Below, in pieces: positions 1 to 64,000 of a DNA stretch of 64,000 nucleotides. This stretch comes from Elusimicrobiaceae bacterium (GTDB lineage: Bacteria > Elusimicrobiota > Elusimicrobia > Elusimicrobiales > Elusimicrobiaceae). Numbering within the stretch: position 1 is the first letter of the stretch; each line of letters opens with the position of its first letter. The notes beneath the pieces are model-generated. The model searched no databases, was not told the DNA's origin, and worked only from the letters and a program-made list of their open reading frames with translations. The stretch is from the NCBI GenBank assembly GCA_017961585.1, contig JAGCWX010000007.1:1-64000 (forward strand). Direction: 5' to 3'. The translations under genes and the position numbers were made by a program.

Positions 1-1
1 C

Positions 2-3000
2 GTAACGGCCAATCCTGGGGTAAAGCTGGATGTAGATTTAACGCAGAAGACAGCCAAGCAGAGCTGGTGGCGTCGTGGCTGGGATTGGGTTAACTGGAAG
101 GTAGGGCGGTTAGGAGAGATTGGACGGAGCATAAAGAGCTTCGCGGGTGCGATGGCGTTTACGATGGGGTTAAACCCGTTTAATGCGGAGATAGGGAAAG
201 AATTTGTAGGGTTTGAGCGGGTAGAACAAGTAAAGACGGAGATGATCAGCCGGGAAGAGATGATAGGTGGAATGGGAGGCCGGCGGTTATTTGGGCGCGG
301 ATTGCAGGGAGGAACACGTGCGGCTCCGTTCTATATGGAGCAAGGATTTAGATTCTCTAGCGAAATAGGGCTACAGATGCCAAAGCTAGGGGAAACGCAT
401 GTAACTGCAGAGGGGATCCATTTTACACCCGCACAAGCAAGCGCACCCGTGCCTCAATTTGGTGAAGCCACCACCACAGCCAGCCAAGGGGCGCATACAG
501 CCGGTGCAAATGCAAACGGTCAAGGGGCCAGTGCTGCCAGCCAGGGTAGCGCCACCGCAGGGGTACAAACCCCCACGCAAGGTGCGCGCGTAATCCCGTT
601 GACGATCAACAGCAATACGCAAGAACGCCGAGCGACAGGTACCAGTGGTGTCTTATATAGTGGTATTCCGTTCTTTAAATGGGTGGGCAAACTAAAAGGA
701 CTTTTTGGCAAAAAGAAAACGGAAGTATCCGACGTTACCAATAAGACAAAAAAAGAAGCCCGCAAAAACGAACAAAATGCGAATAAACTGGCAGAGAATG
801 TTTTAAACTTAATTGCTCCGCTGGCCAGTACTTTAGTCGGAATTTTGCATTCGGACGCTTCGCCTTCCTATAAAAAACAAGTTCTGATAAGACTGTATCT
901 CATGGGGAAACTGACCCCCATTTTAAAGAACACACTCCCCCCTGCCGCCATGCAAGCTGTAGAAGATTTGGGGCGCCTGGAAAGCAAAACAAAATTAGGG
1001 GAACGTTTGTATTCGTTGTATATAGAAGGTATTATTTCTCAAGAAGTGGATGCAATTACAGATACGCTGCAACAAGGGGAATTGTTAGAGGAATTGACAG
1101 GGGTGGTTAGCGCCCCGGGGTTTGTCAGTCAATCGCGTGCGTTGTGGGAAGCCGCAGAACAGATTCCCGTAATGAGTGTAGAAGATATCGGTACTACTTC
1201 TTTCGTACCGGAAGCGGATTTGAAATTGGTTTATTCTTCATTCCGCACGGAACCCGATTTTGTAGAAAGCCATGTAAATGCAAAAGATGAGGGCTCTATG
1301 GTACATTATGATAACCACATCCCCTTCTATTACCGCGATTCTCATGGGAACTTAAGCGAAGAACCGGTGGGCATTTTAACGCAAAAGAAACAGGGATTAT
1401 ACTCCCGTATTCTCTCTCATATGCCGCTTTATTTAAAATTACCTAAGTGGAATAAGCCCTCTACGTGGTTTAGACGAGATTCCTGGAAATTAAATTACAT
1501 GGCAGATAAAGCAGGGGTAGATATTCCCAAAGGATTTGTGTTGGCGCTAGATGAAAATGGTCGCTGGAAATTTGTCAAAAACGACCGTGCCTTAGCCGAA
1601 AGTAACCCACTTTCTAAAAAATTGTTGGAAGATATTGAAGCGCAGGGATCCATGCAAATAGGGTTGGAAACTCCATATTCTACGGCAGATTTATTAGCCA
1701 TAGCCAAAATGTTAGAAAAGAAAACCCAAGCCCAGCGTGCCGGTAAATTAACTTCTCCGCTTTATTTTGAGTTGGAGCTGAAAGCAGCAGACTCCTTTAA
1801 GCAAATGCTTAAAGTGTGGGGATTTTATATCGGGCTAGATACAGGAGCTACTTTGTCGGGCCCATTTAAAGATGCCGCTACAGGTATGAGAGGCGCCCCA
1901 GTTAATGCAGCATCCAACTTCGTGGGTGGTTTAGGGTACTTATCGCCGTTCTTCGCAGCGCTAAGTTCAAAATGGATGCGTAAGTGGGGATTAAAAGCAT
2001 CTATGTTTGGACTCTTTGTGGCGGCCGGGTTAGGGCTGGGTTACTCTTTGGGCAAACTTGGCATGACGGGTTTTGACGATCCGACAACATTAGGATTATG
2101 GGAACAAAGCATCCCGTTTGCTACGGCCATTTTTACCGGTAGTTTATTCGGGGTACTCCAACCCCTTGTGCTCAATCACTATAAGAACCCTGTCGCACGT
2201 ACCGCGGCTAACTTGGAATTCTCTGCCACTAAACAAAAAGCCCGTATGTTACTAACCTTTTTTACCTTCCTCTTTGGGTTAAAAATATTGGGTGGCTTGG
2301 CGTGGACATTGGCGATTCCTATTGCTTTTGGGTTGTTGGGAGTATCGGGGCTATTATTCTTAAACACGCCGTTGGTGCGTTCTGCTACTCCGACTGTTGC
2401 GGACTCAAATAATCCCGATGTACAAAGATTATTAGCCTCTGTGGAAGAGCAAGAAAAACCGGAAATGACCCGCAAAGAAAAGAAAAAAGAAGCTAAAGAA
2501 TTTAACAGAGATTACAAAAAAACATTTGCTAAATCTGCGGCGATAAAAGGCATTCGGGACCGTGTAAGAAACGTATATGCCGGATATGCACCGCTGATGG
2601 CGATTGTATCTCAAGTGGTCAATGCAAAAGGGAATTTGCCACTTATTGATGGAGAAAAAATTGGCCAATTGGTAATGGTAGGATTTATGCTAAGTTCCTA
2701 TTGGATGCGTAAATGGGCTACTAAAGCGGTAGAAAAGAGCCGCTATACCGATGATCAACTTACGGGGCTTTCTCTGCCTATTTTGGCAATTACCTCGGCG
2801 ATGATTATGTTTATGCCCTTTAATTCTATCTTTGCAGTACTGACGGCTGTTGTGGTGGCTGCTTTGTACTTGGGTACGGCTGTGCCTGGTCAATTGGATA
2901 ATACCCGTATGCAGAACCTTGTTTCTGAAGAAATGCAATCCCGTAAACAGGCGGTGCAAAATGATTCCAGTTTAACTGCACAAGAACGGGAAGAAAAGTT

Positions 3001-4069
3001 GGCTAAATTGGAACGTCAAGAAAAAGATTGGGCCTTTAGAGCCACACGTGATTATTCTTATTATAACAGTGCCGGATTGGTAGGCGTAATAGCGGCAACG
3101 GTGCTGGCCTATTTCCTAGGGGATAGTCATGTGGCTGATGACTTCTTGCAATCTTTACAAATGTATAATGAGAGTCTTGTGTTTACGATGGACCGTTTGA
3201 TATTTGGTTTATCAGCTGTGATATTGGGTGCGTTGGCCTGGAGACATCGTGGTTTAACATTGGATTTCTGGCGTGCCACAAAACCTGTTCAAATTACGCA
3301 AGAAAATATTCAGGCGGGTAATGTACAGGCCGGTGCGTTTGGTATTTCCGAGAATAATATTGATGAGAATATGGGTAAAATAAGCAAGGACATAAAAGAC
3401 TTGCAGAAAATTTCCATTGATTATGGGTTAAGCTCGGAAAAGAAAATGACCGATGTTCTCAATAAGATGATCCATATTTACAACCGCTTAGTGGCTATTA
3501 AAGAAGTAAAAGGCGGCATGGACGAAAAATTGCAAAACAATTTTAAAGTTCTCTTAAAATTTGTCCAAGGTTATCAAAAAGCGTTGAGTTATAATAAACT
3601 TTCTGTCATGCTTAACCGTCAGTTTGATAACTTGTGCATTGCCTTAACAAAAGACGGTCAACTGGAAGAATTGGCAGAAGATATGCCTTATATTGAAGAA
3701 GGTTCATACACACTGCCCACGGATTACGCTAAATTTGAAGAAGCGCAAGATCTGATTCAAAAGGATTTGTTCCAGTTAGCGCACCGTATTTTGAACGGAA
3801 CCGGTGTAGATGTAAATACATATCGCTTGTTCATTGAATATCAAAACCGGGCTTTGGTTGATTTGCAGCAATATACGATGCACAACCTTGCTGATTCAAA
3901 ACGGGCTTTGGATTTAAAGCGGGAATTAAACGGAATTTGTCTCACTTTGAAAAAAGCCGATGATATGAGTGGTATCCTAGACACCAATGCGGGGCCTACC
4001 TCTAAACAAGATATTCAGGCCTTGCGGGATATGTTAGATGGATTCCCGTATGAAGGAGAGATCTTTTAA
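2..4069 (+). CDS. Giant multi-domain membrane protein with degenerate MFS-like core, 5' end outside window
   Basis: The first ATG in this frame is at 152, but the frame is open back to base 2 with ordinary coding sequence, so the gene almost certainly starts upstream; 1355 codons are visible. Order of regions: a basic, Trp-rich and amphipathic N-terminal part; an Ala/Gly/Gln/Thr low-complexity linker around 425-575 with repeated QGA; a charged helical region (about 690-1800); hydrophobic segments at about 1810-2370, 2570-2920 and 3070-3240; and a C-terminal helical soluble domain. The hydrophobic part resembles two halves of an MFS transporter: LSSKWMRKWGLKA (from 1961) and LSSYWMRKWATKA (from 2690) occupy the place of the conserved loop between TM2 and TM3 in each half. 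I do not recognise a named family. It is inferred to be a large inner-membrane protein; substrate unknown. A hairpin follows the stop. Confidence 0.7.
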   Translation, partial: VTANPGVKLDVDLTQKTAKQSWWRRGWDWVNWKVGRLGEIGRSIKSFAGAMAFTMGLNPFNAEIGKEFVGFERVEQVKTEMISREEMIGGMGGRRLFGRGLQGGTRAAPFYMEQGFRFSSEIGLQMPKLGETHVTAEGIHFTPAQASAPVPQFGEATTTASQGAHTAGANANGQGASAASQGSATAGVQTPTQGARVIPLTINSNTQERRATGTSGVLYSGIPFFKWVGKLKGLFGKKKTEVSDVTNKTKKEARKNEQNANKLAENVLNLIAPLASTLVGILHSDASPSYKKQVLIRLYLMGKLTPILKNTLPPAAMQAVEDLGRLESKTKLGERLYSLYIEGIISQEVDAITDTLQQGELLEELTGVVSAPGFVSQSRALWEAAEQIPVMSVEDIGTTSFVPEADLKLVYSSFRTEPDFVESHVNAKDEGSMVHYDNHIPFYYRDSHGNLSEEPVGILTQKKQGLYSRILSHMPLYLKLPKWNKPSTWFRRDSWKLNYMADKAGVDIPKGFVLALDENGRWKFVKNDRALAESNPLSKKLLEDIEAQGSMQIGLETPYSTADLLAIAKMLEKKTQAQRAGKLTSPLYFELELKAADSFKQMLKVWGFYIGLDTGATLSGPFKDAATGMRGAPVNAASNFVGGLGYLSPFFAALSSKWMRKWGLKASMFGLFVAAGLGLGYSLGKLGMTGFDDPTTLGLWEQSIPFATAIFTGSLFGVLQPLVLNHYKNPVARTAANLEFSATKQKARMLLTFFTFLFGLKILGGLAWTLAIPIAFGLLGVSGLLFLNTPLVRSATPTVADSNNPDVQRLLASVEEQEKPEMTRKEKKKEAKEFNRDYKKTFAKSAAIKGIRDRVRNVYAGYAPLMAIVSQVVNAKGNLPLIDGEKIGQLVMVGFMLSSYWMRKWATKAVEKSRYTDDQLTGLSLPILAITSAMIMFMPFNSIFAVLTAVVVAALYLGTAVPGQLDNTRMQNLVSEEMQSRKQAVQNDSSLTAQEREEKLAKLERQEKDWAFRATRDYSYYNSAGLVGVIAATVLAYFLGDSHVADDFLQSLQMYNESLVFTMDRLIFGLSAVILGALAWRHRGLTLDFWRATKPVQITQENIQAGNVQAGAFGISENNIDENMGKISKDIKDLQKISIDYGLSSEKKMTDVLNKMIHIYNRLVAIKEVKGGMDEKLQNNFKVLLKFVQGYQKALSYNKLSVMLNRQFDNLCIALTKDGQLEELAEDMPYIEEGSYTLPTDYAKFEEAQDLIQKDLFQLAHRILNGTGVDVNTYRLFIEYQNRALVDLQQYTMHNLADSKRALDLKRELNGICLTLKKADDMSGILDTNAGPTSKQDIQALRDMLDGFPYEGEIF

Positions 4070-4104
4070 TACAATAAATACATTCTCTTTCAAACCGTAG
4101 GATT

Positions 4105-4149
4105 AAAAATGTCTCTTTACCTTTAAAAGTAAGGAGGCATTTTTAATGG
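4105..4149 (+). terminator. Hairpin terminator after the giant membrane protein
   Basis: Arms 4105-4120 and 4129-4144 pair over 16 positions with two or three G-U pairs, around the 8-nt loop CTTTAAAA, with an A tract before and a short T tract inside and after the 3' arm. It lies 35 bases after the stop codon of the upstream gene. The T tract is only five bases, so efficiency is uncertain. Confidence 0.6.
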
Positions 4150-4228
4150 TGAACTCAATGGGAAAAAGGCCGTAAAATGAACAGAATGTCCCTTATTAAT
4201 GGGCGCAATGACTTAAATTAAAAACTCC

Positions 4229-4257
4229 CTGCAAATTTTTCGGTTTTTTGTTATAAT
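4229..4257 (+). promoter_or_regulatory. Extended -10 promoter for the OPA transporter
   Basis: TATAAT at 4252-4257 is preceded by TGT, forming an extended -10 (TGnTATAAT). No good -35 is present at the expected spacing (CTGCAA at 4229-4234), which is typical of extended -10 promoters. Transcription would start near 4264, leaving a 5' leader of about 140 nt before the start codon at 4405. Confidence 0.6.
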
Positions 4258-4297
4258 GAAAGAGTAGTGGCAATAGATTTGCCGCCTAAGCATTAAC

Positions 4298-4389
4298 ATA
4301 CGTAAACCGCAACTTTCTGCTCCCCAATGAGGCAGCACCCCAGGGAAACCCGGTGCCGGGAAGAGAAAGGTGCAGGTTACGTATTTTTT
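4298..4389 (+). promoter_or_regulatory. Structured 5' leader, candidate riboswitch or attenuator
   Basis: Bases 4298-4318 pair with 4364-4384 to give a closing helix of 19 pairs broken by two single-base bulges (A4306, A4374) and one A-G mismatch (4312/4370). Inside are two possible small hairpins: a weak one at 4319-4336 and one at 4337-4355 with inner GGG/CCC. The closing helix is followed directly by TTTTT (4385-4389), so the folded form looks like an intrinsic terminator 15 bases before the start codon. I could not match it to a known riboswitch class. The position between an extended -10 promoter and a transporter gene supports a regulatory role. Confidence 0.5.
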
Positions 4390-4404
4390 ATTATAGGAGA
4401 AACT

Positions 4405-5865
4405 ATGTTGGCAAAAATTACAGATTGGTTTAAACCTCTTCCGGATGCCAAACCGCTAACGGATGAGCAAGAAATTAAACGTTTGTACCGTTCCTGGCGT
4501 ATTAAGATGTTCTTTTCCATGTATTTCGGGTATGCTTTGTTTTACTTCACCCGCAAAAACTTGGATATTATTAAACCTGTACTGATTGAAAATGGTTTGT
4601 TTACCGTAGAACAATTAGGTACGATCGGTTTGGTATTGTATTTTACCTACGGTGTGGGTAAGTTTTTAAGCGGTATATTGGCCGATAAATGTAACATCCG
4701 GGTATTTATGGCCGTGGGGTTGTTTGCATCTTCCCTTATCAACATTGCTTTTGCCTGTCTGCCTCAAATTCAGCACATATTTCCCCTTTCTTTGACGTTT
4801 ATGGCCTCGTTCTTGTGGGGGCTTAACGGGGCGGCCCAATCTATGGGGTTCCCCCCGGTAGCTAAGGGCTTGGTACACTGGTTCTCCCCCTCTGAACGTG
4901 CTACCAAGTGGACCTTGTGGTCTTCCTCTCACACCTTTGGGGCCTTCTTTGTAGCGCAGCTGATTTCGCTCTTGGCTTGGCTTAAATGTGAGTGGCAGAT
5001 GTCTTTCATCGTGCCGGCCATTATGGGGATTGTTTACAGTATTTTTATGGTGTTCTACATGGCTGATACGCCCAAATCTGTCGGGTTGCCGGCTATTGAA
5101 ATCTATCGTCAAGATACGGTAGCCCCTGTAAAAAGCAAAGTAGGGATGACCCGCTGGGAAATTATTGTAACCTACGTGCTTAAGAACCCGTTCTTGTGGG
5201 CGCTTGCTATTTCCTATATTTTCATTTACTACGTACGTTTTGCTACTTTGGACTGGGCGACCACATTTTTGGTGCAAGACCGCGGGTTTAGCATGGAACG
5301 CGCCGCTGCTGCTGCTTCTGCCATGCCTTTTTTGGGGATGCCTGGTGGTATCGTGGCAGGGTATTTGGCTGATAAATTCTTTGGCGGACGTTGCACGCAG
5401 ATCAACCTGATTTATCTAGCCATTTTGGCGGTTAGCTGCTGGTGTTTCTATAAATTTGCGGCCGTGAATGCCTTTTGGGTAACGGCCATTTTTGCAGCTT
5501 TCATCGGTTTCTTTGTAGACGGTCCGCAAAACTTGGCCGGGGGTGTACAAGCTACCCGTGTAACGGTGCAAGATGCGGCTTCTGCTGCGTGTGGTTTGAC
5601 CGGTATGTGCGGTTACTTTGGGGCTATGTTAGCCAGCAAAGGGGCCGCTTACATCAGCGCACATCACGGTGGTTGGCGCGGGGTTTATATCTCCTGCATC
5701 ATTGCCTGTGTGATCGCCGGGATTTGTATTTCAACCACTTGGAAGAAAGAACAAACACCTACCAAATTGCGTATTAAAATTACGCGCAGAAGAAGAATGC
5801 GCCGTGCTTATCTGAAGTTTGAAAACTTCATCTTCTCGGATAAGAAGAAAAAAGAGCAAAAATAA
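4405..5865 (+). CDS. MFS organophosphate:phosphate antiporter (UhpT/GlpT/UhpC type)
   Basis: A 486-residue inner-membrane transporter with about 12 hydrophobic segments. Sequence hallmarks of the OPA family are the early YFTRKN segment, the GKFLSGILADK loop between TM2 and TM3, LNGAAQSMGFPP, and the WSSSHTFGA segment equivalent to the WNxSHNxG of UhpT/GlpT. The family exchanges a phosphorylated sugar or glycerol phosphate for phosphate; UhpC members act as sensors instead, and I cannot tell which applies. The start at 4405 is chosen because AGGAG at 4395-4399 precedes it; an in-frame ATG at 4327 lies inside the structured leader and gives a non-family N-terminal extension. The C-terminus is a long, very basic tail rich in Arg and Lys. 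A strong terminator follows, so it is a single-gene unit controlled by the leader upstream. Confidence 0.85.
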   Translation: MLAKITDWFKPLPDAKPLTDEQEIKRLYRSWRIKMFFSMYFGYALFYFTRKNLDIIKPVLIENGLFTVEQLGTIGLVLYFTYGVGKFLSGILADKCNIRVFMAVGLFASSLINIAFACLPQIQHIFPLSLTFMASFLWGLNGAAQSMGFPPVAKGLVHWFSPSERATKWTLWSSSHTFGAFFVAQLISLLAWLKCEWQMSFIVPAIMGIVYSIFMVFYMADTPKSVGLPAIEIYRQDTVAPVKSKVGMTRWEIIVTYVLKNPFLWALAISYIFIYYVRFATLDWATTFLVQDRGFSMERAAAAASAMPFLGMPGGIVAGYLADKFFGGRCTQINLIYLAILAVSCWCFYKFAAVNAFWVTAIFAAFIGFFVDGPQNLAGGVQATRVTVQDAASAACGLTGMCGYFGAMLASKGAAYISAHHGGWRGVYISCIIACVIAGICISTTWKKEQTPTKLRIKITRRRRMRRAYLKFENFIFSDKKKKEQK

Positions 5866-5893
5866 GTGTTTGTTTGATTGTTTGAAAGTGATT

Positions 5894-5923
5894 AAACCCC
5901 CGGTACAGCCCGGGGGTTTTCTT
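5894..5923 (+). terminator. Intrinsic terminator after the OPA transporter
   Basis: AAACCCCCGG and CCGGGGGTTT pair perfectly around a TACAGC loop, followed by T residues. The symmetrical A and T flanks would let it work on either strand, but only the plus-strand gene ends here. Confidence 0.9.
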
Positions 5924-5967
5924 ATTGTCGGAGCGTTTTTGCGTTGCATAAACTGCTACAATATATA

Positions 5968-5990
5968 AAACGCTCGTTCTAAGAGCGTTT
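5968..5990 (+). promoter_or_regulatory. 5' leader hairpin before outer-membrane protein gene
   Basis: AAACGCTC and GAGCGTTT form an 8-bp stem with loop GTTCTAA just upstream of a GAGG ribosome binding site and the ATG at 6003. TACAAT (5957-5962) or TATAAA (5964-5969) may be the -10 box; no convincing -35 was found. Such hairpins at the 5' end often stabilise abundant outer-membrane protein mRNAs; that role here is inference. Confidence 0.35.
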
Positions 5991-6002
5991 GAATGAGGAA
6001 AT

Positions 6003-6866
6003 ATGAAAAAACTACTTAGCATTTTAGCGATCCTGCTATTAGCAGGGGCTGCCTTTGCCCAGGATGGCAAACAAGGTTGGCAAGTGGAACTGAAAAAATT
6101 AGCGCTCGACTTGACCAGCACCGAAGTAAAACATGCGGAGGATTACCAGGGGTTTTCCAATGCACGTTTGACTTCTGATTCCCAAACTTACGTGCGCGGA
6201 GCATGGGATTCCATTGCGGACTATCATGCCCAGCACTATGTGTGGAATAACCAATTGTTAATGGATTACGGCCGCACCAAAATCCGCCCGGTAGACGGAG
6301 AAACATTGACCAACGAAAATGCCGACCGTATTTTATTTCAAACCGGTTATACGCAGCGTTTGTGGAAAGTGGACGATTTTTTAGGTGGGTTTGAAGCCGG
6401 TCCGTTTGCTACTATTGGCTATGAGACCGAATTTACCAAACCGCATCACTCCCCCCGCACTCGTATTTTGCGCGGGATGGCCGGTGCCAAATTATTTGAC
6501 GGGAAATACTTAAAGAAACTCTACGTCGCGGTAGTGGGCGAACGGGATTTTACCTATTCCCCCTATTCCAATAAATTGGCCTGGGAAACGGGAATTGAAT
6601 TGGAAGCCCCCGTACGGGAAGGCGTAACGTTCAAATTTGATGCGATGTACCGTGATTATGTGGACGCTTCTAAACATCATCCTACCGATTTGGACTGGGA
6701 ATTGGAAGCTAACGCCCGCTTGGATGTGCAACTCTATAAAGACTTATACGTAGCGCCGTTTATTAGCTATTATACGGCCCAGGGCAAATACATTGGTCCG
6801 CGGGGTGAAAACGTATATGTAGGCGTTTCGTTTAGCTTTAGCCGCGTTTTTCACGCCGCTAAATAA
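6003..6866 (+). CDS. Outer-membrane beta-barrel-like protein of unknown function
   Basis: The 287-residue product begins with a clear Sec signal peptide (MKKLLSILAILLLAGAAFAQ, cleavage after the AFA region near residue 19). The mature part has alternating polar and aromatic residues and short Gly/Asn/Asp turns, typical of beta-strands, and ends with the strand SFSFSRVFHAAK rather than a classic terminal Phe. It is inferred to sit in the outer membrane. I do not recognise the family. It stands alone between two terminators, has a GAGG ribosome binding site, and has a hairpin in its leader. A periplasmic beta-rich protein is the alternative. Confidence 0.6.
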   Translation: MKKLLSILAILLLAGAAFAQDGKQGWQVELKKLALDLTSTEVKHAEDYQGFSNARLTSDSQTYVRGAWDSIADYHAQHYVWNNQLLMDYGRTKIRPVDGETLTNENADRILFQTGYTQRLWKVDDFLGGFEAGPFATIGYETEFTKPHHSPRTRILRGMAGAKLFDGKYLKKLYVAVVGERDFTYSPYSNKLAWETGIELEAPVREGVTFKFDAMYRDYVDASKHHPTDLDWELEANARLDVQLYKDLYVAPFISYYTAQGKYIGPRGENVYVGVSFSFSRVFHAAK

Positions 6867-6888
6867 GAGCCAAAACTTCTAAAGTTTC

Positions 6889-6920
6889 ATCCGTCCTGTT
6901 TTTTACAGGGCGGATTTTTT
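6889..6920. terminator. Bidirectional terminator between convergent genes
   Basis: ATCCGTCCTGT (6889-6899) pairs with ACAGGGCGGAT (6905-6915) with one G-U pair, loop TTTTT, followed by T6 on the plus strand. On the minus strand it lies just after the stop codon of the convergent MFS gene, but its T tract there is weaker. Confidence 0.8.
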
Positions 6921-6925
6921 ATAGC

Positions 6926-8116
6926 TTATTTCCAAATGCTTCGGCGTAGCAAGCGTATATAACACCCGAATCCCAGCACAAGGGTAATGAGTAAGAATGC
7001 GCTGACGGGATTGACGCCTATGTGCGAAAGGAACATCCCCTCGCCCCAGGAAACAAATAACAACGAACCCCACGACACAAGTGTTACCAAACTGCCAATG
7101 GTGGTGCGGTCGGTAGAGGAAGAGAAGATATCCGGTATAAAGACAAGCAAAAGCATGTTGTAGATTCTATCCGTCATGGCAAACAAGCCAATCAGCGCGA
7201 TGGTCAATCCTAAAGAGAGTTTCCCCCACGCAAAACAGGCAAAAGCAAGTACGTTAAGCAGGATGGCCCCATAAAACAAGGGCTTTTTCCCAATTTTCAT
7301 CAGGATCGGAACCACAAAGTTGATCGCCGTTTCACATAAACCGATGGCAACCAACGGTTTTGCCAATTCAATGGTATTTAGGTGATAATGTTCAATAAAC
7401 CAAATGCCCAGCATGGAATAAAACCCAAAATAGCATAATCGGTTGATGAACATAGCCGTAAAAAAGGGTCTTAAATGTTGTGTTTTCCACGCGGTTTGAT
7501 AGGTGTCCATCAGCGCACGAAGCGTAAAAGGCGTTTTGGCTTTATTATCCTTGGGGGCTGCCAAACCGAAAATGAAGCAAAAAATAGCGGCTAAGGCCCC
7601 CATTACAGCAAATGCGGGGCGCCATCCAAAAGAATTCCCCCCATATAAGACGAGCGGAACCCCCGCCGCTACTGCCATAGGGCGGGCCGCTGTAAGCACG
7701 GTAATCATGGGGATATAGAAGCGTTTATCAATTGTTTCATAAGCCAGCCACCATAACAGCGTACTAAAAAGCCCTGCGCCTAAACCAAAAACGAACCGGC
7801 TTGTTAATGCCACGATAAAGTGAGGAACGCTAACAAAAACCCAAATCCCCCCCGCCATCATGGCTAAACTGGCCCAAATACTGTACGAAACAGGGGCTGT
7901 TTTGAGCAATTGCGGCCCTACAAAAAGCCCTAACACAATCCCAGCTGTGCATGAAGAAATTAGCCAAAGTGTGTGGGCTTGGCCTATTTGAAAAAAGGCA
8001 CTAAGCCACTCCACTAATGGCGAAATAGCGTGATCTACCGTGCTAAAAGCAAATACAACCGTAAAAGAGGCAATTACCAGGGCCCACCCCTGTAGAGTAG
8101 TTTGTTTGTTTTCCAT
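6926..8116 (-). CDS. MFS transporter (exporter-like)
   Basis: A 396-residue protein with about 12 hydrophobic segments, the usual length for small-molecule MFS exporters. TM1 (WALVIASFTVVFAFSTVD) is followed by a loop with weak motif A, and the SRFVFGLGAGLFSTLLWW segment resembles the conserved TM4 region. No substrate can be named. The start lies two bases after the stop of the methyltransferase gene, so the two are translated from one mRNA. Sharing an operon with a methyltransferase and lying back to back with radical SAM and ATP-grasp genes suggests, as inference, that it exports a modified small molecule. Confidence 0.8.
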   Translation of the reverse strand: MENKQTTLQGWALVIASFTVVFAFSTVDHAISPLVEWLSAFFQIGQAHTLWLISSCTAGIVLGLFVGPQLLKTAPVSYSIWASLAMMAGGIWVFVSVPHFIVALTSRFVFGLGAGLFSTLLWWLAYETIDKRFYIPMITVLTAARPMAVAAGVPLVLYGGNSFGWRPAFAVMGALAAIFCFIFGLAAPKDNKAKTPFTLRALMDTYQTAWKTQHLRPFFTAMFINRLCYFGFYSMLGIWFIEHYHLNTIELAKPLVAIGLCETAINFVVPILMKIGKKPLFYGAILLNVLAFACFAWGKLSLGLTIALIGLFAMTDRIYNMLLLVFIPDIFSSSTDRTTIGSLVTLVSWGSLLFVSWGEGMFLSHIGVNPVSAFLLITLVLGFGCYIRLLRRSIWK

Positions 8117-8117
8117 A

Positions 8118-8777
8118 TTATTTCTCTGCGATAACGGTAGTGTAAAAACAAGTAGGGGTTAAAATACGTGTAATGGTAAACCCGGTAAAGAGTAAATGAT
8201 GGGTAAGTTGGGCCAAATCGCAGGGGAATTCTTTGTACAAAGTGGTAAGAACAGCATCCCGGACTTGGGGCCACTTCCCTGCGTAAAATTGGGCGGCATC
8301 TCGGTCTAAACAGGGTAATTTTTCATCCTTTCGGTGCAGGGCAAAAGACAAGATCATATCTTCTATGATTAAAATTCCCCCCGGGGTAAGCCAATGATGG
8401 ATTTTGTCAATCAAAAGGCCTTTTTCATCATTGGTAAGGTGGTGAATCGCTTTACGCATAGAAATTTTAGTAAACGAATTGGGGGCAAAATCCACCTCTT
8501 GTAATGTCCTTTGCAGAAGGGTGGCATTCTTACAGCCCTGTAATTTTTGCCGAGCTAATTCTAACTGTACATCCGCCATATCTACCCCTGTTACCTGGGC
8601 CCCCTTTTGGGCGGCTAAAGCCAAAAGAGTTCCATCCCCACATCCCAAATCCAAAAGGTGGTCTTTATCGTTAAAGTTAAAGAGAGCGGCGTAGTTTGTT
8701 ATATCTCCTCGCATGTTTTTGTTATACCAAGCGGCCAAATCTGCTTGTTTCCAATCGGTGCTGGTTCCATTGTTCAT
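8118..8777 (-). CDS. Class I SAM-dependent methyltransferase
   Basis: A 219-residue soluble enzyme. Motif I (LLDLGCGDGTLLALA) binds S-adenosylmethionine, followed by the acidic end of strand 2 (VTGVDMADVQLELAR) and the post-motif region LTPGGILIIEDM. The acceptor substrate is not evident. The start at 8777 has GGAG upstream (AAGGAGCCCCTTCA before ATG). It is first in a two-gene operon with the MFS exporter and divergent from the radical SAM gene with 68 bases between start codons. Confidence 0.8.
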   Translation of the reverse strand: MNNGTSTDWKQADLAAWYNKNMRGDITNYAALFNFNDKDHLLDLGCGDGTLLALAAQKGAQVTGVDMADVQLELARQKLQGCKNATLLQRTLQEVDFAPNSFTKISMRKAIHHLTNDEKGLLIDKIHHWLTPGGILIIEDMILSFALHRKDEKLPCLDRDAAQFYAGKWPQVRDAVLTTLYKEFPCDLAQLTHHLLFTGFTITRILTPTCFYTTVIAEK

Positions 8778-8833
8778 TGAAGGGGCTCCTTAACGTAATC
8801 TACTTTATACTATACTATTTTTCGAAGAAATTA

Positions 8834-8845
8834 TATAATTTAATT
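8834..8845 (+). promoter_or_regulatory. -10 box suggesting leaderless start of radical SAM gene
   Basis: TATAAT at 8834-8839 ends six bases before the ATG at 8846, so transcription would start at or within one base of the start codon. There is no ribosome binding site between. No good -35 box is visible. Confidence 0.4.
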
Positions 8846-9820
8846 ATGAATACACTGCAAGCTAACGATCAATGTGAAGAAGAACTTTTTTTTGTCCCGG
8901 GTTGTTTGGGGACATGTTGGTATGGAAAATACCACTATTTGGAGCCCTTTACCGGGTGCGAGCATGATTGTGTGTATTGTTACGCCAAAGGCCGTAGTGA
9001 TGTACTTACAAAAATTGCCGCTATGAACGGCCAATTTACAGATCCTCAAATTGGAATGGATCCGGAAAAGGCACTGGCACAAATTGCCAAAGAAATAGAA
9101 AAAGATCCCAATATCCACACGATTAAACTTTCTCGTTATACGGATATTTTTTCCAAAAAATTTGTGGCGAATGGATTTTCTTACTCGGTATTGAAACTAT
9201 TGGCGGAACATCCACAAATTAAACGCATCATTATCACAACCAAAGGCGTTCCTAACGAGCAAATCTTGGAGTTAATTAAAACTTATCCTCAAAAATTTTC
9301 GTACAGCGCGGCTATTAAACCAACGGCAAAAATTTGTATGGAAACGAATGTCCCCCCACAGGAAGAACGCATCCGCTGGGCTTCGCTAGCCAAGAAGGCC
9401 GGGGCATTGGTTACTGTACATATGGATCCGCTTATTGTGGGGTATGAAGACACGGAAGAAGTCCTCCGCCCGTTTTTTGCTAAACTCAAAGAAGCGGATT
9501 TAAACCGTGTGATGTTTTCATATTTGTTGTACGATTATACGATTGCTAAAAATATTATTGCCCGGTTTGGACAAGAATTTTTTGCCAAATTAAAGGAAAA
9601 TTATTTGCATAATGACCGTCAAATTTTGCCCCTTCAGCAAGAAACTACGTATTACGCCCTAAAGCATGAAGTAAAATTGGAAAGCGTTAAACGTATTTCT
9701 TCTTTGTTAAATGAGTTGGGTTTTGAATTCGTGGTTTGTGGGCTGAAATCTTCTGATAAAGAAGACGTGTCTGATTTAAAAAAATGCAGCCACGTATGTG
9801 ATGGCAAATTTTATGCCTAA
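8846..9820 (+). CDS. Radical SAM enzyme, spore-photoproduct-lyase-like (SplB/COG1533 type)
   Basis: A 324-residue protein. The radical SAM cluster motif is C38-x3-C42-x2-C45 within GCEHDCVYCYAKGR, the form seen in SplB-like DNA-photolyase-family proteins. It would bind a [4Fe-4S] cluster and cleave S-adenosylmethionine to start radical chemistry; the substrate is unknown, and a true spore photoproduct lyase role is doubtful. I chose the ATG at 8846 because sequence upstream in frame (to 8696) runs into the divergent methyltransferase and is not family-like. There is no ribosome binding site; see the -10 box at 8834. Its 3' end overlaps the ATP-grasp gene, so they are translationally coupled and probably act together. 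Confidence 0.8.
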   Translation: MNTLQANDQCEEELFFVPGCLGTCWYGKYHYLEPFTGCEHDCVYCYAKGRSDVLTKIAAMNGQFTDPQIGMDPEKALAQIAKEIEKDPNIHTIKLSRYTDIFSKKFVANGFSYSVLKLLAEHPQIKRIIITTKGVPNEQILELIKTYPQKFSYSAAIKPTAKICMETNVPPQEERIRWASLAKKAGALVTVHMDPLIVGYEDTEEVLRPFFAKLKEADLNRVMFSYLLYDYTIAKNIIARFGQEFFAKLKENYLHNDRQILPLQQETTYYALKHEVKLESVKRISSLLNELGFEFVVCGLKSSDKEDVSDLKKCSHVCDGKFYA

Positions 9821-11060
9821 TAAAATTTGGATTATTAATTTAGACGAAGTAGTCGCTTCAGAAAATTTATTGGAAGCAATCGCCGACTATTCTCCCAAAT
9901 ACATTCAGTTATTAAAACCGCAAGATTATTGTATATTGTCCCGTTGGGCTCCTGTAGACAAAGATTTCTTTGCCTATATGGCGCGCATTAAAAAATTAAA
10001 ACATACGTCTTGGTTGTTTCAGCCGGCCGAGCAAGAACCGGACGAACGGCTAGTGGATGCTGTTCTTAGAGATGAAGTATTGCTGGGAAAACTACGTAAA
10101 TTGTGCAATATGGGGTATGTTATGGTCCCATTTATGTACACAAAACGTTTTGAGGCATTAAGTAAAAAGTGCGGCAATAATTTAAATAATAATTATAAGG
10201 CCATTGAACAAGCCAATAATAAATTGCTGTTTAAGAATGCATGTAAAAAATTTGGAATTACAACGATTGCCCCCATTTATCAAGCCGGAAAAAACAAAAC
10301 CCCCCGTATTTTAAGCCCGCTAGACGCTAAGGAAACTTATTTGTTGCGTCGTCCTTTTTCAGCCGGTGGATATGGAAATGTAAAAGGGAAGTTAGTAGAT
10401 TTATTGCCCTTGATTAAAAAATATCATAAAAAAACAGATTTGTATTTAGAACGTTATAAAGATATTTATCGTACCCTGGGTACCCTTTGTATTCTTAAGG
10501 ATGAGGGCATTTATTATGCCGGGGTAGACTGCCAAATTATCCACAAGGAGGCCTGGGAAGGGTGTTTTTTCCCATTTACCAAGTGCCCGGCCAAAATTTT
10601 GCAAGAAGTGCGGGAAAAATCACTCATGCTGGCCAGTTTCTATTACGGAATGGGAATTCGGGGCCAAATTAACTTTGACTGGGCTTTGCGCTGGAAAGGA
10701 GGAGAATTAAAATTACGCGCCTTGGAATGTAACCCTCGTTATAATGGATTTGGGGTGTGCTTGCGTTTAGCTTCCACCGTGTACGGAATCCCGCGCAATC
10801 AGCTCCACTTTTACTTGGATACTAAAATACAGTTTTCGCCTTCTTGGAATACTAAACGTGTCATTGCTGAATTAAAAAAAATTAATGAAGAAATGAACAT
10901 CCACGGAGGGGTGATCCTTACCAGCGCTGTAAAAGAAGGACATGCGGGGTTTTGTTTCGTAGGAACTTCCCGCAAAGAAATCGCGGATATACGCCGTTGT
11001 TTCAAGCGCCATGTGCGTGGGTATATTCCCCGTAAAAAAACGACCAAAAAGCAGAAATAA
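9801..11060 (+). CDS. ATP-grasp family protein
   Basis: About 419 residues. The middle of the protein has the ATP-grasp plan: a helix with KLLFKNACKKFGI, a strand-loop YLLRRPFSAGGYGN that fits the Lys/Arg plus Gly-rich nucleotide loop, YLERYKDIYR, and the metal-binding ending ALECNPRYNGFG (Glu and Asn). The N-terminal 130 residues are a separate domain as in preATP-grasp enzymes. ATP-grasp enzymes join a carboxylate to an amine or thiol through an acyl phosphate; the partners here are unknown. The start is uncertain: GTG 9798, ATG 9801 or ATG 9813, none with a ribosome binding site; 9813 would overlap the upstream stop as ATGCCTAA. It overlaps the radical SAM gene and ends at a strong terminator. 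The C-terminus is Lys/Arg-rich. Confidence 0.75.
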   Translation: MANFMPNKIWIINLDEVVASENLLEAIADYSPKYIQLLKPQDYCILSRWAPVDKDFFAYMARIKKLKHTSWLFQPAEQEPDERLVDAVLRDEVLLGKLRKLCNMGYVMVPFMYTKRFEALSKKCGNNLNNNYKAIEQANNKLLFKNACKKFGITTIAPIYQAGKNKTPRILSPLDAKETYLLRRPFSAGGYGNVKGKLVDLLPLIKKYHKKTDLYLERYKDIYRTLGTLCILKDEGIYYAGVDCQIIHKEAWEGCFFPFTKCPAKILQEVREKSLMLASFYYGMGIRGQINFDWALRWKGGELKLRALECNPRYNGFGVCLRLASTVYGIPRNQLHFYLDTKIQFSPSWNTKRVIAELKKINEEMNIHGGVILTSAVKEGHAGFCFVGTSRKEIADIRRCFKRHVRGYIPRKKTTKKQK

Positions 11061-11081
11061 TTTTAGGTTTTAACACAAATT

Positions 11082-11110
11082 AAAGGCCCCCGTTACAGCG
11101 GGGGCCTTTT
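11082..11110. terminator. Strong bidirectional terminator between ATP-grasp gene and gap
   Basis: AAAGGCCCCCG and CGGGGGCCTTTT pair around the loop TTACAG. It lies between two convergent stop codons (11060 plus, 11130 minus) and has A and T flanks that serve both strands. Confidence 0.9.
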
Positions 11111-11129
11111 GCTATAACTTTAAATAAAG

Positions 11130-12170
<1,041 letters not shown>

Positions 12171-12180
12171 TTACCCCTAT

Positions 12181-12186
12181 ATTTTA
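12181..12186 (-). promoter_or_regulatory. Probable extended -10 promoter of gap
   Basis: Read on the minus strand, TGGTAAAAT gives an extended -10 (TGn plus TAAAAT), about 40 bases before the gap start and just after the terminator of the upstream cytidine deaminase gene. No clear -35 box. Confidence 0.4.
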
Positions 12187-12202
12187 CCATTTTTCAACGG
12201 AC

Positions 12203-12230
12203 GAAAAAAAGCCCCCTAAATAAGGGGGCT
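12203..12230 (-). terminator. Terminator after cytidine deaminase gene
   Basis: On the minus strand AGCCCCCT and AGGGGGCT pair around a short A/T loop, followed by seven T residues. It ends the ABC exporter-cdd transcript. Confidence 0.9.
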
Positions 12231-12245
12231 AAAGGAAAGATTTTA

Positions 12246-12701
12246 TTACTTTTTTGGGGCTTTTTTAGGTTTGATTTCCATGGTGAATGGGAAAGGGATA
12301 TAGTCCTTTAATCTTTTTTGCATGATATGATTGGCCTTCCCGGCAGTTACTCCTACCGTGTAAATGGGCATATCCGGCGCGCAAAATTCGGCCAGAACTT
12401 GCCGGCAAGCCCCACAGGGGGTGCTAAGCGGACCGAAACTTTTATCATCAAAAACAACGACTAAGGCCTTAAATTCGCGCTCTCCGGCCACTACAGCACT
12501 AAATAGAGCCGTTCGTTCGGCACAGTTGGTTAACCCAGAGGAGGCATTTTCAATGTTGGTTCCCCCGTAGATTTTTCCGCTTTTAGCAAGCAGTGCTGCC
12601 CCTACCTTAAACTTGGAATAGGGCGAATAAGAGTTGCTCATGGCCCGTATAGCGGCCGTGATTAGGTCTGTTAATGCGGCTTTGGATAAGGTGGTAGACA
12701 T
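12246..12701 (-). CDS. cdd: Cytidine deaminase
   Basis: A 151-residue homotetrameric-type cytidine deaminase of pyrimidine salvage (cytidine to uridine plus ammonia). The zinc-binding and proton-shuttling motifs are both visible: NCAERTALFSA (Cys plus catalytic Glu) and PCGACRQVLAEF (two Cys). The N-terminal SNSYSPYSKFKVGAAL is also diagnostic. It has a lysine-rich C-terminal tail that makes it slightly longer than the usual 130 or so residues. AAGGAG precedes the ATG. It follows the ABC exporter gene by 12 bases and ends at a terminator. Confidence 0.95.
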   Translation of the reverse strand: MSTTLSKAALTDLITAAIRAMSNSYSPYSKFKVGAALLAKSGKIYGGTNIENASSGLTNCAERTALFSAVVAGEREFKALVVVFDDKSFGPLSTPCGACRQVLAEFCAPDMPIYTVGVTAGKANHIMQKRLKDYIPFPFTMEIKPKKAPKK

Positions 12702-12713
12702 AACTCTCCTTTA

Positions 12714-14489
12714 TTACGCGGGCCTTCTATCTTTAAATTGCATGGAATATAAGGCCGCATAAGCACCGTTTAGTTTAATGAGCTCCTCGTGCTTGCCTTC
12801 TTCGGCAATTTTACCGTCATTGATGACCACAATTTTGTCTGCATTTTGTACGGTAGTCAAACGGTGGGCGATAACAATAACGGTGCGGTTTTTCATTAAG
12901 TTATCCAAGGCCTCTTGCACTACGCGCTCGGATTTGTTATCCAAGGCGCTGGTCGCTTCGTCCAAGATAACTACCGGTGCGTTTTTGACAAACGCACGGG
13001 CAATTGCCAAGCGCTGCTTTTGGCCCCCGGATAGCAAGATGCCGCGTTCTCCAATTTCCGTTTCCAGCCCTTGCGGCAGGCCCTTAACAAAATCGTCTAA
13101 ACAGGCGCTTTTGAGTGCCTTCCACATAGTTTGTTCGTCGGTATTGGGATTGCCCAGCAAAATATTTTCCCGGATGGTGCCGGAGAAAAGGAAATTATCC
13201 TGGAATACCATGGCAATTTGTTTGCGCAAGCTTTGTTGGGATATATTTTTAATATCGCTCCCGTCAATTTTTACGGCCCCTTTTTGCACATCATACAAGC
13301 GCGGAATTAGGGCGGAAATGGTGGTTTTTCCCCCGCCGGAATTACCTACCAGGGCTACGGTTTTGCCCACGGGGATTTCTAAATTGATATCGTGTAACAC
13401 CTCACGCCCGGGGACGTACTCAAAGTGAACGTGATCAAACGAGATATTCTTTTTGATTTCGCGTAATTCTTTGGAAGTTTCTGAATCTTTGATGGTGGGT
13501 TCTAAATTCAAAATTTCAAAAATACGGTCAATGGCCAAGAAGGAGTTTTGGATGTTGACGTATTTGTTCCCAATGGATTTTAGCGGGGTATATAACATCA
13601 TAAGCGCGGCAATAAACGCCACAAAGTTACCGCTGCTAATACGTCCGCTTACGATGAGGTAGCTGCCGGCCCCAATTACCAAGGCCACCCCAATAGACAT
13701 GATAATGTGCATCAGCGGGCTGAGCCAGTTGGTTCCCTTTACCATCTTCATGGCTAAGGAGAACGTCATATTAGTTACTTCTTCAAAACGTTGGCGGAAG
13801 GTTTCTTCCAGCGTAAAAGAGCGGATGGTTTTGTTCCCGGCAAAAGTTTCATTGTAGATGGTCATTACGTAAGACAAATTTCCCACCGTTTTGGTCAGAA
13901 TCTCTTTCATTTTTTTACGTACGATGGTCATGGGGTAAATAAATAATCCCAATACAGCTACTGCGATTACGGCCAATTGCCACGAGTTGTAAATCAGCAC
14001 CCCGACTAAGGAAACGGATGAGAATAATCGGGATAGAAATTCTTTCATGTTATTCACAAGCCCCGTGGAAGCCATTTCCGCGTCGTTGGAATAACGGAAT
14101 AGAATAGTACCCGAGTTGCTTTTATCAAAGTACGCGGTATCCATGGATAACAGCTTGGCATAAAGTTTGCGCTTGACGCCAATGGTAATTTTTTGAGCTA
14201 CCCACGTATTTAGATAGTTGGAGGTGTAAATCAAAACCCCTTGCACAATGGTAAATCCCACAATTAAGAATGGAATCAGGGCCGAGAAGTGCGGTTGTTT
14301 GTCAACCATTACCTTGTCCATAAATGGCTTTAGGAACATGGCAACGGCGCCGTCCAACGCCCCTACGGGGATGGTTAATAATATCCCCAGCAGGGCCCGG
14401 AACCAATAGGGCTTCACATAGGGCCACATGCGGCGGAAGTTAATAACTAAAGTATTTTTATTAAATGTTTTTTGTATTAGTTTTTTCAT
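12714..14489 (-). CDS. MsbA-like ABC exporter (fused membrane and ATPase domains)
   Basis: A 591-residue half-transporter: six transmembrane segments in the first 320 residues, then an ATPase domain with Walker A GNSGGGKTT, the signature LLSGGQKQRLAIARA, Walker B VVILDEATSALD and the switch His in VIAHRLTT. Architecture and length match MsbA, the lipid A flippase, and related lipid or drug exporters; in this envelope-rich neighbourhood a lipid A or glycolipid flippase role is a reasonable guess. I chose ATG 14489 over the in-frame ATG 14534 because the upstream extension crosses the terminator of the preceding operon, and AGGTAG precedes 14489. It forms an operon with cdd. Confidence 0.88.
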   Translation of the reverse strand: MKKLIQKTFNKNTLVINFRRMWPYVKPYWFRALLGILLTIPVGALDGAVAMFLKPFMDKVMVDKQPHFSALIPFLIVGFTIVQGVLIYTSNYLNTWVAQKITIGVKRKLYAKLLSMDTAYFDKSNSGTILFRYSNDAEMASTGLVNNMKEFLSRLFSSVSLVGVLIYNSWQLAVIAVAVLGLFIYPMTIVRKKMKEILTKTVGNLSYVMTIYNETFAGNKTIRSFTLEETFRQRFEEVTNMTFSLAMKMVKGTNWLSPLMHIIMSIGVALVIGAGSYLIVSGRISSGNFVAFIAALMMLYTPLKSIGNKYVNIQNSFLAIDRIFEILNLEPTIKDSETSKELREIKKNISFDHVHFEYVPGREVLHDINLEIPVGKTVALVGNSGGGKTTISALIPRLYDVQKGAVKIDGSDIKNISQQSLRKQIAMVFQDNFLFSGTIRENILLGNPNTDEQTMWKALKSACLDDFVKGLPQGLETEIGERGILLSGGQKQRLAIARAFVKNAPVVILDEATSALDNKSERVVQEALDNLMKNRTVIVIAHRLTTVQNADKIVVINDGKIAEEGKHEELIKLNGAYAALYSMQFKDRRPA

Positions 14490-14514
14490 AATTCTACCTA
14501 ATACTATTAAAGCA

Positions 14515-14542
14515 AAATAAAAGCCCGTCGGCAAGGGCGGGC
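14515..14542 (-). terminator. Terminator of the CDP-deoxysugar/glycosyltransferase operon
   Basis: On the minus strand AGCCCGCC and GACGGGCT pair (one G-U), loop TTGCC, followed by TTTATTTT. It ends the long operon that starts near 28149. Confidence 0.85.
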
Positions 14543-14555
14543 TGTATAGGTAAAA

Positions 14556-15608
14556 TTAAATTTTTTTCCTGCGAAATGTAATTTTAATTCCCAAAATGCG
14601 TAATACTTTGTGGCGTCCTTCATTGCGTACGGAAAAAACATATTCTGACAAGTGTAGTTTCCCCGAATCAAATTTTGGGGGCTTAATTTTCAATGAAAAA
14701 TTTGATTTGAACCTGCTGCGTGCAGTAGAAGGCAGCATTTTATATATTTCCAGGAAATAGTTAAAATCAGTAGGGTTTAAATATAGGTTTCCTACACAAT
14801 TGTAAAAATTTTCCCAGTTCCCATAAATATCCTTATAGGGGATGGCAACGGCCATGCATTTTTCTTGTATTGTTTTGTCTTTTACTAAAGACAATATATT
14901 GGAAAAACCTAAAATCCAACGCATATTGTCAATTCGGTCCATTCTCCAGGATTCATTCCCCCTTTTGTAACTCAACGAGGCACTATCTACCTTGTCCGGG
15001 AAATGCAACCCGTTAAAAACAATAGGTTTGGAAAGGGCGTGTATTGTTTTGTGTGTATTGATCGCTTGAATGGCGACGCAACTTTGCGGAAACATCACTG
15101 AAATTGCATCGTACATGTTGATTAGAGTATCTCCTGTGAGCAGAGATGACTTATAAATCCCGGCTGGAACGAAGGTAAGCTGAAAAATTTGATAGGCGGG
15201 ATCCGTTTTGTCTTGAGCGGACGGAAAGATATAATCAGCGCAGCAAATGATATCTTTTTGGGCTTCCATGGCTTTTGTTACTTCGGCCCAGTTTGAAAAA
15301 TCATATTTATCATCGTCGCACAAGACCCAAAAATATGCTTTGCCACTGCATGCACCCATTTCAAATGCACGGCAAATATTTGCATTCCCCCCAATATTTA
15401 AAGGATGCCGAATATGACGTATATTGGGATGAGTCGTAATAAATTGTTCAATCATTTCACTTGTCCCATCAGTGGAACAATTATCCAAAATGGTTATTGA
15501 ACAATTTTTAACAGGGGAATTGTTGGATAAGATAGCATTTAATGTTTCCTGTAATTTTTGTCTTCTATTGTAGGTTATCAACAATAATGACAGGTCATTT
15601 TGAAGCAT
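14556..15608 (-). CDS. Family 2 glycosyltransferase
   Basis: A 350-residue GT-A fold enzyme. The N-terminal strand LSLLLITYNRRQKLQETL, the ILDNCSTDGT segment and the FWVLCDDD metal site (DDD in place of DxD) are typical of GT2. It transfers a sugar from a nucleotide-sugar donor to a cytoplasmic glycan acceptor. Its NIGGNANI segment and overall layout match the GT2 at 26145-27188, so the two are paralogues. The start overlaps the GT8 gene by 14 bases; GGAGAG gives a ribosome binding site. It is the last gene before the operon terminator. Confidence 0.9.
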   Translation of the reverse strand: MLQNDLSLLLITYNRRQKLQETLNAILSNNSPVKNCSITILDNCSTDGTSEMIEQFITTHPNIRHIRHPLNIGGNANICRAFEMGACSGKAYFWVLCDDDKYDFSNWAEVTKAMEAQKDIICCADYIFPSAQDKTDPAYQIFQLTFVPAGIYKSSLLTGDTLINMYDAISVMFPQSCVAIQAINTHKTIHALSKPIVFNGLHFPDKVDSASLSYKRGNESWRMDRIDNMRWILGFSNILSLVKDKTIQEKCMAVAIPYKDIYGNWENFYNCVGNLYLNPTDFNYFLEIYKMLPSTARSRFKSNFSLKIKPPKFDSGKLHLSEYVFSVRNEGRHKVLRILGIKITFRRKKI

Positions 15609-16626
15609 GCTTGGTTCTCTCCTTTATTCGTACTGAATTTTTTAAAACCAAAATCCTGGTAGAATTGACACGCAAAAATGCGATAACTATCAAAAATTTA
15701 TAAGCACGCCCTTGGATGGTGTTAATTTCATATTCTCTTAATTTGGCTGCGACGACAGGAGAAAAGATTAAAGGACGCAAGTTTTTATATTTAGTTAACA
15801 TGGCGTTGGGACATAAGCCGGATTCGGCATAATATTCCCAAAACACATCCGCTTTGCGCATAAATGGGTAGTTCCAGGGCTTTTTTACGTAAGTATAGTG
15901 GACGATTTTTGGGAAATTTTTAGCTTCGTGGCACAGGTCAATGTCCGGTCGATCAACGATTTCAATTTCGTCCCTAAAAAACGTGTCTTGTGCGTTCCAG
16001 TAGAAAGGTAAAAACACAATCTGATCTCTACAAACATAATTTAAAACCGGTTGATCTTGCCCGAAACCGACTTTGTCGTGTTCTTTGGCACAGGCCAATA
16101 GTTTAGCCGATAAATTTGTCTCGCGCCATTTTTGGCAGTTAATGAGCATCACGCCGGAATTCATGCATTTAAATTGAAGTTTGAGTTCCGGATTGTGTTT
16201 GCACCAATAGGTATATCCTACATCTTCCACAGCAGCTAATAATTTATCTTCTAAATGCGTATTCCATAAGGGGGTGATATCATCGGTTACGATTAAGTCC
16301 CCATCTAAATAGATGATTTTATCTAGCTTTGGAAGCAAGTCCGCAATAAAGAATTTTAAGTAGGATGTCTTGGTAATGTGTGGAATGGTTTGTTGTAATT
16401 TGTCCAGTTCCGCTAATTTAGAAGAGACGTTTACAAAAATTATGCTGGAAGAAGCGGGGACGAGAGCTTTTAATTTTCCTTTAGTTTCTTCGGTAATGTT
16501 ATTATCAAAGATATAAAAATTGACGGATGTTTGTGGAGACAAATTTTTGATAACTGAATACATGGCGGCCCCGGTATAGGGAGCGTATTTGTCGTCGGTT
16601 ACGAAGCAGATATTAATGGGTTGCAT
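15595..16626 (-). CDS. Family 8 glycosyltransferase
   Basis: A 343-residue GT8 enzyme of the LPS galactosyl/glucosyltransferase type (RfaI/RfaJ, Pfam Glyco_transf_8). It begins INICFVTDDKYAPYTGAAMYS, has the metal-binding DxD in IIYLDGDLIV, FKCMNSGVMLINCQKW, and the late GFGQDQPVLN and KIVHYTYVKKPW segments of retaining GT8 enzymes. Donor probably UDP-glucose or UDP-galactose. It sits between GT9 and GT2 genes in the operon. Confidence 0.9.
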   Translation of the reverse strand: MQPINICFVTDDKYAPYTGAAMYSVIKNLSPQTSVNFYIFDNNITEETKGKLKALVPASSSIIFVNVSSKLAELDKLQQTIPHITKTSYLKFFIADLLPKLDKIIYLDGDLIVTDDITPLWNTHLEDKLLAAVEDVGYTYWCKHNPELKLQFKCMNSGVMLINCQKWRETNLSAKLLACAKEHDKVGFGQDQPVLNYVCRDQIVFLPFYWNAQDTFFRDEIEIVDRPDIDLCHEAKNFPKIVHYTYVKKPWNYPFMRKADVFWEYYAESGLCPNAMLTKYKNLRPLIFSPVVAAKLREYEINTIQGRAYKFLIVIAFLRVNSTRILVLKNSVRIKERTKHASK

Positions 16627-16635
16627 GAGTTCTCC

Positions 16636-17736
16636 TTAATAAGTTTGCAATGAAAGGGTAGCAGCGCGTTGTTCGGAGGGATTAAACTCCTCTTTTATTT
16701 TCTGCATAACGAAATCAGGAGTTAAACTCAGCATACAAGGCGCAGGAGTTTTTCCCTTCATGCATTGTTCTATCCAGCGATTTGTTACCCAATCGCATGT
16801 GGATGGGCAAACAGCGTTACATAAATTAATATTTCCCGGATATCCAAAAACACTTGGGCTTGTGGGCCCGAAGAGTACGCAAGATTTTCCCCCCACCACA
16901 TGATTGAGATGAACCAATCCGCCTTCTCCGTCAATGTGCAATACTGCTTGCTGTAAAATAGTAGCAATTTCTTCTAAATTTGTTTTGCCCACTAAATTCT
17001 GATGGATTCCCGTCATTACTCCGTACTTTGCAGAAGCTCCCACTTGAACTAATTGCAGGGAAGGAAATTCCTGTTTCAAAAGTTTAATCAGTTCATTGTA
17101 GTAAGTTAAAGGCCACAATTTGGGATGTTGATCATTATAAGCACTATCCGTTGCACGGGAGAGAGTTATGTAATGTTTGGCTTTTAAATTAAATTTATTT
17201 AAAACAGTATCTGCGTTTGGAGTGGGATATTTCCATTGAGAATCAATTCCAAATACATGGTAGGGATCCATTTGCTCAAACCGCCGACAACCGCGAAGTG
17301 CCGTCCATTCATTGTATATGTGTAAATTGTCGTATAGCAGGGAATCCTCTTGTAATTTTCTCTCAGTGGCCATAAAAAGAGCTAGTTTGGGAAAGTGTTT
17401 TTCTATCAAGGGCCAATTTGCTGAAAGAACCTTCGGGAAACGCTGCTGAAAGAATACAACATCATAATGCGCAAAGAGGTCTGAAAAACGATTAGGGATC
17501 AATTCGGAGCGATTTAAACAAGATACTTTTGAAAATAAGGAGCCGAATTTTGAATACAAATCAACAGATAGGGGATAGGGCGCTTGTTGCTGCATTTTTA
17601 CGATAAACGGGAATAGTAGAAGACAATCTCCTAGCCCTCCACGCTCTATAAAACATAAACGAAGGTTTTTGATCCTTTTAGAATGTAACCTTTGAAAATG
17701 TTTATATTTAATATGAGCTTTAACAAAACGATTCAT
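16636..17736 (-). CDS. Family 9 glycosyltransferase (heptosyltransferase-like)
   Basis: A 366-residue GT-B protein. The N-terminal IERGGLGDCLLLFPF matches the GDxxxxxP region of ADP-heptose:LPS heptosyltransferases, and the C-terminal HIDGEGGLVHLNHV plus CVLFGPTSPSVFGY are the usual donor-site motifs. The C-terminus has a run of spaced cysteines (C-x3-C-x10-C-x8-C) shared with the other GT9 in the window (28283-29482). The donor need not be heptose. There is no clear ribosome binding site before the ATG at 17736. Confidence 0.85.
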   Translation of the reverse strand: MNRFVKAHIKYKHFQRLHSKRIKNLRLCFIERGGLGDCLLLFPFIVKMQQQAPYPLSVDLYSKFGSLFSKVSCLNRSELIPNRFSDLFAHYDVVFFQQRFPKVLSANWPLIEKHFPKLALFMATERKLQEDSLLYDNLHIYNEWTALRGCRRFEQMDPYHVFGIDSQWKYPTPNADTVLNKFNLKAKHYITLSRATDSAYNDQHPKLWPLTYYNELIKLLKQEFPSLQLVQVGASAKYGVMTGIHQNLVGKTNLEEIATILQQAVLHIDGEGGLVHLNHVVGGKSCVLFGPTSPSVFGYPGNINLCNAVCPSTCDWVTNRWIEQCMKGKTPAPCMLSLTPDFVMQKIKEEFNPSEQRAATLSLQTY

Positions 17737-17770
17737 AATTTGTAATAGTGTAAAGATTTTCAGCCAATTT

Positions 17771-18721
17771 TTATTTATTAAAATTAATACGTTCTTTTTC
17801 TATGACGGTAGGGCGGTGCAACACATGGGTTAAAATCGCCCCGATATATTCGCCCAAAATCCCTAAAAAAATCAGCTGTACCGAGGCAAAGAAAAACACG
17901 GCCAGCAAAATAGGGGCCGTGCCCATCGGGAATTGGTTCCAAAATAATAATTTGAGAACCAAATAGACCAGCGCCAATAGAAAACTGATTGCCCCTAACA
18001 CAAACCCCCCCATTGCTGCCAGGCGCAGGGGTACTTTGGAGTGATTGGTAAAACCGAGCATAGCGTTGTCGTAGAGCGTGTAAAAATTGTTTTTAGTGAA
18101 CCCTCTCTTGCGCAAAGGTTGCTCAAAAGGGACCGTGGTAGCCGCGTATCCCAATTCACATACAATTCCGCGTAAATACGGGTATGGATCATCTAATTGG
18201 CGGAGTTGAGAAACAACTTCTTTATCAAACAAACCAAAACCAGTACAGTTGGGGAGTAACTTGGCCCCGGAATCATTGACTAAATTAAGTAACCAGTAAT
18301 AAGCTTTACGTATAGAAAAAAACAATTTATTTTCTTCGCTTTGATTTTTTTGGCCTAGAACTACTTTAAACCCTTCTTCCCATTTTTGCAAAAATTGCCC
18401 GATTATCTCCGGCGGGTCTTGCAAATCGGATGCTAGGTAGATGACGGCATCGCCCTGACATTGCAAAATGCCATAATAAGGCGAACGGATATGCCCAAAA
18501 TTACGCGCATTTACAATAACTTTAAAATTTTTATCCTCCGCAGCGATAGCACGTAGCTCTTTAAGGGTATCATCTGTGGAGCCGTTATCCAATACTAACT
18601 GTTCATAATCATACTTATCGGCGTGTTTGGCCATTTCGGCTTTGACACGTTCATAAAGTTCGCGAACGTTTTCTTGTTCGTTATAGGCACTGGAAATAAT
18701 GGATATTTTCTTCTTGGACAT
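17771..18721 (-). CDS. Polyprenyl-phosphate-type GT2 glycosyltransferase (DPM1/GtrB/ArnC-like)
   Basis: A 316-residue protein: an N-terminal GT2 catalytic domain (ISIISSAYNEQENV, LDNGSTDDT, IYLASDLQDPPE with its metal-binding Asp residues, and TGFGLFDKEV) followed by two C-terminal transmembrane helices (about residues 230-290). This layout is that of GtrB, ArnC and Csb-type enzymes that load a sugar onto undecaprenyl phosphate. It therefore probably makes a lipid-linked sugar donor used outside the cytoplasm. It lies three bases after the ThDP enzyme gene. A G7 run in the coding strand (18005-18011) encodes Gly-Gly. Confidence 0.88.
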   Translation of the reverse strand: MSKKKISIISSAYNEQENVRELYERVKAEMAKHADKYDYEQLVLDNGSTDDTLKELRAIAAEDKNFKVIVNARNFGHIRSPYYGILQCQGDAVIYLASDLQDPPEIIGQFLQKWEEGFKVVLGQKNQSEENKLFFSIRKAYYWLLNLVNDSGAKLLPNCTGFGLFDKEVVSQLRQLDDPYPYLRGIVCELGYAATTVPFEQPLRKRGFTKNNFYTLYDNAMLGFTNHSKVPLRLAAMGGFVLGAISFLLALVYLVLKLLFWNQFPMGTAPILLAVFFFASVQLIFLGILGEYIGAILTHVLHRPTVIEKERINFNK

Positions 18722-18724
18722 ACT

Positions 18725-20512
18725 TTATTTTACCGTTTTATACTGAGCTTTTTCAAATTCTTCCCTATCTAGGAATGGGAATAGATCTTCTAGACTGGGG
18801 GATATCATAGTTCCGTCGGGTAATTTTTTAGCTGATAATTTCGGCGCAAATATGTAATTGGGGCTTAACATAACCTCGCACAATATGGGCCCGGGCGCAT
18901 CCAATACATTTTGTATTTGTTTTTCTAAACCTTCCAGCTTGTCTATTTTGATAGTTTTAAAACCGAATGCATTCCCCAATTTGATAAAATCGGGTATCTC
19001 TACCCCAGATTGGGTAGTACAAGCGGTAAATCTGCCTTCAAAAAAGTTCTTTTGGGTTTGTTGAATTGAAATGTATCCGTTGTTATTTAAAATAAATAGT
19101 TTGATCGGTAGTTTATTGGTTAAAACGGTTTGTAACTCTTGCAAATTCATCATAATGCTACCGTCTCCCTCTAAACACACGGTTCTCCTCTTCCCATTGG
19201 CACAGCATGCCCCAATAGCAGCTGGCAAGCCGTATCCCATGGAGGCATCCCCGGAATTCCAAATATAGCGTTGGTTTTTCTTCACTTTTCCAACTTGGAA
19301 CGGCAACAAAAATGCAGTACCATTGCTTCCTACGACTACTTCGTCTTCTTTGAATTGTTCAATCAGTTTTTCAACGAAATAATAGGGCTCAATGGGATGA
19401 TGCCCCACTCTAGGAGCTTCCGAAACGGGCGGATATTTTGTTTTTAATTGGTGGCAAAAGTGGTTCCACTCCTGGCATCCTTTATTATCAACTAACGGTA
19501 ATATTTTGTTGATAAAATCCTTTGCGTCTGCCTGGATTTTAAGATCCGGTTTAACGGTTGGTTTATCAAGCTCCGCCTTGTCTATATCCACAGATATTAA
19601 TTTGGCATTTTTAGCAAAATTTTCCCAATTGTAACTTACCTGGCGGATATTATTTCTTGAACCGATTGAAATTACCAAATCTGCATTTTGAAGGGCAAAA
19701 TTACCGGCTCTATTTGCAACGGTACCTATCCTGGCAACAAAATTAGGGTTATTATCCGGGATAATGTCAAATCCGTTCATAGTAGTTACGACGGGTATAT
19801 TTAATTTGTCAGCCAGTGTTAAAAATGGTTGTTTAGCGCCTGACAATCTAATCCCGTGCCCAGCAATAATTAACGGCCTTTGGGAATGGTTTAATAATTC
19901 AACGGTTTGCTTGATTTCTTTGTCAATATTCGGCAAAGCCAATTCATCTTCTTTAGAATCGTATTTACGTAGTTTTGTTTCATCAATCGTTGCTGCTTGA
20001 AAGTTTATGGGGATATCAATCCACGTAGGTCCTTTTCTACCATGAGTTGCTAGATATACGGCTTTATCTAAAATATATTCTATGTCATTGGGGTCAGCCA
20101 GTGTAACAGCATATTTAGTTAGGGGTTTAACACAAGAAACGATGTCAACTTCTTGATCCCCCAATTGCCTTAACGGAATTTGGGGGCAGCTGGCAAGGGT
20201 AGTAGAGGTTTTTACTTGGCCGGATACATACAAGACGGGGACGCTATCCGTCCATTGCCCAAATACTCCGTTTAGACAATTTAGTCCGCCTGGGCCCGTT
20301 GTCACGTTTACTACGGACAGGTTTTGGTTTACTCGGGCATATCCCTCTGCTGCGATGGAGCACCCTTGCTCATTATGATTGCAAACGTAAGGGATGTATT
20401 TTCCAAAACTATCGTTGAGGTGCATAGCACCTCCCCCCGATACCATAAATACGCAGTCAATGTGGTATTTTTCTTTCAATCTTTTTGCTATAAAATCACT
20501 CAGTTTAATCAT
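18725..20512 (-). CDS. ThDP-dependent enzyme, acetolactate synthase/YerE-like
   Basis: A 595-residue enzyme with the three-domain ThDP fold. Catalytic Glu is E48 in HNEQGCSIAAEGYAR; the cofactor motif is G449-D450-G451 with N477 about 27 residues later (LFILNNNGY). It is the size of acetolactate synthase, but no regulatory subunit gene is near and the operon is for CDP-deoxysugars, not branched amino acids. In the known yersiniose pathway YerE, an acetolactate-synthase-like enzyme, adds a two-carbon unit from pyruvate to a CDP-4-keto-3,6-dideoxy sugar; a similar role here is inference. The ATG at 20512 overlaps the HAD stop codon and has GGAG upstream; a TTG at 20518 is less likely. Confidence 0.85.
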   Translation of the reverse strand: MIKLSDFIAKRLKEKYHIDCVFMVSGGGAMHLNDSFGKYIPYVCNHNEQGCSIAAEGYARVNQNLSVVNVTTGPGGLNCLNGVFGQWTDSVPVLYVSGQVKTSTTLASCPQIPLRQLGDQEVDIVSCVKPLTKYAVTLADPNDIEYILDKAVYLATHGRKGPTWIDIPINFQAATIDETKLRKYDSKEDELALPNIDKEIKQTVELLNHSQRPLIIAGHGIRLSGAKQPFLTLADKLNIPVVTTMNGFDIIPDNNPNFVARIGTVANRAGNFALQNADLVISIGSRNNIRQVSYNWENFAKNAKLISVDIDKAELDKPTVKPDLKIQADAKDFINKILPLVDNKGCQEWNHFCHQLKTKYPPVSEAPRVGHHPIEPYYFVEKLIEQFKEDEVVVGSNGTAFLLPFQVGKVKKNQRYIWNSGDASMGYGLPAAIGACCANGKRRTVCLEGDGSIMMNLQELQTVLTNKLPIKLFILNNNGYISIQQTQKNFFEGRFTACTTQSGVEIPDFIKLGNAFGFKTIKIDKLEGLEKQIQNVLDAPGPILCEVMLSPNYIFAPKLSAKKLPDGTMISPSLEDLFPFLDREEFEKAQYKTVK

Positions 20513-21252
20513 TTCCAAATCTCCAGTAAATCTGCCAATTTAGTTATGCATGGACAATCTTGTCTTTTCTCGTTTGTGATTAAATATCCCTTTGCTCCAT
20601 AATCAAGCGCCATCTTAATATCGCTATTATAACTATCCCCGATGACACAAATCTCTGCAGGTTGCATGTTTAAGTTTGCTACCATAATGCGTAACATTTC
20701 AACATTTGGTTTCCCTATAATCACATCTGCCTTTCTATCTAGCAGGTATTCAGTCGCGGCCACGATGGGGCCTGCTCCGGGAACTATATATCCATTCTCC
20801 TTCGGATAATTACGCTCTTTGTTGGCCACTATAAGTTTATAGTTGGATAAATCAATATTTGAAAGTTCATCTAAATCGCTTAATTTAAAATCCGGATTAT
20901 ACCCTACCACAACCGCTTGAGGGTGCCTGGAATGGATGTTTATATTTAAAAGTTCAATTTCCTTTTTGAGAGAATCTGTACCAACACAATAAATTTCATT
21001 AAAATGATTCTCTTTTAAATATTTGGCAATTGCGTAAGAAGAAGTAATTAGCTCTTCTTTTCGCACATCAATACCCATGTTTACCAGCTTATGCCAAATA
21101 AACTCTCTTGTTTTAGCCGAGTTATTTGTGACAAAAAACATGTAATTGGAAATTTCTCTCGCTCGTTCAATTACTGCATTGGCTTGATGGGCTAGTTGAT
21201 TCCCAAAATAAATTGTTCCGTCCAAATCAAATATGACACATTTATGCTTCAA
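20509..21252 (-). CDS. HAD-IIA family phosphatase (NagD-like)
   Basis: A 247-residue HAD hydrolase. Motif I is FDLDGTIYFG with both catalytic Asp residues, motif II FFVTNNSA, motif III Lys in IIGKPN, motif IV VIGDSYNSDIKMA. The large cap between motifs II and III marks subclass IIA (NagD, 4-nitrophenyl phosphatase type). It could remove phosphate from a sugar or aldol product intermediate. Reading starts at TTG 21252, overlapping the aldolase gene by 11 bases; no ATG is available before motif I. Between the aldolase and ThDP genes, and coupled to both. Confidence 0.85.
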   Translation of the reverse strand: MKHKCVIFDLDGTIYFGNQLAHQANAVIERAREISNYMFFVTNNSAKTREFIWHKLVNMGIDVRKEELITSSYAIAKYLKENHFNEIYCVGTDSLKKEIELLNINIHSRHPQAVVVGYNPDFKLSDLDELSNIDLSNYKLIVANKERNYPKENGYIVPGAGPIVAATEYLLDRKADVIIGKPNVEMLRIMVANLNMQPAEICVIGDSYNSDIKMALDYGAKGYLITNEKRQDCPCITKLADLLEIWK

Positions 21253-22063
21253 CGAAACCGCCTGCCTCTTTGATTGAATCCTTGTATCGTGATTCTAAAA
21301 CTTTGATGCGTTTGTTATCTTCTTGAGAAATTGCGGAGTAAAAATTTTGTTTGTTTTTAATCCACATCAGCTCAAATCCTACTGCTTTTAAAATACCCTT
21401 ATCGGCATTTTTATCTTGCAAAGCTGTTTGCGCATCAAAAATTACTTTCCTAGTTTCAAATCTATTTAAAGCCCCAACGGGTAACTTTTTAAAGAAAGGC
21501 AATGAATCGGCGGAAACGCCTCCCCCTATTACGAGCTCTTTTTTGTACTTTAAGGTTTTTTGAGCAATGGCGTTGGCGTATTCAAGTATAACTTGATGGT
21601 TAATGTCGTCTTTGCTCATACCCAAAGAGCCGGTCATATCCGTTCTGCCCATTACAATGCCCGTTAAATCTTTGGCAAAATCAGCTGTCAAAATTTCTTC
21701 TAAATAGTTAAATCCGTATTTGGTTTCAATATTAATCAAAAATTTGATGGATTTTCGTTCTTCTTCCGGAAAGGCCATTTTAACCGCTTGTAAATATTTT
21801 TTCACGGCATAAGGGGATTCAATCATGGGAGCAACAATGGCACTTACCCCTATTATGCGGGCATCATACATGTCTTTAATGGCTTCACAACCACCAATTT
21901 TTATGGTTAAATCTAGGCCTGCTCGTGTGACAATTTCTTTAAGCCGCATAGCTTCCTCTAAACGGGTTCCTTCGGCTTCAAATTCGGCTTTAATGCCCAC
22001 TACGTGATGGTTTTCTTTTAAGTCTTTGAGCGTGTCACACATTTTTTGTTCTAACAAGTTCAT
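21242..22063 (-). CDS. HpcH/HpaI-type aldolase (citrate lyase beta fold)
   Basis: A 273-residue TIM-barrel enzyme. The Glu in FLINIETKYG and the Asp in GIVMGRTDMTGSLG are the metal ligands of HpcH/HpaI class II aldolases, which form or split C-C bonds with pyruvate-type enolates. The early GIKAEFEAEGTR and APMIESPYAV segments also fit. Such enzymes normally act in aromatic catabolism, but this gene sits among CDP-deoxysugar genes, which suggests (inference) making or using a carbon chain on a sugar, or supplying pyruvate. GGGAG precedes the ATG. Confidence 0.85.
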   Translation of the reverse strand: MNLLEQKMCDTLKDLKENHHVVGIKAEFEAEGTRLEEAMRLKEIVTRAGLDLTIKIGGCEAIKDMYDARIIGVSAIVAPMIESPYAVKKYLQAVKMAFPEEERKSIKFLINIETKYGFNYLEEILTADFAKDLTGIVMGRTDMTGSLGMSKDDINHQVILEYANAIAQKTLKYKKELVIGGGVSADSLPFFKKLPVGALNRFETRKVIFDAQTALQDKNADKGILKAVGFELMWIKNKQNFYSAISQEDNKRIKVLESRYKDSIKEAGGFVEA

Positions 22064-22074
22064 AATAAACTCCC

Positions 22075-22962
22075 TTATTTATCGTGCAAAAGTTTCTGCT
22101 TATCTAGATTTTTTTGATTGGTTTGATAATATTGCAACAAATCTTGGATGGCTTTTTCAAGAGGGGTAAATTTTAAATTGGGTATTTCCCCCCGCAAACG
22201 GGCATTACTGCCGGAATAGTTAAGCCCATATCCATCCTGTTTGACAACGATTCCTGCCGTACTGCCGCTTAAACGTTCTACCGTGCGTGCGGCCTGCAAA
22301 AGTTCCGTTTCTTCATCCGGGGTGACGTTATAGCTTTTGTACTTAGCATCGTGCTCTATAAAATACTCCAAAATGGGCATCAAATCGTTGACGTATAGAT
22401 AACTAAACCGGCGGTTTTGCCGCAAGGTAATGGGTAAATTAAACAGGGCTTTGCAAATGGCGTTGGAAATGAAGCGGATTTCCCAATCTTCATATTTCCC
22501 AAAAATGCCGAATATATTTAAATCAAGTACATTTTTTAATGCTTCTATACGCTGGTGTACTACGTATTTACAAAAGCTATGGTCGTCTTTTCCGCAGCGT
22601 TGGCCAATTTGGTCTTCCGTTACCAGCCGGTTATCGGCGGCCACGTCATATACGGCTCCGCTGCCGAAATTGATCATTTTTCCAAATTTATCCGTGTGAC
22701 GAACTAGATTTTCAAACATTCGCACGTTGGTGTAAAAAAGGTTGGTCGGGTCTTTTGCGTTGCGGTGGCCGGGCTTGACGGCGGTATGTAATACAACGTC
22801 AAATTCCCGTGTGCGAAAAAATTCATCCACGCTATCTGTATCGGCTAAATTTAACTCAAAACTACGCGGAGCGAGGATATCGTACTTCTCGGCCAAGAAA
22901 CTTTCTTGAATGTTCTTGCCGATAAATCCGTTCCCGCCCGTAAGTAGTATTTTTTTGCGCAT
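22075..22962 (-). CDS. NAD-dependent epimerase/dehydratase (extended SDR) with His for catalytic Tyr
   Basis: A 295-residue extended short-chain dehydrogenase. The nucleotide-binding GGNGFIGKN loop lies at the N-terminus. Where the family has YxxxK, this protein reads H128-SFC-K132 (DDHSFCKY, compared with the common DDYGFSKY), so the catalytic Tyr appears replaced while Lys is kept. It would reduce or epimerise a keto-sugar nucleotide in the CDP pathway; with the substitution it may have altered chemistry or be inactive. Its ATG overlaps the ddhC stop as TAATG. Bases and codon use look like its neighbours. Confidence 0.82.
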   Translation of the reverse strand: MRKKILLTGGNGFIGKNIQESFLAEKYDILAPRSFELNLADTDSVDEFFRTREFDVVLHTAVKPGHRNAKDPTNLFYTNVRMFENLVRHTDKFGKMINFGSGAVYDVAADNRLVTEDQIGQRCGKDDHSFCKYVVHQRIEALKNVLDLNIFGIFGKYEDWEIRFISNAICKALFNLPITLRQNRRFSYLYVNDLMPILEYFIEHDAKYKSYNVTPDEETELLQAARTVERLSGSTAGIVVKQDGYGLNYSGSNARLRGEIPNLKFTPLEKAIQDLLQYYQTNQKNLDKQKLLHDK

Positions 22963-24317
22963 TACTTTGTATGTTCCTTTACAAAATTATGGATGGTTTG
23001 TACCGTCCGGGCCAGCTCTTCTTCCCCCAGCCCCGGGAAAGTGCCAATCCAAAACGTATTATTCATAATAAATTCCGTATTGGGCAGCAGGGCATAGTCC
23101 TTTTCGGTTAAATCGTGCGAATTTAAAATGGGCGAATTGCCAATACGCAGCGCAATATCGTTATCCACCAACGCCGGTTGACGCAATAAATTACCGGCAA
23201 ACAATTGGCGGGTACCAATGCCGTGCTCTTCCAAATATTCCACCAGCTTTTGCTTGGTAAACGGAGCTTCCGGTTTTACGGAAATCAAATACCCAAACCA
23301 AGAGGCCTTGCAGCCCTCTTTGACGGTGGGTAAGATTAAATAATCGGTTAAATCCGCCAAGTGTTTGGTCAAATAAGCGGCATTATCTGTGCGCTTTTGG
23401 ATATAGGCGGGTAATTTTTTAAGCTGGCTTGTGCCGATGGCGGCCTGCCAGTCGGTAATTTTCAAGTTAAAACCGATATGGGAATACGTATATTTGTGGT
23501 CATATCCAAAGGGTAAATTACCCAGTTGCATGTTAAAACGATTTTTGCACGTGTTATCCGTACCGGGTTTGCACCAGCAATCGCGGCCCCAATCGCGGAA
23601 AGAGAGAATAATACGGTAGAGTTGAGGATCATTGGTGACAACGGCGCCGCCTTCGCCCATAGTGAGGTGGTGGGCCGGGTAAAAGCTATACGTGCCGATA
23701 TGCCCAATGGTGCCGGCTTTTTTCCCTTTCCACTGCGCACCTAACGCGTCGCAAGAGTCTTCAATTAGCCACAAGTTATGTTTTTGACAAATGTCTAAAA
23801 TAACATCCATATCAAACATATTGCCTAGGGTATGTGCAAGAAAAATGGCTTTGGTTTTGGGTGAAAGGGCCATTTCAATTTGCGTAGCGTCAATATTGTA
23901 CGTGCCGATTTCGCTATCTACAAAAACCGGGACGAGCCCTTGCTGAATAATGGGGTTTACCGTAGTGGGAAAGCCGGCAGCCACGGTAATTACTTCGTCG
24001 CCTTTTTTAAGACGTTTTTCGCCCAATTTGGGGGAGGTTAATGCTGACAATGCCAGCAAGTTAGCCGAAGAGCCCGAGTTGGTGGACAGCGCAAATTTAA
24101 CCCCTAAAAACTGGGCAAATTCTTTTTCAAATTGGTCATTAAAACGGCCCGCGGTTAACCACATATCCAACGAGGCATCAATCATATTAAGCAGGTCTTG
24201 CTCATCAAGCAACTTACCCGAGGCAGGAATATATTTAAATTCCCGTTTTTTCCCGTAAACTTCTTTGTAATAGTTGCTGGCTGCTTGTTTGACAGCTTGT
24301 CTTAATTCTTTTTCCAT
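22962..24317 (-). CDS. rfbH: CDP-4-keto-6-deoxyglucose 3-dehydrase (E1)
   Basis: A 451-residue PMP-dependent, iron-sulfur dehydrase that removes the C3 hydroxyl of CDP-4-keto-6-deoxyglucose. Two signs separate it from ordinary DegT aminotransferases: the usual PLP lysine is replaced by His in YPAHHLTMGEGG (H216/H217), and four cysteines C189, C247, C249 and C257 give the exact C-X57-C-X1-C-X7-C pattern of the [2Fe-2S] cluster of Yersinia E1/RfbH (also called ddhC). It is coupled to the SDR gene downstream and overlaps rfbG upstream by 16 bases. The E3 reductase (DdhD) that normally feeds electrons to it is not in the window. Confidence 0.95.
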   Translation of the reverse strand: MEKELRQAVKQAASNYYKEVYGKKREFKYIPASGKLLDEQDLLNMIDASLDMWLTAGRFNDQFEKEFAQFLGVKFALSTNSGSSANLLALSALTSPKLGEKRLKKGDEVITVAAGFPTTVNPIIQQGLVPVFVDSEIGTYNIDATQIEMALSPKTKAIFLAHTLGNMFDMDVILDICQKHNLWLIEDSCDALGAQWKGKKAGTIGHIGTYSFYPAHHLTMGEGGAVVTNDPQLYRIILSFRDWGRDCWCKPGTDNTCKNRFNMQLGNLPFGYDHKYTYSHIGFNLKITDWQAAIGTSQLKKLPAYIQKRTDNAAYLTKHLADLTDYLILPTVKEGCKASWFGYLISVKPEAPFTKQKLVEYLEEHGIGTRQLFAGNLLRQPALVDNDIALRIGNSPILNSHDLTEKDYALLPNTEFIMNNTFWIGTFPGLGEEELARTVQTIHNFVKEHTK

Positions 24318-25369
24318 GGGATACTCTCTTGATAATTATGAATTTGTTCCAGGGTAAAAGCACGCATGTCTTCCCCTTTGTAAAAACGTTGATACCAAAT
24401 AGCTGTTTTGGCGATGGCTTCTTGCGCCGTGTAGGTGGGAACCCACCCTAAAACCTTCTCGGCTTTTTCAATATTCAGCATCAACAAATTAGCTTCGTGC
24501 AAATTGTCTTTTTTATGAACTTTTACGCTACCCTTGCCGTAATTTTTGACCACTTGTTGGGCTACGTCAGCCACCGTAAGGACGCTTTCCTCGTTGGGGC
24601 CAAAGTTAAACCCTTCGGCATACTTTTTGCCTTGTGTATCCAGCAAATGACCCAGCAGCAAGTATCCGGAAAGGGGCTCTAATACGTGTTGCCAGGGGCG
24701 TGTGGCGTGGGGATTGCGGATTTCAATTTCTTTGCCGGCTTCAATACTGCGTACGCAATCGGGAATAAGCCGGTCCAGGGCCCAGTCTCCCCCCCCGATT
24801 ACATTCCCCGCGCGGGCTGTGGCTAGAGCATATCCACTTTCTTGCAAAAAGGAACGCCGATAAGAGGAAGACAAAATTTCCACACATCCCTTGGAAGAGG
24901 AATACATATCATATCCACCCATGGGTTCGTCCTCTTTGTATCCGCGGGCCACTTCTTTATTTTCGTAGCATTTATCGGTTGTAATGTTTACAAAGGCCTT
25001 TACCGACGAGCATTTGCGGGCAGCTTCTAACACATTGAGGGTGCCCATAACGTTGGTTTGATACGTAAGTACCGGTTCGGCATAAGAGAGCCGAACTATG
25101 GGTTGAGCCGCTAAGTGAAAGACAATTTCGGGCTGAAAATCTTGAAATGTTTTATTGAGCAGAGCTGCATCGGATAAATCCCCGAAAACGGAGGTAATCC
25201 CATCGGCCACGTGAACGGCCTCAAACAAAGAAGGCGTTGTATTGGGTGGCAATGAATATCCGCATACTTGGGCTCCCAATTCTTTGAGCCACAACGTAAG
25301 CCACCCGCCTTTAAAGCCGGTATGGCCGGTTACTAGAACACGCTTGTTTTGGTATGTGTTTTGGAACAT
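24302..25369 (-). CDS. rfbG: CDP-glucose 4,6-dehydratase
   Basis: A 355-residue extended SDR making CDP-4-keto-6-deoxyglucose. The NAD loop is VTGHTGFKGGWL (the FKG form is typical of RfbG), the catalytic YxxxK occurs in DMYSSSKGCVE, and GNVIGGGDWALDRLIPD is a CDP-glucose dehydratase signature. ATG 25369 is chosen because it lies just after the rfbF stop and gives the family length; an in-frame ATG at 25411 sits inside rfbF. A G8 run (24789-24796, written as C8 on the plus strand) encodes the Gly-Gly-Gly of that signature. Second step of the CDP-deoxysugar pathway. Confidence 0.95.
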   Translation of the reverse strand: MFQNTYQNKRVLVTGHTGFKGGWLTLWLKELGAQVCGYSLPPNTTPSLFEAVHVADGITSVFGDLSDAALLNKTFQDFQPEIVFHLAAQPIVRLSYAEPVLTYQTNVMGTLNVLEAARKCSSVKAFVNITTDKCYENKEVARGYKEDEPMGGYDMYSSSKGCVEILSSSYRRSFLQESGYALATARAGNVIGGGDWALDRLIPDCVRSIEAGKEIEIRNPHATRPWQHVLEPLSGYLLLGHLLDTQGKKYAEGFNFGPNEESVLTVADVAQQVVKNYGKGSVKVHKKDNLHEANLLMLNIEKAEKVLGWVPTYTAQEAIAKTAIWYQRFYKGEDMRAFTLEQIHNYQESIPWKKN

Positions 25370-25371
25370 AG

Positions 25372-26148
25372 TTAATCCCACTTTTTCCACGGAGCTTTGC
25401 CGCTTGTCCATAAGTCGGTTAAATACATTTTATCCTTTAAAGTGTCCATCGGTTGCCAAAATCCGCTATGTTTATAAGCATTTAATTGCTTATCTTTAGC
25501 TAGATTTTCCAAGGGCCCACGCTCAAAGATAACGTCGTCTTGATCCGGAATGTAATTTAAAACTTCGGGTTGGCAGACAAAAAAACCTCCGTTAATCCAA
25601 GATTCATCTCCCTTCGGTTTTTCTTTGAAGGAAGTAATGATGTTATCTTCCTTGATCACCAAAGCTCCAAACCGGCCGGAAGGTTGTACTGCGGTAATAG
25701 TAGCTAATTTGCCGGATTGTTTGTGGTTGGCTAGCAAGTCCTTGATATTAACGTCGGCCACGCCATCCCCATACGTCAGCAGGAAGGGCTCATTGCCAAC
25801 ATATTCGGCGGCCTTTTTGATACGTCCGCCCGTCATGGTATCTTGCCCCGTGTAGAGCATGGTAACCCGCCAAGGTTCAGTTTGGGTGCGGTGAATTTCC
25901 ACGGAATTATGAAGCATGTCTACGGTAATGTCGGAATACTGCTGATAGTAGTTTACGAAGTAGTCTTTAATAACGTGTGATTTGTATCCGGTTAAAATAA
26001 CGAAATCATTGAACCCGTAGTGCGAATAAATCTTCATGATATGCCACAGAATAGGTTTGCCCCCAATTTCTACCATGGGTTTAGGAAGGAGACGAGTCTC
26101 TTCCGATAACCGTGTCCCTAATCCACCGGCTAAAATAAGTACTTTCAT
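25372..26148 (-). CDS. rfbF: Glucose-1-phosphate cytidylyltransferase
   Basis: A 258-residue nucleotidyltransferase that joins CTP and glucose 1-phosphate to CDP-glucose, the entry of the CDP-3,6-dideoxyhexose pathway. The signature LAGGLGTRLSEETRLLPKPM is the RfbF form of the sugar nucleotidyltransferase motif; GGKPILWHIMKIY and LLTYGDGVADVNI follow. Length equals that of Salmonella/Yersinia RfbF (ddhA). It overlaps the upstream GT2 by four bases, and rfbG and rfbH follow in pathway order. Confidence 0.97.
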   Translation of the reverse strand: MKVLILAGGLGTRLSEETRLLPKPMVEIGGKPILWHIMKIYSHYGFNDFVILTGYKSHVIKDYFVNYYQQYSDITVDMLHNSVEIHRTQTEPWRVTMLYTGQDTMTGGRIKKAAEYVGNEPFLLTYGDGVADVNIKDLLANHKQSGKLATITAVQPSGRFGALVIKEDNIITSFKEKPKGDESWINGGFFVCQPEVLNYIPDQDDVIFERGPLENLAKDKQLNAYKHSGFWQPMDTLKDKMYLTDLWTSGKAPWKKWD

Positions 26149-27188
26149 TTACAAGACTCCTGTATTTTTATTTTAAATGCAAATAGTTTTATTTTGATAA
26201 ACCAAAATAACCATAACCAATACTGCTTGACGTAATAAGGATCTTCTTCTTTGGGGCGTGGATAGGCGGAAAAAACATATATCACTCTATACAGCGAAAA
26301 ATAAGCGATCCAGTCAAACAAAAATTTTAATTTTTGGAGGAAAGTTAAAGCACAGAAAATATTTAATAAATTAAATAAATTTGTTTTTCCTTCGTGATAA
26401 TTAATAAAAAATACTTGCGAAGAGTTAAGAGAAGTTAGAAAAAAACGGTTATTACTGGCGATATAGTGCCTAGTTTGTTTGTTTTGAACAAATTGAATCG
26501 CGTTGGCATATCCAGCTAGCCAGTTCATATCTCGTAGATAGGGATGCAAACTGTGGTCTTTATAACCCCGGGTATAAATGTATTTCCCGGTTTTTTCGTC
26601 GTTATTATTTCCCACTGAAACAATTGATTGAGTAATAATACGAATGTCTTTATTCTCGTTAATAAGTTTTGCAAATAAAGCCAAGTGCGGAAACATTATC
26701 GCGATTCCATACGACATATTTCCCATTACGGTATCGTCAATATTTGCTGTTTTGTAAATGATCCCGGGGAGGAAAGTGGCTTGAGTATACAGTTGGGCAA
26801 TATCAATCTCGGGCCGTTCATAGCGAGAAATTACAATGGCATCTGCTTTTTCTTTAATAAAATTTTCTACTTGGTTCCAAGCATCAAAACAATAGTGGTC
26901 ATTATCGGCTAATACCCATACGTACTCATAGGTGGCAAGATAGAATGCTTTCATGATGTTGGCATTTCCGCCGATATTATGTTTATTTTTAATATAGGAC
27001 AAATTGCTAAATTTCTTTTGATATTCCGCTACAATTTTAGCCGTATCATCCGTTGAATTGTTGTCAATAATGGTTATATTAAAGTCTTTGATGGGGGACG
27101 AAACAGAAAAAATCTGCTCAAACGTTTTCTTTAATTGATTACTTCGGTTGTACGTTATCAGAATAATTTGCAATACGTTTTTTAGCAT
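26145..27188 (-). CDS. Family 2 glycosyltransferase
   Basis: A 347-residue GT2 enzyme: IILITYNRSNQLKKTF, IIDNNSTDDT, the NIGGNANI segment and VWVLADND in the metal-site position. Its sequence and length parallel the GT2 at 14556-15608, so the two genes are paralogues lying on either side of the sugar genes. The C-terminal part is rich in aromatic residues and has short hydrophobic stretches but no convincing membrane helix. It overlaps rfbF by four bases. Confidence 0.88.
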   Translation of the reverse strand: MLKNVLQIILITYNRSNQLKKTFEQIFSVSSPIKDFNITIIDNNSTDDTAKIVAEYQKKFSNLSYIKNKHNIGGNANIMKAFYLATYEYVWVLADNDHYCFDAWNQVENFIKEKADAIVISRYERPEIDIAQLYTQATFLPGIIYKTANIDDTVMGNMSYGIAIMFPHLALFAKLINENKDIRIITQSIVSVGNNNDEKTGKYIYTRGYKDHSLHPYLRDMNWLAGYANAIQFVQNKQTRHYIASNNRFFLTSLNSSQVFFINYHEGKTNLFNLLNIFCALTFLQKLKFLFDWIAYFSLYRVIYVFSAYPRPKEEDPYYVKQYWLWLFWFIKIKLFAFKIKIQESCK

Positions 27189-27189
27189 A

Positions 27190-28149
27190 TTAATTTCCTT
27201 TTAAACCCAAAAGAGATCTAAAAAAACTTCTTTGAGGAGAAACTAACTTCGTATATGAATTAAACTCATCTTGCGTCAAAATCTTTTTGACTTTTGCTTC
27301 ATATTTTTCTACTACTTCCGGTCGTAATTTGGAGCGAGTCCAAAACAAAGCCCGAACACGATATTCACTGAGTTGCGAAGAATATTTATCATACAGATTA
27401 TGCGCTTGCAGATACTTGGACAATTGGCTGATATTTTCAAATGTATAGTCCATATCTACATCGGTCCACGAATGGCACATAGAGCCCATTCGAACGCGGT
27501 AAGTGTACAAATAATCTGCTAAGTAATATATTTCATCTGCATGGATCAAAACGCCTATGGTAAATAAATGATCCTCTCCGTTACGCGTAGTAGCAAAATG
27601 AATGTCATTTTTTAAAATGAAATCTCTCCTGTATATACGATTCCACACTTGATTATACAAGTTATAAAATAGCCCTTCTGAGATAACTGTTTTGTCGTAT
27701 TTTTTCCTTGTTTTTAAATTATAGTTATACTCTTTTTTAAATTTTTTGCACAAGTCAATTTTTTTATACTTCTTTTGAGATTCCCGATATTCTATATAGT
27801 TAAATTGTACTACATCTGCCCGGTGTAATTGAGCATAATCATAAGCGCTTTTAAGCAAATCCGGCGATATAAAATCGTCCGGATCTACAAAAGCTACAAA
27901 TTCCCCCTGGGCCACCTGTAAAGCTCTATTGCGTGTAATTCCCTGGCCAGAATTTTCTTGAGATAGAACGATAAAGCGCTTATCTTTTTTAGCGTATTCT
28001 TGTAAAATCTGCAAGGAATTATCCGTAGAGCCGTCATTTATGCAAATGAACTCTACTTCTTGAAGTGTTGAGGCCAGGCAACTATCTAAACAATTCTTCA
28101 AGTAGGATGCTACATTAAACACTGGAATAATTACTGAAACTTTGAGCAT
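27190..28149 (-). CDS. Family 2 glycosyltransferase (CPS/EpsJ-like)
   Basis: A 319-residue GT2 enzyme: VSVIIPVFNVASYLKNCLDS, ICINDGSTDNSL, and the metal site AFVDPDDFIS. The GEDHLFTIGVL segment contains the putative base region of this common capsule GT subfamily. It is the first gene of the long operon; the nearest promoter is at 28188-28215. No ribosome binding site is apparent before the ATG at 28149. Confidence 0.9.
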   Translation of the reverse strand: MLKVSVIIPVFNVASYLKNCLDSCLASTLQEVEFICINDGSTDNSLQILQEYAKKDKRFIVLSQENSGQGITRNRALQVAQGEFVAFVDPDDFISPDLLKSAYDYAQLHRADVVQFNYIEYRESQKKYKKIDLCKKFKKEYNYNLKTRKKYDKTVISEGLFYNLYNQVWNRIYRRDFILKNDIHFATTRNGEDHLFTIGVLIHADEIYYLADYLYTYRVRMGSMCHSWTDVDMDYTFENISQLSKYLQAHNLYDKYSSQLSEYRVRALFWTRSKLRPEVVEKYEAKVKKILTQDEFNSYTKLVSPQRSFFRSLLGLKGN

Positions 28150-28187
28150 AAAGTTAAACGCAAGACTTTAAGTTTTCAAAATGACCC

Positions 28188-28215
28188 AGTATAAACTGCC
28201 CTGATTATCCCTCAA
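28188..28215 (-). promoter_or_regulatory. Sigma-70-type promoter of the CDP-deoxysugar operon
   Basis: On the minus strand TTGAGG, a 16-base spacer and TATACT, ending about 38 bases before the first start codon. The rest of 28150-28282 holds no gene, hairpin or repeat that I can see. Confidence 0.5.
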
Positions 28216-28282
28216 AATACCTGCTTTATACCTCGAGTGACACTATAGATATGTTAGCATTTAATAGGACGTTAAACAAGGT

Positions 28283-29482
28283 TTATTTGGCGGATTTCAA
28301 ATGAAGTTTTACAGCATCTAAAACTTGTTTGGGGGTAATAGAGGCCAGGCACTGTTTTTCCGGTGGATATCCTAGAATACACTGGGTCATCCAGTGTTTG
28401 CTTATATTCATACAACCCCCACAAAACGGGGCCTGGATATTGGTATTGCGGGAGTACCCTAAATAGGCCGCTTTGGAAGGCCCAAAAAGTACCACACAGG
28501 GGGTTTGGGTGAGATTAGCCAAATGTACCATCCCGCTTTCCCCATCTATATGAAGGCAGGATCTCCTTAAAATATGGGGTAAATCGGCAATAGAGGTCTT
28601 CCCAACTAGCGATGTATCCACAAAATCAAAGGGAATGCTTGTTTTTCCCCCTAGTTGCACAATTTTTAAGTGAGGGAATTGTTGCTTGATTTGCTGGATA
28701 AGTTCTTGCCAGTGCGTGCGAGGCCAATTGCGTGTACGGCCGTTATGGGATGGATCCGTGTGAGGATTGATCCCATCGTGGATGGTGATGTATGTTTGGC
28801 CCGCTAGGCCAAATTGGGTAAGTGTCCGGTGGGTGAGATCGGGATCCAAAGTTAACGGTGCTAGATCGTTTTGATGAACATCTAACCCGGTAAACCAGCC
28901 CAAATTGGTAATGCGGCTCCCCCCATGGGCAATGGCAATTTCGGCCAATTGTCCATCTAAATAAGGGGTATAAGTCGCAAAAGGTTTAAAACAACGCTGA
29001 ACGTCTAGCCCGTTTTCAATAAGGGGTAGCAATTGCGGAGCCAATTTCCCAATACGCGCCCGGTTAATGTAATCATACATTAAGAGGTGACAGCCGGAAA
29101 TCACTAAATCAAACTGCTCCGGGATATATTTATTGGAGTGAAATCCGTCAATGAGCCCATCCGGGAACACCATATCTACAGCAGATTTGAAATCGTAGGC
29201 AAAATAAATCAGCGAATCCGGAACAGCTTCACGTAGTCTTTTAATAAATACGCGGGTCATGCATACGTCGCCAATACCGCCGCGGATGTGTATGAGTATT
29301 TGCAATTTACCGGTAGGTGGGGTACACTTCTTAAAAAGCCGTTTTAAGCGAAGTTTGGTGCTTTTTCGCCATAAATTCAGCTTCATGGTGCTACGTACCA
29401 GCGCACTATCCTGCGCGGCTGCCTCTACCAATGCCCCTGCACGTAACCCGGCTAATTTGAAGGAATCTAAATTTTGGTCCAT
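28283..29482 (-). CDS. Family 9 glycosyltransferase (heptosyltransferase-like)
   Basis: A 399-residue GT-B enzyme. After a 50-residue basic N-terminal extension comes IHIRGGIGDVCMTRVF, the GT9 opening, and later HIDGESGMVHLANL and CVVLFGPSKAAYLGY at the donor site. A C-terminal group of cysteines (C-x2-C-x10-C-x9-C) parallels the GT9 at 16636. The ATG at 29482 is preferred over GTG 29491; GTGAGG lies just upstream. It is divergent from the GT8 gene, and the shared spacer holds an inverted repeat. Confidence 0.83.
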   Translation of the reverse strand: MDQNLDSFKLAGLRAGALVEAAAQDSALVRSTMKLNLWRKSTKLRLKRLFKKCTPPTGKLQILIHIRGGIGDVCMTRVFIKRLREAVPDSLIYFAYDFKSAVDMVFPDGLIDGFHSNKYIPEQFDLVISGCHLLMYDYINRARIGKLAPQLLPLIENGLDVQRCFKPFATYTPYLDGQLAEIAIAHGGSRITNLGWFTGLDVHQNDLAPLTLDPDLTHRTLTQFGLAGQTYITIHDGINPHTDPSHNGRTRNWPRTHWQELIQQIKQQFPHLKIVQLGGKTSIPFDFVDTSLVGKTSIADLPHILRRSCLHIDGESGMVHLANLTQTPCVVLFGPSKAAYLGYSRNTNIQAPFCGGCMNISKHWMTQCILGYPPEKQCLASITPKQVLDAVKLHLKSAK

Positions 29483-29495
29483 ACACCTCACCCTG

Positions 29496-29517
29496 ATATG
29501 TTATAATTGTAACATAT
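29496..29517. promoter_or_regulatory. Inverted repeat over the -10 region of divergent GT9/GT8 genes
   Basis: ATATGTTA and TAACATAT are exact reverse complements separated by TAATTG. The plus-strand TATAAT (29502-29507) for the GT8 gene lies inside the repeat, so a protein bound here would block it. Divergent position and symmetry suggest an operator; no regulator can be named. Confidence 0.45.
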
Positions 29518-29539
29518 AAAAGGGCTGGGTGGAGGAATT

Positions 29540-30499
29540 ATGAAGCCATACGCACTGTTTTTTGCCACAAATCGCCGTTTCCTATTTGCTTTAGCTGTGC
29601 TCCTAATGAGTTTGAAGGAAAAATCCCCCAAAGTGCTTGAGAAGGCCGATATCCTTGTTTATCATCAGGGACTTACGAAGGAAGATCAAGATTTCTTAAG
29701 CCGTATTTTACCTTGTCAGTTTACGCAGTATAAATTTGCCGTAGAGACGGATTTTGAGAATATCAATTTTAAACATTTTACCCAGCTCACTTTTGCGCGG
29801 TATGAAATTTTTGATCTGCTTACCAAATATGAAAAGATACTCTATATGGACGTAGATATGATGGTTGGCGGTGAATTATTGCCCGTGTTGGAAAATTATG
29901 CCAAGCAGGGCGGCGTGGCTATGTGTAAAGATATGCAAAAAGGGCTCACGTTAATTACCAAAAATTTCAAAGAACCTTTGCCACAGTATGACATGACGGT
30001 TCCCTGTTACAACGCAGGGATGACGTTGTTTTCCCGTCCCTTGAACCATCAAGAGGATTTGCGTATGTGGTGCTATCATAAAACTGCCGAGTGGCTAGAG
30101 AATCTAGTTTGCCCGGATCAGGGAATAGTCAATGTGATGCTCCAAGAGTTTAAAATCCCAATAGATATACTTCCGGACGTGTGCAACTGTTTGCCTTCCA
30201 ATCCGAAATATTTAGATAAAACCCGTCATGATGTACTTGTATATCATTGTGCGGGTGGCGGTCTGCGGTTTTGGACGTATACTTGGAATGGCCCTTGGCA
30301 AAAATACTATCAAGAATATTTGAAGATGGATGGAAAACCGCACACGGACAAAGAACACGCGTGGCTTAAATTCATTAAAAAACACAACTTACAGCGTTTT
30401 GCGTTTTTTGACCGTTCCCCCGATCCCCAAATGCATCCGCATCGCTTTTTAAAGTACTTGGTCACATACCCTTTCAAGTATTGGTTTAAAAAGGGATAA
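29540..30499 (+). CDS. Family 8-like glycosyltransferase
   Basis: A 319-residue GT-A enzyme with the GT8-type order: ALFFATNRRFLFALAVLLMSL, TFARYEIFDLL, and the metal-binding DVDMM in ILYMDVDMMV, then PCYNAGMTLFSRPL, CPDQGIVNVML and a late VYHCAGGG. It probably uses a UDP-sugar to extend an LPS or capsule glycan. A GGAGG site precedes the ATG; the -10 box TATAAT lies in the inverted repeat upstream, and a terminator follows the gene, so it is transcribed alone. Confidence 0.83.
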   Translation: MKPYALFFATNRRFLFALAVLLMSLKEKSPKVLEKADILVYHQGLTKEDQDFLSRILPCQFTQYKFAVETDFENINFKHFTQLTFARYEIFDLLTKYEKILYMDVDMMVGGELLPVLENYAKQGGVAMCKDMQKGLTLITKNFKEPLPQYDMTVPCYNAGMTLFSRPLNHQEDLRMWCYHKTAEWLENLVCPDQGIVNVMLQEFKIPIDILPDVCNCLPSNPKYLDKTRHDVLVYHCAGGGLRFWTYTWNGPWQKYYQEYLKMDGKPHTDKEHAWLKFIKKHNLQRFAFFDRSPDPQMHPHRFLKYLVTYPFKYWFKKG

Positions 30500-30595
30500 A
30501 GCATATATACTTTTTGCCGGTTCGTATGTGGTAGGCGGATGAATTTATTTATCAAATACTTATAACAGTACTCTGAACGATAGATAGAAGTAAAA

Positions 30596-30634
30596 AAGCT
30601 GCCCCAAGAAAACTTGGGGCGGCTTGCTGTTTTT
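30596..30634. terminator. Bidirectional terminator between GT8 and the efflux operon
   Basis: AAGCTGCCCCAAG and CTTGGGGCGGCTT pair over 13 positions (one G-U) around an AAAA loop, with T tracts on both strands. It lies between convergent stop codons (30499 plus, 30637 minus). The remaining bases 30500-30595 hold nothing recognisable. Confidence 0.9.
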
Positions 30635-30636
30635 GA

Positions 30637-33600
30637 TTATCGAATTCTTATTTCATCCGGGTGGGGCTCAATGATTTGCCCGCGCTTTTTGGCCTTATAC
30701 CGGGCATAGCGTTCTACCTGGCTCTGAACCAGCATATAGAACAGCGGAATCAGGACCAGCCCTGCTAAAGTACCAATTAACATCCCGTAAAATACAGGAA
30801 CCCCCAAAGCGCGGCGGCTGGCGGCCCCGGCCCCGGTGGCCATTACCATGGGGAGCATCCCCAAAATAAACGTGAATGCGGTCATCAGTACGGGCCGGAA
30901 GCGTTGGATAAGCCCGTCCATAGCGGCTTTGTACACACTAGCCCCGGATTTGTGTTCATCTTTGGCAAATTCCACAATTAAAATAGCGTTTTTGGCGGCT
31001 AAACCAACCAGTAATACCAACCCCAACTGGGCGTAAATGCTTAGTGATTGTCCGCTAATCCACAGCCCAAATAACCCCCCACCTACGGCGGCCACAACGG
31101 ACATCAGCACCGGTACCGGGATCGTCCAGCTTTCATACTGCGCTACGAGGAACAAGTACGCAAAGATAACGGCCAACATAATCAACATATTGATTTGCCC
31201 TTTGTTTTGTTTTTCCTGATAGCTCATGCCCGTCCACTCATAGGCGTATCCGGGCGGCAAGTTTTTAAGAATTTGCTCCGTCTTTTCCATCGCTTGCCCG
31301 GAGCTGGAATTAGCATTGGGTGTACCCATCACCGTAGCGGCGGGGTATTGGTTGTAACGCGTAATTTGACGCGGTGACAAAATGTACTTTTGGTCCACCA
31401 GTGCCATTAAAGGTACCAACTCCCCGGTAGAACTGGTAACGTACATTTTGTTGATGTTTTCAGGCGTCATGCGGTACTTACTGTCGGACTGCATGATTAC
31501 TTTGTTAATTTGCGTGCCGAAGTTCACGTCTCCCACGTACGAAGAACCCAGGTAGTTTTCCAAAATGGAAAAGACGCTGGAAACGGGCACTTTCATGCTT
31601 TCGGCTTTTTGACGGTTAACGTCCAAATAAATGTTGGGCGTATCGGCTTTGAACGTGGCGTAGGCCACTTGCATCGTCGGATCCATCATCATTTGATACC
31701 CGATGCCCGTAGAAACATTAGCCAGTTTTTGGTAGTCAAAATCGTTAAGTGACTGGATACGTAAATCGAGTCCTCCCGACGTACCCAACCCCGGAATAGA
31801 CGGCATTTCTACCACGCGGATGGTGGCCTCGGGGATGCGGGAAAATTGCATATTAAACTGGCGTGCCAGGTCGCTTTGCAATTTGCTGGGCATAGGTTTC
31901 TTGCGCAATTTATTAAACATGCGTCTTAGAAAACTGGGTTGTTTACGTTGGTTCCACGGATCTAAAGTGACGAACACAACCGCCGTATTTTCCCCCGACC
32001 CACCCAACAAGCTAAACCCGGTAACGGCCGTAGTATGTTTGATACCCGGCGTACTACCCAGTTCAGCAAGCACTTGGTCCATTACTTTTTGCGTACGCGC
32101 GAAAGTGGCTCCTTCAGGTAACTGCACATCTACCACCAAAATCCCTTGGTCTTCTAGCGGAATAAACGAGGTAGGCATCACTTGTAAGAACACAAAATCC
32201 AGTGCCACAAATCCGCCGAATAAAAGCGCAATAATAAACTTGCGCGCCAGTTTGCGCACGACGGTGCGGTACCCGCGTGAGCCGCGTTGCACCGCCATGT
32301 TAAACCACCGCAAGAACCAAATATTGGTTTCTTTGATAGGTTTTAACATAGTAGCACAAATGGCCGGGGATAAGGACAACGCATTGAGTGTGGAAAAACA
32401 CACCGCCACGGAAATGGTTACGGCAAATTGCGTGTAAATTTTACCGGTAATCCCCCCCATAAATGTAATAGGGATAAAGATAGCCAGTAGCACTAGCGTT
32501 GTAGCGATCAATGCGCTGGAAAGTTCGTCCATCGCTTGTTCGGCCGCGTGGTGGGCTGATTGTTTTTCACGGTTCATCAGCACAATCACACGTTCCACCA
32601 CACAAATAGCGTCGTCTACTACCAGCCCGATGGCCAATACCAAGGCAAACAGGGTAAACATGTTAATAGAATATCCCAACGCCATCATTACGGCAAATGT
32701 ACCGAGCAAAGAAACCGGAATCGTGGCCGCAGGTACTAAGGTAGCACGCCAATCCTGCAAGAACACGTAACACACAATTACTACCAGTATGAAAGTAAGC
32801 ATCAACGTAAAAACAACTTCTTCTACGGAAGCATTAATAAAACCGGTTGTATCAAAAGAGAACTCATAATTTAACCCTTTGGGGAAGAATTGTTCCAAAC
32901 GTTTGAGTTCTTTGCGTACCCCTTCAATCGTTTCCAATGCGTTGGCACCAGAAGAGAGGTTAATCATCATCGGGACCGACATTTTGCGGTCAAAAGATGC
33001 GCCAAAACCGTAAGATTCTTTGCCTTCTTCCACTTTAGCAATATCCGAGAGGCGCACAATTCCGCCCTGGTTATCGGTACGGATAATGATATTTTGGAAA
33101 TCTTTGGCGTTATTTAAACGACCGTCGGTTTGTAGTGCATATACCGTCAGTACACTCCCGTCGTTAGGACGAGCCCCGATTTTACCCAAAGAAGGTTGAT
33201 AGTTTTGCGTGGAAATAGCGTTTTTAACGTCAGCAATGGAAATATCTAACGCGGCCATTTTATCTGAGTCCAGCCACACACGCATACTCTTGGCCGCTCC
33301 GAACACGCGGGCCTCGCCCACGCCGTTTACGCGGCTAATATTTTTTTGAACGTTATTATTTAAGTAATCACTAATTTCTAATTCACTTAGGGTTCCTTCA
33401 TCTGCGGTAAAAGATACAAACCCTAAAATGTTAGACGAACGGCGAAACACACTAATCCCTTGGCGTGTCACTTCGGGCGGTAAAAGCGGAGTTGCTTGCG
33501 AAACGCGGTTTTGTACTTTTACCTGTGCAATATCCGGGTCCACCCCCGTTTTAAATGTAACGGTTAGCATGTAGGAGCCGTCAGCCGAATCAGAGGACAT

Positions 33601-33834
33601 ATAAAGCATGTCTTCCACCCCGTTGACGGAAGCTTCCAGCGGAATCCCTACCGTTTTGGCAATTACCTCCGCACTGGCCCCGGGATAAGCGGCACGCACT
33701 ACTACTTCAGGCGGAGTGATTTCCGGATACAATGCAACCGGTAAATTTTTAAGTGCAATCGCCCCAGCTAAACACAATACCAGTGAAATAACGACCGCAA
33801 AACGCGGACGGTTAATAAAAAATTTAGCAAACAT
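30637..33834 (-). CDS. RND multidrug efflux pump, inner-membrane transporter (AcrB/MexB type, HAE1)
   Basis: A full-length 1065-residue RND pump driven by the proton gradient. It has the N-terminal FFINRPRFAVVISLVL helix, two large periplasmic loops after TM1 and TM7, and the proton-relay aspartates in AIGLVVDDAICVVERV of TM4, followed by the conserved VFLQDWRATLVP and GAAKNAILIVEFAKD-like segments. It works with the membrane fusion protein and TolC-like channel encoded upstream in the same operon. The ATG follows the MFP stop codon directly. The C-terminal tail is basic. Confidence 0.96.
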   Translation of the reverse strand: MFAKFFINRPRFAVVISLVLCLAGAIALKNLPVALYPEITPPEVVVRAAYPGASAEVIAKTVGIPLEASVNGVEDMLYMSSDSADGSYMLTVTFKTGVDPDIAQVKVQNRVSQATPLLPPEVTRQGISVFRRSSNILGFVSFTADEGTLSELEISDYLNNNVQKNISRVNGVGEARVFGAAKSMRVWLDSDKMAALDISIADVKNAISTQNYQPSLGKIGARPNDGSVLTVYALQTDGRLNNAKDFQNIIIRTDNQGGIVRLSDIAKVEEGKESYGFGASFDRKMSVPMMINLSSGANALETIEGVRKELKRLEQFFPKGLNYEFSFDTTGFINASVEEVVFTLMLTFILVVIVCYVFLQDWRATLVPAATIPVSLLGTFAVMMALGYSINMFTLFALVLAIGLVVDDAICVVERVIVLMNREKQSAHHAAEQAMDELSSALIATTLVLLAIFIPITFMGGITGKIYTQFAVTISVAVCFSTLNALSLSPAICATMLKPIKETNIWFLRWFNMAVQRGSRGYRTVVRKLARKFIIALLFGGFVALDFVFLQVMPTSFIPLEDQGILVVDVQLPEGATFARTQKVMDQVLAELGSTPGIKHTTAVTGFSLLGGSGENTAVVFVTLDPWNQRKQPSFLRRMFNKLRKKPMPSKLQSDLARQFNMQFSRIPEATIRVVEMPSIPGLGTSGGLDLRIQSLNDFDYQKLANVSTGIGYQMMMDPTMQVAYATFKADTPNIYLDVNRQKAESMKVPVSSVFSILENYLGSSYVGDVNFGTQINKVIMQSDSKYRMTPENINKMYVTSSTGELVPLMALVDQKYILSPRQITRYNQYPAATVMGTPNANSSSGQAMEKTEQILKNLPPGYAYEWTGMSYQEKQNKGQINMLIMLAVIFAYLFLVAQYESWTIPVPVLMSVVAAVGGGLFGLWISGQSLSIYAQLGLVLLVGLAAKNAILIVEFAKDEHKSGASVYKAAMDGLIQRFRPVLMTAFTFILGMLPMVMATGAGAASRRALGVPVFYGMLIGTLAGLVLIPLFYMLVQSQVERYARYKAKKRGQIIEPHPDEIRIR

Positions 33835-35082
33835 TTAGTTGTTTTCCCCCTCTTTCGTGTTAACGGGAACGGTCTGAGCGGTGGCCGGTGCGTATGATTG
33901 CGTGTGTGCCGGTTTTTCTTGTGCTTTAGGGGAAGCTTCGGGCATATTCACTTCGCTTACGTTAACCTGTTGCCCGTTTTGCAATTTTTGTTGGCCAATA
34001 GTGACCACACGGTCCCCTGCTTGTAAGCCGGATACTACAACTACGTTTCCGTTTACTACGTCACCAGTTTTGACGTATTGTTGTACCACTACCCCTTGGC
34101 TATTTACCGTCATTACGTACTGTCCGGTAGCATCTTGCGCAAGCGCCGTCTGCGGAATCAAAATCATCGGGCGCAATTTATCTAAACTGACCGTTACATT
34201 GACGTAGTTGCCGGGAATAAGTTTATTCTCTTTGTTATCCGTTTGAGCATATACGGCCATGGTAGCGGTTTGTGCGTTAATTTCGTTATCGGCAAATAGA
34301 TTGGCTTCAGGCATTTCAATGGTTTGTCCGTTAGGCAAAGCAATTTGAATATCCGGACGTGTGTTTTGATTGGTAATTTGATCCATACCGGACAAACGTT
34401 CCTTATCCGTGATGGAGAATACCACACGAATTGGATCCATTTGTACCACGCGGGCTAATTTGCTAGCCCCGGCGGTAGCCAAATTCCCTTTGGTCATTAG
34501 GGCCTTGCCGATATAACCCGCAATCGGAGATTTAACTTCCGTATAAGCCAAATCCAGCTTGGCTAAATCCAACGCAGCTTTGGCGGCTTTAACGTTGGCT
34601 TTGGCATTGGCCAAATTACTTTCAGCAAGTTCCAAATCGGCTTGAGAGAGCATGTGATCCTTATATAAGGCCAGTTCGCGGTTATAATCGCTTTGGATTT
34701 GTTTCAATGAAGCATTGGATTTATCCAAAGTAGCTTCGGCAGAAGAAACAGCCGCTTTGTAGCGTTTTTGATCAATGATAAAGAGCACTTCGCCTTCGTT
34801 GACAAAGGAACCGTCTTGAAAGAGGACCTGATCAATGTAGCCGGACACTTGTGGAACCACGTCGGTAGCGTTAATGGCTTCTACACGGGCAATAAAATTT
34901 TTACCCAAAGCTACCGGTTTTTTCTCAAGCGTTTTGACTAGCACGCTGGCTTGCCCGGCGCCACCCATTCCCATGGGACCGGCATGCGAAAAGAATTTTC
35001 CCTTTACGAAAAACCCAATAGCTACCCCTACGAATACGAGTAGCAAATATTTAAGATAACGATACATTGTTCTTTTTGTCAT
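33835..35082 (-). CDS. RND efflux periplasmic adaptor (AcrA/MexA-type membrane fusion protein)
   Basis: A 415-residue adaptor anchored by one N-terminal helix (YLKYLLLVFVGVAIGFFVKG). The lipoyl half-motifs VVPQVSGYIDQVLFQDGSFVNEG and VKSPIAGYIGKALMTKG flank an alpha-helical hairpin of about 70 residues; beta-barrel and membrane-proximal domains follow (LIPGNYVNVTV, LIPQTALAQD). The C-terminal 40 residues are Pro/Ala/Gln-rich and disordered. An alternative start is the ATG five codons in. Second of the three pump components in the operon. Confidence 0.93.
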   Translation of the reverse strand: MTKRTMYRYLKYLLLVFVGVAIGFFVKGKFFSHAGPMGMGGAGQASVLVKTLEKKPVALGKNFIARVEAINATDVVPQVSGYIDQVLFQDGSFVNEGEVLFIIDQKRYKAAVSSAEATLDKSNASLKQIQSDYNRELALYKDHMLSQADLELAESNLANAKANVKAAKAALDLAKLDLAYTEVKSPIAGYIGKALMTKGNLATAGASKLARVVQMDPIRVVFSITDKERLSGMDQITNQNTRPDIQIALPNGQTIEMPEANLFADNEINAQTATMAVYAQTDNKENKLIPGNYVNVTVSLDKLRPMILIPQTALAQDATGQYVMTVNSQGVVVQQYVKTGDVVNGNVVVVSGLQAGDRVVTIGQQKLQNGQQVNVSEVNMPEASPKAQEKPAHTQSYAPATAQTVPVNTKEGENN

Positions 35083-35086
35083 AATT

Positions 35087-36424
35087 TTATTTCCCTACAC
35101 TTCTATATAGATTTGCTTTGCTTAACAGTAAACTGTAAAAAGCAGAAATTTTATTTTGCCGTGCTTCAGCCAATTGCGCCACCGCATCCAACAAGGTTAT
35201 AATATCACCCTTACCTACCTGGTAATAGCGGAAAGCTACCCGGTGGTTTTCTTCGGCACTTTCCAGTACGGTTTGGCTGATTTCGTATGAGCGCTTAGAC
35301 GTTTTGTAATGTTGATAATTGCTCCATACTTCATTTTGAATAGCCAAACGCAAATTTTGCGTATTGGCTTGTTCTTGCTGATAGGCCCAAGAGGCCGATT
35401 TTACTCTATACAAGTTAGAAAACCCGGTAAACAACGGTACACTAACGACCAATCCGGCCACGTTTTCACGTCCATAGTAGGAGGAATGTTTCCAGGTGGT
35501 ATCGGCAAGATCGGCCGAAGCGGTGGCACTAAGTGACGGGAGCATACCTGTCTTGGCCGCCGTGACGCTGGATTTCGCGGCGCGTTCTTGGCTTTCTTGT
35601 GCGCGCAGTTCCGGGCGGTTAGCCAAGGCATCTTTCATTAGTTCTTGTACATCGTCTTTTTCAATAGAGATATCCGCTTGGTCAAACACCGGTTTTTTTA
35701 GTTGCAGCTGTGTATCTGGCGATAAATTTAACAAGATAGCCAGTTGGCCGCTAAATTGTTTAATTTCGTCTTCTGCCAACACCACGGATAACAACGCTTG
35801 TTCATAGCGGGTTTTGGCTTGTAAGTTATCGCTTAAAGAAACCATGCCCAATTTGTAGCGTTTTTGCGCCTCAGTATAGGATTGTTTGTAGGAATCCAAA
35901 CTGGCATTGGCGCTGACGAGCGTTTCCTGCGCGGCTAATAATCTTAAGTAGGCCGTTTGTACGGAAAGCATTAAATCATGTAAGGCGGCATTATAGCCAT
36001 AGTTGGCGGCATCGGCATAAGCGCGCAACGTGTTGATGCGGCTTTCGCGCCCCCCAAAATCAAACAAAAGCCACGCGGCTTCGGCCTTGGCAGCATAAGG
36101 TTCTGTTTGCGCATATCCACCGTGGCTTTCCATGCGGACGCCGCTAATGCCGGCGTTCCCTGTCAAGCGGATAGTAGGTAAATACTCATTCCGGCCGCTA
36201 CCCAAATTGGCCTCATTGGCTTTGACCCCCATGTATTGGGCACTCAAAGCCGGGTTAGTACAAACACCGATTTGTACTAAATCATCCAACGAAAGCGGGT
36301 CATGGGCGATATCTTTATCAATGCACCCTTTTGGCGGCTGCGCTTTGGACGTAAACAACGGGTCAAATGCCATACACGGCAAAGCCACACTACAAAGCAA
36401 CCCTATCAACAATTGTTTTTTCAT
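35087..36424 (-). CDS. TolC-family outer-membrane efflux channel
   Basis: A 445-residue outer-membrane factor with a signal peptide (MKKQLLIGLLCSVALPCMA). Long amphipathic helices with repeated NPALSAQ/RPELRAQESQERAAKSSV type segments mark the two OEP repeats; GNAGISGVR- and ADLADTTW-like strands form the barrel part. It would complete the tripartite pump with the adaptor and RND protein downstream. Its ATG overlaps the tetR stop by four bases. Confidence 0.92.
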   Translation of the reverse strand: MKKQLLIGLLCSVALPCMAFDPLFTSKAQPPKGCIDKDIAHDPLSLDDLVQIGVCTNPALSAQYMGVKANEANLGSGRNEYLPTIRLTGNAGISGVRMESHGGYAQTEPYAAKAEAAWLLFDFGGRESRINTLRAYADAANYGYNAALHDLMLSVQTAYLRLLAAQETLVSANASLDSYKQSYTEAQKRYKLGMVSLSDNLQAKTRYEQALLSVVLAEDEIKQFSGQLAILLNLSPDTQLQLKKPVFDQADISIEKDDVQELMKDALANRPELRAQESQERAAKSSVTAAKTGMLPSLSATASADLADTTWKHSSYYGRENVAGLVVSVPLFTGFSNLYRVKSASWAYQQEQANTQNLRLAIQNEVWSNYQHYKTSKRSYEISQTVLESAEENHRVAFRYYQVGKGDIITLLDAVAQLAEARQNKISAFYSLLLSKANLYRSVGK

Positions 36425-37071
36425 TTATTTGTTCCTTTCTCGTATAATTTTAAAATAGCAAGGGTGTTTTTCCACACGATGTCTTTAATTTGTTGATGTA
36501 ACTGCGGGGAAAACGTCCTTTGCTTTAAATCGTGCAAGAGTGCAATACGGTGACACTCGGAAAAATTGATTTGCCCAAAAATCACGTGAGTAATAATCAC
36601 CAGTTCTACGGAATGTTCTTTAAGGCCGGTTAGTTTGCTGATAATTTTATAGGGCCGCGTGTGATATCCTTCCAAAAATGAAAACAACAAGGGCAAAAGC
36701 TCTTTGGAATTATCCAGCGCAGCGTGTGTAAAAATACGTTCCAGCGGCAACATTTTGCTATCTAACCCCAGGTCGGTTACTATGTCTAATAAATCGTGCA
36801 ATAGTTGCAAAGTTTGCTCGTGGGAAAGCGTATCCAATTTATTGAGCGCGTCCGCTATTTTTTTATCTTGTTGAAAAGGTTTGTGCTGTTCGTTGGCTAG
36901 GTATTTAACCGTTTCCAAATAAAGGGAGCGCTTATCGCCAAAATAATAATTTACCGCCGAAACATTCATGTGAGCTGCGGCTACAATTTCGCGCACGGAA
37001 GTATCCGTATATCCTTTTTGAGCAAATATACGCGCGGATGTTTTTAAAAGTTTAAGCCGAGCATCTTTCAT
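36421..37071 (-). CDS. TetR-family repressor of the efflux operon (CecR/DUF1956-like)
   Basis: A 216-residue regulator. The N-terminal helix-turn-helix (FAQKGYTDTSVREIVAAAHMNVSAVNYYFGDKRSLY) is a classic TetR DNA-binding domain; the C-terminal ligand domain with HVIFGQINFSECHR resembles the CecR/DUF1956 group. ATG 37071 is chosen: it starts MKDARLKLL, whereas the in-frame ATG 37107 would place the -10 box within the gene. It is the first gene of the pump operon and likely autoregulates through the palindrome upstream. Confidence 0.92.
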   Translation of the reverse strand: MKDARLKLLKTSARIFAQKGYTDTSVREIVAAAHMNVSAVNYYFGDKRSLYLETVKYLANEQHKPFQQDKKIADALNKLDTLSHEQTLQLLHDLLDIVTDLGLDSKMLPLERIFTHAALDNSKELLPLLFSFLEGYHTRPYKIISKLTGLKEHSVELVIITHVIFGQINFSECHRIALLHDLKQRTFSPQLHQQIKDIVWKNTLAILKLYEKGTNK

Positions 37072-37078
37072 ACAAAAA

Positions 37079-37125
37079 ATTATAACATAAACAAACAAAA
37101 AATTCAAACAATTGTTTGAATTTTT
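37079..37125 (-). promoter_or_regulatory. Promoter with 28-bp perfect palindrome operator of the tetR-efflux operon
   Basis: On the minus strand TTGAAT (37102-37107), a 17-base spacer and TATAAT (37079-37084, preceded by TGT). The perfect palindrome 37098-37125, centred on CAATTG with half-site AAAAATTCAAACAA, covers the -35 box. TetR dimers bind such palindromes, so repression by the adjacent regulator is the likely control. The -10 box ends seven bases before the tetR ATG, so the mRNA would be leaderless. Confidence 0.75.
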
Positions 37126-37197
37126 GTTCTTCTACTATAGAAATGAATAAATACTGGGAAAATTCTTCAAAAAATTCTTGTTATGAGAAAGAATATT

Positions 37198-38070
37198 TTA
37201 GTTCTTTTTTGCCAGTAATTTTTTCAAATATTCGTAATAATTATTTTTAGGTGCCTTGGCCAAACGGGCTTGCAATTGTGCGGGGGTAATGAACCCTTTG
37301 CTCAGCGCAATTTCTTCCAAGCAGGCAATTTCTACCCCTTGGTTTACTTGCATACTGTGCACAAAATTGCTGGCTTGCAACACGCTTTCGTGCGTACCGG
37401 TATCCAGCCAGGCAAAGCCGCGGCCTAAGTGTGCTACGTGCAAATTGTCTTGTTCCAAATAGAGGCGGTTTAAGTCGGTAATTTCCAGCTCACCGCGTGC
37501 GGACGGAGTTAGCTCTTTGGCTAGTTTGGCCACTTGATTATCGTAGAAATACAAGCCGGTTACAGCAAAATTACTTTTGGGATTTTTGGGCTTTTCTTCC
37601 AAGGAAATAGCTTTGCCGGTTTTATCAAATTCCACTACCCCAAAACGTTCCGGATCGTTCACCTCATAGGCAAAGACAGTAGCCCCCGGGCGGGGTTTAG
37701 CTGCTTGGGTTAATATTTCTTCAAAACCGTTACCGTAGAAGATGTTATCACCCAAAATAAGGGCACAATCACTCTTGCCGATAAAGGCCTCCCCCAAGAT
37801 AAAAGCATCTGCAATCCCGCGCTTGATATGCTGAATCATGTAGGAAAGTTTAATTCCCCACTTTTCTCCGGTTCCCAAAACACGTTTAAAGTTATCATTA
37901 TCCTCTGGATTAGTAATGATCAAAATGTCTTTAATTCCCGCTTGCATAAGTACTGAAAGCGGATAATAAATCATAGGTTTGTTATAAATGGGTAGTAAAA
38001 TCTTGGAAATAGGTAAAGAGGCCGGATATAAGCGTGTGCCAGCTCCCCCCGCTAAGATAATTCCCTTCAT
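37198..38070 (-). CDS. rmlA: Glucose-1-phosphate thymidylyltransferase
   Basis: A 290-residue nucleotidyltransferase making dTDP-glucose from dTTP and glucose 1-phosphate. [45 protein letters not shown] and the late [14 protein letters not shown] are RmlA signatures, and length matches. AGGAGG precedes ATG 38070; the ORF upstream in frame belongs to the phosphatase gene, which it overlaps by four bases. RmlB, C and D are not in the window, so the rest of dTDP-sugar synthesis must be elsewhere. Confidence 0.95.
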
Positions 38071-38531
38071 AATTGTTCCTCCTGTGATGTTGAAAAATCG
38101 TGTTGGATGTGGGCTGCTGCGTCCTGACAAACCTGATAGAGCTGTTTGCCAAATTTATCAAACACACGCCCATCAAAAGAAATAGGGTCTACTAGATCTT
38201 GCTCCTTGCCGGATGCAAAATCCGCCAGCAACCACATTTTATCCGTATGCTGGGGATATCGGTCCAACAGAAAATCCAGATGAAGTTTTTCCATACAAAA
38301 AATCAAATCTGCCTCTTGCAAATCAGTAGCTCGCAACGGGGTGGCTGTGTGTCCCTCAAACTTAATATTATGCATCTGTAAAGCATGCACGACCTTTTGA
38401 GGAACATTATAAGTTGGATCTGCGTATAGCCCACGAGAAAATACGTTCACCCCAGGCAATAATTGTTTTAAAAATTCCTGTGCCATAAAACTGCGGCAAA
38501 TATTTGCGTGGCAAATGCATAAAATCTTCAT
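38067..38531 (-). CDS. Low-molecular-weight protein tyrosine phosphatase (Wzb/Etp type)
   Basis: A 154-residue LMW-PTP. The catalytic P-loop is C7-x5-R13 (CHANICRS) and the general-acid Asp lies in LVDPISF. Such enzymes dephosphorylate the tyrosine-rich tail of Wzc-type kinases; a Wzc gene with eight C-terminal tyrosines lies nearby at 40917-42623, though on the other strand. The gene is coupled to rmlA. Its start is only 35 bases from the divergent ligase gene, and it shows AAGG directly before ATG, too close for a normal ribosome binding site. Confidence 0.9.
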
Positions 38532-38538
38532 CCTTATT

Positions 38539-38560
38539 AATATAGCAAATTTGATAAAAT
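38539..38560. promoter_or_regulatory. Back-to-back -10 boxes in a 35-bp divergent spacer
   Basis: Minus strand TATATT (38539-38544) ends seven bases before the phosphatase ATG; plus strand TAAAAT (38555-38560) ends six bases before the ligase ATG. The 35-bp spacer leaves no room for a normal leader on either side. -35 boxes are not recognisable. Confidence 0.4.
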
Positions 38561-38566
38561 AACTAT

Positions 38567-40216
38567 ATGCATTTATTTTTAAAGATTCTCGTGGCTGTAC
38601 TTATCTTTTTTACGCCATTTAGTTTTGCCGCTACCGAACCGTGGGCTTTTTGTATCGTGCAAGGGTTGTTACTGCTGGCGTGGATTGTGTTACTGATTTG
38701 GCGCAGGGAGTTTTTTTATTCTCACCTTTTTAAACCAGTTGCTTACGTATTTCTAGTCCTCATCGGGTTGGGATTGCTGCAGAGTTGTTTTGCGCACACG
38801 TTGTTGCAGAGTTCGGTTTGGTATCCGGTTACTTTGATACGGTTGTATACTTTTGACCACCTATCCTTGTTTGTTACTTATTTTGGGGTTGTCTGCTTGG
38901 CATTCCAGGTATATGCCTCTTTCGATGAAGTTAAACAGCTTTTGGGGTGCTTGATAGTATGTGGGCTGGCGGTGGCTTTGTGCGCGCTTATATTCCCGCA
39001 TGGAACATATATCATCAAATTGACGGGCATTCGCCAGGCGGCCGAGGCCGTAGGCCCCTTTTTAAACCGCAACCACGGTGGTTTGTTTTTAGCTATGAAT
39101 GCCCTGTTGGCATTAGGATTGTTTTTTACGTATCAATTACAGGGGCTTAAGGCACTGGGATCTCAAGCCAAACGGACTTTTGTGGTCAAACAATGTTGGT
39201 TAGGTGCCGTTGTGCTGGGGCTAATTTTGGCGGCAGTGTTTTCCCGCTCACGCGGGGCGATGCTTTCGCTGTTTATTGGATTATTTAGCTATGCTTTGCT
39301 TTGTATGTGGTGCGTGCCGCAACAAATTCGCAAACGTTTAAAGAGAATCTTTTATACTCTATTATTATTGGGGGCATCTTGCGCTTGGATTTACGCACAC
39401 ATCCCGCAAATCAATGAATTTTCTCATCGTACTTCCGGGGTATCGGCGGATATCCGTCAAATGATGTACCGAGGGGCTGTGGATATACTCAAACAATACC
39501 CGATATGGGGAATTGGAGAAGGAGCCCTGCCGGTGGTCATTCCTTCTTATACGGAGGTGCGGCTTAGTCATTACATAGAACACTTGCATAATGACTGGCT
39601 GGAAATGACCGTAGAAATTGGGCTCATAGGCGCCGGGCTGGTACTGATTGGATTTATTTGGTTTGCTGTTCTTGCTCTTAAAAAGCTCAAACGCTTGCCC
39701 CCCCATAAGCAGTTTTTATTTGCGGCCTTGCTCAGTGCCTTGCTTGCCATGAGCATAGGTTGTTTGGTGGATTTTCACTTTTTCATACCGGGTTGTTCTC
39801 TGGTATTTTTGTGGGCATTGGGAGGGTGTCTCTCCCCCACTTTTCACAAAGGACACGTGCACGCCATTCATATGGGATGGGTGATTAAAATCATAATTTT
39901 GGCTTGTTTCTTTGCTGCGTGCGTGATTCCATTCCAAAAGGCGCGGGCTTGGCGAGCTGTTTGGTTTGGTAAAGGGCTTAAAACGGAAGGAAAATTGAAA
40001 GCTTACCAGCAGGGGCTTGCTTATTACCCTAGCCCACGCAATGCTGTACGCCTGGGGAATGCTTATTACAATGCTTCTAAGTATGAAGACGAGTGGATTA
40101 TGCAGGTCTATTATCTGGAGCTTGCTCAGCAAATTGCGCAAGAGTATTTGGAAAAATACCCCAAAGATAAAGAACTCTCTCAGTTGTATTTACGTACCCA
40201 GCGGCAGTTAGACTAG
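38567..40216 (+). CDS. O-antigen ligase/polymerase family protein (Wzy_C/WaaL type)
   Basis: A 549-residue protein with about 11-12 transmembrane segments up to residue 440. The Wzy_C/O-antigen ligase signature is YIEHLHNDWLEMTVEIGLIG, on a periplasmic loop, preceded by RNHGGLF. It would join or polymerise undecaprenyl-linked glycan in the periplasm. The C-terminal 100 residues are soluble and resemble a short TPR-like helical region (LKAYQQGLAYYPSPRNAVRLGNAYY). There is no ribosome binding site before the ATG; the -10 box sits six bases upstream. A second Wzy-like protein is encoded at 57638-58804. Confidence 0.85.
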   Translation: MHLFLKILVAVLIFFTPFSFAATEPWAFCIVQGLLLLAWIVLLIWRREFFYSHLFKPVAYVFLVLIGLGLLQSCFAHTLLQSSVWYPVTLIRLYTFDHLSLFVTYFGVVCLAFQVYASFDEVKQLLGCLIVCGLAVALCALIFPHGTYIIKLTGIRQAAEAVGPFLNRNHGGLFLAMNALLALGLFFTYQLQGLKALGSQAKRTFVVKQCWLGAVVLGLILAAVFSRSRGAMLSLFIGLFSYALLCMWCVPQQIRKRLKRIFYTLLLLGASCAWIYAHIPQINEFSHRTSGVSADIRQMMYRGAVDILKQYPIWGIGEGALPVVIPSYTEVRLSHYIEHLHNDWLEMTVEIGLIGAGLVLIGFIWFAVLALKKLKRLPPHKQFLFAALLSALLAMSIGCLVDFHFFIPGCSLVFLWALGGCLSPTFHKGHVHAIHMGWVIKIIILACFFAACVIPFQKARAWRAVWFGKGLKTEGKLKAYQQGLAYYPSPRNAVRLGNAYYNASKYEDEWIMQVYYLELAQQIAQEYLEKYPKDKELSQLYLRTQRQLD

Positions 40217-40236
40217 CCAAGTCCTCCTGAATTTGC

Positions 40237-40242
40237 TATAAT
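40237..40242 (+). promoter_or_regulatory. -10 box of the wza-wzc unit
   Basis: TATAAT ends nine bases before the ATG at 40252, with no Shine-Dalgarno sequence between. If used, the mRNA would have a leader of two or three bases at most. Confidence 0.4.
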
Positions 40243-40251
40243 ATAAGCACT

Positions 40252-40905
40252 ATGAAACTTCAAACTCTCACCCCCTACTGTATAGTAGTTTGTTTGGGTA
40301 TCCTGTGTGGATGCTCCAGCGCCCCCGTTGAAAAGGATAGCGCTCTCTCCAATAATATTACTCGTCAAGATGTTTCCAACGCTTTGCAACAAGTAAGGTC
40401 TTCTCAGGCGTATATATTGCAACCTGGGGATTTGGTAGATATTAAAGTATATATGGAAGACAATATGGACCGCGTACTACGTCTAAGCGGCAATGGAACG
40501 GTTACCTTCCCGCTGGTGGGGAATATCAAATTGTCGGGGCTGACGCTGGAACAAGCGGAACAAAAGCTGGCAAACCGTTTAACGGAATACATCCGCCAAC
40601 CGCAGGTTTCTATGTTGGTAAAAGAATACGGGAACAAAACTGTTTACGTGTTGGGGCAGGTATCTCGTCCGGCTGCTATCCAAATCCCGCCGGAGAAACA
40701 ACTTACTGTGTTGGAAGCAATCACTTCCGTAGGTGGATTTACCGATATTGCCAACACTTCCAAAGTGCGGGTGCTACGTGTAGAAGACGGCAAACAAAAA
40801 ACCATTGATGTAGACGTAAGCCAAATCACCAAACAAGGCAATAAGAGTATGGATATTGCTTTGCGTCCGGGTGATGTAATCTTCGTACCGCAGAGTATGT
40901 TCTAA
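40252..40905 (+). CDS. Polysaccharide export lipoprotein (Wza/OtnA type)
   Basis: A 217-residue lipoprotein: signal peptide with lipobox L18-C19-G20-C21, so the mature protein would be lipid-anchored at C21. The poly_export domain starts at YILQPGDLVDIKVY and runs through GNGTVTFPLVGNIKLSGLTLEQAEQKL; an SLBB domain (VYVLGQVSRPAAIQIPPEKQ) follows. Shorter than E. coli Wza (about 380 residues) as it has one SLBB repeat. It forms the outer-membrane export pore together with the Wzc protein encoded 11 bases downstream. Confidence 0.95.
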   Translation: MKLQTLTPYCIVVCLGILCGCSSAPVEKDSALSNNITRQDVSNALQQVRSSQAYILQPGDLVDIKVYMEDNMDRVLRLSGNGTVTFPLVGNIKLSGLTLEQAEQKLANRLTEYIRQPQVSMLVKEYGNKTVYVLGQVSRPAAIQIPPEKQLTVLEAITSVGGFTDIANTSKVRVLRVEDGKQKTIDVDVSQITKQGNKSMDIALRPGDVIFVPQSMF

Positions 40906-40916
40906 GGAAAAGGACT

Positions 40917-42623
40917 ATGAAAGACGAAGAATTAGATATAACTACCCTTATCAATTTAGTGTTAAAACGTTTTTGGTTGATTGCTGCTATGGCCCTCGTG
41001 GGGTTGGTGGCAGCTATTTTGGTTAATGTTTTTATGCGCCCGGTGTACGAAGCCACCACGCTGATGATGATCAACCAAGAAAATGCCGGGAAACTGGACG
41101 ATTCCCCCTACGGCAGCTTTGCCAGTATGGAAGATTATTACCGTACCCAATACCAGTTGTTGGGAAGCCGCTCCTTGCTGGAAAGCGTGTATAAACAGCT
41201 TGATTTGCGGCAATATGAAGAATTTTCCACCGGCTTAGGCAGGTTGCGCAAAGCGATTAAAATTGACCCGGTAACGCGCAGCCGTTTAGTAAACGTAAGG
41301 GCTCGCTCGTACGATCCCAATTTGGCTGCCGAAATTTCTAATACGTTAGCCAACAATTTTGTGCAAGAAAACGTCAGCAACCGTATTTCTATGGGGCAGG
41401 ACATTATTCGCGCCCTGGAAAGCACGGAAACCAGCGACGAAGAGCAAGAGCTTTTAAACTCTATGCCTCAGGTGGTCAATAGCGATTTTATCAAATCGCT
41501 CAAACAACAAGAGGCCTCCTTAGATCGTACCTGGGCTCAGCTTTCCGCCAAATATACCCCCCAACACCCCGAGGTAGTATCCGTAAAACGTCAGTTGGCA
41601 GCTACAAAAGCCCAAATTGCCTTGGAAACTCGCCGCTTGGTGCAAAGTATTAAGATTGAGCTTTCCGGTCAATTTTCGGGCAATAACGTGCGTATTGTGG
41701 ACCCGGCGGTTGTTCCTTCTTCGCCTATCTTGCCGCGCAAATTAATCAATATAGCCGTGGGTTTGCTAGGGGGTGCTATCCTGGGAGTACTACTTGTATT
41801 CTTATTGGAATTCCTGGATCAAACTGTGAAATCTTCCGAAGATTTGGAAAAGAAACTTAATTTGCCCTTTTTGGGGTTTGTTCCTTACGAAAAATCAAAG
41901 AAGAAAGAAGCCGAATATGCCTCCATGCTTAAAGAAGGCAATATTCTGCTGGCCGAAAACGTGCGCAATATCCGCACGATGTTAGATTTTACGCTGGCGG
42001 ACGATCGGCAGGCCCCGGTTTTAATTAGCAGCTCTATGCAGGGCGAAGGGAAGAGTAACCTTTCTTCTAACTTGGCAGTAGCCCTGGCGCAAACGGGCAA
42101 AAAAGTACTGCTTATTGACGGCGATTTGCGTCGTTGCCGCTTGCATAAAGTATTTAAAGTATCCCCGGAAAAGGGGCTTAGCAACATTTGGGACCGGGAT
42201 GCTGCGAAGGCGGATTATGCCTCTAACGTACAGCCGGCAAAAGATGTACCTAACTTGTTTATAATGACAGCCGGTCAACGTCCGCCAAACCCAACTGAAC
42301 TGTTAAATACCCCCCGCTTGGCAGATTTTATTGCCTGGGCGCAAAAGAATTATGACCACGTGTTAGTGGACTGCCCGGCTATCTTGCCGGTGGCGGATAC
42401 CATGCTGTGGGGTAAATACATCCCGCGTACCGTTTTTGTAATCCGGTACGGAAAAACCAATGCGCGTGCCGCCCAAATGGCCCTGGATAAACTACAAAAA
42501 GCCGGTGTAAAGGTATTGGGGGCTGTGATTGGTCACTACAAAGCCCAAGGGCTATCTTACGGCAAGTATGGGTATTATAAGAGCTATTCTTATTACTACT
42601 CTAACGATGACGAAAAAAAATAA
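40917..42623 (+). CDS. Wzc-type chain-length regulator and tyrosine autokinase
   Basis: A 568-residue BY-kinase. Wzz domain with one helix near residues 21-41, a periplasmic coiled-coil region, a second helix around 278-298 (LINIAVGLLGGAILG) and a cytoplasmic kinase domain: Walker A MQGEGKSN (near 372-379), Walker A' LLIDGDLRR and Walker B HVLVDCPAI. The tail (residues 545-568) has eight tyrosines, the expected autophosphorylation cluster. It would control polymer length and export with the lipoprotein encoded just upstream and the LMW-PTP nearby. A strong terminator follows. Confidence 0.95.
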   Translation: MKDEELDITTLINLVLKRFWLIAAMALVGLVAAILVNVFMRPVYEATTLMMINQENAGKLDDSPYGSFASMEDYYRTQYQLLGSRSLLESVYKQLDLRQYEEFSTGLGRLRKAIKIDPVTRSRLVNVRARSYDPNLAAEISNTLANNFVQENVSNRISMGQDIIRALESTETSDEEQELLNSMPQVVNSDFIKSLKQQEASLDRTWAQLSAKYTPQHPEVVSVKRQLAATKAQIALETRRLVQSIKIELSGQFSGNNVRIVDPAVVPSSPILPRKLINIAVGLLGGAILGVLLVFLLEFLDQTVKSSEDLEKKLNLPFLGFVPYEKSKKKEAEYASMLKEGNILLAENVRNIRTMLDFTLADDRQAPVLISSSMQGEGKSNLSSNLAVALAQTGKKVLLIDGDLRRCRLHKVFKVSPEKGLSNIWDRDAAKADYASNVQPAKDVPNLFIMTAGQRPPNPTELLNTPRLADFIAWAQKNYDHVLVDCPAILPVADTMLWGKYIPRTVFVIRYGKTNARAAQMALDKLQKAGVKVLGAVIGHYKAQGLSYGKYGYYKSYSYYYSNDDEKK

Positions 42624-42646
42624 ATAGTCAATTGCTATCAACTCAG

Positions 42647-42681
42647 CACTCCCTAGGGAAAAACCTAGGGAGTGTTTTTTT
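42647..42681 (+). terminator. Terminator after wzc
   Basis: CACTCCCTAGG and CCTAGGGAGTG pair perfectly around GAAAAA, followed by seven T residues. Confidence 0.95.
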
Positions 42682-42693
42682 ATAAAATGGGCC

Positions 42694-42721
42694 TTGAAAT
42701 TTTCAGAAAAACCCTTATACC
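42694..42721 (+). promoter_or_regulatory. Promoter of the exported ankyrin gene
   Basis: TTGAAA, a 16-base spacer and TATACC, directly after the wzc terminator and about 40 bases before the start codon. GGAGG at 42750-42754 gives a normal ribosome binding site. Confidence 0.55.
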
Positions 42722-42761
42722 ATCAGAGTAGTTGGAATTTATGCCACAAAGGAGGCATATT

Positions 42762-43421
42762 ATGAAAAACATGAGCTTGAGATTTATAAAAGTACTGGTT
42801 TTCCCTGTACTGGCTCTAGTAAGCTTGTCGGTAGTGGTGTTTGCAGGCCCCCTGTCGGAAGATATTTTCCAAGCTGCCGTTGACGGGGATAAGGAAGCCA
42901 TTGAAGACTTGATAGATAAAGGTGCGGATGTAAACAAAACAAATGCAGAGCAAAAAACTGTTTTAATGTTGGCTGCTCAGTACAAGCATCCAGACCTTAT
43001 AGAATACTTGCTAAACCAAACAGGGGCGAAGCAGACGCTAAATAATCGAGATAAACGTGGCTGGACCGCCGTGATGTACGGGGCCGACAGCGGCGACTTG
43101 GCGACAGTGCAAGCTATTGTAGAAAATGCTGGAGGAGAGTTGAATCTAAACCTGACGGAGTTTAAGACGGAGAAGACTGCTTTGGATTTGACAGCAATTG
43201 ACTACGTTGCCGATTACCTCAGATCCAATGGCGCAAAAACTTCCGAGGAGTTAAGAAGACCGCAACGGGTCCAGTTACGACGGCGCGATGATCCGCCGAC
43301 ACCGCAACGGATTCAGTTGCAACGCAATGACCCGCCGGCACCGACACCGAAAAGGATTCAACTGCGGCGCAATGATTCAGGAGTAAAGAAGCAGATTCAA
43401 TATCAACTAAACCACAAATAA
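42762..43421 (+). CDS. Exported ankyrin-repeat protein with a basic repeated tail
   Basis: A 219-residue protein. The ATG at 42762 has GGAGG upstream; an in-frame ATG at 42732 would precede that site. Residues 1-28 form a signal peptide ending VVVFA. Then three to four ankyrin repeats (DIFQAAVDGDKEAIEDLIDKGADVN, TVLMLAAQYKHPDLIEYLL, GWTAVMYGADSGDLATVQAIV). The last 54 residues are Arg/Gln/Pro-rich and hold three copies of P-[QK]-R-[VI]-QL-[RQ]-R-[RN]-D. It is likely periplasmic and binds another protein; the tail could bind an acidic surface polymer or be disordered. It lies alone between terminators in the middle of glycan genes. Confidence 0.8.
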   Translation: MKNMSLRFIKVLVFPVLALVSLSVVVFAGPLSEDIFQAAVDGDKEAIEDLIDKGADVNKTNAEQKTVLMLAAQYKHPDLIEYLLNQTGAKQTLNNRDKRGWTAVMYGADSGDLATVQAIVENAGGELNLNLTEFKTEKTALDLTAIDYVADYLRSNGAKTSEELRRPQRVQLRRRDDPPTPQRIQLQRNDPPAPTPKRIQLRRNDSGVKKQIQYQLNHK

Positions 43422-43439
43422 GATAAGAATCTAAAAAAG

Positions 43440-43467
43440 TTCCCCGGGAATCCCCGGGGAGTTTTTT
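43440..43467 (+). terminator. Terminator after the ankyrin gene
   Basis: TCCCCGGG and CCCGGGGA pair around AATC and are followed by T6. A second hairpin lies directly downstream. Confidence 0.85.
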
Positions 43468-43472
43468 ACATA

Positions 43473-43503
43473 GAAAACCCCGCCTTTTGGGCGGGGTTTT
43501 AAA
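43473..43503. terminator. Bidirectional terminator between convergent genes
   Basis: AAAACCCCGCC and GGCGGGGTTTT pair around a short TTTT loop. A and T flanks serve both the plus-strand ankyrin gene and the minus-strand outer-membrane gene. Confidence 0.9.
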
Positions 43504-43519
43504 ACTAATACTGGGTTTA

Positions 43520-44686
43520 TTAGAACACAGCTTTTACGAATACACCGGCTTTGTTGCTATCGTAATCGGCGGTTCTCCAGTTAGAGTGGCGGGTGCGGAA
43601 TTGATACCATACACCGGCAGACAACCAATCTTTAAATTGATAGTCTAATTCCGGGCGGACAACATAGAGGTTGTCGTCACGTTTGGTATTGTCTACACGC
43701 TTGGAATAGTCCATATTTTCCCACGCCAAGGTTAAGGAAGCGGTAAATTTGTCGGTTAGCTTTTGAGCCCCGTACAAAGATACAACGGTATCGGCAAAAT
43801 AGCGGTTATATTCCCCGGGGATACCGAAGAAGGTTTCTTCCATTTTACGTTCACCGGACAAGCGCAACACGTTGCGAGAGGTCGGTTCCCATTGCAAAGC
43901 TACATAGTAACCAACCAAATCGTTGTAGTCATGAGCACCAGCTAAGCTGTGTTCATATTGGCGCATATCGTAGGTTACTTTGGCAGTACCGGTTACTTTG
44001 GCAGCCAATTGACCGTTTACACCCAACCCCAAGCGATGACCATGGGAGTTTTTGACGTTGGAATTGATCCCGTTGACGCGGACGTAATCTCTATAGTCAA
44101 TGTCGGAATACATATATTCTACAAAGAAGCTGGTTTTGGCCGTCATGTTGTAGTGCAATTGAGCACCCAAGTTCACACGGTTGCGGTTTAAGTATTGCAT
44201 CTCGGATTCAAAATAGCGGTCATAAGAATCGCTGGCAAACAAACCTACGCCAAACATTTTTTCACGGGAAGTTACGTAAGAAATATAGCCCGTGTTGTTT
44301 AAACGTTTGTGGCGTTCCGTCAATGAGCTATTGGCCGGATCGGACGTATAAAGTACGCGATCACCCAATTTGAATTGGTCGTTTTCTAAGGCAAACCCAC
44401 CTAAGGCGTCCCAATAATTGTTCTTGTTGTGCTTTTCCGTATAAGCATTATAACCCACACCAGCTTCGGCAGAGAGCATTAAACCGGTAGAAGGAACATT
44501 GGCCTTATATTCGGCACCCAAGCGAGTGGTGCTGATAAAAGAATCCTTGGTATTCTTATCAGTCAGATAGATGTTATCATCATAGCTGACGGTTTCGGAC
44601 GCTGTGAAATGAAGCGGTTTTTCTGCAGCGACAGGCATGGCCGCAACAAGCGCCACGAGTAGCAAAAGAACAGATGCTTTTTTCAT
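43520..44686 (-). CDS. Outer-membrane beta-barrel protein (BBP2-like)
   Basis: A 388-residue protein: signal peptide MKKASVLLLLVALVAAMPVAA, then alternating beta-strands with aromatic girdles and polar turns throughout, and a C-terminal strand ending in Phe (GVFVKAVF), the BamA recognition signal. Proteins of this type are often found in exopolysaccharide clusters next to Wza/Wzc (beta-barrel porin 2 group), where they help secretion or bind the polymer at the surface; that is inference here. An AAGGAAGAGG site precedes the ATG. It may be read from the vanZ operon upstream since no terminator separates them. Confidence 0.8.
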   Translation of the reverse strand: MKKASVLLLLVALVAAMPVAAEKPLHFTASETVSYDDNIYLTDKNTKDSFISTTRLGAEYKANVPSTGLMLSAEAGVGYNAYTEKHNKNNYWDALGGFALENDQFKLGDRVLYTSDPANSSLTERHKRLNNTGYISYVTSREKMFGVGLFASDSYDRYFESEMQYLNRNRVNLGAQLHYNMTAKTSFFVEYMYSDIDYRDYVRVNGINSNVKNSHGHRLGLGVNGQLAAKVTGTAKVTYDMRQYEHSLAGAHDYNDLVGYYVALQWEPTSRNVLRLSGERKMEETFFGIPGEYNRYFADTVVSLYGAQKLTDKFTASLTLAWENMDYSKRVDNTKRDDNLYVVRPELDYQFKDWLSAGVWYQFRTRHSNWRTADYDSNKAGVFVKAVF

Positions 44687-44775
44687 GATATCTTTTTTCC
44701 TCTTCCTTAATAGTTTTGATACAACAAATTTTTACTGCGACTACACATATATTTTATAAATTTTTTGCGGCAGAC

Positions 44776-45351
44776 TCAAGCGGATTTTTGGGGCCGTGTG
44801 AACCGTTGATATATACGGTAACAAAAATACCCTATACAAGTGCCTAATGTGTTGTTAATCACGTCATCAATATCGCAACATCCCCATTGGGCCAAATATT
44901 GAACGCCTTCTATGGCGCTGGAAAAGAGCAAGCCGGCAAGGGCGGTTTTCCAAAAGTTAAATTTAGGCCAAACATATGGGAGCAAAAAACCAATCGGTAA
45001 AAACAACACAATATTTAACAGCAAATCTTCCACCGGTGAAGCGTGGGCAGAAGCGAACAAATTTTTTGTGTTTCTAAAGACAGCCCGACAGGTGGCCGCA
45101 GATATTTTTTTAAAACCGAACCAACAGTTCAGCATTTGCCTGACGACGTAAAACGGTTTGAAGCGATAGCGGGAGACTTCCATCCCCAAACGGTTGGCCA
45201 AAGTAAGCCACAAAATTCCCCCCACGTAAAGGGCCAGCAGGGTATATTTATAACATGTTTGTGTTTTAAGCGTGCGCAAGTACTTGCCCCCTAACGGGAT
45301 CAAAAACATCGCAATAAGTACTAACGAACCAAACAACAAACACTTTAGCAT
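44776..45351 (-). CDS. VanZ-family membrane protein
   Basis: A 191-residue protein with four to five transmembrane helices. The VanZ signature is present: VEDLLLNIVLFLPIGFLLPY, then SSAIEGVQYLAQWGCCDIDDVINNTLGTCIGY, with the conserved Glu-Gln and Asp-Asp-Asn residues. The exact role of VanZ proteins is unsettled; they occur often in polysaccharide and glycopeptide-resistance loci. It starts two bases after the ugd stop codon. Confidence 0.88.
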   Translation of the reverse strand: MLKCLLFGSLVLIAMFLIPLGGKYLRTLKTQTCYKYTLLALYVGGILWLTLANRLGMEVSRYRFKPFYVVRQMLNCWFGFKKISAATCRAVFRNTKNLFASAHASPVEDLLLNIVLFLPIGFLLPYVWPKFNFWKTALAGLLFSSAIEGVQYLAQWGCCDIDDVINNTLGTCIGYFCYRIYQRFTRPQKSA

Positions 45352-45353
45352 AG

Positions 45354-46586
45354 TTAATCTTTTCTAAATAAGTCGCGTGTGTAGACTTTGTCCTTTACGT
45401 CATTTAATACGTCATCATACCGGTTGGCAATAATAGCTTGCGAACGTTTTTTAAATTGAGCCAAATCGTTGACTACTTCGCTGCCAAAGAAGGTGGAGCC
45501 GTTTTCCAGCGCAGGTTCATACACAATTACGGTAGCTCCTTTGGCTTTGATACGTTTCATAATTCCTTGAATAGAACTTTGGCGGAAATTGTCGCTACCG
45601 GTCTTCATGGTTAAGCGGTACACGCCGATGACAGCGTCATGTTCTTTGGCACTATCAAAAGTACTGTTTGCGTTGTAATACCCTGCTTTTTGAAGTACGC
45701 GGTCTGCAATAAAGTCTTTGCGGGTGCGGTTGGATTCCACAATGGCTTTAATGAGGTTTTGCGGAACATCTGCATAGTTAGCCAAAAGTTGTTTGGAATC
45801 TTTAGGCAAGCAATAACCGCCGTAACCAAACGAGGGGTTGTTGTAAGTGTTTCCAATGCGAGGATCCAAACATACCCCTTCAATAATTTGCTGGGTATTT
45901 AGGCCTTTAAGCTCGGCATAGGTATCTAATTCGTTAAAATAACTTACACGCAGGGCCAAGTAGGTATTTCCAAATAGTTTTACGGCTTCGGCCTCCGTGT
46001 AGCCCATATACAGGACCGGGATGTCTTTCTTAACCGCTCCCTCTTGCAAGAGTTTGGCAAAGACGTGTGCTTTTTCGGTCAGGGATTTATCATTTAAATC
46101 TGTACCTACCACAATGCGAGCTGGATACAAATTGTCATACAAAGCGTGGCCTTCACGCAAAAATTCGGGGCTAAATAAAATGTTTTTAAGACCCATTTTT
46201 TCACGAATTTGGCGCGTATATCCAACGGGAATGGTGGATTTAATAACCATAGTAGCTTTTGGATTATATTGCTGTACTAGCTTGATAACCGCTTCCACGG
46301 CCGAAGTATTAAAATAGTTTTGCTGGGCGTCGTAATTGGTGGGAGTGGCAATGATCACAAATTCAGCTTGTTCGTAGGCAGCTTTAGCGTCCGTAGTGGC
46401 CGTTAAATGCAAAGGTTTGTTTGCCAAAAAATCTTCAATTTCTTTATCGGCAATTGGGGATTTTTTATGATTGATTAAATCCACTTTTTCCGGCACGATA
46501 TCTACAGCGGTAACATCGTGATGTTGGGCTAATAATGTAGCCAAAGACAATCCCACATATCCAGTTCCGGCAACAGCAATTTTCAT
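45354..46586 (-). CDS. ugd: UDP-glucose 6-dehydrogenase
   Basis: A 410-residue NAD-dependent enzyme oxidising UDP-glucose to UDP-glucuronate. N-terminal [14 protein letters not shown] binds NAD; catalytic K203 lies in [20 protein letters not shown] and catalytic C259 in [19 protein letters not shown] precedes the ATG, which overlaps the upstream epimerase stop by four bases. With that epimerase it supplies UDP-glucuronate and UDP-galacturonate for acidic capsule sugars. Confidence 0.97.
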
Positions 46587-47668
46587 TTAATATTCTCCTT
46601 ACAGTAAAAATCTTTGTACCACTGTGCAAAATGACGCAACCCCTCGCGCAGGGAAATATGCGGCTTAAAGCCAAAATCTTGTTCTAAAGCGGTTGTGTCC
46701 GCATAAGTGGTGGGTACATCTCCAGGTTGCATAGCAACAAGCTCTTTATGGGCTTCAAAATCATACGTTTGCGGTAATACCCCCGCCCTAACCAATTCTT
46801 CTTGTAGAATTTGTACAAAATCAAGCAGCGTTTCCGGGGAATTGTTGCCAATATTGTATAGCGCATAAGGCGCAAGCGGCAGGCCGTCTTCCCCGTTTTG
46901 GCGTTTGGGTGCGCCCTGCATAACCCGCAAGACCCCTTCCACAATGTCATCCACGTAGGTAAAATCGCGCTTACAATGACCATAATTGAAAATTTTGATC
47001 TTTTCCCCCACACGCAACTTATTTGTAAAGCCAAAATACGCCATATCGGGCCGGCCGGCCGGGCCGTACACGGTAAAAAAGCGCAATCCTGTAGAAGGAA
47101 TATTGTAAAGCTTGGAATAAGCATGGGCTAATAATTCGTTGGATTTTTTGGTGGCCGCATACAAAGAGACGGGATTATCTACTTTGTCTTCCACTGCATA
47201 CGGTATTTTTTTATTGGAACCATACACGGAAGAGGAAGAAGCATAAACTAAATGTTCTACGCCTGTTTTCCCCCCGTCATACGAATGGCGGCACGCCTCT
47301 AAAATGTTGTAAAAACCGATGAGGTTGGCTTCTATGTAAGCGTCCGGATTGGTAATAGAATAGCGCACCCCTGCTTGAGCCGCCAAATTGACCACAACTT
47401 GCGGTTGATATTTGGCAAAAAGTTCGGTAATAAGGGCTTTGTCGGCCAGGTTGCCTTTGAGAAAGGTAAAATTGGATAGGTTTTTTAGTTGCGAAAGACG
47501 GTATTCTTTTAAGGAGACGTCGTAATAATCGTTTACACTATCCACGCCAATCACCCGGGCTGTTGGATATTCCCTGCAAACGCGTTCCACCAACGCAGCT
47601 CCAATAAACCCGGCCGCGCCAGTGATAAGAATGGTTTTGCCTTCTAAATTAAGTAGTGTTTTTGCCAT
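46583..47668 (-). CDS. UDP-glucuronate 4-epimerase
   Basis: A 361-residue extended [19 protein letters not shown] binds NAD, the catalytic YxxxK is YAATK in [11 protein letters not shown], and the [14 protein letters not shown] segment is diagnostic for UDP-GlcA 4-epimerases (GAE, Cap1J, LpsL). It converts UDP-glucuronate to UDP-galacturonate, using the product of ugd encoded just downstream. The ATG 47668 is chosen because the in-frame ATG 47734 would read through a promoter; the -10 box TATAAT ends six bases before 47668. Confidence 0.92.
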
Positions 47669-47674
47669 AAATAT

Positions 47675-47704
47675 ATTATACCAATTTGCTGGGCGTATTC
47701 CCAA
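47675..47704 (-). promoter_or_regulatory. Promoter giving a leaderless epimerase-ugd-vanZ mRNA
   Basis: On the minus strand TTGGGA, an 18-base spacer and TATAAT with an extended TGG in front. The -10 box ends six bases before the ATG at 47668 and no ribosome binding site intervenes. Confidence 0.6.
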
Positions 47705-47757
47705 AGGAAGGTAGCGCCCCGTGGATAACCCCATGACAAACGGAATTTACAACCAAG

Positions 47758-48741
47758 TTATTTGTTTTTAATGCGATAAAAACGCAAAAGCAAGGTGCGA
47801 GCCAAATCAAAATTAATACAGGCAACCAGCACAAACAATTTTATTTGGACAGGAATAAACCGTGCGAATAAAAAACGTGCAAAATTTTTCTCAATGTAAG
47901 CGGTCAGAAACTGTACGGAAGTGGGATCTTCCGTCCCAGCGCGAGCGATTTGATAAAGCCATTTAGCAGCATGTACCAATTGGGCATTAGAGGCACGCCG
48001 ATAAAAAGTGGTCAGATTATGTTGTTTGGCATATTCCAGGCATTCGTCCATCAATACGATTTTTTTGAGATATTTAGGTAGAAAATTCTTTGTTAATCCT
48101 TTTTCGCTATATTTACAACAATAGTGATATTTGGCTTGATTCCCCAAGGCAACAAAGGCCTTTGTTTTCATTAGCTCAAAATTAAAAAACAGGTCTTCCC
48201 CGTAGGAATTGGTTGTGTCAAAACGTAAATCCGCAATAAAATCCCGGCGGTATAATTTGTTCCACACGTAGGCCCAAATACTACCATGCTCAAAAATATC
48301 CGACGCAGATATTAAAACGTATGGCTGTTCAATTTGTTGTTTAGTGTGATACCCTTCATCTTCGCAAGTATTGCACATAGCCACCGATGCATTATCTTTT
48401 GTAATTAAACCGTATAAGTACTCATACATATCCGGTTCAATATAATCGTCGCTATCTACAAAACCGATATATTCCCCTGTGGCACTTGCCAGCCCTGCAT
48501 TGCGGGCAGCTGAAACACCTTGATTGCTTTGATGTATTACTCGGACGCGGTTATCCTTGCGGGCGTATTCGTCGCAAATTTTTCCACAATTATCCGGGGA
48601 AGAATCGTCCACAAGGATAACTTCCAAATTTTTATAAGTTTGTGCCAGGATACTATCTAAACATTGACACAAAAATTTCTCTGCCCGATATACGGGTACC
48701 ACTACAGAAATAAGAGGACTCTCGTTCATAGAAGATGACAT
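47758..48741 (-). CDS. Family 2 glycosyltransferase
   Basis: A 327-residue capsule-type GT2: ISVVVPVYRAEKFLCQCLDS, LVDDSSPDNCGKICDEYA, metal site GFVDSDDYIEPDMYE and the YGEDLFFNFELM segment. It is the last gene of the long right-hand operon. The start could be ATG 48741 or ATG 48729; neither has a strong ribosome binding site. Between its stop and the next promoter (47704) there is no clear terminator. Confidence 0.9.
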   Translation of the reverse strand: MSSSMNESPLISVVVPVYRAEKFLCQCLDSILAQTYKNLEVILVDDSSPDNCGKICDEYARKDNRVRVIHQSNQGVSAARNAGLASATGEYIGFVDSDDYIEPDMYEYLYGLITKDNASVAMCNTCEDEGYHTKQQIEQPYVLISASDIFEHGSIWAYVWNKLYRRDFIADLRFDTTNSYGEDLFFNFELMKTKAFVALGNQAKYHYCCKYSEKGLTKNFLPKYLKKIVLMDECLEYAKQHNLTTFYRRASNAQLVHAAKWLYQIARAGTEDPTSVQFLTAYIEKNFARFLFARFIPVQIKLFVLVACINFDLARTLLLRFYRIKNK

Positions 48742-48747
48742 AGTCCA

Positions 48748-49332
48748 TTAATTATTTTTTTTCCAAGATAATCGCCCGTGGGAAGATACTTTTTGGGCCG
48801 GTACACCCGCCACAGCAATGTTTTCTTCCGTAATATCCTTTGTTACCACGGAATTGGCTCCTACGGCCACATTTTTGGCAATGTGTACCCCTCCTACAAC
48901 CACGCTCCCCACTCCGATTACCACTCCTTCCTCTAGAATAGGGGATACGCTAGAAGTGCCCTTGGCAGCTAGAACGGTATTGACGTGCAAACTAACATTT
49001 TTACCAATTTGGGCATCCGGATTAATTCTTACCAAACCCAGGTGCATAATATGCAGCCCCACTTCACACGTATTAGGTGGAATAGCCATAAGATATTTAA
49101 TTTGGATACGCCGGGCACGGAACCAATAATAGGCCGCCCGCAGTTTATGCCCGGCATTGCGGTGATATTCCGTATAACGCAAAAAAACCTGATGCTTCCA
49201 CAAGATAGCTTTCTCAGTCGCACCCAGCCAATATTCCAAAAAAGGATAGCGGGTTTTGTAAAGGGATTTTTCTATCTTCAACCATTCCTTAAGTTGGGCT
49301 TTTGTACGAATTCTTTTTTCAACGGGCAACAT
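48748..49332 (-). CDS. Serine-acetyltransferase-like hexapeptide acyltransferase
   Basis: A 194-residue enzyme: helical N-terminus, then left-handed beta-helix repeats (VRINPDAQIGKNVSLHVNTVLAAKG, VIGVGSVVVGGVHIAKNVAVGANSVV) with the catalytic His likely in the LHIMHLGLVRINP segment. Similar CysE-like enzymes in glycan loci O-acetylate polymer sugars or amines rather than serine. GAGGAG precedes the ATG. It is adjacent to the tagD and licD genes. Confidence 0.85.
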   Translation of the reverse strand: MLPVEKRIRTKAQLKEWLKIEKSLYKTRYPFLEYWLGATEKAILWKHQVFLRYTEYHRNAGHKLRAAYYWFRARRIQIKYLMAIPPNTCEVGLHIMHLGLVRINPDAQIGKNVSLHVNTVLAAKGTSSVSPILEEGVVIGVGSVVVGGVHIAKNVAVGANSVVTKDITEENIAVAGVPAQKVSSHGRLSWKKNN

Positions 49333-49333
49333 A

Positions 49334-49744
49334 TTAGTCTCCTCGGAAATTTTTGGGCGTTTTGTCTTTGCGGATTTTAGTGGAGCTTATTTCGGGAGTA
49401 CGTGGCAAATATACTACTTCTACGCCTTCTTCCTTCAAGAAATCAAATTTGCCCGTCCAGTCATCTCCCATAACAAAGGTATCCACATGATACTCGTGTA
49501 CATCCGTTTTTTTCTGCTCCCAACACGTTTCCGGGATTACCAAGTCCACATATCGCACGGCTTCCAAAAACAATTTGCGCTGTTCGTAGGTAAAATAACA
49601 AGATTTATTTTTGGATTTGGAATTAAATTCATCGGTAGACAAAGCTACAATTAAATAATCCCCCAACGCTTTACATCGGCGGAGCAAATTAATATGTCCG
49701 TAATGTAGCAAATCAAATGTACCGTAAGTAATAACTCGTTTCAT
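49334..49744 (-). CDS. tagD: Glycerol-3-phosphate cytidylyltransferase (TagD-like)
   Basis: A 136-residue nucleotidyltransferase. The HxGH motif is in TYGTFDLLHYGHINLLRR and the second signature is in PEISSTKIRKD (ISSTxI). YVDLVIPE and FVMGDDWTGKFD also match TagD/GCT. It makes CDP-glycerol from CTP and glycerol 3-phosphate. It overlaps no gene but lies two bases before the acetyltransferase and ten after licD, so CDP-glycerol could feed LicD. AGGGAG precedes ATG 49744. Confidence 0.92.
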   Translation of the reverse strand: MKRVITYGTFDLLHYGHINLLRRCKALGDYLIVALSTDEFNSKSKNKSCYFTYEQRKLFLEAVRYVDLVIPETCWEQKKTDVHEYHVDTFVMGDDWTGKFDFLKEEGVEVVYLPRTPEISSTKIRKDKTPKNFRGD

Positions 49745-49753
49745 ATTCACTCC

Positions 49754-50542
49754 CTATAATTTAATTTCTGCAACCCCGTGCCGTGCGATTCGCTTTTCAA
49801 CAGGTGGAAGTTGCATATAATTGCCATAAACTTGTGTGAGCCATTTGTGGTATTGTGCGGGAGCTTTTACTTTAAGATGTTCAAAATCCACATCCACTCC
49901 CTCCCCGTACCATTCAGTAGGCACTATTTCTTTTTTGCCCCATGAACCGCAGAAATTGGCCGTCAAAATATTGTCTTTGTGATAAGAGCGCATCAATTTA
50001 TCCCGCCGTTTAACTGCCTGATGCCAAGAAGGACAAACCAAGCACGAAAGGAGTTGAAATAATCTTAATTTAAGATCACGTTCTTTTTTCCACGTGTATA
50101 TAACACGTTGCCGCAAGAGCTGGTGATACACATGAAACCAAAAACGCTTTTCAGGGCAAAAATCTAAAGGGAATATATCAATCCATACGCCATGATTGAT
50201 GGATAGGTTTTTAAATGCATTTTCTTTATACACCGTGCGTGTGTCACGCAATTTTGCAAAAGGAAACGGATAGTCACTGTCTGTTTCATACGTTTGCAGG
50301 AAGTACTCTTTGGGCAAATATTTTGAAGCACACGCTAAAAAACGCTCATAATCGGCCCGTGGCATACCCACATCCACGTCATCATCCCAAGGGATAAAAC
50401 CTTTATGCCGAATAGCTCCCAGCAAGGTTCCCCCTAGCAAATAATAATGCAGTTTTTCTTTTTCGCATATTTGTACAAAGATTTCCAGTATTTTTAATTC
50501 AATTTGTTGCAATTTCTGTATCGTTTCCATGGGTGCTTTCAT
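49754..50542 (-). CDS. LicD-family phosphotransferase
   Basis: A 262-residue LicD domain protein: YYLLGGTLLGAIRHKGFIPW followed by the metal-binding DDDVDVGMPRADYERF. LicD enzymes move phosphocholine from CDP-choline, and relatives such as fukutin move ribitol or glycerol phosphate from CDP-alcohols to glycans. Lying next to tagD, this one may add glycerol phosphate to the polysaccharide (inference). GAGGAAG precedes the ATG. Confidence 0.92.
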   Translation of the reverse strand: MKAPMETIQKLQQIELKILEIFVQICEKEKLHYYLLGGTLLGAIRHKGFIPWDDDVDVGMPRADYERFLACASKYLPKEYFLQTYETDSDYPFPFAKLRDTRTVYKENAFKNLSINHGVWIDIFPLDFCPEKRFWFHVYHQLLRQRVIYTWKKERDLKLRLFQLLSCLVCPSWHQAVKRRDKLMRSYHKDNILTANFCGSWGKKEIVPTEWYGEGVDVDFEHLKVKAPAQYHKWLTQVYGNYMQLPPVEKRIARHGVAEIKL

Positions 50543-50571
50543 AATTACTTCCTCTTTGTTATTTTTGGCTA

Positions 50572-52182
50572 TTAGGCCTTATTTTTATCTTTTGCAAATC
50601 GGGACAAAAACGCCAACCTCTTATATTTCTTGGATAGGCGTTTGCAAGTAGCAATTAATTTGCTCGCAATAAAATCACGCTCTTCTGGTATCAAAATGAT
50701 TTTCCACGTTAACGGGAAAAAGATCCCCTCTGCCAGCACGGTGGCAACCAAAAGGCGAATGAATCCTTGTTTCATCCACAAATGCGGTAAATAAGCTATC
50801 GTTACACAAATAGCAATTAAGGCAAGAATAGGAAGCATAATCTCTTTGACCCATCGTTTTGCAGACATATCTAATATTTTTTGGGCAAAGTAAATACGCC
50901 CGGTTGAATTTAAGCAGGATCCCACCACCAGTATCGCCCCTATTGAATATACACCACCCCCCAAGTATACAGCCAAGATAGCTGCGGGAAGAATACAAAA
51001 AGAAATAAAGCTTAGTACAATGTGATAGTCCCTAATTTGGCCGCTGGCATTAATTACTGTCATATTGCCGTTGGTACACACCCCGCAAATATAACTAGTC
51101 AGCATAAAATAGCACAAACCTACGGTAAAAGGCGGCGGAGTTTTTAACCATAACTTAATTACGTAGGGTAATTCCACCACTAGAGGTATCACAAAAATTA
51201 GCGCCAATAACGTACTAAATTTACACGATCCGAAAGCCAATGTTTGCATGCGTTTATAATCCTTAGCACCTGCCGCGGTCGTGATAGCAGGGGAAAAGGC
51301 CTTTAGTAACGCGCTGGCCAATGTGGAAGTTCCAGCGTTCACCTGATGAGCCACCTGCATGGAAGCGTTTACTCTGGGGCCGAATGTTTTGTTGATCAGA
51401 AGGGATATCCCCTGGGAACGAAATAAACCAGCCATATGCCCTAACGCGGTCCAACACACGTATCCCCCAATTTGTTTTAGGTAGGTAATATTGCCCATGT
51501 AAGCATATACTAATTTACATTCTTGAAAAATCAAATTAGCACGGATGCAAATAATCAGTTGTGGCAGTACGGACATAGCACACATCCATAAAGCATATTT
51601 TACAAGCCAGGTCCCGGGGTGAGAAGCCATAAAGTATGCAAAGATAATATTTAGTATCGTAGTAGCCATAGAGTAAACGGTAAGTTCAGCAATGTACTGC
51701 TTAGCCGTATACATAGCCATGAAAGGTACATTGACCATGCCAACAAAAGAAGATAGACACGTAAAGCGCAATACCCACACACAAGCATCCATACGATCCG
51801 GCGGGATAGTAAGCCAATTGTAAATAGCCCACTTAGCAATAGGATAGCCGATAACAATTAAACATAGCGGTAGTACTGTATGAATAGTAATTGCCGTGTT
51901 AAACCATTTTCGGCATTCCTCTAAACCGTGGGCCGTTTGGTCTACTTTGGCAGCTCCAATAGAAAATGCATAGAAACGCGCCGTAGCCCCTGCCAAAACA
52001 TTATTTAAAAATTGGATAAATACTACCAATCCGCCAATGACGCTAAAAAGCCCAAAATCCACCTGTCCTAAAGCCATCAGTACCCAACGGCTAACGAACA
52101 ACGTTCCCCCTATAGCTAGCAAAGAACGCCCATAGGTAAAGATAATATTCCAAAATATACGTCTATTTTCAGTTAAAGCCAT
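50572..52182 (-). CDS. Wzx-type oligosaccharide flippase (MOP superfamily)
   Basis: A 536-residue protein with about 12-14 transmembrane helices. The N-terminal NIIFTYGRSLLAIGGTLFVSRW helix followed by ALGQVDFGLFSVIGG is typical of Bacteroides-like Wzx proteins. It would flip undecaprenyl-linked repeat units to the periplasm for the Wzy encoded at 57638. The C-terminus is basic. AAGGAAAT precedes the ATG. Confidence 0.87.
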   Translation of the reverse strand: MALTENRRIFWNIIFTYGRSLLAIGGTLFVSRWVLMALGQVDFGLFSVIGGLVVFIQFLNNVLAGATARFYAFSIGAAKVDQTAHGLEECRKWFNTAITIHTVLPLCLIVIGYPIAKWAIYNWLTIPPDRMDACVWVLRFTCLSSFVGMVNVPFMAMYTAKQYIAELTVYSMATTILNIIFAYFMASHPGTWLVKYALWMCAMSVLPQLIICIRANLIFQECKLVYAYMGNITYLKQIGGYVCWTALGHMAGLFRSQGISLLINKTFGPRVNASMQVAHQVNAGTSTLASALLKAFSPAITTAAGAKDYKRMQTLAFGSCKFSTLLALIFVIPLVVELPYVIKLWLKTPPPFTVGLCYFMLTSYICGVCTNGNMTVINASGQIRDYHIVLSFISFCILPAAILAVYLGGGVYSIGAILVVGSCLNSTGRIYFAQKILDMSAKRWVKEIMLPILALIAICVTIAYLPHLWMKQGFIRLLVATVLAEGIFFPLTWKIILIPEERDFIASKLIATCKRLSKKYKRLAFLSRFAKDKNKA

Positions 52183-52184
52183 CT

Positions 52185-53384
52185 TTATTTCCTTTTCACA
52201 ACATGCAACTTATGAGCCACTTTGCTTAGAATGGTTCGGCATAAAATCATCCAGGTAGGCCCAATCTTTAATAATTCACGTACCAAGGAATTGAAATTTT
52301 CTGTTTGATAACGCCGAAAAAACTCTTTCCGTTTCGGATGAGGTTTTACGGAAGTTAACAAATAAGGGTTGTATTTAACAACTTTTTGTAAATCAACAGG
52401 CGTTTTTTCTAAAGCCAATTTCTCGCACAGGCCCTGAGCTTTGAGAGTATTCACTAACAAGGCAGAGAGGCCATTAACATCATATTGTTGCGGATAGGTT
52501 TCCCGTACGCCCCATAAATCTCCCATGGAAAAATTAGCCATCTTATCCAACCCTTTAAAGTGGCATTGATGACAAGCGGGTCGTTCATAAAGGTTGGAAA
52601 TCCAAAAGCGTAAACGATACAATCGCCGGAATAGAAAACCTTGTCCCTTAGATAGCAAGGGAAGCAAATAATGGGGTGCTTGTGGAATAGAAGAACCATC
52701 CTGATAAGATATCTTTAAAAACGAGGCATCCCATCCAAAATGTTTATGCCGAAAATCAATTGCGCTTATTTTTCCCTTTTGAGTATCTTGCGTTAAAAAC
52801 TTCTGCCATACCGCCGGGGAAGGCACCCCATGGCAAAACAATTCCGCTGTGAGAAGTTTTTCATATTCTTTTCCAAGATAATTACGCAAGCCCGCGATTT
52901 GGCACGGGGTACCGGTAAATAATACCGCCCTTCCTTGTTCTAAAAATTGTTTGGCTTGTTGATAGGTTTTACCGATATCACTTTGTACGTACTTAGAGCG
53001 ACGCAGTTTATCCAAATCTTCTAAATTTTTAACATACGCATGAACCACATTCCAATTTTCATCAAAAGAAGCTCCAAATACCACCCCGCCTTCTTTTAAA
53101 ATAATTTCTGCCAGGGCCGTAAAAATTCCCCCGGAAGAACTTTTAAGCTTTGTTTCATTACTCATATGCTTGGCGGCATACGTTTCTAAAACGGAGTAAG
53201 TTGACGGTTTATGCAAGATGGGGCAAACTTTCTCACAAAGCCCACAATTGACACAGGCGGCCTCATCCACCTTTGGATATAAAAATCCTTCCTCGTCAGG
53301 TTGCATAGAAATACAACCTTTCGGACAGGCGTTCGCACACGCTTGACAGCCGCAACATTGAGTTTTTTGAAGGATCTTAATCAT
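52185..53384 (-). CDS. FrhB-like iron-sulfur protein (coenzyme F420 hydrogenase beta domain), polysaccharide-locus type
   Basis: A 399-residue protein. Two [4Fe-4S] ferredoxin motifs open it: C10-x2-C13-x2-C16-x3-C20-P and a second CVNCGLCEKVCP. The rest is the FrhB_FdhB N and C domains (SSSGGIFTALAEIILKEGGVVFGASFDENW; TGTPCQIAGLRNYL; FSMGDLWGV). Close relatives sit beside pyruvyltransferase genes in bacterial glycan loci; their reaction is not settled. It starts four bases after the stop of the pyruvyltransferase gene. Confidence 0.88.
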   Translation of the reverse strand: MIKILQKTQCCGCQACANACPKGCISMQPDEEGFLYPKVDEAACVNCGLCEKVCPILHKPSTYSVLETYAAKHMSNETKLKSSSGGIFTALAEIILKEGGVVFGASFDENWNVVHAYVKNLEDLDKLRRSKYVQSDIGKTYQQAKQFLEQGRAVLFTGTPCQIAGLRNYLGKEYEKLLTAELFCHGVPSPAVWQKFLTQDTQKGKISAIDFRHKHFGWDASFLKISYQDGSSIPQAPHYLLPLLSKGQGFLFRRLYRLRFWISNLYERPACHQCHFKGLDKMANFSMGDLWGVRETYPQQYDVNGLSALLVNTLKAQGLCEKLALEKTPVDLQKVVKYNPYLLTSVKPHPKRKEFFRRYQTENFNSLVRELLKIGPTWMILCRTILSKVAHKLHVVKRK

Positions 53385-53388
53385 GGCT

Positions 53389-54480
53389 CTATTGTGTAAT
53401 CTTTTGTAAATAATCAAACGCTTTTTGGCGTTCTTGCTCCAGTTTTTTATTTACAGCTTCCCAATCTTCTTCTTCACAAAAGGAAGAAGAGTTTGAATTA
53501 AATTTACGATGCTGCAAACCCACTATATTCAACAAACTATTTAAACGGGACGCTGCCGGCCAGGCGGGATTCAAAGATCCTACCATAAAGGGCTTGTTAA
53601 AGTTAATAGAAAATGCCAACCCATGGAAAGAATTTGTAAATATACACTGGGCGTTTAAAAATAGCCCCACCCATTCTTCTACCGTGGGAGTAATATACTC
53701 CCCGGTCATTGTGCGAGCGAGAGTAGAATGGGAAGTAATAAATAACAGCCGTAGATTCTTTTCTTGGGCCACTTTCCTAGCGTATTGTATAAATGCTTCA
53801 TCTCGGCCCATTAGCAAATACACCAACCCATACGGTTGAGCATGAGAGCGATTTTTGGCAACTTTTTTCCAATCCTCCTTTGTAAGTAATAACGAAGGAT
53901 CTAAATGCACTTGGACATCTCTTTCCGGGGCGAGCGTTTGTATAATCTCTTTCCCTTGTTGCTCCCTTACGGAGAGAGATTGCAGTTGAGCCAAATTATG
54001 TTGAATAAAAGTTTTCTCTTGGTCCGTAAAATCGTTTAATTCAAAGCCGAAACTAGCTGCGTAGGAGGCATTTTTAGTTTTATCTGTGCAGAAGGATAAG
54101 AAGTACCGATCGTCGTTCCAGGTTAAATGCGGATTAAATACCTGGTCACTACCCGTAATAAATAAATCATATTTATTCGCCAGCGAAGGCAAAGTATCAT
54201 AGAACACGGGAGGCATATCCTGCAGATATTTATTCTCAAACGAAGCAAAAGGGCGGTGTCGGTACCACGTAGCAGGAAACTTCAGGATTTGTTTAACCCA
54301 TCGGATAGAAAAACCCGAACGAGACAAATTACAAACCTTTGCCTCGTACTTGGGGGAATGATAATTAATCATTTGGGCACAATGTCCCAGTTTTACAAGC
54401 GTTTGTTTAAGCGCATATGCTTGTAATAGTGCCCCATAATTATTTGCCTTTAGAAAAGTTAGAATAGCAATCTTTTTCAT
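53389..54480 (-). CDS. Polysaccharide pyruvyl transferase family protein
   Basis: A 363-residue GT-B-like enzyme: IAILTFLKANNYGALLQAYAL, FITGSDQVFNPHLTW and the late FTNSFHGLAFSINF with the catalytic-site His. It would add pyruvate from phosphoenolpyruvate as a ketal to a sugar, giving negative charge. It overlaps the GT4 gene by four bases and is paired with the FrhB-like gene. Confidence 0.9.
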   Translation of the reverse strand: MKKIAILTFLKANNYGALLQAYALKQTLVKLGHCAQMINYHSPKYEAKVCNLSRSGFSIRWVKQILKFPATWYRHRPFASFENKYLQDMPPVFYDTLPSLANKYDLFITGSDQVFNPHLTWNDDRYFLSFCTDKTKNASYAASFGFELNDFTDQEKTFIQHNLAQLQSLSVREQQGKEIIQTLAPERDVQVHLDPSLLLTKEDWKKVAKNRSHAQPYGLVYLLMGRDEAFIQYARKVAQEKNLRLLFITSHSTLARTMTGEYITPTVEEWVGLFLNAQCIFTNSFHGLAFSINFNKPFMVGSLNPAWPAASRLNSLLNIVGLQHRKFNSNSSSFCEEEDWEAVNKKLEQERQKAFDYLQKITQ

Positions 54481-55568
54481 TGTTTTTCCCCGCTAAGATA
54501 TAGAGAACGAATTTTGTCTATATAGCAATTCAAATCCACCCCTTGCGTATTGGGTTGAGGGATAGGTTTATCCGACATATCCAAAACTGCCTGCGCCCAT
54601 TGTTCGGGCGATTGTTTTAAAGGCAAATATTGGCATAATCCAATATCCGTTTCGCGCGGAACGGTATTGGAAGCCACACATTTCACCTGCATAGCTTGGG
54701 CCTCAACTAAAGCCAAGCCAAACCCTTCAAATAGAGATGGAAAAATCATATATTCACTTTGAGCCAGTAAAGCCGGGATATCGGAATGATGGGGCAAAAA
54801 TTCCACATTTTCAAGGTGCAAATCCGCAATTTTTTGCCGCAATATTTTCTCATAGGACTCATTTTTGTTCCCAATTAATTTTAACGTTGCATCCGGCCAA
54901 TGAGTTTGTATTGCCTTAAAAACATCCAATACAAAAGATTGATTTTTAGGAATCCCCAAACTACCCACGTGGATAAAAGAGTGTTTGATTTTGGGTTGCG
55001 AATAGTGCAAACGGTCAAAACGCTTTAAATCTATCGCATTAGGTACGGATTTGGCATTAGACGTCTTGCCAAATAGATAATTACAAGCATTTTTAGAACA
55101 GCCGACAAGGTGGGTGGCATTGTTAACTAATATACTACGCAATAAAATTTGATGAATTTTAGTTAAAAAATGCGTATACTGAGGGGCACTATGGCTATGA
55201 CTAATCCGTATAGGAACCTGACAATGTTTAGCGGCCAGCAGACAAGGTGCGGCCTCAAAATAATTATGACAATGGATTACATCGTACGGGCCGTTTTCCT
55301 GTAAAATCTTTTTGACTCCTTGATAAATACGCCAAAAACGGACATAGCCATCTAATTTCCGACGCAATTTAGAAGGCCCCTTATAATTAGGAATGCGAAA
55401 AATAGTACCGTACTTTTGGAATTCGGCATCAAAATGCCGTACTTCATGGGTAAACAAAAGCATATCAAAATGAAATTCGCCGGACAAATTACGCACGATA
55501 TTCATCATAACATGTTGAATACCGCCATTTCCAAGTCCGTCGCAAGATACCATTAATACCTTTTTCAC
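54477..55568 (-). CDS. Family 4 glycosyltransferase
   Basis: A 363-residue GT-B enzyme: N-terminal SCDGLGNGGIQHVMMNIVRNL, a donor-binding C-terminal half with HVGSLGIPKNQSFVL, LHLENVEFLPHHSDIPALLAQSEYMIFPSLFEGFGLALVEAQA (the ExFGxxxxE motif is in FEGFGLALVEA). A retaining enzyme using an NDP-sugar. Four-base overlaps on both sides. Confidence 0.92.
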   Translation of the reverse strand: MKKVLMVSCDGLGNGGIQHVMMNIVRNLSGEFHFDMLLFTHEVRHFDAEFQKYGTIFRIPNYKGPSKLRRKLDGYVRFWRIYQGVKKILQENGPYDVIHCHNYFEAAPCLLAAKHCQVPIRISHSHSAPQYTHFLTKIHQILLRSILVNNATHLVGCSKNACNYLFGKTSNAKSVPNAIDLKRFDRLHYSQPKIKHSFIHVGSLGIPKNQSFVLDVFKAIQTHWPDATLKLIGNKNESYEKILRQKIADLHLENVEFLPHHSDIPALLAQSEYMIFPSLFEGFGLALVEAQAMQVKCVASNTVPRETDIGLCQYLPLKQSPEQWAQAVLDMSDKPIPQPNTQGVDLNCYIDKIRSLYLSGEKQ

Positions 55569-56710
55569 TTCATTTTCCCCTTAAGTGCTTGCAAAAAAAC
55601 TTCCCGAAAGGACTCGCATTCTGCTAAGTTTTGCATTTGGGCCAAATCTTGCTGAGAATACACCCATTGAAAAAGCCGATATTTAGTGAGGCGATTGATA
55701 ATACGCACCAAAAAATTATTCCCCAATTTACCCGCACAGCGCTGCAAACAACTATTGAGTTTTGTTGAGGTAAATTGCTGATAATTTTTAAAGACAAACC
55801 CGTTCTGTTGAATTTGGGCGGAACGCTCGTTAAAACTGACTAAAATTTGTTGAGCTTGTTCACCCGTTGCCAAACGTGTTCCATTTTCATATTTGACACA
55901 TGGAATATAACGAATGCTAAATTGCTTGGTTGGTTCATCTATACTCAATTCAACTAGCAAGTTGGTCAGCCAATATTCGCTGGACGAGTTATCAAACAAA
56001 AAATTCCCTTGGCCGTACAGTAAGGTAGCTCCTTGATATTTTTCCATACATCCAATGCAGTGGGTATGTTGAGCAATTACCAAACCGGCTCCACATTCGG
56101 CAAATTTACGAAACACCCGCTGCAACTGCGGCGAAGGATACCGATAATGTTCTTTACCACCGTGATACAATACAAGCACAAAATCACATTGTTTGGCAAG
56201 TTCCCGCACGGCATCAAAACTGGTCAAGGGATCATACGGATTTGCGCCGGGGGTATTGTCCGTAGCGATGGAAAATTCGTGCTCGGTGCAACAATAAATT
56301 CCCAGTTTTACACCTTTAATAGTGGCAATATGGGGCCTCGCGGTTTGGGCCATATTTTCCCCCACCCCCGCGTAAGCAATACCCGCTTGTTTAAGCACAT
56401 CCTCCGTATTGTGTAGTCCCTGGGCATCTTGGTCCAAAATATGATTGTTTGCCAACGTAAAAAAGTGTGGATTGATTGCCTTAAGACCGTTAATTGTGAC
56501 CGTAGGAGCTGCCAAACAAGGGCCACATTTAGCAATGGGCGATAACCGATCGGTCAACGGGGTTTCCAAATTAAAAACGGTATAATCCGCCGCATGCAAG
56601 AGAGATTGCAACTCCTCACCCAGCAGTGCTTTTATGTCTGCCTTGGCAAACAATTCGTTATTTGATTTGGTCGGGCAAATATCTGCCCCAATTAAAACTT
56701 TGATTGACAT
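55565..56710 (-). CDS. CapA-family protein (PGA_cap metallophosphatase-like)
   Basis: A 381-residue protein with the CapA fold: VLIGADICPT, VFNLETPLTD, LANNHILDQD, GVGEN, VLYHGGKEHYRYPS and IAQHTHCIGCMEKYQGATLLYGQGNFLFDN, with His and Asp residues for a two-metal site. Originally known from poly-gamma-glutamate capsules, but common in polysaccharide loci; no PgsB/PgsC partners are here, so polyglutamate synthesis is unlikely. No signal peptide is seen, suggesting a cytoplasmic role. Confidence 0.88.
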   Translation of the reverse strand: MSIKVLIGADICPTKSNNELFAKADIKALLGEELQSLLHAADYTVFNLETPLTDRLSPIAKCGPCLAAPTVTINGLKAINPHFFTLANNHILDQDAQGLHNTEDVLKQAGIAYAGVGENMAQTARPHIATIKGVKLGIYCCTEHEFSIATDNTPGANPYDPLTSFDAVRELAKQCDFVLVLYHGGKEHYRYPSPQLQRVFRKFAECGAGLVIAQHTHCIGCMEKYQGATLLYGQGNFLFDNSSSEYWLTNLLVELSIDEPTKQFSIRYIPCVKYENGTRLATGEQAQQILVSFNERSAQIQQNGFVFKNYQQFTSTKLNSCLQRCAGKLGNNFLVRIINRLTKYRLFQWVYSQQDLAQMQNLAECESFREVFLQALKGKMK

Positions 56711-56711
56711 A

Positions 56712-57641
56712 TTATTTACTCGGAAGTTTGAGTTTATCTCCTATTGTTTCATTCCATTTATCCGGGGTAAATTTGCCCAATCCACTAGCCGGGAAAAATG
56801 TCATTTCCCCAAAATACATTTTCCCGTTCACTTCATAAAAATCTACTCTCACAAACGGGATATCCTTCGCTAATACATGGCACGCTTGTTTCATTTTTTC
56901 AAAACAACTTGGAATTTTGGGCATCTTGTCCGCATGTGGAAAAGGTTTTGTAAGCCCCGTAAACGGCTGATGTTGCCAATTCATATCAAAAAAATCTACT
57001 TTTTCCACACTGTTGCGATCCGTAATCACCTGGCAATAATGGGGAATTCCCCCAAAACAGAAAAATTTATAATCGGCCAAATCTTGATTTTTGCCGTCGG
57101 ATAGAAATTCTTCGGCAATGATTTTGCGCGCAACATTTTTATACGGCCATTCGCGATTCGTAAGGTAGTAATTTTGTTTTAAACCGTTGCCAAGCGCTTG
57201 TTTTACCTTTTGAACATCCAACTTGCTTTTATCCTTACAAATACACATTCCAAGCCCGGAATTATGGTTACACTTAAGCACAAATTGGTTAGGCAGTTTA
57301 TCAAATTCTATTTCATCCGGGCTATTCCACATGCCCAAGTTAGGGACAACATACTCCTGCCCAAGTTTTTCTGCCACCCATTTCTTCACGGCACATTTAT
57401 CCACAAGCATAGTATAGAGCGGATTACGGTCATAGAGTTTAAGCCACTGAAGTTTTTCACTAAAAGTTTTGGGATTATTTAAATCCAAATCATAATTGAA
57501 AACGGACCGAAACATTCGCTTTAAATATTTTTCATCAGAGCAATGGTCAAAAAATCCCAAAAAGGCCAAAACACGAAAACGATAATCGGAATCTAGGATA
57601 AAAGAAATGCCCTTATTGAAATAATTGTTTATTTTCTTCAT
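56712..57641 (-). CDS. TupA-like ATP-grasp protein
   Basis: A 309-residue protein of the ATPgrasp_TupA type: NPKTFSEKLQWLKLYDRNPLY, VDKCAVKKWVAEKLG, FVLKCNHNSGLG, IIAEEFL and FVRVDFYEVNGKMYFGEMTFFPASGLG with the acidic metal ligands. TupA enzymes make teichuronopeptide-type amide links in Bacillus; in glycan loci they probably attach an amino acid to a uronic acid. That fits the ugd/epimerase genes in the window. Overlaps the Wzy gene by four bases. Confidence 0.88.
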   Translation of the reverse strand: MKKINNYFNKGISFILDSDYRFRVLAFLGFFDHCSDEKYLKRMFRSVFNYDLDLNNPKTFSEKLQWLKLYDRNPLYTMLVDKCAVKKWVAEKLGQEYVVPNLGMWNSPDEIEFDKLPNQFVLKCNHNSGLGMCICKDKSKLDVQKVKQALGNGLKQNYYLTNREWPYKNVARKIIAEEFLSDGKNQDLADYKFFCFGGIPHYCQVITDRNSVEKVDFFDMNWQHQPFTGLTKPFPHADKMPKIPSCFEKMKQACHVLAKDIPFVRVDFYEVNGKMYFGEMTFFPASGLGKFTPDKWNETIGDKLKLPSK

Positions 57642-58804
57642 AGTTTCTCCGAAGATCTTAAAATTTGATAGCCGAAGAACAACAGAATGTAAAACAAAGC
57701 ATCTGTATAGAAGGCAATAGCGGCAAAATCAAAAACCAACCGCAAAATAATTAAACTAATAAAGACATAACTTACCGGGTAAGATTTGGCAAGGTTCCAT
57801 CCTTTTTTAAGTAAACACACAAAAAAGCTATAGTAAAGAAAGAATCCACACAATCCGCACGAAACCAACAATTCTATATAGTTATTATGACTGTAGGTTT
57901 GGTAAATGGAAGTTTGGGCAAAATACCCCATCCCATTACCCAATATAGGGGCCTGTTTAAAATAGATCCATCCAAGTTGATACATACCGATACGCTGGCT
58001 GGTTGATCCCCCTACTTCTTCCCCCGTCAGCGTGTGATAAAACACATCCAAACGTTTTCCCAAAATGTTGTAAATATATTCATTATGAGAAAGGAAATAA
58101 CCTAACACCAAAAGTACAACAACAGGGATAGCATATTGATACACCCGCCATTTATAACGCCATACACTTAATAATCCTAACACAAATACAATACCCAAAA
58201 GCCCTTTTTTGGATCCCGTCAACAAGATAAAGCCAAACATCACTAACAGCAGCGGGATCAAACGACGTTTCCCCTCAAATAAAATACTATAGAAAATAAC
58301 AACAGCAAGGTAACACAGGTTAATAGCTACCCTGTTTACGTTCCCCGAAGCACTGTCCCCAATACGAATAGATCCGGATAGAATATTGGACAATTCAAAT
58401 AGCATAATATATCCTAAGAACAGAACGGCCGCCCATACGCACGCAGTTCTGAAAATTTGCCACAACATTTCTCTATCACGATAAGGGGTATAAAATATCA
58501 TGATACAAATCACCGGCAGCATATAGATGAGCAATGTACGCCATCCAAAATAAGCGGAAGACAAGAAGCCGTTGACAAAGATATAGCCCCATAAACAACA
58601 AATCCAAACCGTAAACCACGAGGGACGTTTACTGATCCTAGGGTATTTCCACAAACGCCATAAAAGTCCTATCCCCAGCAAGCCCAAACAAACCGCCAAA
58701 TACCCCACCATTTTGCCCTGCTGCAAACAGGTAATAGCAAATAAAGTACAGGTTAAATACCCGTAATCTTTCCAAGAAATATGAGTTGTAGAGGTATCAT
58801 TCAT
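57638..58804 (-). CDS. O-antigen polymerase/ligase (Wzy type)
   Basis: A 388-residue integral membrane protein with about 11 hydrophobic segments. The Wzy_C motif is YSHNNYIELLVSCGLCGFF, and SGNVNRVAINL lies in an earlier periplasmic loop. It would polymerise repeat units flipped by Wzx. ATG 58804 is preferred: GGGAGG lies upstream and the start overlaps the GT4 stop as ATGA. Confidence 0.85.
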   Translation of the reverse strand: MNDTSTTHISWKDYGYLTCTLFAITCLQQGKMVGYLAVCLGLLGIGLLWRLWKYPRISKRPSWFTVWICCLWGYIFVNGFLSSAYFGWRTLLIYMLPVICIMIFYTPYRDREMLWQIFRTACVWAAVLFLGYIMLFELSNILSGSIRIGDSASGNVNRVAINLCYLAVVIFYSILFEGKRRLIPLLLVMFGFILLTGSKKGLLGIVFVLGLLSVWRYKWRVYQYAIPVVVLLVLGYFLSHNEYIYNILGKRLDVFYHTLTGEEVGGSTSQRIGMYQLGWIYFKQAPILGNGMGYFAQTSIYQTYSHNNYIELLVSCGLCGFFLYYSFFVCLLKKGWNLAKSYPVSYVFISLIILRLVFDFAAIAFYTDALFYILLFFGYQILRSSEKL

Positions 58805-59877
58805 ACTCTTGCCTCCCGGAAAGTTTTGGCATATTGTTCCCATAAATTGGTGATATTTCCCAGCGATAATTGAACACGGACTTGTGTGGCTTTTTGGGCC
58901 ATGCTATCTGCCTTTTGCGGGTTTTCAATTACATATTGCATAGCTGTTTGCAACGCATTTTCATCCCCTACCGGGACGAGCAACCCATTTTCCTGATGTT
59001 TAATAAGCATCCGTGCCCCGCCAATAGGATGGTCCGTAGAAATGATGGGAACCCCTAAAGCCAAAGCTTCTATCATAGAATTGGAAAGCCCTTCGTAATT
59101 AGACGGTAACACAAAGGCCGCGGCGGGTGCAATACGTGTATAAAGATCTTTGGCAAATCCTTTTAAAAAGATGAAATTATCGGCTTGCAAGGTAGAAATC
59201 AGTTGCTGCAAAGTGTCTCGCTCAGTTCCTTCGCCGTAAATTTCCAACGTATAGTCCGGGAAAGAAGTATGCAACCGTGCAAACGCACGCACGAGCATGG
59301 GTAAATTCTTCTGCGGAGCTAAGCGTACAGCCGTTACAAAAACTTTTTTGCGCTCCCCTGTAAATGGTTCCGGCAATTGAGCAGAGAGCGGATTGGCAAT
59401 AACCGTGCTACGTTTTTGAATAGACGGGGCAAAATAATTTTTGGCATCCGGGGTTTGGAATACAAACCCATCTGCCCAACGATATAACCAGTTGCGCAAT
59501 GTACGCGCCCAAGATTTGCGTGGATTTTGGTTGGGGTCATTGCGTTCTGATACGATTAATTTGCCGGGAAGCCCCACATGAGCCAAAATACTAAACATAT
59601 TTACTACCACTAAAAAAGAAAAAATAATATCGGGCTTTTCTTGCTTAAACACACGCCGCAAGCGGGCTAGCTGTATCCAAGGCCCCGTTGTGTGATTGTT
59701 AGGACAATGCAGTTCAATATGTTTGACGGATGGGTGCAGCGGATAGACGGGCGGCACATCAAACCAGGTCACTACGCTTACTTGATGTCCGCGCTGAGCA
59801 AGTTGGGAGCTTAATAAAGACACAACGCGCTCCGCCCCACCACCGCCTAATTGAGAAATAGTAAAAAGAATTTTCAT
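58801..59877 (-). CDS. Family 4 glycosyltransferase (GalNAc-transferase-like)
   Basis: A 358-residue GT-B enzyme: ILFTISQLGGGGAERVVSLLSSQLA, FSFLVVVNMFSI, FVTAVRLAPQKNLPMLVRAF and PSNYEGLSNSMIEALALGVPIISTDHPIGG (the ExxxxxxxE motif). The N-terminus and the final block resemble PglA/PglH/PglJ-like N-acetylgalactosaminyltransferases. Overlaps neighbouring genes by four bases each. Confidence 0.92.
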   Translation of the reverse strand: MKILFTISQLGGGGAERVVSLLSSQLAQRGHQVSVVTWFDVPPVYPLHPSVKHIELHCPNNHTTGPWIQLARLRRVFKQEKPDIIFSFLVVVNMFSILAHVGLPGKLIVSERNDPNQNPRKSWARTLRNWLYRWADGFVFQTPDAKNYFAPSIQKRSTVIANPLSAQLPEPFTGERKKVFVTAVRLAPQKNLPMLVRAFARLHTSFPDYTLEIYGEGTERDTLQQLISTLQADNFIFLKGFAKDLYTRIAPAAAFVLPSNYEGLSNSMIEALALGVPIISTDHPIGGARMLIKHQENGLLVPVGDENALQTAMQYVIENPQKADSMAQKATQVRVQLSLGNITNLWEQYAKTFREARV

Positions 59878-61067
59878 GCAGATATCCCCGTTTTTTCTTC
59901 ACAATACTTTTTGAATCGAGTCAAAAAGGTATTGCGCCGCTTTGTCAGTACTTCTTGCGTATAATTAAAGGCATGTTTAAAATTTTGATTTGCCACCTGA
60001 CTCAGTAAGGTTTTATCGGTTAATAAAGTTTTTATTAAATGGGCCAGTTGGGTATAGTCTGCCGGGGCATGAACCCACCGTTTATCCACCAATTCAGGTA
60101 GGCCACACACGTCCGACACAACACAAGGGCACGCCCGCGAAATAGACTCCACAATGCACCGCGGGAGCCCTTCGCTTCGGCTAGGAAGAATAATCAAATC
60201 CATGTCATCATTCCACGCCAATACTTTTTCAATGCTCGCCAGCGGAGTATCAAAAAAGAGTTTATCTTTTACTTGGTGTTTTTCCGCCAAAGCATACCAC
60301 TTATTACGGTCTTCTTCCGTTCCTACGCCCAGCACATGCAATTCTACTTTTAAATCTTTTAGTAATGCCAAGGCCTCTAGTGCCGTATCTAACCCTTTGC
60401 GCGTATCATGGTAGGAAGCGACCATCCCGATTTTATAAACAGCATCAGGCGTATAATTTTGGATTTTTGCCAAACGCTTATCCAAAACGGCAGCATCCGG
60501 CGGTAAAATAACAGTATCCGTGCAACCACATTGTTCGCCTTTAATGGGATATACTTTTTGCAGGTAATGTTCTGTTACATAGAGCCCAAACGGACAATCC
60601 TTAATAGCACTTAATGTTTGTTTATGTAAGATAGGGCCATACAAGCGTTTAGCCAAACTGGGGTTTTGGCTCAGTGTCAATTTTAAATCCCCCGTCATCT
60701 CTATCATATAGGGTTTGTTGTATTTTTTAGCTAATTTAATAGCCATAATGCCTTTACGGGTAGAGGGTTTGATTAATAGGGCCTGCGCAGCGCGAATATG
60801 TTTTTCTAACTGGTTTTTTACTTCCCGATCATGAATCCAGTCCGTAGGACGAGTATTTTCGGGTAAAATATCTACGCAAACGCGCGAATCCGTCAGCTTG
60901 GCAAGTGCCTCTACATTAAGATATTTTTTAATAGGTTCCCCCAACACGTGGACAGAATCAAAAACATCCAAATATTTATGCCAATAGAAGTCTCCATATG
61001 CAGGCAAAGCATATATTCCATCTTCCCGGCGAACAAATTGACAACGGCTAATATATAATAATTTCAT
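59874..61067 (-). CDS. Family 4 glycosyltransferase
   Basis: A 397-residue GT-B enzyme: MKLLYISRCQFVRREDGIYA at the start, MVASYHDTRKGLDTALEALALL, LILPSRSEGLPRCIVESISRACPCVVSDVCGLPELVD near the end (ExxxxxxxE motif). ATG 61067 is chosen over in-frame ATG 61088, because the latter overlaps the end of the cytidylyltransferase and adds residues unlike the family; neither has a good ribosome binding site. The donor is not identifiable. Confidence 0.88.
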   Translation of the reverse strand: MKLLYISRCQFVRREDGIYALPAYGDFYWHKYLDVFDSVHVLGEPIKKYLNVEALAKLTDSRVCVDILPENTRPTDWIHDREVKNQLEKHIRAAQALLIKPSTRKGIMAIKLAKKYNKPYMIEMTGDLKLTLSQNPSLAKRLYGPILHKQTLSAIKDCPFGLYVTEHYLQKVYPIKGEQCGCTDTVILPPDAAVLDKRLAKIQNYTPDAVYKIGMVASYHDTRKGLDTALEALALLKDLKVELHVLGVGTEEDRNKWYALAEKHQVKDKLFFDTPLASIEKVLAWNDDMDLIILPSRSEGLPRCIVESISRACPCVVSDVCGLPELVDKRWVHAPADYTQLAHLIKTLLTDKTLLSQVANQNFKHAFNYTQEVLTKRRNTFLTRFKKYCEEKTGISA

Positions 61068-61077
61068 TGTTTTTTCA

Positions 61078-61494
61078 TCACTTACCATTTAATTTTTTCC
61101 GCAAGATGGTAGATGAAATCCCATCCGTGTGGTCTAAATACACAATTTTCACGCCTACAGGGGAAAATTGTTTTTCAAATTGTTGCCAAGCGGGAGTGCC
61201 CTTCCAGTCCGACCCTACAAACATTTTATGAAAATGGTACTTTTCCCAGGCAGCGAATTTATTTTTATCTACCTGCGGCACTACTTCATCCACATATTTA
61301 ATGGCTTTTAAAATTTCCATCCGGTCTTGAAACGGAATAATAGGCATTTTGTTTTTTTCACGCAGAACTAATTCGTCGGTGCTGACACCTACAATTAAAT
61401 AATCGCACTGTTCCTTGGCCCGTTTTAAAATGTTTAAATGGCCGATATGAAACATATCATACACACCGGTAGTATAACCGACTATTTTAGGCAT
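61078..61494 (-). CDS. TagD/RfaE-like cytidylyltransferase
   Basis: A 138-residue nucleotidyltransferase: GYTTGVYDMFHIGHLNILKRA with the HxGH motif, VSTDELVLREKNKMPIIP, FVGSDWKGTPAWQQFEKQF and ISSTILRKKL. It activates glycerol 3-phosphate or a similar alcohol phosphate with CTP. It overlaps the CDP-alcohol phosphotransferase gene by eight bases, so the activated alcohol most likely goes to that enzyme. A second copy (tagD, 49334-49744) sits by licD; the two differ enough to suggest different substrates. Confidence 0.9.
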   Translation of the reverse strand: MPKIVGYTTGVYDMFHIGHLNILKRAKEQCDYLIVGVSTDELVLREKNKMPIIPFQDRMEILKAIKYVDEVVPQVDKNKFAAWEKYHFHKMFVGSDWKGTPAWQQFEKQFSPVGVKIVYLDHTDGISSTILRKKLNGK

Positions 61495-62284
61495 TTTTAC
61501 GCTCCTGGGTTAACTTGGCTTGCGCCTGTTGTTCAAAGGTGACGGCTTTGCGGCAATACAGTACAATAATAGCCGCAAAAGAGAGCAAATAATATCCCGT
61601 GTAAGCAAAGAGCATCACATCAAAGGTACTTGTAAATAGTGCTACAAATAACCAGGGCATAAACAACCCGGATACCCCAATATTTTTATCAATTTGCTCC
61701 CGAATATAGGCAAAACTTTTTTTGTCTTCGGTATCTTTAAGTGTGATATCTTGTGTTTCGTGCAAGATATTTTTGGCTGCAAAGAAGCAATTTAAATATT
61801 TTTGGTGAATAAGGCGTGTGTAAATATTAGCCACTGCACCCACTGCGCCCACTATCATTAACCAGGGACGGTAGGAAACAGGAATCAAAAAACTGGTATG
61901 GTAAGCTGCCACCCCTAAAGCCAGGGTTGTAAAAGCAAAAGGACCATAACCGGCAATAGCATCAAAAAAATCCCCCATAAAGGTTTTTTGTTTAACACAG
62001 CGGGCGATATTTCCGTCTACGCAATCTAACACCAACCAAAAATTGGTAAGCAAAACACCGGCTAACATCCACCAAAAATTAGGGATACATAAACAAACCG
62101 CCGCCAAAAAGATAACTGCCCAGGAAAGTAGCGACACCTGATTAGCCGACCACCCGGCATTAATAAACAGATAGGTAAACGGGAAAGACAGTTTGCGAAT
62201 AAACCACCGTACCCACAAGGAACTGCGTGAATTTTTCTTTTGCGGTAAAGAATCAATAATTTGCTGATAAGAATAATATGTCAT
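61487..62284 (-). CDS. CDP-alcohol phosphatidyltransferase-family membrane enzyme
   Basis: A 265-residue protein with about six transmembrane helices. The family motif is D-x2-D-G-x2-A-R-x8-G-x3-D-x3-D; here LDCVDGNIARCVKQKTFMGD continues FFDAIAG, so the first three Asp and the G are at the right spacing but the last Asp is Gly112. ATG 62284 is preferred for the AGGGG site upstream over ATG 62299. It would transfer an alcohol phosphate from the CDP-alcohol made by the neighbouring cytidylyltransferase to a lipid or glycan. Confidence 0.85.
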   Translation of the reverse strand: MTYYSYQQIIDSLPQKKNSRSSLWVRWFIRKLSFPFTYLFINAGWSANQVSLLSWAVIFLAAVCLCIPNFWWMLAGVLLTNFWLVLDCVDGNIARCVKQKTFMGDFFDAIAGYGPFAFTTLALGVAAYHTSFLIPVSYRPWLMIVGAVGAVANIYTRLIHQKYLNCFFAAKNILHETQDITLKDTEDKKSFAYIREQIDKNIGVSGLFMPWLFVALFTSTFDVMLFAYTGYYLLSFAAIIVLYCRKAVTFEQQAQAKLTQERKNA

Positions 62285-62301
62285 ATTTTCCCCTTTCATT
62301 T

Positions 62302-62832
62302 CTAAAATCTACGGCCTTTGGGATTGGTACGGTTTAGTAAATAGCGTGGGGCTTGACACACTACAGTTGTATTGTCGGGAACATCTTTAAACACCGTGCA
62401 GTTAGCCCCGATATTTACGTTGTTCCCAATCACTATATTTCCCACAATGGTGGCACCCGCACCGATAACGACATCGTCTCCTATCACGGGGGCTTTTCCT
62501 TTGCTACTGCCGATAATTGCGTTCTGCAAAATCATACAGTTTTTGCCGATTTTGGCCCCATGCGACACAAAAATACCCGTTATACCATGTGGTAAGATAG
62601 GGGCGGTAGCGAACACGGCCCCCTTGTTAATTGCAGTACCTAAAGAAGCAGCGTTTTTGGCTTCGGCACGTTTCAAATAGACCAGCCACAGCATTTTACG
62701 CCAGACTGGGGCCGAATCTGCCGGATTTACAATTCGTTGGCGGTATTTCCAATAACGTTTTTCGTTATAACCAAATAACCATGCATAAACTTGATAAAAG
62801 AATGGGTTGCCGTACCTAGAATGCTCAGACAT
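62302..62832 (-). CDS. Serine-acetyltransferase-like hexapeptide acyltransferase
   Basis: A 176-residue CysE-like acyltransferase: helical N-terminus, then left-handed beta-helix turns (PHGITGIFVSHGAKIGKNCMILQNAIIG, VIGAGATIVGNIVIGNNVNIGANCTVF). The catalytic His is probably in IFVSHGA. It probably acetylates a sugar of the polymer. It starts three bases after the GT4 stop. Confidence 0.85.
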   Translation of the reverse strand: MSEHSRYGNPFFYQVYAWLFGYNEKRYWKYRQRIVNPADSAPVWRKMLWLVYLKRAEAKNAASLGTAINKGAVFATAPILPHGITGIFVSHGAKIGKNCMILQNAIIGSSKGKAPVIGDDVVIGAGATIVGNIVIGNNVNIGANCTVFKDVPDNTTVVCQAPRYLLNRTNPKGRRF

Positions 62833-62835
62833 ATT

Positions 62836-63993
62836 TTATCCTTTACATAAAACTCCTTTATAAATATCTTGCATGGCACGTAGTGCGTGCTCTTTTTCAA
62901 ATGGTTTAATAGCGGCTAAGCAAGCGGATTCCATTTCACTACGCAGCGCCGGATTTTGCGCCAAATAAGCAATATGTTTAGCAAAGCCGTCTACATCATT
63001 TGGCTTACAGGTAAACCCTGTTTTACCGTCAATAACATAATCTTTTATCCCTTGCACATTGGAAGCCACCAACGGGGTCCCCGCGGCCAATGCTTCTATA
63101 CCCGCTAGACCCAATCCTTCTATACGCGAAGGGAATGCACTAATATCGGCGGCGTGCAACAATTCAGGGATATCTTGCCGGAAACCTAACAACAAAAATC
63201 GTTCTGCTAGTCCGCATTGATTGGCCAACAAACGCAATTCTTCAGCCAAGGGGCCTTTCCCGCAAATGGCGTAATAAATGTTCGGATTTTTTAATTTTCC
63301 CAAAGCGCGAATAATAACCTGGTGATTTTTACGGGGAATCAGTTCCCCTACGGAAAGCACCAAAACCCCATCCGCTGGTACGCCGATAGATTTTTTTTTC
63401 TTGGCTTTATCTATCGCTACCTGTTGGATATGGGTAATATCAACCCCTACACCGGGGATATAGCGTTTGTTTTTCATATGGAAATGAGCCAAACGGCCGT
63501 AATCTTCCCGGCAAATGGTCACTAACGTATCCGTGAACCATGACAAAACCCACTCCACGGGGTAATATGTAAGCCAGTTCTTCACGGGTGCAGATGCATG
63601 AAAATGGAACCCGTGGCACGTATACATTACGTGAGTCCCCCGTTGGCGGCTTTTGCGGGCTGCCAAACGCGTCAGCACAGAGGCCGTGGGTGTGTGACAG
63701 TGGATCAAATCAAATTGTTCTTGATCTATCAGTTTTTTAAGTTGTTTATACAGCTTGATATTGCTCCATGCAAACGGACTGCGCGCAAAGGGAATGTGGT
63801 GTAATTTAATACCTTGCGACTTAAGAGTTTCTATATAAGCACGGGTCCGCTGGGGATTGGTATCTTCTAAATATTCAAAATGGGTAGCTAGATGGACGTC
63901 ACACCCCAAATTTTGCTTTAAAAATTGCAAATTCTCTTTGTTAAACCACTCAATCATGGAAATGACGGAGGCAACCACCAGCACTTTTTTCAT
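62836..63993 (-). CDS. Family 4 glycosyltransferase
   Basis: A 385-residue GT-B enzyme: VASVISMIEWFNKENLQFLKQNLGCDVHLAT, LIHCHTPTASVLTRLAARKSRQ, SVGELIPRKNHQVIIRALGKL and FPSRIEGLGLAGIEALAAGTPLVASNVQGIKDYV. The IIRALGKLKNPNIYYAICGKG segment is typical of Bacteroides-type capsule GT4 enzymes. The ATG at 63993 looks like the real start but only seven bases upstream are visible, so the operon promoter is outside the window. Confidence 0.9.
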   Translation of the reverse strand: MKKVLVVASVISMIEWFNKENLQFLKQNLGCDVHLATHFEYLEDTNPQRTRAYIETLKSQGIKLHHIPFARSPFAWSNIKLYKQLKKLIDQEQFDLIHCHTPTASVLTRLAARKSRQRGTHVMYTCHGFHFHASAPVKNWLTYYPVEWVLSWFTDTLVTICREDYGRLAHFHMKNKRYIPGVGVDITHIQQVAIDKAKKKKSIGVPADGVLVLSVGELIPRKNHQVIIRALGKLKNPNIYYAICGKGPLAEELRLLANQCGLAERFLLLGFRQDIPELLHAADISAFPSRIEGLGLAGIEALAAGTPLVASNVQGIKDYVIDGKTGFTCKPNDVDGFAKHIAYLAQNPALRSEMESACLAAIKPFEKEHALRAMQDIYKGVLCKG

Positions 63994-64000
63994 ACGTGCC

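Follow-up and report, generated by a model that had tools for sequence, protein, structure and literature searches.

Extended -10 promoters placed directly before start codons predict leaderless mRNAs for about 15% of genes in an Elusimicrobium genome

The window analysed here is a stretch of 64,000 nucleotides, bases 1-64000 of contig 25 of a rumen Elusimicrobium MAG (1,488,895 bp in 36 contigs, 98% complete; the rebuilt contigs of the whole genome have 46.6% GC and contain 16,798 N), the close relatives of which are uncultured Elusimicrobium MAGs from rumen and gut. Rfam and tRNA scans of the 64-kb window gave no matches. Six of its protein-coding genes carry a -10 box immediately before the start codon, two of them facing away from each other across a very short spacer. 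These features are as follows, with boxes scored in bits under the genome's own -10 matrix:

8834-8839, plus strand: -10 box TATAAT (TTATATAAT; 8.0 bits; spacing 6 to the ATG at 8846)
8846-9820, plus strand: radical SAM protein (PF04055), predicted leaderless start
37079-37084, minus strand: -10 box TATAAT with TGT before it (TGTTATAAT; 10.6 bits; spacing 7 to the ATG at 37071)
36421-37071, minus strand: TetR-family regulator (PF00440, E 7.5e-13), predicted leaderless start
38555-38560, plus strand: -10 box TAAAAT, extended, TG at 38552-38553 (TGATAAAAT; 9.3 bits; spacing 6 to the ATG at 38567)
38567-40216, plus strand: O-antigen ligase (Wzy_C; PF04932, E 6.6e-19), predicted leaderless start, start conserved
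38539-38544, minus strand: -10 box TATATT, extended, TGC at 38545-38547 (TGCTATATT; 7.0 bits; spacing 7 to the ATG at 38531)
38067-38531, minus strand: low-molecular-weight (LMW) protein-tyrosine phosphatase, Wzb-like (PF01451, E 3.7e-21), predicted leaderless start
38532-38566, no strand: divergent spacer, 35 bp between the start codons of the phosphatase (minus) and the O-antigen ligase (plus), putative back-to-back leaderless promoters
38547-38552, no strand: self-complementary AAATTT flanked by the two -10 boxes, forming the upstream part of each promoter as judged from its match to the logo AAAwwTGnTAtAAT and from relatives
40237-40242, plus strand: -10 box TATAAT with TGC before it (TGCTATAAT; 13.3 bits; spacing 9 to the ATG at 40252)
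40252-40905, plus strand: polysaccharide export protein, Wza-like (PF02563), predicted to be leaderless or to have a leader of up to ~3 nt
47675-47680, minus strand: -10 box TATAAT with TGG before it (TGGTATAAT; 12.4 bits; spacing 6 to the ATG at 47668)
46583-47668, minus strand: NAD-dependent epimerase/dehydratase (PF01370, E 6.3e-54), predicted leaderless start

A previous sequence-only reading of this DNA had described all six as TATAAT-like boxes 6-9 nt before starts that lack a Shine-Dalgarno (SD) site, and this description holds: the spacings are 6, 7, 6, 7, 9 and 6 in the order listed, the scores run from 7.0 to 13.3 bits, and the best SD score at a usable distance is negative in every case. 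Conservation of the box in orthologues was also found for each of the six. The box stands before the start in two relatives for the gene at 8846 and ahead of the same start in seven relatives for the TetR gene at 37071 (proteins 44-84% identical), while same-kind boxes lie near the start of the 40252 orthologues in most relatives; for 47668, the upstream DNA of three relatives, compared by eye, seems to share nothing but the last ~20 bp, which hold the box. The gene divergent from 8846 (8777, minus strand) is SD-led, with an SD score of 7.6. Just upstream of the TetR-gene box, a perfect 18-bp palindrome at 37103-37120 (TTCAAACAATTGTTTGAA), partly kept upstream of orthologues, is probably the TetR-family repressor's own operator. 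Elsewhere in the window, the relatives of a 1065-aa protein encoded at 30637-33834 (minus strand) were found outside Elusimicrobium only in Sideroxydans and Marinomonas, at 38-39% identity, and horizontal transfer of its gene is possible.

The same arrangement recurs across the genome. Raw genome counts, made without any gene calling, give a lone peak of TATAAT-to-ATG at spacing 6 (57 cases vs ~14 at other spacings), answering the genome-wide count that the sequence-only reading had suggested as a check; TACAAT peaks at the same distance (45 at spacing 6 vs ~12 elsewhere). That the boxes are ordinary A/T-rich upstream sequence, with TATAAT-like words falling near starts by chance, would fit upstream regions of 62% A+T and a loose TANNNT that shows no spacing peak in the raw counts, but this reading is refuted by the exact-spacing peak, by boxes of at least 9 bits at 101 starts vs a mean of 2.4 (maximum 6) in shuffled upstreams, by a reversed-motif control that yields 19 matches in all vs 211 when starts are chosen by coding potential alone, and by conservation in orthologues, leaving it a practically negligible probability. 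Furthermore, boxes scoring 7 bits or more at spacing 5-9 precede 0.7% of all plus-strand ATGs vs 12% of called starts.

To describe the genes themselves we used EM to fit a two-motif mixture model, with unconstrained motif positions, to the upstreams of 1206 genes, called by our own caller rather than taken from a curated annotation; all class counts below rest on these starts. The first motif is an AGGAGG-like SD, 4-7 nt before the start in most genes and assigned to 65% of genes, and the second is an extended -10, TGcTAtAAT, assigned to 20% of genes and ending 6-9 nt before the start, with spacing 6 as the single dominant position. Seeding the fit with the wrong word TAATAT led to the same TAtAAT at spacing 6, and an uninformative 8-mer seed went to a coding-composition motif rather than a -10. 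Under the same pipeline, a genome of the same class with 31% GC (400 kb) gave no -10 peak; therefore the pipeline does not create the peak by itself. The assembly has no 16S gene; CCUCCUUU is given as the anti-SD for both Elusimicrobiota classes (PMC10783764), and we read it directly in two genomes of another class.

Taking as leaderless class all genes with a -10 box 5-9 nt before the start codon, we count 176 of 1206 genes (14.6%), with 123 boxes at spacing 6, 29 at 7, 13 at 8, 10 at 9 and one at 5. Their start codons are 169 ATG and seven GTG, with no TTG, and T occupies position -1 in 154 (88%), which produces the T(-1)A(+1) that an initiation site should show. An SD 4-mer is found in two class genes (1%) vs 65% of the remaining genes. 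The class supplies 142 of the 560 genes that head transcription units (25%). Its share is 35% among divergent genes; among tandem genes it is 15% where the distance is 50 bp or more and 5% where the genes follow closely. In samples of 80 vs 80, leaderless genes showed no clear bias in function. In SD-led first genes the -10 boxes lie mainly 10-50 nt upstream of the start, and two start modes therefore coexist; those boxes cluster at spacings of ~16-20 and 25-33 nt, from which short leaders of some 10-30 nt would follow. The sequence-only reading had supposed that leaderless promoters coexist with SD-led genes, and the fixed spacing, the lack of SD, the near-exclusive ATG, T(-1)A(+1), the enrichment at unit heads and the conservation in orthologues all point to such coexistence.

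The logo of the class is AAAwwTGnTAtAAT-N6-ATG. At the two TG positions T reaches 82% and G 67%, with an exact TG in 93 of 176 genes, and in 74 of the 123 spacing-6 genes A or T fills all five positions preceding TGn, vs 21% for the corresponding positions in SD-led first genes. A -35 is only weakly enriched: at least four of six matches occur in 51 of 176 genes vs ~31 at control offsets, and most of this excess falls in genes lacking TG. This shifts the emphasis of the sequence-only reading, which credited two of the window's boxes with good -35 or extended -10 elements: TGn is strong, but the -35 is no general feature, and inspection by eye revealed none upstream of the 47668 orthologues. 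By composition, the class promoters are of the extended -10 kind, with TGn adjoining the -10 box and a dispensable -35; the A/T block upstream of TGn is characteristic of them, and the -35 contributes weakly. Beyond what the earlier reading had offered lie the scale (~15% of genes), the core motif AAAwwTGnTAtAAT rather than a -35/-10 pair, and the conservation of the divergent spacer.

We propose that these sites act as extended -10 promoters with the consensus AAAwwTGnTAtAAT, of a type presumably read by the housekeeping sigma factor, and that a six-base discriminator would lead directly to the start codon. Such a discriminator should make the A of the AUG the first transcribed base and so yield a leaderless mRNA; RNA polymerase would start at that A or within ~3 nt of it, and the 5'-terminal AUG might be translated by 70S ribosomes or by 30S ribosomes loaded with initiator tRNA. 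For the ~13% of the class with spacings of 8-9, 40252 among them, a leader of 1-3 nt and no leader at all are equally likely. Some 15% of genes would thus be leaderless, mostly at the heads of transcription units, and ~65% would have SD leaders, with operon-internal genes mainly SD-led. Judged on sequence, we hold this explanation as a whole to be highly probable.

Two other explanations accept the promoters and differ in what follows from them. The true starts could lie further downstream behind an SD, the upstream ATGs being mis-called and the leaders ordinary; start prediction is indeed the weakest step of gene callers. However, an alternative in-frame start preceded by an SD within the next 30 codons occurs in 8.5% of leaderless genes, no more often than in SD genes (9.1%), and alignments of the orthologous proteins run from the first residue, most relatives sharing the start. 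The peak also persists when starts are chosen by coding potential alone, with 52 cases at spacing 6 and 0-1 at spacings 0-5. We regard systematic mis-calling as extremely unlikely. Alternatively, the boxes could give a minor transcript while the main mRNA comes from an upstream promoter and is translated independently of SD. The start at 40252 is 35 nt past the end of the ligase gene, so that read-through is likely there, and 31 class genes sit less than 50 bp behind a co-directional gene. Such an arrangement is hard to reconcile with the 35-bp spacer, which has no room for a further promoter outside the neighbouring coding sequence, with the 47668 orthologues, in which only the last ~20 bp upstream look conserved, or with the rarity of a second strong -10 within 200 bp in class genes, and as a general account it is very unlikely.

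At 38532-38566, where the divergent starts are exactly 35 bp apart as the sequence-only reading had reported, two promoters would stand back to back, one serving the phosphatase and the other the ligase, Wza and Wzc genes. The 10 bp between their -10 boxes include AAATTT, a self-complementary word that can therefore act as the upstream A/T block of both promoters, and the predicted transcription start sites (TSSs) are 36 bp apart. The phosphatase/ligase pair is divergent in 30 loci (that of the window, 28 from other members of the genus and one further locus, with two or three near-duplicates), with start codons 32-37 bp apart and homologues mostly 39-63% identical to the window proteins. The ligase-side box (at least 4 bits, spacing 6-8) is kept in 30 of 30 loci and the phosphatase-side box in 25, being weak in the other five; an SD-like score above 2 bits occurs at one of the 30 on the plus side and at two on the minus side. 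It could be argued that the conserved core of the spacer is primarily a regulator's operator rather than two -10 boxes, and the core (CTATAgCAAATTTtATAcAAT) does show partial symmetry and good conservation. Its parts nonetheless agree with the logo of promoters across the genome, AAAwwT block included, and stand at the expected distance from each start, and the spacer holds no separate conserved palindrome, which makes an operator unlikely.

On the two-promoter reading, the ligase side continues from the O-antigen ligase to a Wza-like exporter and a Wzc-like chain-length/kinase protein; with the phosphatase on one side and this kinase on the other, the spacer separates phosphatase from kinase. 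In the region 38067-42623, the Wzb-like phosphatase gene does not lie between the Wza- and Wzc-like genes but points away from them. The Wzc-like protein has a tyrosine-rich C-terminal tail of the kind typical of bacterial tyrosine kinases. From the geometry of the spacer, two polymerases could hardly bind it together, and mutual exclusion might follow; as speculation, competition between the promoters could set the phosphatase:kinase ratio. More tentatively than for the promoters themselves, we suggest that the 32-37 bp spacer may be a distinct, selected architecture in which two leaderless extended -10s share one AAATTT, so that occupancy in one direction blocks the other and the ratio of phosphatase to ligase, Wza and Wzc kinase would be set at the DNA itself, a possibility to which we give somewhat less than even credence. 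Genome-wide, double-leaderless divergent pairs form no general ~35-bp class: 16 were called vs 17.8 expected from independence, with spacings of 25-1457 bp.

Matches to TGNTANAAT-N6-ATG were counted in 341 genomes of the phylum. In 94 other genomes of at least 96% completeness, matches exceed the reversed control 13-fold for the genus, 8-fold for the family, 9.5-fold for the order, 18-fold for the class and 3-fold for other classes; two unrelated genomes from Proteobacteria had 2 and 5 matches, with 0 and 7 in the control. In a genome of the same order with 64% GC the peak is present (51-52 of 250 genes). In that genome and a second high-GC relative, of the same class (64-67% GC for the two), -10 boxes likewise lie at spacing 6-7; TG is less frequent in them, and the second genome more often has C at -1. 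The leaderless share may be near 20% in such high-GC relatives.

Genes led by a -10 box and lacking a leader are a known class. TA-led or leaderless genes were reported in 207 of 953 bacterial genomes, with a mean share of 19% (~20%) in Actinobacteria, 40% in Deinococcus-Thermus and 1.4-16.1% in 'other bacteria' (Zheng et al. 2011, PMC3160421); GeneMarkS-2 finds leaderless genes in 21.6% of bacterial species, as cited in PMC9581028. As in that survey of 953 genomes, where TANNNT/TAtaaT lies ~12 bp upstream of the start without SD and SD-led genes coexist, Elusimicrobium combines a fixed-spacing box, no SD although SD is used elsewhere in the genome, and AUG (rarely GUG), and its ~15% is near the Actinobacteria mean and inside the 'other bacteria' range. 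Unlike the genes of the survey, whose text does not name Elusimicrobia, its motif includes a strong TGn and an upstream A/T block. In Deinococcus-Thermus, -10 elements (TANNNT) adjoin ~30% of ORFs, and leaderless mRNA has been demonstrated with reporters (PMC12340547); the -10 directly before the start codon is shared with Elusimicrobium, where it is a prediction, whereas the motif here is TGnTAtAAT and the share ~15%. Cappable-seq of an intestinal community placed leaderless transcripts at 10-15% of TSSs in Akkermansia and Bifidobacterium (PMC4782308), a frequency comparable to the predicted one here, although measured from 5' ends in other phyla and without mention of Elusimicrobiota. In freely readable full texts, taken without their supplementary tables, we found no description of leaderless genes for Elusimicrobiota or Elusimicrobium; the 'other bacteria' of Zheng et al. 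may include one. Since the class is known, the Elusimicrobium case would be a new phylum-level member of it.

More unusual is the compact divergent promoter region with its two predicted leaderless starts. Bidirectional promoters of E. coli share a symmetric -10 and have TSSs 10, 18 or 23 bp apart, and strong activity in one direction brings out competition between the two (Warman et al. 2026, PMC12825309). The Elusimicrobium spacer resembles them in yielding divergent mRNAs from one compact region, where overlapping polymerase sites would permit competition; it differs in having two distinct -10s, predicted TSSs 36 bp apart rather than 10-23 bp, and no leaders. It would offer a clean natural test of polymerase competition, free of leaders and intervening regulator sites. 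More broadly, the Elusimicrobiota are predicted to join the phyla with substantial leaderless expression, a promoter model is gained for rumen and gut MAGs that lack genetics, and start callers that assume an SD may misplace up to ~1/7 of the starts in this genome.
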